This document shows positions 1 through 32,172 of a stretch of DNA of 32,172 nt, piece by piece (position 1 is the first letter of the stretch; each line of letters starts with the position of its first letter). Under the pieces are notes generated by a model, which was not told where the DNA came from, did not search any database, and worked only from the letters and a program-made list of their open reading frames with translations. The position numbers and the translations under genes were made by a program. The DNA comes from a virus. The DNA lies in the IMG/VR virus record IMGVR_UViG_3300023175_000136, positions 1-32,172 of that record. One strand, given 5' to 3'.

Positions 1-126
1 TTATCTACATAAATTGTAGCTCCACCGCCTCCAATAGCACCCCACTCTGTAGTATATCCTTCAAATTCATCAGTCTCTGTATTGTATCTAAACATACCAG
101 CAGCAGGCACGCTAGGTCTTTCTGCT
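1..126. repeat. Terminal direct repeat marking circular contig (left copy)
   Basis: These 126 bases recur identically at the right end (32043-32168). After the shared stretch the right copy differs only in its last four bases, where it reads as if GT had been skipped. The repeat lies inside one reading frame, and joining the ends over it restores a single long gene. This is what an assembler leaves when a circular or circularly permuted genome is output as a line. A genuine short terminal repeat is possible but would be an odd place to cut a gene. Confidence 0.9.
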
Positions 127-2279
127 GTAGTACCAGCAGGTATTCCTACGCTTTCTGTACCATCTAATTGTATGTTATCTTCTATTTTAGCTGCTGTTAC
201 ATTGTTATTTAGTATCTTAGTTGTAGTTACTGCATCAGTAGCAATAGTTAAAGCTGTTGATCCTGTTACATCTCCTGTATGTGTTTGGTTATATAAATTA
301 GTAACACCTTCTGCTAAGTCATCAGTTGATGTGATATCATTATTTACAGTAAAAGATGGATATGTTCCGCTTACACTAATATTTGTACCTCCTGTAATAG
401 CTACAGTTTGATCTGGCGAAGTATTTTCTACTGTAAAATTAGGATATGATCCTGTAACAGATATTCCTGTGCTAGCAGTTAAGCTAACAGTTTGATCAGG
501 AGCTGTGTTTGTTATAGTAACCACATCTGCCGCCTGTGTAATACTAAGACCTGTGCTAGGAGTCAATGTAATATTACTGTCTGAGCCTACTGAAGCATCT
601 AAGTTTACATCTACGCTAGATCCATTTGTAGAAGTTCCTATTGTATAAGTGTCTCCTTCTGCTGGAGTTTCAGGCTGCCACCCATTAACAGTATCATAAG
701 TTAGTATTTGACCATCTGAAGGGCTTGTACTAGCCACATCGTTTAGATCACTTAGAACAGCTGTGCCACTCATTAAAGCTCCTGCTGCTGCTACATTTGT
801 TGCGTCTGTTACATCTGCATTTACTTCTATTGTAGCTAGCTTTGTTTCTGCTGTACTTAACCTCGTATCTAAACCAGAGTCCGCACTAATTCTGGCGCTA
901 GTCTCAGCTGATAAATCACTTATAGAAGGGTAGAAGCTAGAGTAATCTGTAGAGCTAGCTGTAATAGCTCCTGTTCTACCAAACACAGAGCTAACTGAAT
1001 CAGTATTATCTACTTTTTCCCAGTCTGTGCCATTAGAGATAACCCAGTCTCCAATTTCATAATTAATACTCAAATAAGTTCCTGCTGTAGAAACTACATA
1101 GTAGTGACCTTTAACTGTGCTAGCTGTTGGTAGCGTTGGCGTATTAGTGCTAGCATCCCAAGTTCCCTGATATTCAACTTGACCTATAATTGAACTAGGT
1201 AAATAAGTAGTAGCAATTTTGGTACTAGAATCTAAAGGTACATAACCATTCGCTTGTCCTTTTTCACTTATGTCCTGCTTACTACTTTGTAAGTTGCTTA
1301 TGTCAGTATCATTGCTTGTTATATTAGATTCAGCTGTTGTTAATCTCGTATCGAGTCCTGCTATGTCAGTATCGTTGCTAGAGATATTAGCAGCGTTTGT
1401 AGCAATGTCAGTAGTATTGCCAGCAATGTTAGTAGTGTTAGTTGAAATATTTGCAGCATTTGTAGCAATATCAGTATCATTGGCTGAGATGTTACTTTCC
1501 GCTGTAGTGAGTCTAGTGTCAAGCCCAGTAATATCGGTATCATTTGAAGAAATGTTTGTTTCTGCTGTTGTTAGTCTAGTATCTAGGGCTGAGATATCTG
1601 TATCATTAGAAGTAATCTGAGTTTGTAGATTAGTATCTGCACTAGACCTTGTGCTAGCCTCTGCATCGATATTAGATTGCAAAGTACTATCAGCACTAGC
1701 TCTAGTAGAAGCTTCTGCATCAATGTTATTTTGTAGTGTTGTATCAGCTGCTGCTCTAGCTGTTTCTTCAGCTGTAATGTTTGATGTATTTGTATCTATA
1801 TCAGTTTCAGCAGTAGTTAATCTAGTATTTAAAGAAGATGCGTCTATAGTAATTGTTTGACCGCTTGCTGTTGTTGCTATACCATTAGCTCCAGCCAAAC
1901 TTAATGATTGACTATCTAAATCTACAGCACCTGTGCCAGTATCTCCAGTAAAATCTAAGTCCTGAGCTGTTACATTAGTATCTACATAATCTTTTACAGC
2001 AGCACTAGTAGGAATAGATGTATCATTATCATTACTAGCAATCCCATCTGCCTCATCTACTATTTTAGATATTGTAATATCCTCAGCAGTATCTTTTAAA
2101 GAACCGAACTCTACAGTACCTGTAGCTTTTAAGTCTCCCTCTGTATTAAGGCTAATTCCTGAGCCATTTCCATTCCCATCAGTTATTTCCTGTAGAGAAG
2201 CTGCAAGCTCTTCATTATCATTAACCTTAATTAGCGACTTATAGGTGTCCTTTATTGTTTTTCCTGTTAGTGTTGCCAT
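1..2279 (-). CDS. Tail fibre / appendage protein, N-terminal part (gene continues across contig ends)
   Basis: The frame is open from an ATG at 2277-2279 down to base 1 without a stop and continues, after closing the circle, into 32042-31370, giving about 983 aa. The N-terminus (MATLTGKTIKDTYKSL) resembles the anchor domain of fibre proteins in marine phages. The middle is rich in Thr, Asp, Asn and Ser. Residues about 140-335 carry repeats of the type DTRLTTAE-(T/S)-NIS-nDTDI, which fit a trimeric coiled-coil or beta-helical shaft. Linearisation leaves only this part here. Likely role: fibre attached to the virion by its N-terminus. It starts just after the connector gene and a possible 35-aa overlapping ORF. 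The fibre assignment is inference from composition and position. Confidence 0.8.
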   Translation of the reverse strand, partial: MATLTGKTIKDTYKSLIKVNDNEELAASLQEITDGNGNGSGISLNTEGDLKATGTVEFGSLKDTAEDITISKIVDEADGIASNDNDTSIPTSAAVKDYVDTNVTAQDLDFTGDTGTGAVDLDSQSLSLAGANGIATTASGQTITIDASSLNTRLTTAETDIDTNTSNITAEETARAAADTTLQNNIDAEASTRASADSTLQSNIDAEASTRSSADTNLQTQITSNDTDISALDTRLTTAETNISSNDTDITGLDTRLTTAESNISANDTDIATNAANISTNTTNIAGNTTDIATNAANISSNDTDIAGLDTRLTTAESNITSNDTDISNLQSSKQDISEKGQANGYVPLDSSTKIATTYLPSSIIGQVEYQGTWDASTNTPTLPTASTVKGHYYVVSTAGTYLSINYEIGDWVISNGTDWEKVDNTDSVSSVFGRTGAITASSTDYSSFYPSISDLSAETSARISADSGLDTRLSTAETKLATIEVNADVTDATNVAAAGALMSGTAVLSDLNDVASTSPSDGQILTYDTVNGWQPETPAEGDTYTIGTSTNGSSVDVNLDASVGSDSNITLTPSTGLSITQAADVVTITNTAPDQTVSLTASTGISVTGSYPNFTVENTSPDQTVAITGGTNISVSGTYPSFTVNNDITSTDDLAEGVTNLYNQTHTGDVTGSTALTIATDAVTTTKILNNNVTAAKIEDNIQLDGTESVGIPAGTTAERPSVPAAGMFRYNTETDEFEGYTTEWGAIGGGGATIYVD
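1300..1840 (-). repeat. Repeats encoding the fibre shaft (DTRLTTAE / NDTDI units)
   Basis: The translated minus strand repeats DTRLTTAE with small variations near 1330-1360, 1498-1530, 1559-1592 and 1806-1835, with a more distant copy near 842-875. Between them are ND-TDI and NISSN spacers and two ADxTLQxNIDAEASTR units at about 1640-1760. The DNA is similar but not identical between units, so this is an old protein repeat rather than a fresh tandem duplication. It also produces open frames on the plus strand. Confidence 0.75.
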
Positions 2280-2346
2280 TGTTTATTTTTTTCTTTAAAT
2301 ACTGTTTTAATTTTGTAACATTGTTCTGCTTTGGCTTATACTTCAT
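2239..2346 (-). CDS. Possible 35-aa basic peptide overlapping the fibre start
   Basis: The ATG at 2344-2346 overlaps the TGA of the connector gene in the ATGA arrangement used throughout this genome. The frame encodes a Lys/Asn-rich 35-aa peptide starting MKYKPKQNNVTKLKQYL. Its last third overlaps the first 41 bases of the fibre gene, which is unusual here. It may be a real coupling peptide, or only a short ORF in the 63-base gap. No function can be proposed. Confidence 0.3.
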   Translation of the reverse strand: MKYKPKQNNVTKLKQYLKKKINNGNTNRKNNKGHL

Positions 2347-2843
2347 AAAACCCATCCATTAAAGTTAGCATCGTAACTAGGGCTTACATCGTCATTCGTG
2401 TTAGATGTATATTCAGGAAACTTAGCCTGATTAAAGCTCATATAATCAATGAATCTTCTAGTATAGTATTCAGCTATATCCATTTCTTTTTTAGCTAGAA
2501 AATCTATTTCTTCTTTGCTAACAGATTCTGCTGTCTCACTTGTATGCTTAAATACTCCTCCATTCTTAATTGTAATAGAAGCAAAAGGCAAATAATCTAC
2601 CATAGCAAAGTGTATAAGCATTGGCTGTACATATTTATTTACTAATTCTAAATAATCTCCTGTTAAGTTATTTGCTAGAATATCATTGCTGATTTTATCA
2701 TACAAATCAGTTCCTAGATAGTTTTTAATATGTATTTCTTGAGCTATCTTAATGAATTGTATAAACTTATCAGTATCTACATTTCCATCTAAGATGCTGT
2801 TTCTTACTAAGTCTGTTCTAGTTATAAATAGTGCTGTAGCCAT
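2343..2843 (-). CDS. Head-tail connector / neck protein (putative)
   Basis: A 166-aa, mainly helical protein that begins on the last base of the portal gene. The N-terminal ITRTDLVRN, the IAQEIHIKNYLGTDLYDKI helix and the late YYTRRFIDY helix fit the small helical gp6-like head completion proteins that follow the portal in Bacteroidota phages (family resemblance from memory, DUF6712-like). Its position right after the portal supports a role as adaptor ring between portal and tail. No catalytic motif is visible. Confidence 0.6.
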   Translation of the reverse strand: MATALFITRTDLVRNSILDGNVDTDKFIQFIKIAQEIHIKNYLGTDLYDKISNDILANNLTGDYLELVNKYVQPMLIHFAMVDYLPFASITIKNGGVFKHTSETAESVSKEEIDFLAKKEMDIAEYYTRRFIDYMSFNQAKFPEYTSNTNDDVSPSYDANFNGWVL

Positions 2844-4624
2844 TATCCTCTAGGTTTTAAAAATCCTCTATTTTTCATATCCTTTGGTCTCTTAGCTACT
2901 TTAGGATCGTTTACTTCAGGAGTGAAGCCTTCCTTTTTTGCCTTATTGACGCTTATCTCAGCATTAGGATTAGTGGCATCAGGATTAACATCTTTTGCCA
3001 TATAGGTTTTACGCATCCAAAAATGGTGACAGTCTCCTCCTCCTTTGTATAGCCAAATATCATAAGTAGCAGCTCCATTAGCACCCCAGCCTGCATTAAC
3101 TGCTTTTTGACTCATAGCTTGAATATCCTCTTTTCTATAAATCTTTTTAGCAGCTACCATCTTTTGACAAAACTCTCTTGAGTTATCTGAAGTCCTTAGT
3201 GGTGCATATTGGTATCTTACTTTAAATTTTAGATTATTCTCTTCTCCATCCTGCTCACTCTTTGCATTTGGTCTAGCAATTCCTGTAGAAGCTAGTCCTA
3301 TCATTTTGTCTAAAACTTCTTCTTGATCGTAATCCACCTCTCTTTCGTCTACTAAAACCCAGTTTTCTAAGTCCTCTTCTTCTCCAAATTCATCTAATAA
3401 GTCTGCAAGCTCCTCAGTAGCCTCAGGCTGTTGTTTACTCATCTTTACTCCAGTCTCCTCTTCTTGTGTTTCAGAATCCTGTACATTTTCTAAGTCTGTA
3501 AATTCTAAAGGCTGTAAAGTTTTGAAGTATAAATTAAGAGCAATACCATTATAAGCTAAGATTTGATCAAAAGCATCTATAAGCAAAGTTTGAAAAGGTC
3601 TTATAACAGTATTATCCATTAATATAGAAGCTGTTTTAAGCTCGTCTGCATTGTTTCCTAGCCCTGTGTTATCCTTTATGCCTAAAAGCATAGGAGAAAC
3701 GATTCTATGGCTTACTAGGATCTTTCTAGCACTCTCGTCTGAGAGGAATTGGTACTGATTGTGAGCATCTGAGAGTTGAACTGGCTCAATGTTAGCCTGA
3801 GAGTCTGTATTGTCATTAAAGCTTAGAATAAACTTACCAGCATTAGAACTCCCTGAAAACTTCTCATAGATTCTCTGCTCTATTAATCTTCTTTGCTCCT
3901 CATTAGGAACTCCATTGTTAAAGTTAATTAGCATACTAGGCGCTAGCCCATTCATAATGTTATTTAAGTGATAGTTGCTAATTTCCTCTTCTAGCTCACT
4001 ATATTGCAAACCTCCTTGATAGTCAACAGGAGAGTAGTAATAGAATCCTGCTCTGTAAGGTTTAACTACATATATCTCTATTGACTCTTTGCTATAACCA
4101 AAGCAAGGTATTCTCTTAGGATCTTCACTAGGTTTAATATTAGACCAGTCTTTATGATAGTAGTATGCTTCTATATCTCCCTCTTCATTGCATTTTTCAG
4201 CTCTTAGAGTTTCAATAGGGAAATGTTCTACCTGTGCTATTTTAGTTCTATCTTTAGAGTAGATAATTTGCATTGCACAGCTACCCATAAGCTTTAGATC
4301 AAAAGCTAACTTTCTAACACAATCTTTTTTTAATAAAGAAATAGCTTGTGCATATTGATCAGGCTTTCTACTAGAATCTGTAGCATCTAACCCTTTACCA
4401 TATATCATTTCTGATAAGCCATTGATAGCAGCGTTATTTGTAGGAGATCCATTATATCTATCAATTAAAAACTGATAGTAATTGTTATCATCTCCATAAG
4501 AAATCCACTCTTTATTTTTAACCTCCTTAATCTTAGGCGAAGTGTAAGTGCTTAGATTAACTAAGTGTACCTCAGAAGGTGTTTTAGGCTTTGGAGCAGG
4601 TCTATAATTCTTTATTTTTTTCAT
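2843..4624 (-). CDS. Portal protein with extra C-terminal domain
   Basis: 593 aa, in the size range of portals. The N-terminal two thirds (roughly residues 30-400) have the portal pattern seen in Bacteroidota phages: an early WISYGDDNNYYQFL segment, a helix-rich wing, SARKILVSHRIVSP-MLLGI around residue 300-315, and a late helix TVIRPFQTLLIDAFDQIL. From about residue 450 follows a separate domain with RTSDNSREFCQKMV, DIWLYKGGGDCHHFW and a basic C-terminus; it contains Cys and a GDCHH cluster that could bind metal. An acidic linker (about 400-440) separates the two. Start ATG 4622-4624 overlaps the upstream gene by four bases. The portal call is fairly firm; the role of the C-terminal domain is unknown. 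Confidence 0.75.
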   Translation of the reverse strand: MKKIKNYRPAPKPKTPSEVHLVNLSTYTSPKIKEVKNKEWISYGDDNNYYQFLIDRYNGSPTNNAAINGLSEMIYGKGLDATDSSRKPDQYAQAISLLKKDCVRKLAFDLKLMGSCAMQIIYSKDRTKIAQVEHFPIETLRAEKCNEEGDIEAYYYHKDWSNIKPSEDPKRIPCFGYSKESIEIYVVKPYRAGFYYYSPVDYQGGLQYSELEEEISNYHLNNIMNGLAPSMLINFNNGVPNEEQRRLIEQRIYEKFSGSSNAGKFILSFNDNTDSQANIEPVQLSDAHNQYQFLSDESARKILVSHRIVSPMLLGIKDNTGLGNNADELKTASILMDNTVIRPFQTLLIDAFDQILAYNGIALNLYFKTLQPLEFTDLENVQDSETQEEETGVKMSKQQPEATEELADLLDEFGEEEDLENWVLVDEREVDYDQEEVLDKMIGLASTGIARPNAKSEQDGEENNLKFKVRYQYAPLRTSDNSREFCQKMVAAKKIYRKEDIQAMSQKAVNAGWGANGAATYDIWLYKGGGDCHHFWMRKTYMAKDVNPDATNPNAEISVNKAKKEGFTPEVNDPKVAKRPKDMKNRGFLKPRG

Positions 4625-5040
4625 ATTATTATGTACTCATTATCGTATGTATTCTCTGTAACATATACATCCTTGTTTACGCTGTAGTACTCATCCTCTG
4701 TTTGATCTAAGGTTTGATCAGTACAAAATATTTTATCTTTATACAGAGACAGGGAAGCGCCCTGAGAAGCATTCCATAAATCTGAGTTCAATTCCCAAAC
4801 TATTGCATTTTGTTCAAATAAATTAGGATCTACAACAAAGTCTATATCATAGAACCTGCCTTCTATAAGTTCAAAAGTTCCTGTATAGATAAGCTCATCT
4901 TTTTCCTGAGTAAAAGTTACAACTTGATCAGTAGTAACATTTGTACTAGTATCTCTTAAATAAAGCGTAGCACTTTGAACATAATCTCTAGGAGTAAATC
5001 TAATAGATTGCTCTGCTGTGCTAGTAGAAAGTATCTTCAT
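4621..5040 (-). CDS. Structural protein of unknown function, first gene of portal operon
   Basis: 139 aa, strand-rich and acidic, with FTPRDYVQSATLYLRDTSTN and a Tyr/Asp-rich C-terminus. No signal peptide. It is the first gene after a strong terminator (5081-5108) and carries the bipartite CGTTATATA-N3-ATG signal at its start, so it probably heads its own transcript with the portal and connector genes. Its position between tube/capsid genes and portal suggests a head-tail interface or decoration role, but the family is not identified. Confidence 0.6.
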   Translation of the reverse strand: MKILSTSTAEQSIRFTPRDYVQSATLYLRDTSTNVTTDQVVTFTQEKDELIYTGTFELIEGRFYDIDFVVDPNLFEQNAIVWELNSDLWNASQGASLSLYKDKIFCTDQTLDQTEDEYYSVNKDVYVTENTYDNEYIII

Positions 5041-5043
5041 ACA

Positions 5044-5073
5044 TATATAACGCTAAAAAGCAATTATTTTGCA
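5044..5073 (-). promoter_or_regulatory. Bipartite late-promoter-like motif before the 139-aa gene
   Basis: Read on the minus strand: TGCAAAATA (5073-5065), 12 bases, CGTTATATA (5052-5044), 3 bases, ATG. It lies just downstream of a terminator, as a promoter should. The same two elements with the same spacings occur before the genes starting at 7327 and 9209, and in weaker form at 18744. Confidence 0.6.
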
Positions 5074-5080
5074 TAGATGT

Positions 5081-5108
5081 AAAAAAAAAGGGTAGCAATA
5101 GCCACCCT
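5081..5108 (-). terminator. Rho-independent terminator after the 175-aa structural gene
   Basis: On the minus strand AGGGTGGC-TATT-GCTACCCT forms an 8-bp stem (one G-U pair) directly followed by nine T. The G-U pair would be a mismatch on the other strand, so the hairpin is built for leftward transcription. Confidence 0.9.
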
Positions 5109-5131
5109 CTCTTTCTCCTATCAAACAAAAA

Positions 5132-5659
5132 TTATGCGTCAGGATCAATTTGAGTGCCTGAAGCATCGTCTGTAATTACTGTAGAAGTAACAAAGTATGC
5201 TGGAGATGTCTCCATAGCTTCAAATGTCAAAGTGAACCCTGAAAGGTCTCCCATCGCTGCTCCTGAAACTACAGTACCGCCTGTAACTTCAGCTCCGTGT
5301 TCTAGTCCTACTAGGAAAAAGTTTCCATTGTAATCCTCGATAGCGATATGTGGTCTAGCTGCTGCTAGCAATTTGATTTCCTCTTGAGTAGACTTATCTA
5401 AGTAAGTCAAAGTCATATTAAGAGTCTGTGTATAAAAAGTAGTACCATTCTCTCTTGAAGAGTTGATTGTAGTCTCTAAGCTAGAATTACCTTTAATATC
5501 ATACTGATACCAAGTAGGCGTTCCTGCTAAGGCTGTAATCTCTCCTGAAGCAATGGTAGCTGTACCTAAAGTTCCGTAATCTGCAAAGTAAACTGTTTTC
5601 AGTCCACCTACAGCCGACTTACAAGGTAGCGATCTTCCTGATGTTAAAGCACAAGCCAT
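5132..5659 (-). CDS. Major tail tube-like protein (putative)
   Basis: 175 aa, starting MACALTSGRSLPCKSAVGGL with two early cysteines, followed by alternating strands (KTVYFADYG, FTLTFEAMETSPAYF). This N-terminus is characteristic of an abundant structural protein of Bacteroidota phages; the beta-rich build and size fit a tail tube, but head decoration is not excluded. It is flanked by terminators on both sides, as expected for genes whose dosage is tuned separately. No CGTTATATA motif precedes it, so it is probably reached by read-through of the terminator after the capsid gene. Confidence 0.55.
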   Translation of the reverse strand: MACALTSGRSLPCKSAVGGLKTVYFADYGTLGTATIASGEITALAGTPTWYQYDIKGNSSLETTINSSRENGTTFYTQTLNMTLTYLDKSTQEEIKLLAAARPHIAIEDYNGNFFLVGLEHGAEVTGGTVVSGAAMGDLSGFTLTFEAMETSPAYFVTSTVITDDASGTQIDPDA

Positions 5660-5676
5660 ATTATTTTTTTAGTATT

Positions 5677-5713
5677 AAAAAAGGGTAGGCAGGAATCTTC
5701 CTAACCCACCCTT
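5677..5713 (-). terminator. Terminator after the major capsid gene
   Basis: The minus strand forms a long imperfect stem: AAGGGT with ACCCTT, then GGG with CCT, an internal loop, GGAA with TTCC, followed by a run of six T. Probably a partial terminator, since the next gene has no obvious promoter of its own. Confidence 0.8.
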
Positions 5714-5734
5714 TATATTAGACAATTATTTTTA

Positions 5735-6682
5735 TTAAGCTAGAGTTAGTAAAGCTAGGTCTGAACCGATTCCATACTGTACTCCACCTGTAAATCTCAT
5801 CACAACTCTAACATTTTGAGATCCATCAAGGTCTGCCATATCTAAGATTTTTACTTCTTGATGATCAGAGAGTAATCCTGTACCAAAGTAAAGGTTAGAT
5901 TTTTGACCTGCTACAATGTGATCTGAAGGCATACCTGGAGCTAAAACTAATTTAATTCCATCAAAAGAAAGAGCGTTGCCCATATTGTACCATTGTGCGC
6001 CTCTGCTATCTGTACCAGCACCACCAACTCCATTAGCAGCGAATCCTCCTAAGTGGCGGATATAAGCTTGCCAAGCAGCAGTAGGTACATAGATGTTTAA
6101 ATCTTCTTTTCCATATACAGCGCTAGGTAAAGCGTCTACTACGTTTTCTAGCAAAGTAACAATGTTAGAGCTAGTAAAAGAAGTTTCTGAGCCATTAGCT
6201 GCATCGTTTACATCAGCATCAGCTGCCATAAGAGTAGTGAATCCATCAAACTCTCCAGCGTTAGCAGTAACACCAGACCAGATGTTTTGCTCGTTTTTCT
6301 CTGCTACTAATCCTGCAACGTGACCGATTAAGAAGTCGCTAAATTTAGGAGGTAGATTGTCAAATGCAGAATAACCCATTTGTACTGCTTCCCAGTCAGA
6401 AACAAAGTCTTGCTTACAAAGCTCTAGGTTAACTTGAAACTCTTCTGGCTGAAGGATTCTCTCAGTAAGAGTGATTGTAGCTGTATCAGTAAAATCACAA
6501 GAAGCATCTTTGATTACGTTTGAGTCAGTTGCTACTTTTTTGATAACCTCTTTGTATTTTACATTAGGTTTGATTTCGATATTCCCCTGCTCTAGAGTTG
6601 GAGAAGATAATAACGCTGCTGAAATGTACTTCCCTGCAAATTCGCCAGCGTATGTTGTTGTAATACTAGTTGTAGTTGCCAT
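5735..6682 (-). CDS. Major capsid protein (HK97-fold, putative)
   Basis: 315 aa. It follows the scaffold-like gene by 12 bases and is followed by a strong terminator. The N-terminus MATTTSITTTYAGEFAGKYI, the internal ITLTERILQPEEFQVNLELCK, IYVPTAAWQAYIR, and the closing strand VRVVMRFTGGVQYGIGSDLAL fit the capsid proteins of Bacteroidota siphophages, which have the HK97 fold. The central Gly-rich loop (about residues 215-230) may be a surface loop. Protease, scaffold and capsid lie in a row, which supports the assignment more than the sequence alone. Confidence 0.75.
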   Translation of the reverse strand: MATTTSITTTYAGEFAGKYISAALLSSPTLEQGNIEIKPNVKYKEVIKKVATDSNVIKDASCDFTDTATITLTERILQPEEFQVNLELCKQDFVSDWEAVQMGYSAFDNLPPKFSDFLIGHVAGLVAEKNEQNIWSGVTANAGEFDGFTTLMAADADVNDAANGSETSFTSSNIVTLLENVVDALPSAVYGKEDLNIYVPTAAWQAYIRHLGGFAANGVGGAGTDSRGAQWYNMGNALSFDGIKLVLAPGMPSDHIVAGQKSNLYFGTGLLSDHQEVKILDMADLDGSQNVRVVMRFTGGVQYGIGSDLALLTLA

Positions 6683-6694
6683 TTTATATGTTTA

Positions 6695-7327
6695 TTATTT
6701 TAGGTTTGCAATTTTTTGTAATACTCTATCTCGAGTGCTTGTAGCTCTTTTTTGGCTAAACAAGACTTTGTTAGTTTCTGTTTCTTTTTCAGGATTGTGC
6801 TTTAAAGGAGCAGCAGCTGGCTTAGAAAGCTCTTCTTTAAGTTGCTCTTCCTCTTCAGCTTTTACTTCTGCTTCTACAGCAGCCATTTCCTCTTTTTCTT
6901 TGATCATAGCTTTGATTTCTTCAATCATTGATTTAACCTCAGCTAACTCTTCTTTAGTTGCATAACTCATCTCCTCTTCAGCAGCTTCAACTTCTTCTTC
7001 TGCTTCTGCTTCTTTGATTTCTCCGATTATGCCCTCTTCTGCCACCACTAGAATTTTACCATCTTCCATAGTATAATCCCCTACTGGTACAGCTACTTTA
7101 TCATCTTCTGTTACAATGAAGATTTCATTTCCTGCTTCAAAAGCCTCAGCTTCCAATACAGTTCCGTTTTCTAGTTTTGCTTGAGCCAATTCCACTTTTG
7201 TGGCTTCCTCTGCTTCCAAGTTAGCTTCTACAGTCTCTACAGTAGCTTCCTGCTCTTTCGCATCTTCCGATAACTCAATGCCTAGAATGTTTTTGATTTC
7301 CTTTAGCATTTCTGTTGGGTTTTTCAT
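6695..7327 (-). CDS. Capsid scaffold-like protein, Glu-rich
   Basis: 210 aa with extreme Glu/Lys/Ala content. It has a strand-rich middle (VTEDDKVAVPVGDYTMEDG, about residues 74-100) and a long helix or coiled coil from about 115 to 165, ending in a basic tail with RATSTRDRVLQKIANL. Such a C-terminal basic helix often contacts the capsid in scaffolds. It lies directly upstream of the major capsid gene and downstream of the protease module, and has the CGTTATATA-N3-ATG signal, so it probably starts the scaffold-capsid transcript. The role is inferred from composition and position. Confidence 0.65.
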   Translation of the reverse strand: MKNPTEMLKEIKNILGIELSEDAKEQEATVETVEANLEAEEATKVELAQAKLENGTVLEAEAFEAGNEIFIVTEDDKVAVPVGDYTMEDGKILVVAEEGIIGEIKEAEAEEEVEAAEEEMSYATKEELAEVKSMIEEIKAMIKEKEEMAAVEAEVKAEEEEQLKEELSKPAAAPLKHNPEKETETNKVLFSQKRATSTRDRVLQKIANLK

Positions 7328-7330
7328 ATA

Positions 7331-7360
7331 TATATAACGTTTATTGATTTGTATTTTGCA
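7331..7360 (-). promoter_or_regulatory. Bipartite late-promoter-like motif before the scaffold gene
   Basis: Minus strand: TGCAAAATA (7360-7352), 12 bases, CGTTATATA (7339-7331), 3 bases, ATG. Both elements are identical to those before the gene at 5040, while the spacer sequences differ. Confidence 0.6.
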
Positions 7361-7363
7361 TTT

Positions 7364-7513
7364 TCAATCAGTTCCATAGATTTTACCTATACCTTGCGCC
7401 CATAGAGATCCATCACAGCACTTTCTTGAATAGGTGTTAGTGTCTTTACATAGGCATCCTCTTGTACTGTTCTTAGGACTTGTTCTACTAGGAGTTTTCC
7501 ACCATTTACGCAT
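7364..7513 (-). CDS. Small cysteine-rich phage protein (49 aa)
   Basis: 49 aa. The ATG lies in the last codons of the 207-aa gene (8-base overlap), the usual coupling here. The sequence has a CLCKDTNTYSRKCCDGS core followed by QGIGKI. The C-x-C ... TYS-xx-CC-xGS-xxx-QGIG pattern is, from memory, a recurrent small protein in Bacteroidota phages of unknown role; the four cysteines could bind zinc or form disulfides. Another frame in the same place is longer (to 7587) but would overlap the upstream gene by about 80 bases, so it is not preferred. Confidence 0.6.
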   Translation of the reverse strand: MRKWWKTPSRTSPKNSTRGCLCKDTNTYSRKCCDGSLWAQGIGKIYGTD

Positions 7514-8129
7514 AGCTTTGAGTTTTTTGAATGAAGTAAATAATATCCCATACAGTAGCAGAGCCACCAGTAGCTGTTATTTGCCAATAAGAGCCATTAG
7601 TAACAAAGTCTGCATCTGCATAATATTGAAAGACCTGATGGTAGTCGTGTTCTACATCGTTGCCTTTTGGGAATGTAGCCTCTCCTCTTATTCTATCATA
7701 AGGAGTTCCATTGCCACCTTCAAACTGTAAATCTATATGAGTTTGATTAGCATTAGGAGCAGAGTACTTAAAAACAACAGTCATTACATAAGTATCATTC
7801 TCGTTATCTGCTAGGATTCTAGTTCCGTTATAATAATCAACTCCTGTGTAGCTTCTGTAAACACTTGCTGCATTATTAGGTAGGCTTACTGTAATACCAT
7901 CTACTAAAGTCAGCTTGTTTGAAGATGTATAAATAGAGTCATCGTATCTAGCCCATCCTAATCCTGATCCTGCTCCTGATTGAGGATATATCTTTCTCCA
8001 TTCCCCATTCCAAACAGTCCACACTCCAGTAGAAGTAGTTACATAAGCACCCTCCTCTATTTTGTATTGCAGTCTTACATCCTCAGAGTCTACGTCTGCC
8101 TGTACTTTATATGAAGTGTTTTTTATCAT
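7506..8129 (-). CDS. Structural beta-sandwich protein of unknown function
   Basis: 207 aa, soluble, rich in aromatic residues and predicted strands (VWTVWNGEWRKIYPQSG, HIDLQFEGGNG, GSYWQITATGG). The build suggests a jelly-roll-like outer-surface protein such as a head fibre or decoration protein. It lies between a helical 133-aa protein and the cysteine-rich 49-aa protein, within the head module. No catalytic residues are recognised. Family not identified. Confidence 0.55.
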   Translation of the reverse strand: MIKNTSYKVQADVDSEDVRLQYKIEEGAYVTTSTGVWTVWNGEWRKIYPQSGAGSGLGWARYDDSIYTSSNKLTLVDGITVSLPNNAASVYRSYTGVDYYNGTRILADNENDTYVMTVVFKYSAPNANQTHIDLQFEGGNGTPYDRIRGEATFPKGNDVEHDYHQVFQYYADADFVTNGSYWQITATGGSATVWDIIYFIQKTQSYA

Positions 8130-8193
8130 AAGATATTTGAATCTTAGCTATTAGCTTGCTGTGTTTTTAGAGTTTATTTAATTTATAGTGTTT

Positions 8194-8595
8194 TTAACTT
8201 ATAAATTTTTTAGCATCTTGTTTGATTCTTTTGTTATCATCTTCTAAATCTGCTATAATATCTATTGAAGCATCTAATAATTTCCATTCTCGAATATTCT
8301 TGTAATCAGCACCTAATTCTCCTGCGGCTTTTTGAATTTGCTTCATAGCATTTCTTATTTCAGATTTATAACCTTTAGCATTATCTAAACCCTTTATTGA
8401 TTGTTTTATGTCTGCTCCAAGTTTGTTTATTTGCTGTAGCTTTGACATAATTTCATTTTGTAATTGATCAACAAAATCAATTTCATCTCCTGCCTCTCTT
8501 ACAACTTTTTTTGCATCATCAATTACTGATAAATCAACTCTTTGAGTTTGTTCTTTAGATAGCTTTGTAAAGATTTTTTGTAGTTCTGGTTTCAT
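8194..8595 (-). CDS. Helical coiled-coil protein of head module
   Basis: 133 aa, almost entirely charged helix with Leu/Ile heptad spacing (FVDQLQNEIMSKLQQINKL). It follows the protease gene by 14 bases. It could be an accessory scaffold or minor head protein. The function is not known to me. Confidence 0.55.
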   Translation of the reverse strand: MKPELQKIFTKLSKEQTQRVDLSVIDDAKKVVREAGDEIDFVDQLQNEIMSKLQQINKLGADIKQSIKGLDNAKGYKSEIRNAMKQIQKAAGELGADYKNIREWKLLDASIDIIADLEDDNKRIKQDAKKFIS

Positions 8596-8609
8596 AGTAA
8601 TATAGTAAT

Positions 8610-9209
8610 TTAATTTTTTAGTAAATCTGTAAGTTTATTTATAACGTCTTGTGCTTCTAATTCTTCTTTGCTCATTCCTACATTGTCTTGAGGTCTTTCC
8701 ATTTTATCTGCAAAGTAACCCTCAATAGAGAAGCCTTTTACTTTTCCTGTCTTGACAAACTTTTCCCAAACTTCATCATTGTTAACTTTAACAGTACCCA
8801 TCCAAGTGCCAATAGGAACATTCATCTCATACTTTCTACTTTTATCGTGTACTTCATCTTCTACTATCCAAGACTCTACTAAGCTAAGTCCTGATAGTTC
8901 GTATTGATGCTCTAGTGTTGAGTTATTTTGGTTACCTTTCATTAAATACATTTGAGAGGCTTTTAAGACAGTATCTTTAGAAAAGTATATATAGTATTCA
9001 TCTTCTCCTGAACGTCTGTATATGGGCTTGTTAGGTATCAATAAAGCGCCCATAAGAATCTTTTTCTCACTTGATACTTCAGCTAGTTTTATCTCTTCTG
9101 CTTTAAGAGCAACAAAGTCCTCTTCTATTGCTGGATTTTCTACTACGCTTATAGCTTCGATTCCTGCTGCTTCTTGTTCTTCGTCTAAGATTAGTTCTAC
9201 GATTCTCAT
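8610..9209 (-). CDS. XkdF-like prohead serine protease (putative)
   Basis: 199 aa. The sequence ILMGALLIPNKPIYRR, YYIYFSKDTVLKASQMYL, STLEHQ and GFSIEGYF fits the XkdF/S78_2 group of phage maturation proteases. His101 (in STLEHQ) and Ser161 (in KGFSIEGYF) are the likely catalytic pair; the third residue may be Glu164. The early SVVENPAIEEDF segment is also typical. It precedes scaffold and capsid, where it would cleave scaffold and capsid N-terminal segments inside the prohead. It has the bipartite start signal. Confidence 0.7.
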   Translation of the reverse strand: MRIVELILDEEQEAAGIEAISVVENPAIEEDFVALKAEEIKLAEVSSEKKILMGALLIPNKPIYRRSGEDEYYIYFSKDTVLKASQMYLMKGNQNNSTLEHQYELSGLSLVESWIVEDEVHDKSRKYEMNVPIGTWMGTVKVNNDEVWEKFVKTGKVKGFSIEGYFADKMERPQDNVGMSKEELEAQDVINKLTDLLKN

Positions 9210-9212
9210 AAT

Positions 9213-9242
9213 TATATAACGCTTATCTTAAATTAATTTGCA
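9213..9242 (-). promoter_or_regulatory. Bipartite late-promoter-like motif before the protease gene
   Basis: Minus strand: TGCAAATTA (9242-9234, one difference from TGCAAAATA), 12 bases, CGTTATATA (9221-9213), 3 bases, ATG. It sits in the 35-base gap after the tape-measure gene. No hairpin terminator lies between. Confidence 0.6.
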
Positions 9243-9244
9243 TT

Positions 9245-10804
9245 TTAAATACTAGCACCTTCTACTATGTTTCTTTCTAGCCCTTGCGCTGTTGTAACAT
9301 CGTTACTAACTACATAAGCTCTTTGTGGCTTAGCTTGTTGCCCTGCTATAGCATCTGCTAACTGATTTGTACTTCCCACTCCCACTACATTAAAATCAGG
9401 TGCTTGTGCTTCTACTGTTGGTGGCGTAATATTAGCTCCGCCTCCTGAATAAGACGCATAAGAAGGAGCTGCTGGATCTTCTGTTTGTGTAATTGCTCTT
9501 ACATTTGCTAATCCTGATGCTATTACGCCTGCTGCTGCAATAGTTCCAAATATTCCTCCTTGTGCTAAGGCTTTAGATGCTCCAGCATATGTATCTCTAA
9601 TTGCATTTGCTATTGCTATTCCTTTGGCAAACTTAGAATTTTCCCCTACTAAAGCTACAGCACCTGCTACTCCTTGTTGGATTGCTTCATTTTTAGCCTC
9701 TTGAGTCCATTCAAACACCTCAGCTTCTTCTACAGCATCTTCTTTAGTCATATCGCTAAGCTCTTTTTGCAAAGACATTCTATTCATTAGCTGCTCAGAG
9801 CGAAAGCCCTCTATTTGAGCTTCTATTGCAGCTCTTTCATTTAGCGCTTCTTGATACTCTATTTGAGCATCTATATTATCTCGATTCTTAGATAGTTCTA
9901 ATTCTGCTGCTAAAATTCTAGCCTGTGCATTTTCAAGCATCTTCTTTTCTTGCTCGTCTAAAACTCTTCCTAGTTCTTCATTTGCTGCTATTCTTTCTTG
10001 TATAGTATTAGCTTCATCGTCTCTTATTTGTCTTAATTGTTCCGCTTGCCTATCGTACTTTTCTATTAATCCTTGATTTATTACTTCATTTAGCCTAGCC
10101 TGTTTGTTTAACTCGACCATAGACGTAGCAGTATCAATAGTGCTTTTAGCGTATTCTTTTATTCCTTGTACAGCGCCTTTAACAGATTCTTTTATTTTCT
10201 CATAACCACCATCTTCTCCTGTAACTACATCAAATAATTCCTTAGAAGCATCTTTAGCTGTTTGAAAAGCTCCAGCAAAATCTCCTGCAAAAAACTTTAT
10301 AGCAGCACTACCAAACATTCCTAAAGCCTCTAATCCTTGTTTTAATCTAGCCACAATGCCATCATATATAGCAGAGCTAAAATCTTTTATAGATTGTATA
10401 GGATCTTCAAATATTGCTTTAAAATAGCCACTAACTGCTCCAATGTTTCTTTGTAAGAAATTAAAAAAGTCATTAAAGGTTAAACTAAGAACCTCAAAAG
10501 TAGTATTAAAAAAGTCAGCTACTTTTTGGTTTTGATTAAATACTTCTGTGAGCTTAGCAAATGCTGCAATAGCTAATCCAATACCTGCTGCTTTTATAGC
10601 ATTACCAATGCCTTTGATTCCTTTAGCCGCTGAACTTGAAGATTTCTCAATATTCTTAATGCTTTTAGAAGTAGCGTTATTTTGATCCTGTACTTGCTTT
10701 TCTAGTTTAGCATATTCCTTCTGAAATTCGTCTAAATTTTTAGTAGCTTCTTTGTAATCTAATTTAAGCTTAGTTACATATTCCGCTGAGTAGGTTTTTG
10801 CCAT
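9245..10804 (-). CDS. Tail tape measure protein
   Basis: 519 aa, mostly helical. The N-terminal coiled coil (KEATKNLDEFQKEYAKLEKQ) is followed by a hydrophobic Ala/Gly stretch (about residues 62-85), a second hydrophobic region with many Phe, a long charged coiled coil (about 250-360), and a Gly/Ala-rich hydrophobic segment (about 410-440). This order fits short tape measure proteins of Bacteroidota siphophages. At about 1.5 Å per residue the tail would be near 80 nm. It lies about 8 kb downstream of the chaperone-like gene, farther than usual. No lysozyme or peptidase domain is visible. Confidence 0.75.
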   Translation of the reverse strand: MAKTYSAEYVTKLKLDYKEATKNLDEFQKEYAKLEKQVQDQNNATSKSIKNIEKSSSSAAKGIKGIGNAIKAAGIGLAIAAFAKLTEVFNQNQKVADFFNTTFEVLSLTFNDFFNFLQRNIGAVSGYFKAIFEDPIQSIKDFSSAIYDGIVARLKQGLEALGMFGSAAIKFFAGDFAGAFQTAKDASKELFDVVTGEDGGYEKIKESVKGAVQGIKEYAKSTIDTATSMVELNKQARLNEVINQGLIEKYDRQAEQLRQIRDDEANTIQERIAANEELGRVLDEQEKKMLENAQARILAAELELSKNRDNIDAQIEYQEALNERAAIEAQIEGFRSEQLMNRMSLQKELSDMTKEDAVEEAEVFEWTQEAKNEAIQQGVAGAVALVGENSKFAKGIAIANAIRDTYAGASKALAQGGIFGTIAAAGVIASGLANVRAITQTEDPAAPSYASYSGGGANITPPTVEAQAPDFNVVGVGSTNQLADAIAGQQAKPQRAYVVSNDVTTAQGLERNIVEGASI

Positions 10805-10935
10805 TTTATTTCTTTTTTAATTTGTTTAAATGCTCCTTTAAAAGTATCAGGTAAAGCATATTTACCTTGTGCTATTCTTATATGCTCTGTTTCTCCTTTT
10901 GCTGTGCCTAGCACTTCTAATATATTCTCTAACAT
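10774..10935 (-). CDS. Small 53-aa protein between glycosyltransferase-like gene and tape measure
   Basis: Starts MLENILEVLGTAKGETEHI and ends in a basic segment. The ATG at 10933-10935 overlaps the end of the 269-aa gene by 7 bases, and the frame runs 31 bases into the tape-measure gene. The overlap at the 5' end and the evenly mixed composition support a real gene. It is in a place where tail chaperone parts often sit, but nothing in the sequence identifies a function. Confidence 0.6.
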   Translation of the reverse strand: MLENILEVLGTAKGETEHIRIAQGKYALPDTFKGAFKQIKKEIKWQKPTQRNM

Positions 10936-11738
10936 TTTTTAGCAGTATGATATTTAAAATAATCCTTTCCTAGATTTACAAATAACTCTTTGTCTCCATC
11001 AAATATTCTATAGTGGTTATGCAAAGTATATTGGCTTACTTTATTTCCATCTATATATATAACGCTATTTTCTCCTGTTTTATAAAACTTATTATTTGTT
11101 TTTACATTTGAGACTCTGTAACTAAGATCGTGATTAAACTTTTCTAAAGGAGGATTGTCTAATACTGTTATATTCTTGTCTTGATACAAGTCGTAAAAAA
11201 ACCACTCTAAGTACTTTAAATTCTCAGCATAGTCCTCTATACTATTTATTTTATTTAAGTTGCTTACAAGCCTTTTATTAGCTAAAAAAATAGAAGTGTA
11301 GTAAGACTTGTTGTCTGCATATTTAAAAAAGACTCCATCTGTATCATATTCAAAAAGATTATCAATGTTACCTTTTATATGCCAATCATAATTTAGCACT
11401 AGACACTTGTTCGTCTTAACTGCTTCAAATCCTTTTTTAATCAACTCTATTATAGCATATGCTACAAAAGTTGTAACAGGATTCCAAACTTTATACCCAT
11501 TTACTGCTATCTCTGTTATGTGATTAAGATTGTACTGTCTATATTGCTCAGGTCTTAGAATAGGATTATCATAATTATATACATAAGCATCAGCTATATC
11601 GTAGGCTTCCTTGTTTATAAAATGATCTGTTACTATAACCCTAAAACCTTGCTTCTTTAAAGCTGCAACACAATCAACAAGCATTTTGCTAGTCTTTGCA
11701 TCTTCACTATGAGCTAAAACTAAACACTCTTTAACCAT
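10929..11738 (-). CDS. Putative glycosyltransferase, second of tail-modification cassette
   Basis: 269 aa. The N-terminus CLVLAHSEDAKTSKMLVDCVAALKKQGFRVIVTDHF has the strand-helix-strand layout of a GT-A nucleotide-sugar-binding fold, followed by YVYNYDNPIL and LVLNYDWHIKGNIDNLF (Asp118-Trp-His120, near residue 120), a possible metal/sugar site. This matches a glycosyltransferase-like family I recall in marine viruses. No membrane segment, so it acts in the cytoplasm. It overlaps the upstream 274-aa gene by 19 bases and the downstream 53-aa gene by 7. Probable role: add or extend a sugar on a virion protein. The assignment is moderate; no clear canonical DxD is present. Confidence 0.45.
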   Translation of the reverse strand: MVKECLVLAHSEDAKTSKMLVDCVAALKKQGFRVIVTDHFINKEAYDIADAYVYNYDNPILRPEQYRQYNLNHITEIAVNGYKVWNPVTTFVAYAIIELIKKGFEAVKTNKCLVLNYDWHIKGNIDNLFEYDTDGVFFKYADNKSYYTSIFLANKRLVSNLNKINSIEDYAENLKYLEWFFYDLYQDKNITVLDNPPLEKFNHDLSYRVSNVKTNNKFYKTGENSVIYIDGNKVSQYTLHNHYRIFDGDKELFVNLGKDYFKYHTAKKC

Positions 11739-12544
11739 TTCTTAGCTTGATTGTAAAATATATTGTTGGGGAACTTCTCAGGCTCTAAGTTGTTTATGTT
11801 TCTTTTATCCATAAAACTATCACAGCAATAGTGTGCTATGTGATGCTCGCTTCTTAGTTTGTTGATGTTAGGGTAGTAGCAGTTTTTACCATCGATCATT
11901 TTTATCTTATTATTGTGACAAGCTACATTAAGACCATACATAGCCTGCCACCAGCTATGATTATTTCCCTTTTGCTCAAAGCAAATTCTAATACTTACCT
12001 CTATGATTTCGTCTATTATAGCTTTCATTGTACCTACTCTGGCTATAACATTAAACCCACCATTCATATACTTAAAGATATTGTGTTTTAGATATTTTCT
12101 AATAACGTGAAAGTTTTGGCTTTCTCTTGTAGAAGTTTTTAAATGCCAGTCCTCATAAAAAGCATCTGCTATAACCTCATCAAAGTTTGGCTCTACTGCT
12201 TCATATCTTTTTAAGTGTACTAAGTCTGAGTCTATTATTTCTACGACTTCATTATCAGGCAAGTCCTCTATAATTTGTTTAGCTGCTGTAAAAACATTTG
12301 TAGGAATTAGCCAGTTTTTATCTAAGCTGTATAAATCTAAAATAGAATCTACCATCTTATAAGGCAGCTTTAAGTTCCAGTCTACATCTTCCTTAATAGG
12401 CTCTTCTATGTAGTTTCTTTTGACTATAGGAATGATAGCTTTATTTATAGCTTCTTTGCCATAGACTTCATAGTGTTGGAACTCAAAAAAATCTATCTGC
12501 TTTCTAAACCATTCATTTGCTACAGCTACAGGAATAGTGATCAT
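11720..12544 (-). CDS. Putative glycosyltransferase with DxD motif, hydroxyproline/serine GT-like layout
   Basis: 274 aa. It contains VEIIDSDLVHLKRY with a DSD (105-107) at the end of a strand, as in metal-dependent GT-A enzymes, then NGGFNVIAR (161-169), a W-W-Q-A-M-Y-G-L-N-V-A stretch (198-208), and HIAHYC (235-240). The order DxD, GGF-type strand, then a Trp-x-x-x-Met-Tyr helix recalls the plant and algal peptidyl hydroxyproline arabinosyltransferases and serine galactosyltransferases. That similarity is my recollection and needs a structure-based search. It overlaps the dioxygenase gene by four bases (ATGA) and lies two genes after the Pro-Thr-rich tail protein. It may glycosylate the hydroxylated linkers. 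Confidence 0.5.
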   Translation of the reverse strand: MITIPVAVANEWFRKQIDFFEFQHYEVYGKEAINKAIIPIVKRNYIEEPIKEDVDWNLKLPYKMVDSILDLYSLDKNWLIPTNVFTAAKQIIEDLPDNEVVEIIDSDLVHLKRYEAVEPNFDEVIADAFYEDWHLKTSTRESQNFHVIRKYLKHNIFKYMNGGFNVIARVGTMKAIIDEIIEVSIRICFEQKGNNHSWWQAMYGLNVACHNNKIKMIDGKNCYYPNINKLRSEHHIAHYCCDSFMDKRNINNLEPEKFPNNIFYNQAKKWLKSV

Positions 12545-13125
12545 TCTTTAAATTTATAATGTACATAGAAGTTATTAAAAAAGTTACCTCCAAAAGGCTC
12601 TGTTCTTCCGTGTTCACATATTGCGCTTTCGTACATTATCATATCTCCTGCTTCTGCATAGACCTTATGCCACTCTCCATCGTGAGTCTGAAAATCTAAA
12701 GCCCAGTCATCTGCATATCTTTTGTTTTTGCATCCACATCTTAAATCCTTTTCTACAATTATAATAGAAGCAATGTGATGAGTAGTGACAACATCTGTAT
12801 GTAGTTTTAAAGTAGCACCCTTTTTATAAGATCTTATACCATAAATAAAACTAGGATCTAATTCTCTTCCACACCAATCCTCGTGCAACTTATGTAGATC
12901 ATTGTGTATTCTTTTCCTAACATTAGGCAGTTGACCAAAATCTAAAAGATTTGTCTCTCCTCCTTTTATGTAATAGTCTTTACCCTGAAATTTCTCCTCT
13001 TGTTCTGTTGGCTTTAATAATCTATAAGCATCCATTATCAATTCCCAAGTGTCTTGAGGACATTTGACTATCTGAAAACCTTTCTCTGTTAATCTAGGTA
13101 TTTGGTCTTTATTTGTGTATTCCAT
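12541..13125 (-). CDS. 2-oxoglutarate/Fe(II) dioxygenase, prolyl-4-hydroxylase-like
   Basis: 194 aa, the length of a single catalytic P4H domain. The double-stranded beta-helix signature is visible: YGIRSYKKGATLKLHTD gives the His109-x-Asp111 part of the iron site, and ICEHGRTEPFGG gives the distal His172 with Arg174; the closing strand is FFNNFYVHY. The HGR-x-x-P-x-x-G form is typical of P4H relatives in marine phages and algae. No signal peptide. The gene starts one base after the stop of the 997-aa tail protein, whose C-terminal third is full of Pro-Thr repeats, and overlaps the glycosyltransferase-like gene. The likely reaction is hydroxylation of proline using 2-oxoglutarate and O2; the substrate is inferred. 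Confidence 0.8.
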   Translation of the reverse strand: MEYTNKDQIPRLTEKGFQIVKCPQDTWELIMDAYRLLKPTEQEEKFQGKDYYIKGGETNLLDFGQLPNVRKRIHNDLHKLHEDWCGRELDPSFIYGIRSYKKGATLKLHTDVVTTHHIASIIIVEKDLRCGCKNKRYADDWALDFQTHDGEWHKVYAEAGDMIMYESAICEHGRTEPFGGNFFNNFYVHYKFKE

Positions 13126-13126
13126 A

Positions 13127-16120
13127 TTACGGACAGCTAGGATTAGATATTAAAGATAATGTAGATCCACTCCAATACCAAGTATTTGATCCATCACTAT
13201 ACCATCTTGCACTAGTTAATAATGTACCGCAGGTAGAGTCAAATCCATATACCTCTGTTGCGTTTGCGAAAGTAGATCCATTATGGTAAACAGTTCTAGT
13301 GACTGTCTGAGTACAATAAGCATCCTCTGCTGATACAGTAGAAACATATAAAGAAGCGCTATTACAAAGTGCCGTAGGAACTGGCGTAGGCGTAGGAGTA
13401 GGCACACTACCTTCACACTCCGAACAGCTAGAATATTGTGCAAATGTATCTATATCTCCATCAACTCCTGTACCTCCTCCATCGTAATACTCAAAACATA
13501 TATTATTATCTTTTAAGATAACGCTTGTAGATATTGGACTTGTATCACTTACCTGTATAATCGCTCCACTAGGCGCATCACACTCTATAAATCTAGCATA
13601 GTAAGTTGTAGGCGCTGTTGGAACTGGAGTAGGAGTAGGGGTAGGGGTAGGCGTTGGAGAACAAGACTGACACCCTAATAAAGAAGCCTGATTCCAATAT
13701 CTATAATTTGATCCATCTGAATAGTATCCTATAGGAGCAGCTGTTGTACAATTAGAGTCTGTATAAATACTATTAATAGAACAGAAACTAGATCCATCTG
13801 CATAGTATATAGTGCTACCTTCCAGACAAGCATTATTACCTCCTACGTTACTATATTTTAACAATATAGCTGTACAAGTTGGAGCTGTAGGCACAGGCGT
13901 TGGTGTTGGTGTAGGGGTAGGAGTTGGCGCTGTGGGTACAGGTGTTGGCGTAGGCGTGGGCGTAGGAGTTGGTGTGGGTGTTGGTGTAGGAGGTGCTGTA
14001 GGCACAGGAGTGGGAGTAGGAGTAGGAGTTGGTACTGGAGTAGGTGTCGGTGTTGGAGTCGGTGTAGGCGTAGGTACTACTGTAGCAACTGAAATTAAAT
14101 TTAATAACTCTAAATTACTCTCTCCTGTTTCTAGGTTACTCTCAATGCTGTTAATTTTGTAAACTCTATCTAGTATTTGTACTTTGTCTGCTAGAGTGTA
14201 ATTAAGTAAGAAGTTGATAGGCAAATAAGCTTTGACTTTTGTTAGTCTTAGCTTAGTATTAAAGATCTCTTCTATATATGTTTTGTAATAGTTCTCAAAT
14301 AGAGTTCCCTCAAAAGAAGTGTCTAGTGTATATTCATTAACCTCTAAGTTAAAGTTTATATTTGAGTCATCTGTTGCTGAGTCAACTATAGTGCTGTTTG
14401 AAGGTATGAAATAAGTGCTAATATCTGTATAGCTGCTTATTGTATCATTTAAGAATCTAATACTATCTCCTGTTATAGATACAGGATAGAATAACAAAGG
14501 TTTGCCAAAGTAAGGATCATTGTTGTCATCTACAAACCATCCTACCTGTACTGTTTTTAATGTACTTCCAGATCCATCTATAAGTCTTTCATATTTAAGA
14601 TGCTCAAATGGTGCTTTTACGCTATAAATCTCTCCTCCTGCATCGTAATTGTCATCTCCCTTGTATTCTACAGTACCCCATTCTACATTGTTTACCTGCT
14701 GGTGTTGTATTGCTAGTTTAGTTCCTAAGCCTTCATATCCAAAATCTACTTCTTTAAAAGGCAGCGCTATATCTACATTACTATCACCTACAGCTACATA
14801 GTCGCTGATATCTCTTATGGTTGTAGAATCTGCATAGTAATTATCTAAGGTTTTTACAACAACTATCTCATCTTCATAGTAAGCAGTAAGATTAAACATC
14901 TTAAATAACCCTGTGAGAAAGTCAAGAACTTTCATCTTAGGTATTTGCTCTGTGATAATAAAGTTCTGTGTAGTAGTACTGCTAAAAGCTCCTGTGCTAT
15001 ATGTTTTGCTTTCCCCTGTGAAAGTATTGCTAACAAACATATCTACTGAAGAGAAGTTTATAGCAGAAGTAGTATATAAGAATACCTGATACCCTGTAGA
15101 AGAGTTAGTGAGATACCCTGTTATAAGTCCTGTACCTCCTCCTATTACGTTTTCTTGTTTATATATTACTCCATCTTTTTTAATAATTATAGAGTAGTCA
15201 TCTGTAGTAGTAGTGTTGACTGTTAAAGAATAAGCAAGCTGAGAAGAGGATGTCATTCCAAAAACTTGAAAAGCAGATCCATTACAAAAAACTCCTGTGA
15301 CAGTTAAAGGATATGTATCAGCAGGAAAGCCATCTACTAAAGTTGTAACAGGATCTCCCTCATCAAAAGCACTACCCTTTTTTCTATGAAGCCACATATA
15401 CAGCTTGTAATATGGATCATTTGTAGAATTAAAGAAATCTGTAGAGAATGTTATGCCATAAGTCTGCTCTATTGCCTTTATAATGATATGTACAGGAATA
15501 GCATATTTAAGCTCTCCATAAAACACACCCTGCATAGTAGTGCTATTAGGGTGCAAGTTTCCACTCCCAGCTGATGGTATAGAACTATCATAATAGAGTC
15601 GAGTAGTGTGAGATATTAATGGAGCTACTAAAGCATCTGTATAAGTAACGCTATCTACAGTTTTATCTATACCTCCTGTTAAAGCTGATCTAACTTCAGT
15701 TGCATTGTAGTCATTGTTAAAATTATCTAGCCAGTCTAATGAGCTTAGGGTGTCCTCTCCTAATAAGTCTTTTAAATCTACTGTGTTTCCATAGAAGGTA
15801 ACTTTGTAAGTATGAGGCTTTCCATCTTTTAACATTACCCCATCTAATCTAATCTTACCTTTCCTGAATGCTTTGTTATTTAGTTCTAATTTAGCTGTCT
15901 TTTTCTTTCTAGCATCGTAACCATTATCTATATCGTAGTTGTAATAATGCTTAAATATTTTATTATTAAGCTTAGAAGCAGGAAGGCTAAAAGTCTTAGT
16001 AAAGTCCGTAAATACTTTTGCAATGTCTTTAACATTTTGAATAGTTTGCGTAATAGTTACTGATTCATCTTTAAATAAGTCTACTCTCTCTCCTTCTATG
16101 TACAACTGTAGTACCTGCAT
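13127..16120 (-). CDS. Large tail-tip protein with Pro-Thr linkers and Cys-containing C-terminal modules
   Basis: 997 aa. Residues 1 to about 675 form a tail protein body: [23 protein letters not shown] and [14 protein letters not shown] are typical of a large tail protein of flavobacterial phages, possibly a hub or distal tail protein. From about 680 to 747 follows a (PT)n linker with PVPTAP interruptions, then three modules of 60-80 aa separated by more PT linkers. Modules 1 and 3 share C-rich ends and YYSDGSN/WYSDGSN followed by a Tyr-Trp (YRYW, WYW); module 2 is different. This looks like stalks holding beads, with exposed, possibly receptor-binding, ends. The gene follows the 305-aa tail protein directly and is linked by one base to the dioxygenase. 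Confidence 0.7.
13879..14075 (-). repeat. Long Pro-Thr coding repeat
   Basis: About 65 codons alternating Pro and Thr, broken by V-P-T-A-P groups. Codons vary (CCT, CCA, CCC and ACA, ACC, ACT, ACG), so this is selected at the protein level, but the 6-bp periodicity can still expand or contract. Shorter stretches of the same kind occur at about 13609-13658 and 13371-13410. On the plus strand it appears as a spurious Gly-Val frame. Confidence 0.9.
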
Positions 16121-17038
16121 CTATCTTAGATCATTTATAACGTTAAAAGCATATTCTAAATTGATAGTATAATTTACTAGCCTATCGTTAACGCTGGTCT
16201 TATAAGTTAACTGTGTTGTAACTATATCAACAGGAATTACATCACTCCCAATAGTTGCCCACACTTGCTCTGATAAAAGCATCTGTTCAAATGCTGGATT
16301 TAAAGCCTCTGAGACAAATCCTGTATTTAAAGTTAGGCTAGTAGTACCCTGAGTATTCAAAACTCTCTTAGAGTGCTTATTTATATCATACGTTCCTGTG
16401 CTAGTAACTAGTGATCTCTTGTAACTTTCTTTTGTTACGTTTACGCTTTCTACAGACTTCTTAAAAAAGTATATATCCTGCAAAGCACCAAACTTATTTA
16501 CAAAAGTCATTTTAACAGGACTAAACTTAGGCTCACATACTCTTACTATTGTTATAGTTTCTCCTCCTGTTGAAGCAGATGTTGCTGTACTGCTAAATGT
16601 ATCATAGTTTATAGTTCCAGCGCTTTCTTCTGGAATCCTACCTGCTGTATTTTCAGGCATATAAACAATAGTGTTACTTTGTAATAAATCTCCTGAAGTG
16701 ATAGTAGGATTAGCTCCTTCTAAATACTCCCCATAACCATCAAAGCCAGTATGAGAAAAACTTACTGTACTACCCACTTGTACATCACTAGAATTATAGA
16801 ATTTTATATCTCCTGTGATTACTACAACTTGAGAAGTGTAAGTGCCGCTAAATGTTATATCAATATAATCTCTCGCTAGCTCACTTATTTCAAACAATGC
16901 TCCATAACTAGAGTCTACATCCTTTGATAGTGTGTATTGTAGAGTTCCATCTATTGACAACTCTAAAGTAGCACTAACCGCATCACTAGTAGAGGTGTTG
17001 TATTCGAAGTAAGGGGATTTTAGTAATATGTTTGCCAT
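16121..17038 (-). CDS. Tail structural protein, beta-rich (305 aa)
   Basis: 305 aa, with MANILLKSPYFEYNTSTSDAVSATLEL at the start and strands throughout. It contains the segment RVCEPKFSPVKMTFVNKFGALQDIYFFKKS, which in Bacteroidota phages I associate with a conserved tail protein encoded just before the large tail-tip protein. It abuts its neighbours (one-base overlap upstream, adjacent stop/start downstream), so production is coupled. Probable place: distal tail or baseplate-like complex. Not a tape measure or tube by composition. Confidence 0.6.
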   Translation of the reverse strand: MANILLKSPYFEYNTSTSDAVSATLELSIDGTLQYTLSKDVDSSYGALFEISELARDYIDITFSGTYTSQVVVITGDIKFYNSSDVQVGSTVSFSHTGFDGYGEYLEGANPTITSGDLLQSNTIVYMPENTAGRIPEESAGTINYDTFSSTATSASTGGETITIVRVCEPKFSPVKMTFVNKFGALQDIYFFKKSVESVNVTKESYKRSLVTSTGTYDINKHSKRVLNTQGTTSLTLNTGFVSEALNPAFEQMLLSEQVWATIGSDVIPVDIVTTQLTYKTSVNDRLVNYTINLEYAFNVINDLR

Positions 17039-17541
17039 TATGTTGTAAAATCTAATAAGTCGTCTAAATCTAAATTGAACCTATCTATAAGGTCTGCTGG
17101 TAATCTTTCAAAGGCTTTCTCAAAAGGCTTAGTAAAAAACAAAGAAGGCTTTATGCCTTTTTCCTTAATAGACCTTGCTAGAATAAATCCTATGCTTTTA
17201 TAGTTTCCTTTCTTGTATCTTCCTTTTTCATCTCTTAGCCTAATATTCCTTGCCTTTGCCCAATTAGCTAAAGCCTCTGTAGGTGGCTGCTTATTTGAGT
17301 AGCTAAATATTGTATTATATTTTTTTTTAGTACCTGAAACACCCTGATCTACATAAGCGCCATAAGGAAGCATATAAAACTCCAAAGAAAAACTATTAGC
17401 GCCAACATTCAAATCATATCCTAAAGAGCCATACAAATCACTAGATACATTTTTTCCTTGTTTAGATAAATTAGTTCTAGCCTGCTGGATAACATACTTA
17501 GCAAATCTATTTAACTCCTCTTTGGTATTCTTTAACTTCAT
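17038..17541 (-). CDS. HK97 gp10-like tail completion protein (putative)
   Basis: 167 aa. An N-terminal helix (KEELNRFAKYVIQQARTNL), then DLYGSLGYDLNV, YMLPYGAYVDQGVSG, and a C-terminal helix-rich part with PSLFFTKPFEKAFERL. The LPYGAYVDQGVSG segment corresponds to the Y-A-xx-V-E-xG region of HK97 gp10/neck-type minor tail proteins. It lies between two other tail completion candidates, one-base overlaps on both sides. Confidence 0.6.
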   Translation of the reverse strand: MKLKNTKEELNRFAKYVIQQARTNLSKQGKNVSSDLYGSLGYDLNVGANSFSLEFYMLPYGAYVDQGVSGTKKKYNTIFSYSNKQPPTEALANWAKARNIRLRDEKGRYKKGNYKSIGFILARSIKEKGIKPSLFFTKPFEKAFERLPADLIDRFNLDLDDLLDFTT

Positions 17542-18011
17542 TAGCAGACCTCTTGATCATTTTTAATGATTATGTCAAAGGTAGCAGCCCATCCTGCTAG
17601 TAAGTTTTCAAACCTATCAGTAAAAGGCTCAAAGGATACATCTCCTATTATTTGATATCCATCTCTATAAAGGTTACCTATTCTAATCTTTTGCAGTAAG
17701 TTATTTAGTACTCTAAATTGAGCATTAAGAATATCCTGCTCATTCGTGTTGCCTCTAAACCTGTTAGTAGTAGGTTTTTTTTCTACGTTAACAATGTCCA
17801 TTCCTAAAAGACTTACATTAAAAGTAAGAGTTTGCTCTCCTGATGTCACAGAATTTACTATAAGATGCGCTAAAGGAAATATAGTTTGCTTGTTTAGATC
17901 TACGTCTGAGATGTCTCCATAAGTAACAGAGTTTACATTTATGTCATCTATTAAAAGGTTTTCTATTAGATCTGTTACTACATAGAATCCTCTGGCTGCT
18001 ATGTTACTCAT
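17541..18011 (-). CDS. Tail terminator / tail completion protein (putative)
   Basis: 156 aa of mixed alpha/beta structure with GFYVVTDLIENLLIDDINVNSVTYGD, PLAHLIVNSV and late GDVSFEPFTDRFENLLAGWAATFDI. Similar proteins sit between the terminase or neck genes and gp10-like genes in flavobacterial phages, and the fold suggests a tail terminator. The ATG overlaps (ATGA) the stop of the -1 frame of the preceding gene, so it appears coupled to the frameshift product. Confidence 0.5.
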   Translation of the reverse strand: MSNIAARGFYVVTDLIENLLIDDINVNSVTYGDISDVDLNKQTIFPLAHLIVNSVTSGEQTLTFNVSLLGMDIVNVEKKPTTNRFRGNTNEQDILNAQFRVLNNLLQKIRIGNLYRDGYQIIGDVSFEPFTDRFENLLAGWAATFDIIIKNDQEVC

Positions 18012-18744
18012 TTAAACTTGTTTTTTATTTGTTTTGCTTCTAGATCCGCTTTTTCTTTCATATAGGATAATGCGTATAATGCTGTATGTATATTTAGTTT
18101 AGTGATATTTTCAAATCTTGTAATATCTCCTTGAGCGAGGCTGTGAACTGACGAGTACCAACCCCACTTTGATCCAAATTGAGATATTGCTGTAAAGCTA
18201 TCTCCTCCTTGTTTTCCAAATAGTTCATCATAGTCATTGATAAGTCTATCCCTAAATGGTAAAAAAAAAGCACAGCACTTAGGGCTACATCCAAAGGCAT
18301 TGCTTTCATATAGCTTGACTCTTTACCCTCATATTCTTGTATAGAGTATCTTTCTCCATATTTGTTTTTAATAGGTCTATAAAGCACTCCCATAGCCTTA
18401 TCCATCATATTCCAGTCCGCCAAATAGTTATCTAGGTCTATGTACTCTCCAAAAGACATATCCTCTAAGTTAGGAATAAAACCATATTCTAACCCATCCA
18501 TAAAGAAAGTTCTTTTAAGAGCTGGTTTCTCATTAAACATATCTGATAAAATAGAGCATATAGCATTAACGTCTGCTAGTTTTAGCTTCATTACGTCTGT
18601 AAGGTTTAACTCACAGAATATTTCTATCATTTTACTAGATAAGAACCTTTCATCTGTATTCTCGCTTTGTATCTTTAAATACTTTTGATACTGCCCTAGA
18701 GTTATCTCAGATAATTTATCAGGAACTGTAATATCTATCTTCAT
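18008..18744 (-). CDS. Tail assembly chaperone, -1 frameshift fusion (about 245 aa)
   Basis: If the ribosome slips by -1 on the T9 run (18261-18269; heptamer T-TTT-TTT), residues 1-161 are followed by 84 aa from 18262 to a TGA at 18008-18010. The extension contains FGSKWGWYSSVHSLAQGDI and NIHTALYALSYMKEKADLE, which reads like normal protein, with Trp-rich core and a charged helix. Its TGA overlaps the ATG of the next gene. Frame 0 and frame -1 are both open for about 168 bases. This fits the G/GT strategy of siphovirus tail assembly chaperones. The alternative is a one-base homopolymer error or mutation that splits one gene. Confidence 0.6.
18094..18744 (-). CDS. Tail assembly chaperone-like protein, frame-0 product (216 aa)
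   Basis: 216 aa. ITVPDKLSEITLGQYQKYLKI at the start, a helical domain with FFMDGLEYGFIPNLEDMSFGEYIDLD, and ALSAVLFFYHLG near residue 160. This resembles the conserved protein that follows the terminase in flavobacterial phages. The gene begins after a terminator and has the CGTTATATA-N3-ATG start signal. At codons 159-162 the minus strand has nine T in a row. Frame 0 continues to a stop at 18094, while the -1 frame is open for another 86 bases and ends exactly on the next gene's start, as expected for a G/GT-type chaperone. Confidence 0.65.
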   Translation of the reverse strand: MKIDITVPDKLSEITLGQYQKYLKIQSENTDERFLSSKMIEIFCELNLTDVMKLKLADVNAICSILSDMFNEKPALKRTFFMDGLEYGFIPNLEDMSFGEYIDLDNYLADWNMMDKAMGVLYRPIKNKYGERYSIQEYEGKESSYMKAMPLDVALSAVLFFYHLGIDLSMTMMNYLENKEEIALQQYLNLDQSGVGTRQFTASLKEILQDLKISLN

Positions 18745-18747
18745 ACT

Positions 18748-18777
18748 TATATAACGTATTTTTTGAATTATTTTTAA
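18748..18777 (-). promoter_or_regulatory. Bipartite late-promoter-like motif before the chaperone gene (weaker)
   Basis: Minus strand: CGTTATATA (18756-18748), 3 bases before ATG. Twelve bases upstream is TTAAAAATA (18777-18769), 7 of 9 matching TGCAAAATA. It follows a strong terminator at 18782-18810. Confidence 0.5.
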
Positions 18778-18781
18778 AAAT

Positions 18782-18810
18782 AAAAAAAGGGTAGCAAAAA
18801 AGCTACCCCT
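18782..18810 (-). terminator. Rho-independent terminator after the terminase module
   Basis: On the minus strand GGGTAGC-TTTTTT-GCTACCC forms a perfect 7-bp stem followed by seven T. It separates the terminase transcript from the tail module. Confidence 0.95.
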
Positions 18811-18839
18811 TAACTAAAAACAATTAATCAAATATGAAA

Positions 18840-18947
18840 CTAAGAGATTCCCATAGCTGAATCTGCAATCTTACATAGGACTAAAAATGCTACAGTACCT
18901 ATAAGGGTTACCAAATGAAGGATAAAGTATTTTTTAAAGTATATCAT
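18840..18947 (-). CDS. 35-aa single-span membrane peptide
   Basis: The sequence begins MIYFKKYFILHLVTLIG and carries one hydrophobic segment (about residues 8-25) ending in a short DSAMGIS tail. The ATG overlaps the TGA of the 64-aa gene upstream (ATGA), which supports translation. It ends 30 bases before the terminator. Role unknown; it could be a small membrane-acting peptide. Confidence 0.6.
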   Translation of the reverse strand: MIYFKKYFILHLVTLIGTVAFLVLCKIADSAMGIS

Positions 18948-19138
18948 AATTCAAGTTTTTCTATTATTGCCTGTTCTATATTAGAGTTAATCAAGTTCTT
19001 TAACTCTCTACCATCTTCTGTAGTAACACTTACTAAGAAGCAGTTGCCTTTATATCCTACTGAATAATCAGCAGCATCCTGTTCATACTCTATGTAGTAT
19101 GTTCTATCGTTGTACATTAATTTTCTAGTGTCTAACAT
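18944..19138 (-). CDS. Hypothetical 64-aa protein
   Basis: Acidic and small, with YYIEYEQDAADYSVGYKGNC and a C-terminal helix EQAIIEKLEL. Starts with ATG shortly after a host-type promoter match (19154-19183), so it may be transcribed independently of the terminase genes. No family recognised. Confidence 0.55.
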   Translation of the reverse strand: MLDTRKLMYNDRTYYIEYEQDAADYSVGYKGNCFLVSVTTEDGRELKNLINSNIEQAIIEKLEL

Positions 19139-19153
19139 AATATTTATTTTTAG

Positions 19154-19183
19154 CTAATATACAACTATTTTATTAATTAACAA
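19154..19183 (-). promoter_or_regulatory. Host-type promoter (TTG-N19-TATATTAG)
   Basis: On the minus strand TTG (19183-19181), 19 bases, TATATTAG (19161-19154), which is one base off the Bacteroidota -7 consensus TAnnTTTG at the known spacing. It lies in the 61-base AT-rich gap after terL and upstream of the 64-aa gene. Confidence 0.45.
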
Positions 19184-19199
19184 ATTAAAATAACTTTTT

Positions 19200-20360
19200 T
19201 TATCTAATTGCATATTTCCCATAATTAGGTCTTGACAATACATTATAAGTAGCATACCTCAAAGAGTCGATAGCGTGATCATTTGCCGCTACTGGTTTAT
19301 TAAGCAGCTTTCCTGTTCTATCTTCCTGCCACTTGTAATTTCTCATTTCTCTTATTAGATTGTTGCTATCAGGATCTAAAACTAGCTTATATCTTTTTAG
19401 CAAGTCAATTCCTGCTCTAATACTATCCTGCCCTTTAAGAGTTGGTCTTACCTTGTTGCCCATCCTCCTAAGCTCCTCAATTAAGCGAGGCTCTGCTGAA
19501 TCTATATACAGGTAGTCTTGCAGGTTTTGCTCCTGTAGGAATTTATGAATGTCTGCTGTGGTCATCATTGTTCTGTATAGCAGCTCTCTACAATAGAGCG
19601 TGTAATCTTTCTTGTAAACCTCCACTAAGCTGCTAGGATCTACAGAGTATCCTATGTCCATACCATATCCTACAAGCTCTGCATCTTCAGGTCGCTTACC
19701 TTCTGTAAAAGTAAATATAGTTGCTTTGCTTATTCCTCTAAGCCCTAGTCCATAGATTTGCCAGTACTGCTCGTCTGTTTCTTTTAGCCTCTCAATTTCT
19801 TCTACTAGCGTAGGCTCTAAGAAAGGGTTATCTTTGTAAGTTGTTATGAAGAAATCACAATCCTCTCTAGTTAGTATTTTATCGTATATGAAGTGATACT
19901 CATCTGAAGGGTTAAAGTCTATTATTATCCTACCTTCTGTTCTAAATAGCAGCTGATTCCATTGCTCATAGGTTAACTCGTTTGCCTCATTACAGAACAG
20001 CAAATCTCTTTTCCTACCTCTCACTTTCTGAGGCTGATCTAAAGAAATAAACTCTATTAAGTTTCCGCACAAATTGTACTCAGAGTTTGTCTTGTTGTGA
20101 TACTGCTCGCTGTAGATGTTATGCTTCTTTAGTATTTCAAAGAAGTCTCTCATAACTGTAGCTCTAAGAGCTGGAAAAGTATTCCTACATATTGTAACAG
20201 TTTTGTTTGTGTTTTGCTGACAGTAGTCTAAGATAATCCATAAAAGTATATTGTAGGTCTTACCAGACCTTGTACCCCCCTGATGCGCTATTATCTTTTT
20301 AGTAGCAATCTGTAGAGAGTGAAATACCTTATTAGTCTTTATCTTCAAATCTGTTGACAA
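19200..20360 (-). CDS. terL: Terminase large subunit
   Basis: 386 aa, the packaging motor. The ATPase part has the Walker A-like HQGGTRSGKT (26-35) and Walker B-like DLLFCNEANEL (119-129). The nuclease part has GYGMDIGYSVDPSS (Asp235), YLYIDSAEPRL (Asp287) and AANDHAIDSLRYA (Asp361, Asp365) as the acidic metal-binding residues, as in the Terminase_3/6 type enzymes. There is no ATG before Walker A, so the gene must start at a TTG: 20360 (used here, 29-base overlap with terS) or 20348. It pairs with the small subunit just upstream. Confidence 0.92.
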   Translation of the reverse strand: MSTDLKIKTNKVFHSLQIATKKIIAHQGGTRSGKTYNILLWIILDYCQQNTNKTVTICRNTFPALRATVMRDFFEILKKHNIYSEQYHNKTNSEYNLCGNLIEFISLDQPQKVRGRKRDLLFCNEANELTYEQWNQLLFRTEGRIIIDFNPSDEYHFIYDKILTREDCDFFITTYKDNPFLEPTLVEEIERLKETDEQYWQIYGLGLRGISKATIFTFTEGKRPEDAELVGYGMDIGYSVDPSSLVEVYKKDYTLYCRELLYRTMMTTADIHKFLQEQNLQDYLYIDSAEPRLIEELRRMGNKVRPTLKGQDSIRAGIDLLKRYKLVLDPDSNNLIREMRNYKWQEDRTGKLLNKPVAANDHAIDSLRYATYNVLSRPNYGKYAIR

Positions 20361-20676
20361 TCTCTACCTCTATTTTAGCAGGCATACCATCTGCTCCTGT
20401 TATCTCTTGTCTTTCTACATAATCTCGCTTCTTACCCTTAGTTCTTAGGTAGAATAATATCTCGTTGGTCTTACCTTTTTTTATGTTTTCTAGAAGCTTG
20501 CTTTCTGCTAGATCTATTAAGCCTTCTTGAATACTATCTATCTCATCTGCAAAATCCTCATCTGTGTTCTTCCAGTTGTAGTACGTTTTTCTAGCTATTC
20601 CTGCTGCCTCACAAGCTTCCTTTACATTTCCTAGCTTTGCTGCAAAGGCATCTAAAAACTTTTCTTTATCTCTCAT
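20332..20676 (-). CDS. terS: Terminase small subunit (putative)
   Basis: 114 aa. An N-terminal helix-turn-helix (LGNVKEACEAAGIARKTYYNWK, about residues 15-36) resembles the DNA-binding end of small terminases of the phBC6A51 type, followed by a helical oligomerisation segment (SIQEGLIDLAESKLLENI) and a C-terminal tail. It overlaps terL and the DnaA-like gene upstream. Role: recognises the packaging site and feeds DNA to TerL. Confidence 0.75.
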   Translation of the reverse strand: MRDKEKFLDAFAAKLGNVKEACEAAGIARKTYYNWKNTDEDFADEIDSIQEGLIDLAESKLLENIKKGKTNEILFYLRTKGKKRDYVERQEITGADGMPAKIEVEIVNRFEDKD

Positions 20677-21160
20677 TTGTGTGTAATTCGTGTACTTTCA
20701 AATTTAACTCTCTTGTAAACTCTTCTTTTATCTGTTCATACTCAGACTCTTCTTGAAGCTCTTTACTTTCTAAAATAATATTCTCTTCATACATTTCTCT
20801 TACCATATCACTAAGCTTCATAATATCTCCCTCGTTTAGGTAATCTACTTTCAGCTTAATGTATTCTTTTCTCATCTCTACTTTATCATATCTCTCGCTT
20901 ATTAGGATATCATAGAGATAAGTTTCTAGCCTTTCATTGTATTTAAGATACATATCAAAGCTCTTTATTGAGTGTAATATTGTAGCGTGATTAAAACCCA
21001 TTATTCTACCTATGTGAGAAGCTCCAAACTTATGGTATTTATGCAGCAAGTGTATATATAACCCTCTTGCTTCTACTACTTCTCTTTTTCTTGTTTTTGA
21101 ATAAGGATCATATCCTGTTATTTTTTCTATTTCTGCTCTCAGTTTTATTTCTTTTCTCAT
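20666..21160 (-). CDS. DnaA domain IV-like DNA-binding protein
   Basis: 164 aa. Residues about 25-75 (REVVEARGLYIHLLHKYHKFG, IGRIMGFNHATILHSIKSF) match the DnaA C-terminal DNA-binding domain: the basic helix, the helix-turn-helix and the NHATILHSI signature are recognisable. There is no AAA+ ATPase domain, so it is not an initiator by itself. The C-terminal half is an acidic helix. It could bind the phage origin or DnaA-box-like sites, or interfere with host DnaA. It overlaps the exonuclease-like gene and terS. Confidence 0.75.
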   Translation of the reverse strand: MRKEIKLRAEIEKITGYDPYSKTRKREVVEARGLYIHLLHKYHKFGASHIGRIMGFNHATILHSIKSFDMYLKYNERLETYLYDILISERYDKVEMRKEYIKLKVDYLNEGDIMKLSDMVREMYEENIILESKELQEESEYEQIKEEFTRELNLKVHELHTNER

Positions 21161-21927
21161 AATATCCCTTCTAAATAATATTGATCTAAATCTACTCCCT
21201 GTAAAAAGAAAGTATCATATATTTTAATTGCCTCCTCTACTTTTGCTTTGCCGCTTTCATAGAACTCCTCTGAGCAATGATATATACCCACATCTAAACT
21301 CTTCTTGTCTATAGCTATAAAAGTAAAGTTATCGTGTGGCACGTCAAAGAGTTGACAGTATAAGTAGCATTGCATATCATAAGAGTATTTCTTAGCTGAG
21401 TACTTAAAGCTGTTCTTTAGGTCTGTAGTTGTTTTAAGGTCTACTATTCGATTCTTACCTAGTATATCTGCTTTGCCTCTAAATGGCATACCCATAACCT
21501 CTCCTATTGCTGGAACTTCAAACTCTGTATCTTGTAAGTATTGTAATGCTTTCTCGTTTCTTAGAAAGGCATCAGCTAATCTTTCAGCATCTCTTTTCTC
21601 TTTTTTAGTAAAGACTTTTCCGTGTTCTTCTAATGCTACCTTATAAGTCTTAGAGTTCTTACTTTCTACATCTACAAATACCTGCGAGTTAAATACATCA
21701 GGCTCTAATATAGCTGTATGAAATAACCAGCCATCTCTTAGAGCTTGACTTTCAGGATTACCATACTTAGTAACATTGTAATAAGTCTTAGGACTTGTAA
21801 GCAACAATTTTAATGAGGAGCTGCTTAGCGCTGCTTTAGACAAATATCCATAATAGAAACTGTCATCCTGCATTTTTTCTAACAGTTCTTTTTTATTGTG
21901 GCTTGTGCCATCTAGTAATGTTATCAT
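21157..21927 (-). CDS. PD-(D/E)XK nuclease, RecE/exonuclease VIII-like
   Basis: 256 aa. The nuclease core is FRGKADILGKNRIVDLKTTTD (about residues 149-169), with Asp in KADIL and the D-L-K of IVDLKTT as the D...(D/E)xK residues; an upstream His is in LFHTAIL (about 70). A later QCYLY helix provides the common Gln/Tyr. These match the exodeoxyribonuclease VIII PDDEXK-like domain found in phage recombination modules. With SSB-like and NinG-like proteins it would serve homologous recombination or DNA processing. Start ATG overlaps the 29-aa peptide. Confidence 0.8.
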   Translation of the reverse strand: MITLLDGTSHNKKELLEKMQDDSFYYGYLSKAALSSSSLKLLLTSPKTYYNVTKYGNPESQALRDGWLFHTAILEPDVFNSQVFVDVESKNSKTYKVALEEHGKVFTKKEKRDAERLADAFLRNEKALQYLQDTEFEVPAIGEVMGMPFRGKADILGKNRIVDLKTTTDLKNSFKYSAKKYSYDMQCYLYCQLFDVPHDNFTFIAIDKKSLDVGIYHCSEEFYESGKAKVEEAIKIYDTFFLQGVDLDQYYLEGIL

Positions 21928-22013
21928 AGTTTATTTTTTGAGTCAAATCCTACTGCTAGTCCTATAATAAAACAAAAGAAACCAAAGCCTAGAATTTTTA
22001 TTAGTGTTATCAT
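21924..22013 (-). CDS. 29-aa membrane peptide
   Basis: MITLIKILGFGFFCFIIGLA then a short polar tail. It overlaps both neighbours by four bases in the ATGA pattern, which exactly bridges the gap between the 101-aa gene and the nuclease gene. One hydrophobic helix fills most of it. Too short for family assignment. Confidence 0.6.
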   Translation of the reverse strand: MITLIKILGFGFFCFIIGLAVGFDSKNKL

Positions 22014-22315
22014 ATTTCTTTAAGTTTTTCTTCTGCTTTTCTCGCTCTCATTATAGCTCTATTCTTATCCTGTCTATATTCTGAGACTATCTCTAGTAAG
22101 GTGTCACGCTCTTCCTTTAGCCTTAAATGGTAGAAAGCTATTTCATTCATAGAGCTTATAACTCTATCTAGCTCTTCATTACTTTTAATCTTAGACCATC
22201 TAAGCAATATTTCAGATATCAAGTTGAAGTTATTCATATACTTAATATCCTGTAGCGTATCAATTTTGAGATAGGTAGTTTCCTTTGAACTCCTATCAAT
22301 TACTTTGTTTATCAT
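22010..22315 (-). CDS. Hypothetical helical protein (101 aa)
   Basis: A charged, helical protein with coiled-coil-like C-terminal half (YHLRLKEERDTLLEIVSEY, ARKAEEKLKEI). It begins 14 bases after a repeated AT-rich promoter-like element (22330-22351). No known motif. Confidence 0.55.
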   Translation of the reverse strand: MINKVIDRSSKETTYLKIDTLQDIKYMNNFNLISEILLRWSKIKSNEELDRVISSMNEIAFYHLRLKEERDTLLEIVSEYRQDKNRAIMRARKAEEKLKEI

Positions 22316-22331
22316 AATTAAAGGTTTTTAA

Positions 22332-22339
22332 CAAATATA
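22332..22339 (-). promoter_or_regulatory. Exact Bacteroidota -7 box (TATATTTG), repeated context
   Basis: TATATTTG on the minus strand, within a sequence of about 21 bases that recurs almost identically at 25780-25800 (one extra A here). Here no TTG lies at -33, so only the -7 element is supported. It precedes the 101-aa gene. Confidence 0.4.
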
Positions 22340-22358
22340 AATAAAATATTTATAATTG

Positions 22359-22499
22359 CTATTTTTTTCTATAAATATCGTAGCAAACCGCTAGTCTTTG
22401 TTCTTCATTAGGGAACTCTGTTCTAACTGTAGGATTAGTTATACATCTGCTTACAAACTCTGCTTGCTTTTCTCCTGCTTTTGGTTTTGGTAGTGGCAT
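22359..22499 (-). CDS. Small conserved phage protein (MPLPKP type, 46 aa)
   Basis: MPLPKPKAGEKQAEFVSRCI, then NPTVRTEFPNEEQRLAVCYD. This pattern (LP-P--GE-Q--FV-RC, -EFP---QR-AVCY) is familiar from many phages as a short stand-alone protein or as an N-terminal part of head maturation proteins; the two Cys are part of the pattern. Here it lies among early genes, separate from the head module. The function is not known. Confidence 0.7.
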   Translation of the reverse strand: MPLPKPKAGEKQAEFVSRCITNPTVRTEFPNEEQRLAVCYDIYRKK

Positions 22500-22501
22500 A
22501 A

Positions 22502-22915
22502 TTATTCATTTAATTGTATTATAGTAGCCTGTGACTCTTCTAATAAGTACACAGATTTATTCGCTCGCTTCTTAGTCCATAGAGTAGTATCAGGGCAATA
22601 CATTTCTACAGGCTCAGGCATAGTAATTTCATTTAGCCAAAATAAGTAATTAGCTTTAGGATCATTGACAAAATATAGCTTTACCATATCGTGAGGCATA
22701 TCCATTATCTTATCATACTTATACTTCTCTAGCATCTTAGTCTCATAGTACTTAGTTCTAAACTTCATTTCTATGCAGCACTCGTTTCCCTTAGGAGTTG
22801 CGCCCACAGCATCGTAATGCTCAAAACCTCCACCACACCACTCTAAATCCCATCCATCGAAATTAAGAAGCATAATAACTGCTTTCTCCCATTTATGTAC
22901 ATCACTAATTTGCAT
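22502..22915 (-). CDS. PD-(D/E)XK nuclease-like protein
   Basis: 137 aa from the internal ATG at 22913-22915 (overlap of 11 bases); a longer start at 22936 would give 144 aa but a 32-base overlap. Core: HYDAVGATPKGNECCIEMKFRTKYY, where Asp and E-M-K give the D...ExK arrangement of the restriction-endonuclease fold. A similar small nuclease-like protein occurs in flavobacterial phages. Possible roles: junction resolution or DNA processing in replication. It follows the 68-aa gene. Confidence 0.6.
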   Translation of the reverse strand: MQISDVHKWEKAVIMLLNFDGWDLEWCGGGFEHYDAVGATPKGNECCIEMKFRTKYYETKMLEKYKYDKIMDMPHDMVKLYFVNDPKANYLFWLNEITMPEPVEMYCPDTTLWTKKRANKSVYLLEESQATIIQLNE

Positions 22916-23111
22916 AAGGAAGATTGTATATCTCATTCAAATCCTCAATCCATCTCTTAATAGTTTTAGGATTACAAGTGCAAGGCTTATAATAGTTATG
23001 ATTCATATACTCTGAATGAAGCTCACATATCATAAGAAACTCCTCATTAGTAATAGTATTTTTCTTTTTCTCTCTAAATTTTTCCCATTTAACTCTATCT
23101 TCCTCTACCAT
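22905..23111 (-). CDS. Hypothetical 68-aa protein with C-x-C motif
   Basis: Highly charged N-terminus (VEEDRVKWEKFREKKKN) followed by a segment with CTCNPKTIKRWIEDLNEIY. The C-x-C and the RWIEDLN helix suggest a small DNA- or metal-binding protein, but no family is identified. Overlaps both neighbours. Confidence 0.55.
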   Translation of the reverse strand: MVEEDRVKWEKFREKKKNTITNEEFLMICELHSEYMNHNYYKPCTCNPKTIKRWIEDLNEIYNLPYAN

Positions 23112-23259
23112 TTTTTCTGTTTATTTCAATTCGGTTTAATATATCTCTTCTAGCATCACAGCCGCAATCTTCAACTCCAAACCAGCCAGTTACTTTTTTT
23201 ACTATCCATTTGATCCCTGTGTACTTAAATATTGTTTCTAATAAATCTCCTAATCTCAT
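23095..23259 (-). CDS. Small protein with C-x-C zinc-like motif (54 aa)
   Basis: RLGDLLETIFKYTGIKWIVKK then DCGCDARRDILNRI. The L-G-D---E ... TGIK ... DCGCD-R---LN pattern recurs in Bacteroidota phages as I recall it. The ATG overlaps (ATGA) the stop of the sigma-factor gene, and the end overlaps the next gene by 17 bases. Unknown function. Confidence 0.65.
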   Translation of the reverse strand: MRLGDLLETIFKYTGIKWIVKKVTGWFGVEDCGCDARRDILNRIEINRKNGRGR

Positions 23260-23750
23260 AATAATCTATCTTTTAAAATTTGCTTTACTTTCTTGTAAGT
23301 GTTATACAAAGAGTAATAACTTATACCTGTATTTCTTGACAACTCCGATACAGACATCTCTCCATCTAAAAGCTCAAATACTTTTCTATCATACCAGTAC
23401 AAGTCCTCTAGTGTTTCCATTACATCTCTATGTAGCTCCTTGTGAGTTTTGTCTCCTATTGTATCCTCATCAGCTTCTAGCTCTAGCAAATAAAACTCTG
23501 CCTCATCTGTATAACTTACTCTTTTTTCTTTCCTCTTTAGATCTATAAATAACGTTCTGAGTATTTTATAAATATAGTAGTAGTTTACTGTCTCATCGTA
23601 TTTTATATCTATTCCTGATTCGATTAATCCGTGTAATTTTATATACATTTCTTGAACTAAGTCCTCAGCTGTATCACTATTGCATCCAAAGGATTGTACT
23701 ATCTCACACCATTGCTTGTGTTTCTTATATGCTTCGATTAATACATCCAT
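23256..23750 (-). CDS. Phage-encoded sigma factor, ECF-like (sigma-70 family)
   Basis: 164 aa with only sigma regions 2 and 4. Region 2: CNSDTAEDLVQEMYIKLHGL (about residues 23-42), the AEDLVQE-x-F/Y segment that binds core RNA polymerase, then YYYIYKILRTLFIDLKRKEKR. Region 4: MSVSELSRNTGISYYSLYNTYKKVKQIL (about 132-159), a helix-turn-helix for the -35 element. No anti-sigma domain. In the phage it could redirect host RNA polymerase to late genes; the bipartite motif at 5044, 7331, 9213 and 18748 is the obvious candidate target. It overlaps the 62-aa gene by one base. Confidence 0.7.
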   Translation of the reverse strand: MDVLIEAYKKHKQWCEIVQSFGCNSDTAEDLVQEMYIKLHGLIESGIDIKYDETVNYYYIYKILRTLFIDLKRKEKRVSYTDEAEFYLLELEADEDTIGDKTHKELHRDVMETLEDLYWYDRKVFELLDGEMSVSELSRNTGISYYSLYNTYKKVKQILKDRLL

Positions 23751-23938
23751 TAAATTATAGTGATATGTATTCCAAATATTAAAAACATTATAGTAATCTG
23801 CTGAAAGAAATCTTCCTCATTTACCTCTTCAATGTTTGGATCTATCTTAGGATCATAATACAAAACTCCAGCACTAAAACCATAAATAGGAATAATCTGT
23901 ATTGTAACCTGTTTATCTCCAAAGAAGAAATGTATCAT
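23750..23938 (-). CDS. Hypothetical 62-aa protein with hydrophobic C-terminus
   Basis: Starts MIHFFFGDKQVTIQIIPIYGF, has an acidic middle (DPNIEEVNEEDFF) and ends in a hydrophobic stretch TIMFLIFGIHITII that may be a membrane anchor. It overlaps the ATPase gene by four bases and the sigma gene by one. Unknown role. Confidence 0.55.
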   Translation of the reverse strand: MIHFFFGDKQVTIQIIPIYGFSAGVLYYDPKIDPNIEEVNEEDFFQQITIMFLIFGIHITII

Positions 23939-24834
23939 ATTTGCCCTATTGTTTTGTGTAACATATTTTCTCCATTAATAGTAAAGCCTACATTGTTAGG
24001 AACTGAGCGCAACATTATAGGACTGTCGATACTAGTAGGTCTACCATTTGTATCCATATCTTTAATCTTTCTTACGTGAACCATAGAATACATCCAGTCA
24101 GTAGGATGCTGTGTATATCTGTGCATTACTAAAAAAGAATCTGATCGGTTTATATGCTTACCCCCACCTTCAGCATCACTACCAAAAGGAGCAATAGGAT
24201 GCCCTGCATATTCGTGAGTAGATGGATGCAACTTTCTTAAAGCCTCAGTAGCAGCGTGCATACATAATAAAATTGTTATATCATTAGTTTTGCAAAATAC
24301 TCTAAAAGCCGAACTAGCCTCGTAGTCGTAATCGTGTTTGCTTATACCTCTAAGCTGTGATTTATCTATCATTAATGAGTTGTAAGGATCTATCATAAAT
24401 CCGTGATAATCCCATCCTTTCTTTATGCTTTCTCCTAAATTCAGCAATTCCCTATAAGTATATAACGTATTTGGATCTATAATTTTAAAATAATCATTAA
24501 TCCATCTAGTTTTCTCCTCAAAGATATCCTGCTCAATTTTGTTAATTGGCAAGCCTGTAAGAAACTCTACCAGCTTCCTGATTATAGTGTAAGCCTCATT
24601 CTCACTTGAATATATTAGCCATCTTAAACTGTGCTTAACTGTGTAAAGAAGCATAATATACAAAAGAGTAGTAGTCTTTCCTGTGTTAGAATGTCCTAGA
24701 ATAATATTATACTGTCCTAGCGAGAGTTTAAAGTATTCGTCAAAATCTGGTATTCCTAGAGTGAATGCTTGTCTTACTTCCCCTTTGCGAATCTTATTTA
24801 GTTTATCAATTTGGTCTTGTATGTTTAAAATCAT
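23935..24834 (-). CDS. DnaB-like replicative helicase ATPase (short form)
   Basis: 299 aa, containing only the RecA-like ATPase domain. Walker A GHSNTGKT (47-54), Walker B-like GFMIDPYN (145-152), and later DITILLCMHA followed by a segment with a sensor-like VRKIKDMDTNG. The N-terminal primase-binding domain of full DnaB is absent. It most likely acts as phage replicative helicase or a RecA-type accessory. It starts after a terminator and is the first gene of a run of overlapping genes. Confidence 0.75.
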   Translation of the reverse strand: MILNIQDQIDKLNKIRKGEVRQAFTLGIPDFDEYFKLSLGQYNIILGHSNTGKTTTLLYIMLLYTVKHSLRWLIYSSENEAYTIIRKLVEFLTGLPINKIEQDIFEEKTRWINDYFKIIDPNTLYTYRELLNLGESIKKGWDYHGFMIDPYNSLMIDKSQLRGISKHDYDYEASSAFRVFCKTNDITILLCMHAATEALRKLHPSTHEYAGHPIAPFGSDAEGGGKHINRSDSFLVMHRYTQHPTDWMYSMVHVRKIKDMDTNGRPTSIDSPIMLRSVPNNVGFTINGENMLHKTIGQI

Positions 24835-24863
24835 AATACTAAGTTATATAAAAAAAATTAATC

Positions 24864-24890
24864 AAAAAAAAAGGGGCTAAAAGCCCCCTT
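24864..24890 (-). terminator. Terminator after the SSB-like gene
   Basis: Minus strand: GGGGCT-TTT-AGCCCC stem followed by a run of nine T. It lies within the 58-base gap between the SSB-like gene and the helicase gene. Confidence 0.9.
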
Positions 24891-24892
24891 CT

Positions 24893-25168
24893 CTAAAATG
24901 GTAAATCTGCTGTTCTATCAGGGGAATGCTCCGCTGACGTTACTTCCTTCTCTTTCTTCCAAGTGTTTACCTCTGCATATAATTTACCACTATTCCCTTT
25001 CTTGATATCGATGTTTAATCGACCCTCATTAGCAGCTGCTATGTCTTTGAATTTAACCATAGTTTTAGCAAACTGTTCTAAGTTAACTGATATCCTCATT
25101 GGTAACCAGTCCCTATCTGTTTCAAAAGCGAACATTCCATCCGCAAATAATTTTTCTGTTTTATCCAT
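24893..25168 (-). CDS. SSB-like protein with acidic C-terminal tip
   Basis: 91 aa from the ATG at 25168 (overlap of 8 bases); a TTG at 25186 would add six residues and is not preferred. Beta-rich body (MFAFETDRDWLPMRISVNLEQF, LNIDIKKGNSGKLYAEVNTWKK), then a disordered tail ending TADLPF. That end corresponds to the D-D-(I/L)-P-F tip by which single-strand-binding proteins recruit partners. Together with the OB-fold-like 122-aa protein upstream it probably forms the phage's ssDNA-binding function. Confidence 0.6.
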   Translation of the reverse strand: MDKTEKLFADGMFAFETDRDWLPMRISVNLEQFAKTMVKFKDIAAANEGRLNIDIKKGNSGKLYAEVNTWKKEKEVTSAEHSPDRTADLPF

Positions 25169-25529
25169 TGTAAACGTAATTTTCAAATATTCTAGCTGTT
25201 TCTATAATCTGTTTCTCATCCCAGTTGCCACCTCTTGAAAATAAGTCAGTAGCTCTGTTTAATGAACTTTGTCTAATAATATACTTCTGTACATCATCTT
25301 TAGGAGTGTTGCTCGTATTTTGTGCAGGCTGCTCATAAATTAGCTTTCCTGTTTCATACTCCTCATTTTTTTCATAAGAGACTACATCTCCTACTTTCTT
25401 TTTAAACTCTCCTACTGCTAAGAATCCTAAAGAGTCTCCATTAGCAAAAGAAACTTGAAACTTGTTGAAGGTACGCTGACCATTGCTCCAAGTGCCTTTT
25501 GGCTCTACACTTGTAATTTTACTTTGCAT
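25161..25529 (-). CDS. Hypothetical OB-fold-like ssDNA-binding-associated protein (122 aa)
   Basis: Strand-rich N-terminal half (SNGQRTFNKFQVSFANGDSLG, FKKKVGDVVSYEKNEEYETGK) suggesting an OB-like barrel, followed by a low-complexity linker (QPAQNTSNTPKDD) and a C-terminal helical segment QIIETARIFENYVY. Gene order next to an SSB-like protein and this build suggest a role in ssDNA handling or recombination. No firm family. Confidence 0.5.
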   Translation of the reverse strand: MQSKITSVEPKGTWSNGQRTFNKFQVSFANGDSLGFLAVGEFKKKVGDVVSYEKNEEYETGKLIYEQPAQNTSNTPKDDVQKYIIRQSSLNRATDLFSRGGNWDEKQIIETARIFENYVYNG

Positions 25530-25638
25530 AATAATTGTTTTGATTAATTTCTAACTTTGCCTCTAACTCGGCAACTTTGTTTTCTAGTGCTTCAACTCTA
25601 GCTACATAAAGTCTTAGCAAATCTTCAGTGTAAGTCAT
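25519..25638 (-). CDS. Small coiled-coil protein (39 aa)
   Basis: MTYTEDLLRLYVARVEALEN then KVAELEAKLE with a clear heptad pattern of Leu/Val, a single short coiled coil that could be a dimerisation or leucine-zipper module. It overlaps the 46-aa gene at its start and the 122-aa gene at its end, as expected for a translated gene. Confidence 0.6.
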   Translation of the reverse strand: MTYTEDLLRLYVARVEALENKVAELEAKLEINQNNYYAK

Positions 25639-25765
25639 TGCAAATAACTTTAAAGTTTGATCTGCTTTCTAACTCTTTTTTGCAAGCTTTGCGATAAGCG
25701 TCTAGTAATTCAGGATTTTGTACAGCATCCAGCAACTGTTCATTAGTGTAATATTTAATATTCAT
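25625..25765 (-). CDS. Hypothetical 46-aa protein, first gene behind host-type promoter
   Basis: MNIKYYTNEQLLDAVQNPEL followed by AYRKACKKELESRSN, helical with two Cys in the second half. The ATG lies about 10 bases from the predicted start site of the TTG-N18-TATATTTG promoter. The end overlaps the coiled-coil gene by 14 bases. Unknown role. Confidence 0.6.
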   Translation of the reverse strand: MNIKYYTNEQLLDAVQNPELLDAYRKACKKELESRSNFKVICNDLH

Positions 25766-25781
25766 AATACTTAGTTTTCAA

Positions 25782-25810
25782 CAAATATAAATAAATATTT
25801 TATAAAACAA
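25782..25810 (-). promoter_or_regulatory. Host-type promoter TTG-N18-TATATTTG (downstream copy)
   Basis: Minus strand TTG (25810-25808), 18 bases, TATATTTG (25789-25782), exact for the Bacteroidota TAnnTTTG box. Predicted start about 25775. It follows the terminator at 25809-25842 and drives the 46-aa gene and those after it. Confidence 0.6.
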
Positions 25811-25842
25811 AAAAAAGGAGCAAAAAAATTAATTCTTACCCC
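25809..25842 (-). terminator. Terminator between two host-type promoters
   Basis: Minus strand AGGGGTAAGAA pairs with TTTTTTGCTCCT, allowing G-U pairs that exist only on this strand, then a run of T. It ends transcripts from the NinG gene and from the promoter at 25874-25902. Confidence 0.7.
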
Positions 25843-25867
25843 TCTTTTAACAAGTATTATGATAAAC
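25809..25867 (-). ncRNA. Possible short untranslated RNA between promoter and terminator
   Basis: A perfect-consensus host promoter at 25874-25902 is followed after about 60 bases by a terminator, with no ORF in between. It could be a small RNA, or the leader of an attenuated transcript read through into the genes below. No conserved RNA family was recognised. Confidence 0.3.
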
Positions 25868-25873
25868 TTACAG

Positions 25874-25902
25874 CAAATATAAGTATTATCAGGTTATTTC
25901 AA
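25874..25902 (-). promoter_or_regulatory. Host-type promoter TTG-N18-TATATTTG (upstream copy)
   Basis: Minus strand TTG (25902-25900), 18 bases, TATATTTG (25881-25874), same spacing as the copy at 25782-25810. Its predicted transcript (start about 25867) would run into the terminator at 25809-25842 after about 60 bases without coding for anything. Confidence 0.5.
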
Positions 25903-26280
25903 AACCTTTTTGAGTTCTTTTTCATAGTGCCTTACCATATCTTCTAGCTCATCTATAGAAAACTTTACTGTAGTTTTACTAAGCATATACATTTTTTCAG
26001 CTGTTTCTTTTCCTAATCTCTTTCCAAACTCATACTGCATCCCTTGCTTCATAACATTACAACCATAGCATTGAGGTCTACAGTTATCTTCACTCCATCT
26101 ACTAGCATAATTTTTTCTACTCATAAAGTGTCCATTTTGTATTTTTTTAACAGGATATTCCCTATCACAAGTGAAACACTTTACAACTCCCTGCTTATTA
26201 GCATATTTATTTCTAATATACAAAGAGAAAACAGCATCTAGCTTTTTAACTAGTTTTGACCTAATAGGCTTTTTAGCCAT
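25894..26280 (-). CDS. ninG: NinG-like recombination protein
   Basis: 128 aa. Zinc-finger/HNH-like core: CFTCDREYPVKKIQNGHFMSR (Cys35, Cys38, His51) and WSEDNCRPQCYGCN (Cys67, Cys71, Cys74), which match the C-x2-C, Q-N-G-H-F, N-x-R-P-Q-C-x2-C-N layout of lambda NinG/Rap, a structure-specific protein acting on branched DNA. C-terminal charged helix follows. It overlaps the upstream gene by 8 bases. In phage replication it helps recombination intermediates. Confidence 0.85.
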   Translation of the reverse strand: MAKKPIRSKLVKKLDAVFSLYIRNKYANKQGVVKCFTCDREYPVKKIQNGHFMSRKNYASRWSEDNCRPQCYGCNVMKQGMQYEFGKRLGKETAEKMYMLSKTTVKFSIDELEDMVRHYEKELKKVLK

Positions 26281-26521
26281 TTGTTAAATCCTTTTCATTC
26301 ATATGAGCCTCTAAGATATAACCATCTATCGGACTAATGCTAGCTATAGCTTTGTAAATCTTTTTACTAATTCCTTTTACTTCTGCTTTTTCTTTTTTAG
26401 AAGATTCGATTCCTAGATTTGTATACATATTGCTATCCATTTCTAGTAAAGCATCTACTTTCCTCTTAACACTCCAAGTCTTATAACCACTAATCTTTCT
26501 AATTTTTTCTAAAATTTCCAT
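26273..26521 (-). CDS. Small helical protein, first gene after the control region (possible regulator)
   Basis: 82 aa using the ATG at 26519-26521; a TTG at 26536 gives 87 aa. The sequence RKISGYKTWSVKRKVDALLE and MDSNMYTNLGIESSKKEKAE is a basic helical protein without clear membrane or catalytic parts. It is the first gene leftward of the repeated dyad motif region, so it is an obvious candidate to bind those sites, but a helix-turn-helix is not certain from sequence alone. Similar proteins occur in flavobacterial phages (from memory). Confidence 0.55.
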   Translation of the reverse strand: MEILEKIRKISGYKTWSVKRKVDALLEMDSNMYTNLGIESSKKEKAEVKGISKKIYKAIASISPIDGYILEAHMNEKDLTNG

Positions 26522-26536
26522 ATCTTTTTCTTGCAA

Positions 26537-26755
26537 GTTATAAAAATTATTTGTTTTTTTTTACTATTAGCTACTTCTTAGCTATATACTCTTAGCTACA
26601 TAGAATAACTAAATACACTAGCTACTCTAAGAATAGCTACTCTAAGAGTAACTTGTTTATAATTAAAATAAGCCTTTCTAAGAGTTAATAAGTTTGCTGT
26701 TGGTATATTACCACCATAAAAGACTAAAAGTCGCTCTAAGAGGCTATAAAGTGTC
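26537..26755. promoter_or_regulatory. Gene-free control region with repeated dyad motif (operator or origin candidate)
   Basis: 219 bases without a convincing ORF, the largest gene-free stretch. It holds about six copies of a motif related to TACTCT-n-AGAGTA: 26572-26584, 26587-26599, 26623-26635, 26638-26650 (perfect 6+1+6 dyad), 26677-26685 and 26732-26744. The two central copies belong to a tandem 14-base repeat with period 15 (26619-26632 and 26634-26647). A second dyad TGGTA-TAT-TACCA lies near 26701-26713 and a weak GACT-n3-AGTC hairpin with T-tract at 26717-26732. No clear host -7 box was found. It separates the lysis cassette from the early genes, as expected for an operator or an iteron origin. 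Confidence 0.65.
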
Positions 26756-27172
26756 TTATTTGTGATGTTTGTTTCCTAGTATCTTCTCAGCTCCTCTGCT
26801 TCCAAAATATCCTATAAATACAATTTGCAACAATTCTTTGACTATTTCTAACTCGCTAAGTTGCAGTCCCCAGCCTACAACAAAAGCAATAGTTAAAAAA
26901 GCTAATGTTAATGGTCTAACATTTTGAGCAAGCCAGCTAGAGCTTCTAGAATCTGCTACCCATCTTCTTGTAATGCCATCTATTTCTGCTCGCTCTATTC
27001 TTAGTTTCTCAAGAGCCACATCTTTATCCTCAGCAGACATATCTGAGCCACCTATAATAGCCTCTATAACAGAACCTACTGGAGTATCTTCTGCTATCTT
27101 ACTAACTACATTAGGAATTTTTTTTAAAAGAAATTGCCCTACTGCTGTATCTTTAAACTTCTTTTTCTCCAT
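26756..27172 (-). CDS. Holin, GTA/3TM-type (putative)
   Basis: 138 aa. An amphipathic N-terminal part with TPVGSVIEAIIGGSDMS, then ITRRWVADSRSSSWLAQNVRPLTLAFL entering a membrane span (about residues 85-106), and a second hydrophobic helix ELLQIVFIGYFGSRGAE. The RRWVADxRSxSWLAxNVRPLTL stretch is the hallmark of the GTA_holin_3TM family. It lies directly after the M15 peptidase with a 20-base overlap, a typical holin-endolysin pair. Function: permeabilises the inner membrane to release the endolysin. Confidence 0.8.
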   Translation of the reverse strand: MEKKKFKDTAVGQFLLKKIPNVVSKIAEDTPVGSVIEAIIGGSDMSAEDKDVALEKLRIERAEIDGITRRWVADSRSSSWLAQNVRPLTLAFLTIAFVVGWGLQLSELEIVKELLQIVFIGYFGSRGAEKILGNKHHK

Positions 27173-27626
27173 AAGGCTGGTAGTGTGTTTGATTGTTGAT
27201 CTTAACAGCTCTTAGAACTCTTCCTCTGTTCTCTCTATCTGTAAAGTAAGCTATATGTATCCAGTCAGGATTCTTATCATTACCAAACTCCCATATTAAA
27301 GTATCAAACTCTAAATTGTCTTTTATGTATTTAAACATTTGCCCATTCTTTTTATGCCCATAGGTGTCATCTATATCGATAGCGCACCCACTCATATGAG
27401 CAGAGTTCTTAGCACCAAATACGCTGTTCAATGCTTTACTTCTAAAAAAGCTTGTGATCTTTATAGCTCCTCCTACCCACTCTCTGAGAGGCTCAAAAAC
27501 AGCTTCTGCTAAAGCTTGCATATTCTCTAGCTGCTCAGCATTAGGCTTATTCTCAATATTTAACCTTGTAGCTGTATTTGAATAAGTAGCCTCTTTGTAA
27601 GAAATATGCTCACTTATTTTCTTCAT
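27153..27626 (-). CDS. M15-family peptidase, endolysin (putative)
   Basis: 157 aa. SAHMSGCAIDIDD (His77, Asp84) and DWIHIAY (His124) supply the zinc ligands of the M15/peptidase_M15_3 group; TSFFRSKALN upstream is the usual substrate-side segment. No signal peptide, so it needs a holin for release. It cleaves peptide stems of peptidoglycan for host lysis. Overlaps the membrane gene before it by 17 bases and the holin after it. Confidence 0.85.
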   Translation of the reverse strand: MKKISEHISYKEATYSNTATRLNIENKPNAEQLENMQALAEAVFEPLREWVGGAIKITSFFRSKALNSVFGAKNSAHMSGCAIDIDDTYGHKKNGQMFKYIKDNLEFDTLIWEFGNDKNPDWIHIAYFTDRENRGRVLRAVKINNQTHYQPYGEKEV

Positions 27627-27909
27627 TCTTTCTTCCTTTTCGTGACTTACCAGCTACTGCTTTAGGTACATCTCCTAACTGGTTACCTACTTCTTTGATA
27701 GCTTTAGATACATCTTTAAGCTCCTCTCCTACTCTATCAACTCTGTAGCTTACCTCGTCTTTAAGGTCTGAAAATTTTTCTTCTAAGATATCTGGGATCA
27801 TATTGTTATTGTCATCTCTAGTCATCCCTTTTTTTGTTAGCCAAATAGCAGCTATGTTAGTTATTATAGCTAAAATTAAAACTGCTAATACAATGTAAAT
27901 TATTTCCAT
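27610..27909 (-). CDS. Membrane-anchored coiled-coil protein of lysis cassette
   Basis: 99 aa. An N-terminal membrane span (IVLAVLILAIITNIAAIWL, about 5-23) followed by a charged coiled coil (KFSDLKDEVSYRVDRVGEEL) and a basic end. The layout recalls an inner-membrane spanin or a holin-associated protein, but no partner outer-membrane lipoprotein was identified. It is in the lysis cassette between another anchored coiled-coil protein and the endolysin. Confidence 0.55.
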   Translation of the reverse strand: MEIIYIVLAVLILAIITNIAAIWLTKKGMTRDDNNNMIPDILEEKFSDLKDEVSYRVDRVGEELKDVSKAIKEVGNQLGDVPKAVAGKSRKGRKNEENK

Positions 27910-27910
27910 A

Positions 27911-28186
27911 TTATTTTTTTTTCTGAATCCACTCTAAATCTTTCATAAAATCTCGCATCTCAAGCTTCATAGATTTAACTTCCTCCTCTAAAGCTCTTTG
28001 ATTTTTCCAAGTGTACTCTTTTTGGTTATACTTTAATTTATTAACTTCCTCTTCTAATATAGTAATTTTATTTGAAAGAGTATAATATGATCCTACAATG
28101 GAAGCAAACATTGCTAAGATTGTAATGATCTGTGTAATACTGATACTAACATCAGCCTTCTTGTCTCCATTTAGATCTATATTCAT
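27911..28186 (-). CDS. Membrane protein with coiled coil (91 aa)
   Basis: Starts with MNIDLNGDKKADVSISI, a D-x-N-x-D-x-x-x-D-like loop, followed by a single membrane span (IITILAMFASIVGSYYTL) and a coiled coil of Lys/Glu (ITILEEEVNKLKYNQKEY). It resembles small phage membrane proteins of lysis cassettes. Together with the 99-aa protein it might form a two-component spanin-like device; this is inference. Confidence 0.55.
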   Translation of the reverse strand: MNIDLNGDKKADVSISITQIITILAMFASIVGSYYTLSNKITILEEEVNKLKYNQKEYTWKNQRALEEEVKSMKLEMRDFMKDLEWIQKKK

Positions 28187-28326
28187 TGTCTTAGTTTCTT
28201 AGTGATTTGGATTATTGTATATAGGATAGCCAATACTAGAGAAATAGTCTGTAGTATAGGATTTACCTCTGTTATTGATATTGCCAATGCTATAGCGTTA
28301 GTTAAATATATTTTTAAATCAGTCAT
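28183..28326 (-). CDS. Small membrane protein with two spans (47 aa)
   Basis: Starts MTDLKIYLTNAIALAISITE; two hydrophobic stretches (about 8-18 and 24-41) then a basic end KKLRQ. The ATG overlaps the end of the 123-aa gene and its TGA overlaps the next ATG. Small holin-like proteins of this size occur at this place in many phages; it may be an accessory holin or an antiholin. Confidence 0.6.
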   Translation of the reverse strand: MTDLKIYLTNAIALAISITEVNPILQTISLVLAILYTIIQITKKLRQ

Positions 28327-28690
28327 CTTGTTCAGCTATTAAATCCCAAGTTTGCGTCTCTTCATTCCACTCGTATAATTGTCCATCTGTTGGATATGGT
28401 ATTGGCGATTTCCAATCAAAGTTTTCGTCTAATGTCCAAGAATTAAATGGCTGTGGCGAGATAAAAACATCGTTTGTTTCATCGTAAGTGTAACCAATTC
28501 CAGCATATTGTTTTCTGAAATTTCCATTATAAGAAGTTTGAACCCAAGTTGCACTTCCCAATAATTCATTTAAAAACACTTTTCCTTTTTGTTCGGATTC
28601 AGTTCCATCTGTTTCAAGAAGTACTTCATTGTTTACAACAATCACTTCAGTCACAATATTATTTTTGTCAAGTTTTGCAAAGTGTGCCAT
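28319..28690 (-). CDS. Conserved marine-phage virion-associated protein (123 aa)
   Basis: MAHFAKLDKNNIVTEVIVVN, then NGNFRKQYAGIGYTYDETND, PFNSWTLDENFDW, and GQLYEWNEETQTWDL. This order is one I know from pelagiphages, cyanophages and flavobacterial phages, usually downstream of tail fibre genes. The YDETNDVF-x-x-P-x-PF-x-SW region is characteristic. Function is unsettled; it is probably a virion or fibre-related protein. It closes the fibre block and overlaps the first lysis gene. Confidence 0.7.
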   Translation of the reverse strand: MAHFAKLDKNNIVTEVIVVNNEVLLETDGTESEQKGKVFLNELLGSATWVQTSYNGNFRKQYAGIGYTYDETNDVFISPQPFNSWTLDENFDWKSPIPYPTDGQLYEWNEETQTWDLIAEQDD

Positions 28691-28692
28691 AA

Positions 28693-29544
28693 TTAATGAG
28701 TATAAGAACCGCTTCCAGTGAATGTTAAAATTGTATTATCTTCAAAAGTTGTAACTGTTGGACTTCCAGTTGTTGTTCCCGAATATTGTGAAGTTGGTAT
28801 GCTTAAAATAACAACACCTGAACCGCCCGAATAAGTTGTGACAGTTTGTGAATACATTGTTCCGCCTCCACCCCCTCCACGATTTGCAGGAGCGTTTGAC
28901 CCACAAGCACCACCATCATAAGGGCAATAATTAGAACTTGAAGAACCAGCACCAAAATTTGATGGGCGGCTACTATAACCTGATCCACCTCCGCCATAAG
29001 CACCACCAGCATATCCTATTTCAGTACCAGTAATAGAAGAATATATTCCATCACCTCCAGCACCTACGCCCCCACCAGCCGAACTATATGAACCATTTCC
29101 TCCAGCAGCAGATGCACCAGCACCTCCTCCTCCGCCTACTTTTCTTCGGTAAGTTTGATAATTTGGATCTGGGGGAGTACCACCATTACCACCACTATAA
29201 TTTGGGGAATCACCACCATATCTCCATTTTGGTGAAGATGGCGCACCATTTTGAGCAGCAGTACCAGCGTTTGCAGTCACATTTAAACCAGTTCCAATTA
29301 AACTTGAATAAGTTCCATTGCTTCCATTTCCAGAACCTCCACCTCCGACTGTTATTGTGTAAGTTACTCCTTCAGTAAAAGTGAATCCTTCAGCAGAAAC
29401 CTTAGCATCTCCGCCTCCGCCTCCACCACTTCCATAATCATTGTAAGCAGATGCACCAGCACCTCCACCGCCAACTACGAGATAAGATGTAATACCTGCA
29501 ACACCGCCAGCAATACCTCCAAATTGTAAACTTTGACCAAACAT
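28693..29544 (-). CDS. Glycine-rich adhesin-like tail protein (283 aa)
   Basis: Very rich in Gly, Ser and Tyr, with VVGGGGAGASAYNDYGSGGG early and several further Gly runs, between short strands (YTITVGGGG), ending in VTTFEDNTILTFTGSGSYTH. Poly-Gly blocks alternating with aromatic residues occur in distal adhesins such as T-even gp38, where the runs form a polyglycine sandwich. The position after fibre and propeller genes supports an adhesin. It has no obvious chaperone domain. Confidence 0.6.
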   Translation of the reverse strand: MFGQSLQFGGIAGGVAGITSYLVVGGGGAGASAYNDYGSGGGGGGDAKVSAEGFTFTEGVTYTITVGGGGSGNGSNGTYSSLIGTGLNVTANAGTAAQNGAPSSPKWRYGGDSPNYSGGNGGTPPDPNYQTYRRKVGGGGGAGASAAGGNGSYSSAGGGVGAGGDGIYSSITGTEIGYAGGAYGGGGSGYSSRPSNFGAGSSSSNYCPYDGGACGSNAPANRGGGGGGTMYSQTVTTYSGGSGVVILSIPTSQYSGTTTGSPTVTTFEDNTILTFTGSGSYTH

Positions 29545-29545
29545 A

Positions 29546-29932
29546 TTAAGCCGCTATTTGTGAAATTGAATACCAAAACTCTGTTGCACTAACGCAAATA
29601 ATCTGAATAAAGTTCTTTGTTGAAGAAGTGTCATCGTATTCCCCAGCTATTAAATTAAAAGTGCCTGATGCTCCTCCTACTGTAAAACTAAGAGTAGAAG
29701 TGCTACCTCCTCCTGTCAACACTAAACATTTTGTCATCCCTATTTTAGGATTTGTAATATTTAGGGTAGTGTTTTGGTTTGGTGTTAATGTAAATATCTG
29801 AGCGGCATCGAAATCAATATCAACAGTTGCAGCAGCTGTCAAAGAAGATGAAGTAGAAAATTCTGCATCTATTTTTTCATACGAAACAGAGTCATCTGCT
29901 AATACTGAATTTGTTACTTTAGTTATTGCCAT
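29546..29932 (-). CDS. Stand-alone tail domain related to the fibre C-terminus (128 aa)
   Basis: MAITKVTNSVLADDSVSYEK, then a strand-rich body and FIQIICVSATEFWYSISQ. Its layout (DDSVSYEKI, T-rich strands, (I/V)Q(I/V)(I/V)C near the end) parallels the last 110 residues of the large fibre protein (DNSVTYDKL ... IQVVCI). It may be a separate head domain or decoration of the fibre. The similarity is by eye. Confidence 0.6.
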   Translation of the reverse strand: MAITKVTNSVLADDSVSYEKIDAEFSTSSSLTAAATVDIDFDAAQIFTLTPNQNTTLNITNPKIGMTKCLVLTGGGSTSTLSFTVGGASGTFNLIAGEYDDTSSTKNFIQIICVSATEFWYSISQIAA

Positions 29933-29982
29933 AATTATTTATTTATTCTGTTATTAATTTTGTTAAGGCTAATCATTCATTT
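29933..29982. other. AT-rich gap, no recognisable feature
   Basis: 50 bases between the propeller protein and the 128-aa protein. No hairpin, host -7 box or CGTTATATA element was seen. Confidence 0.6.
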
Positions 29983-30894
29983 TTATATCACTCTTGAAAT
30001 GTGAATATCATCCCATCCCTGTCCGTTATATGCTGCATTTGTCCAAGTTGCACCATAATCTTGCGAAACCGCTATATAACTACCATTTGTTTGGGTTGAT
30101 GCAATTTGGTATTGACCTGTCGCTGACACAAAACATCTATCATAAGCTTGTGAAGTGTGTTTTTGTGAAAAAGAAGAACCATAATTTGACGAAACAAAAA
30201 TATACCCACCATTTTTTGCGTATGTAACATATTGTCCATCCGCAGAAATTCCAACTGCGCTCGGTGTCCCAGAATTTATTGTTGAAAAAGATGAACCGCT
30301 ATTTGTTGAAAATATTGTGTTCCAACTTGTCCAATTACTCGCAATAACATATTGCCCATTATCGGAAACTGCTGCACTCCCCCAAGTAGCTGAAGGTAAA
30401 CCAGAATAAATATCTTGATTTGTCCAAGCATCTGAAGTTTTCCAAAGTGAATTTGATGCACGACCAGCAATTTGATATAGTCCGTCAGTTCCCATATTAG
30501 CACTCCTAAAATCTGAAAAACTTAACACGCTAAAACTTGAACCATAATTTGTTGAATAATAAATCCCACCTGTTGAAGAAGCAAGCATATATTGACCAGT
30601 TGCAGATATTACAATATTGTTCCAAGCCTTAACTGGTGATCCACTTACTGTATTAAAACTACCTCCATTTGCTGATAATTTTAATACTCCAGAAGATTGA
30701 CCATACATAATGTATTGACCATCGCCACTTATTCCGACCGCAGTAGAATATATTACCCCTGTTTTATTAGTAAAAGTAGCCCCATAATCATCTGAATATT
30801 TCAATGATGCGCCATTTTGAACCGCTACGATGTATTTACCATCGTCACCACCACCGCCACCAGCTTGATCAATAAGTCTTTTATTTAATCCCAT
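29983..30894 (-). CDS. Beta-propeller tail protein with Asp-box-like repeats (303 aa)
   Basis: A short N-terminal GLNKRLIDQAGGGGGDDGK tag is followed by about six or seven repeats of about 40 aa. Each has a GQYI/GQYV-type strand (ISGDGQYIMYG, ISATGQYMLAS, VSDNGQYVIAS, ISADGQYVTYA, VSATGQYQIAS) and an Asp-box-like S-x-D/N-x-G-x-(S/T)-(F/W) turn (YSDDYGATF, STNYGSSF, SSNYGSSF, SQDYGATW). This is the pattern of BNR/sialidase-type propellers. Catalytic sialidase residues are not evident, so it is likely a sugar-binding tail tip. Confidence 0.75.
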   Translation of the reverse strand: MGLNKRLIDQAGGGGGDDGKYIVAVQNGASLKYSDDYGATFTNKTGVIYSTAVGISGDGQYIMYGQSSGVLKLSANGGSFNTVSGSPVKAWNNIVISATGQYMLASSTGGIYYSTNYGSSFSVLSFSDFRSANMGTDGLYQIAGRASNSLWKTSDAWTNQDIYSGLPSATWGSAAVSDNGQYVIASNWTSWNTIFSTNSGSSFSTINSGTPSAVGISADGQYVTYAKNGGYIFVSSNYGSSFSQKHTSQAYDRCFVSATGQYQIASTQTNGSYIAVSQDYGATWTNAAYNGQGWDDIHISRVI

Positions 30895-30896
30895 TC

Positions 30897-31358
30897 TTAT
30901 AAGTTTGGAAGTTCGTAATCAATTACACTTGCCTTTGTTGTTAAAGCATTTATTTCTGCCTCCTTATCATTTGCTTCATTTCTTAAATTAGCTCTTTCAT
31001 ATTTAATTGAATCAGGAGTAACAACACCTGTTTCAGACTCTCTAATAATATACCAGTCAGTTACTGCAAGTTTTGAATTGTAGATTGATTTAAGGTTTTC
31101 AATCTTTTGTTCTTTTAATTCAGCAATAGTCTGGGTATATGTTCTCGACTCAACTGGGTATGTAAATACTTCAGCATCTGCATCAAAATATATGTCTCCA
31201 AGTTTTTCAGATTGTTTTGTATTTGGAGTTACAACATCGTAAAAACCAATGCTCTTTAACTCTTGTTCGCTCATATAATTTACTCCAAGAATATTACCCC
31301 AAGTTTTGGGAACTGAGCTGTAGATTTTGATTTTTCCGTTTATATTTATTCCTTTCAT
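30897..31358 (-). CDS. Tail fibre assembly-like protein (153 aa)
   Basis: Two parts: a beta N-terminal half and a C-terminal half with TIAELKEQKIENLKSIYNS, then DWYIIRESETGVVTPDSIKYERANLR, a helical hairpin. The second half fits the phage tail fibre assembly / XkdW-like group, in which a W/Y-rich helical hairpin follows a strand domain. It lies right after the large fibre, as fibre chaperones usually do. No signal sequence. Confidence 0.55.
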   Translation of the reverse strand: MKGININGKIKIYSSVPKTWGNILGVNYMSEQELKSIGFYDVVTPNTKQSEKLGDIYFDADAEVFTYPVESRTYTQTIAELKEQKIENLKSIYNSKLAVTDWYIIRESETGVVTPDSIKYERANLRNEANDKEAEINALTTKASVIDYELPNL

Positions 31359-31369
31359 TGTTTATTTTT

Positions 31370-32172
31370 TTAAGATGGATCAGTATCACTTGTGTATGTA
31401 GCAACAGAATAAATCAATATTGCATCTGAATCATTATCATCAATACATACAACTTGAATATGATTTGAAGCAGTACCATCGTAAACACCGCTTCCAGCCT
31501 GATTTATTGTAGAAGTTGTAAAGTCATCAGCCATTGTAATGGTTTGCGCACCAGTCACAAGAATGTCAATCACTTGCCCTTTTTTAAAGTTTTGCATATT
31601 TAAAGTAGTAGCTCCTGTCAAAGCAGAAGTTATTTCAAATATAGAATAAAGAGAAGTATCTAAATTAATTGTACCGCTTGTAGCTGTTATGTCTTGTTTA
31701 TCCGTAAATCTTACTCCTAATTTATCATATGTAACAGAGTTATCCGATAAATGTACTGTGTCTATGCTTCCATCAACATACTGATCTGAATCAATAGAGT
31801 CAGCTGCCATCTTAGCATTTGTTATAGATCCATCAGCTACAGTAGTAAGAGCTACTGCCTTAACGTGAATCACTTCAATAGAGGCTCCTGTTGCAGGCGC
31901 TGTACTAAATGTTATAGTAGTTCCTGAAGTAGTATAGTTGCTTTTTGATTGATAAACTCCATCAATATAGATTTGAGTGTTATTTTCAATATCAATGGAT
32001 TGTGAAGCTGTAAAGTTTACTGTAGTATTGTCTCCTGTAAAATTATCTACATAAATTGTAGCTCCACCGCCTCCAATAGCACCCCACTCTGTAGTATATC
32101 CTTCAAATTCATCAGTCTCTGTATTGTATCTAAACATACCAGCAGCAGGCACGCTAGGTCTTTCTGCTAGTA
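31370..32172 (-). CDS. Tail fibre / appendage protein, C-terminal part (partial at contig end)
   Basis: This is the C-terminal end of the gene that starts at 2279; the frame is open through the right contig end. An internal GTG at 32150-32152 should not be taken as the start. It contains an FRYNTETDEFEGY segment of the kind common in marine phage fibres, a glycine cluster, a strand-rich domain, two TDGSI/DNSVTYDKL-type segments, and a C-terminal domain of about 110 aa that resembles the separate 128-aa protein at 29546-29932. It is followed after a few bases by the 153-aa gene at 30897. The C-terminal half is expected to be exposed and may bind the host. Confidence 0.8.
   Translation of the reverse strand, partial: LAERPSVPAAGMFRYNTETDEFEGYTTEWGAIGGGGATIYVDNFTGDNTTVNFTASQSIDIENNTQIYIDGVYQSKSNYTTSGTTITFSTAPATGASIEVIHVKAVALTTVADGSITNAKMAADSIDSDQYVDGSIDTVHLSDNSVTYDKLGVRFTDKQDITATSGTINLDTSLYSIFEITSALTGATTLNMQNFKKGQVIDILVTGAQTITMADDFTTSTINQAGSGVYDGTASNHIQVVCIDDNDSDAILIYSVATYTSDTDPS
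32043..32168. repeat. Terminal direct repeat marking circular contig (right copy)
   Basis: Exact copy of bases 1-126, offset 32,042, so the circular genome should be about 32,042 bp. The four bases after it (32169-32172) fit the left copy only if two bases are missing, which is typical of a frayed contig tip. Confidence 0.9.

Follow-up and report, generated by a model that had tools for sequence, protein, structure and literature searches.

A clade-restricted cluster of repeated half-sites upstream of p82 and ninG as a putative transcription control region in uncultivated marine phages

What function is served by the largest stretch of a phage genome in which no gene is found? The question is raised by the IMG/VR virus record IMGVR_UViG_3300023175_000136, of which the whole stretch analysed here, 32,172 bp in length, is referred to as the window. 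Nearly all genes of the window lie on the - strand, and the largest intergenic stretch without an ORF of 40 aa or more is located at 26522-26755. The first-pass annotation described it as the only large gene-free region, in agreement with our finding that the other two large gaps, 25530-25893 and 18745-19199, contain small ORFs; its placement between lysis and early genes was also correct, the neighbours being holin and endolysin on one side and a small four-helix protein plus NinG on the other. The features that frame the locus are as follows.

26756-27172, - strand: holin, upstream neighbour of the gap (PHROG 3427, lysis, 1e-11)
26522-26755, 234 bp, read on the - strand: putative intergenic control region between the holin and p82 genes (no ORF, k-mers above shuffles, locus conserved)
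26273-26521, - strand: p82, a four-helix protein of 82 aa, with its true start at ATG 26521
25894-26280, - strand: NinG-type endonuclease, overlapping p82 (Pfam NinG, 8e-10; PHROG 5034, 6e-23)
25782-25848, - strand: terminator-like hairpin (25848-25811), then a perfect host-type promoter TTG-N18-TATATTTG (25810-25782)

Along the - strand the order is thus tail fibre genes, endolysin, holin, the gap (26755-26522), p82 (26521-26273) and ninG, followed by two small genes, a DnaB-like helicase gene, a sigma-like gene, a DnaA domain IV-like gene, terS, terL and the structural genes. The start of p82 was set at 26521 because its homologues start there, and the hairpin and promoter after NinG mark where the p82-ninG unit ends. 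In the near relative G001 the gene order is identical but the contig opens elsewhere on it, which indicates that the map is circular or permuted and that the window is close to a whole genome. Both contig ends (window positions 1 and 32172) fall in tail fibre genes; G001 is continuous across this junction and has its own opening between g18094 and g17541. The phage is an uncultivated, marine one. Its host is probably a member of the Bacteroidota, since, by terminase or helicase, the isolates closest to it are Bacteroides, Cellulophaga and Maribacter phages (about 26-35% identity only) and since host-type promoters of the Bacteroidota kind are present in other gaps of the window. No relative of p82 was found in bacterial genomes, and therefore neither a lysogen nor a host can be named.

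The following elements were recognized within the gap.

26561-26608, - strand: direct half-units TTATTCTATG, TAGCTAAGAGTA, TAGCTAAGAAGTA and TAGCTAATAGTAA, with a spacing of 9-14 bp
26619-26639, no strand: site 1, extended imperfect palindrome TAGCTACTCTAAGAATAGCTA, core 26623-26635 (from the sequence)
26634-26654, no strand: site 2, extended palindrome TAGCTACTCTAAGAGTAACTT, perfect core 26638-26650 (from sequence and alignment)
26677-26685, no strand: outlying half-unit TCTAAGAGT
26701-26713, no strand: separate short palindrome TGGTATATTACCA; the relatives also show a GGT..ACC dyad here
26732-26744, no strand: outlying dyad-like unit CGCTCTAAGAGGC, adjoining the holin stop (from the sequence); G001 carries GACTCTTAGAGCA in its place

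The perfect palindrome of 6+1+6 that had been noticed earlier is present as TACTCTAAGAGTA at 26638-26650, and its tandem partner, a copy with one mismatch at 26623-26635, is offset by the predicted 15 bp; sites 1 and 2 overlap in a common TAGCTA, and the core of site 2 was found in 5 of the 6 aligned genomes. The count of about six dyads was, however, an overstatement: the gap contains 3 perfect dyads whose arms are 5 or longer, against 3.9 expected, and two copies only come within one mismatch of TACTCTNAGAGTA. All others are half-sites or shortened versions of the unit (TCTAAGAGT, TAGCTAAGA). The part of the proposed repeat cluster that was confirmed is the enrichment of short repeats. Repeated 6-, 7- and 8-mers within the gap (both strands) form 92, 45 and 22 pairs, compared with shuffle means of 55, 20 and 6, values that were reached by 1, 5 and 2 of 1000 dinucleotide shuffles, respectively. 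The whole window shows no excess over chance of matches with up to 2 mismatches (5 against 3.7); the signal is their clustering in the gap. No other copy of the sites was found upstream of other genes, and thus no wider regulon is visible. The element is better seen as clustered half-sites, either TACTCT or TAGCTAAGA; two neighbouring ones form overlapping extended palindromes around TAGCTACTCTWAGAGTAGCTA.

Conservation was examined in relatives collected by searches with p82 and NinG. The same array is located between holin and p82 in five of them (L082, L083, L085, L086 and L087), an outcome that agrees with the conservation check asked for in the first-pass annotation. The number of units varies: alignment A2 shows 38-40 nt of extra units in L082/L083 and 11 extra nt in L085-L087. 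The spacing, predicted to be conserved, is not, because units are gained and lost. The arrays are 78.5% (window and G001), 78.7% (window and G002) and 81.2% (G001 and G002) identical, compared with 59-61% for shuffled controls (maximum 74%) and 59-64% for fourfold-degenerate sites of the shared genes. For an unbiased test of clustering, the densest 200-bp stretch was sought for those 7-mers that recur in the window gap (19 in number, homopolymers left out). It coincided with the syntenic gap in both G001 (28, with 8 for the second-best stretch) and G002 (39, with 9 for the second-best); the peak was absent in seven other relatives scanned (G004-G006, G008, G010, G012 and G015). The piece of G003 scanned stops short of the gap, its array being seen in L083. 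BLASTN of the region against phage records gave no match, and a pattern scan of viral contigs with TACTCTWAGAGTAGCTA gave 13 stretches, 4 of them in contigs of known relatives and several estimated to be chance matches. Somewhat more distant relatives carry gap repeats of a TATATA type, quite unlike TACTCT. The cluster of DNA sites at the boundary of lysis and recombination genes is real and restricted to a clade.

Repeats of other kinds were observed as well. The G012 record (L204:10068-10294) has a 227-bp gap with a ACCGTACCCAAA repeat at both ends and T-rich runs between. In the window, imperfect tandem repeats rich in GGTGT/GGAGT occupy 13877-14074, within the gene at 13127-16120 for a protein of 997 aa, and the GC skew is locally inverted there. 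Related phages have TTCTTAAACGCAGTAGG, of about 17 bp, directly repeated some five to seven times downstream of terL, at L194:12581-12686 and at equivalent places in G005, G008 and G010; these repeats lie near the cumulative GC skew maximum and are iteron-like or an origin candidate in that clade. Both these repeats of the G004-type phages and the array contain TTCTTA..GTAG, yet homology between them cannot be shown.

A further observation concerns the promoter pattern upstream of p82. The consensus of Bacteroidota sigma ABfr promoters is TTTG/TAHHTTTG (PMC6847099), and the TAHHTTTG box was sought within 200 nt upstream of p82 in the 42 relatives for which this sequence was available. All 30 relatives with a plain gap carry the box, 21-77 nt upstream of the p82 start, and in several of them a perfect TTG lies another 20 bp upstream; the promoter of a plain sister-phage gap has the form TTG-N-TAACTTTG. 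The box is absent within this distance from all 12 repeat-rich gaps, which are of the TACTCT type or, in seven records (L084, L088-L091, L094 and L095), of the TATATA type. For the complete promoter (TTG and TAHHTTTG with 17-21 bp between), the best match in the array gap scores 7/9, a score equalled by 160 of 200 shuffles. The gap between ninG and an ssb-like gene, as a reference, has a 9/9 host promoter, TTG-N17/18-TATATTTG, in all three array genomes tested. Judged by the 12/12 against 30/30 split and the 9/9 promoter in the next gap, the array occupies the spot at which the sister phages have a host-type promoter. This dichotomy is confounded with phylogeny: the array phages are each other's nearest relatives, so that probably a single replacement took place and not twelve independent ones. 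An A-rich stretch adjoins the array and follows it, and one strongly conserved element only is found between the array and the start codon.

26531-26543, - strand: conserved TTATAACTTGCAA directly ahead of the p82 start codon, unchanged across the six aligned genomes, with no TTG at -33

At a guess, TTATAACTTGCAA could be a non-canonical promoter element.

Two other genes of the window encode candidates for a protein acting at the array.

20666-21160, - strand: candidate binder with a DnaA domain IV (Bac_DnaA_C) helix-turn-helix, adjoining terS (Pfam 1e-9; no AAA+ match)
23256-23750, - strand: candidate regulator resembling sigma-70 region 2 (Pfam Sigma70_r2 1.3e-5, slightly above the curated cut-off) and HTH-like in a C-terminal stretch

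DnaA domain IV was matched in each of the 15 relatives searched, the match passing the curated cut-off in 11. The DnaA-like recognition helix reads NHAT in the four array-clade sequences, and D replaces N in all others (DHA[TVC] or DHT). The protein is a reasonable candidate binder, but this N/D correlation follows phylogeny. As for p82 itself, four helices were predicted (pLDDT 89), with no significant match to solved structures, no recognizable relative among DNA-binding folds, no Pfam family above cut-off and no tblastn match in phage records. It is 64% identical to one viral protein of unknown name and has 30 invariant columns among 22 sequences. Its C-terminus is nearly invariant (GYxLEAHMNEKDL), and the protein was found in dozens of marine phages. 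p82, suggested as a binder in the first-pass annotation, is unlikely to be a dedicated array binder: it is equally conserved in dozens of relatives without the array, so that it is not specifically tied to the array, and it has no fold match.

Given the observed enrichment of repeats, the conserved locus and the lack of a host-type promoter that sister clades and the next gap possess, we propose, at a probability of roughly one half, that the gap is a cis-acting, putatively protein-bound control region of the p82-ninG operon, in which a non-host-type promoter is used in place of the displaced host-type one. The tandem TACTCT/AGAGTA half-sites, some paired as 13-bp dyads with a 15-bp period, would be bound by a dimeric or array-forming protein of phage or host origin. 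The array would have replaced the host-type (sigma ABfr) promoter used by the sister phages at this spot, and transcription of p82-ninG would start at the weak, non-host-type element TTATAACTTGCAA just downstream of the array, depending on the array-binding protein or on the phage sigma-like protein. The mode of regulation may be activation rather than repression. Alternatively, read-through from the lysis genes could transcribe p82-ninG, leaving the array free for another role.

The main rival reading, possible though clearly less likely, is that the array is an iteron-type origin, at which an initiator, for example the DnaA domain IV protein, binds direct half-sites and the A-rich stretch melts for loading of the phage helicase. 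Iteron arrays are prone to changes in unit number, and the number of units here does differ among relatives. Most TACTCT half-sites of G001 and G002 are oriented in the coding direction as direct repeats, a one-way arrangement that resembles iterons more closely than a dyad operator set. The array is present in a single copy per genome and is followed by the A-rich stretch; a DnaA domain IV match is present in every relative searched, the NHAT helix being confined to the array clade; a different clade has 17-bp iteron-like repeats elsewhere, after terL. The half-sites of the relatives are mostly direct and many are 9-15 bp apart, but their spacing runs from 4 to 39 bp and helical phasing is weak (R 0.33-0.53), the canonical DnaA box (TTWTNCACA) is absent from the array, and the N/D change of the helix is confounded with phylogeny. 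Nor does the cumulative GC skew, proposed as a check, have an extremum at the gap: the tail genes and the terL/portal region hold the extremes. After detrending, these lie at - strand positions 2432 and 14015, far from the array at 5418-5651, and most relatives have the maximum near terL. Since all genes lie on one strand this test is weak, and it only weakens the origin reading. The plain promoter at the same spot in the sister clade argues that the spot is not a conserved origin. A regulatory or origin-type array, the class to which the operator set or iterons suggested at first belong, is the right one, without the conserved spacing and the skew extremum.

The repeats might also be a functionless by-product of passive slippage at a module boundary, as AT-rich repeats arise easily, their unit number varies, and more distant relatives carry the quite different TATATA repeats at this locus. 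This is improbable: motif identity stays at 78-81% where fourfold sites fell to about 60%, and the motifs form no second cluster in the genomes scanned. It is about as improbable that the gap acts as RNA, with the repeats forming hairpins on a read-through transcript by which the p82-ninG message is terminated, protected or regulated. The window array folds somewhat better than shuffles (z -2.5), and the consensus fold retains 95% of pairs with the larger insertions falling in loops. Among array relatives, however, z lies between -0.2 and -2.7 and the predicted structures are not the same; the whole gap gives z -1.35, two-sided changes were seen in only 3 of 53 pairs of the A2 consensus fold, and the array pairs are for the most part invariant. 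Repeats that are self-complementary will fold even when there is no selection for RNA, the Rfam search gave no credible match, and the other terminators of the genome are strong hairpins with long T runs, which are absent in the gap. A structured RNA element was rejected, a conserved fold with covariation support being lacking. Because the fold tests came out poorly, function as duplex DNA is favoured. A long shot, finally, would unite replication and transcription: a phage DnaA domain IV protein without the AAA+ ATPase might have been recruited to a fast-evolving array of its own sites, firing both replication and the p82-ninG operon and replacing the host-type promoter kept by the sisters.

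Tandem arrays of operators or activator sites are known from phage control regions such as OR/OL of lambda. As in OR/OL, several sites, some of them near-palindromic, are clustered at a putative promoter region between transcription units, overlapping and with a fixed local spacing. Unlike OR/OL, the array is not at a divergent promoter pair, no recognizable repressor gene is nearby, the sites lie upstream of and not over the candidate promoter element, and the half-sites of the relatives are mostly direct. The origin of the V. cholerae PLE satellite is an iteron origin bound by a RepA-type initiator (PMC7145576), and the array shares with it semi-palindromic direct repeats in a noncoding region adjoining an A-rich tract. 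It differs in that no RepA-type protein was found in this phage, the unit lengths are irregular and the GC skew does not mark the site. Compared with the sigma ABfr promoter of Bacteroidota (PMC6847099), the sister phages have one at the same location before the same gene, while the window clade lacks it and has the repeat array instead. The kind of element is familiar; what is of interest is its setting, together with the dichotomy of promoter or array within one family.

The phages concerned belong to a large marine group that seems to be uncultured, and none of the isolated phages in the collection searched is closely related to them. In this region, a search for their regulator or initiator has a defined piece of DNA to start from. 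With the same gene placed behind a host-type promoter in some sister phages and behind a repeat array in others, the family provides a natural contrast, in which the change from host-type early expression to expression under phage control can be put to the test.
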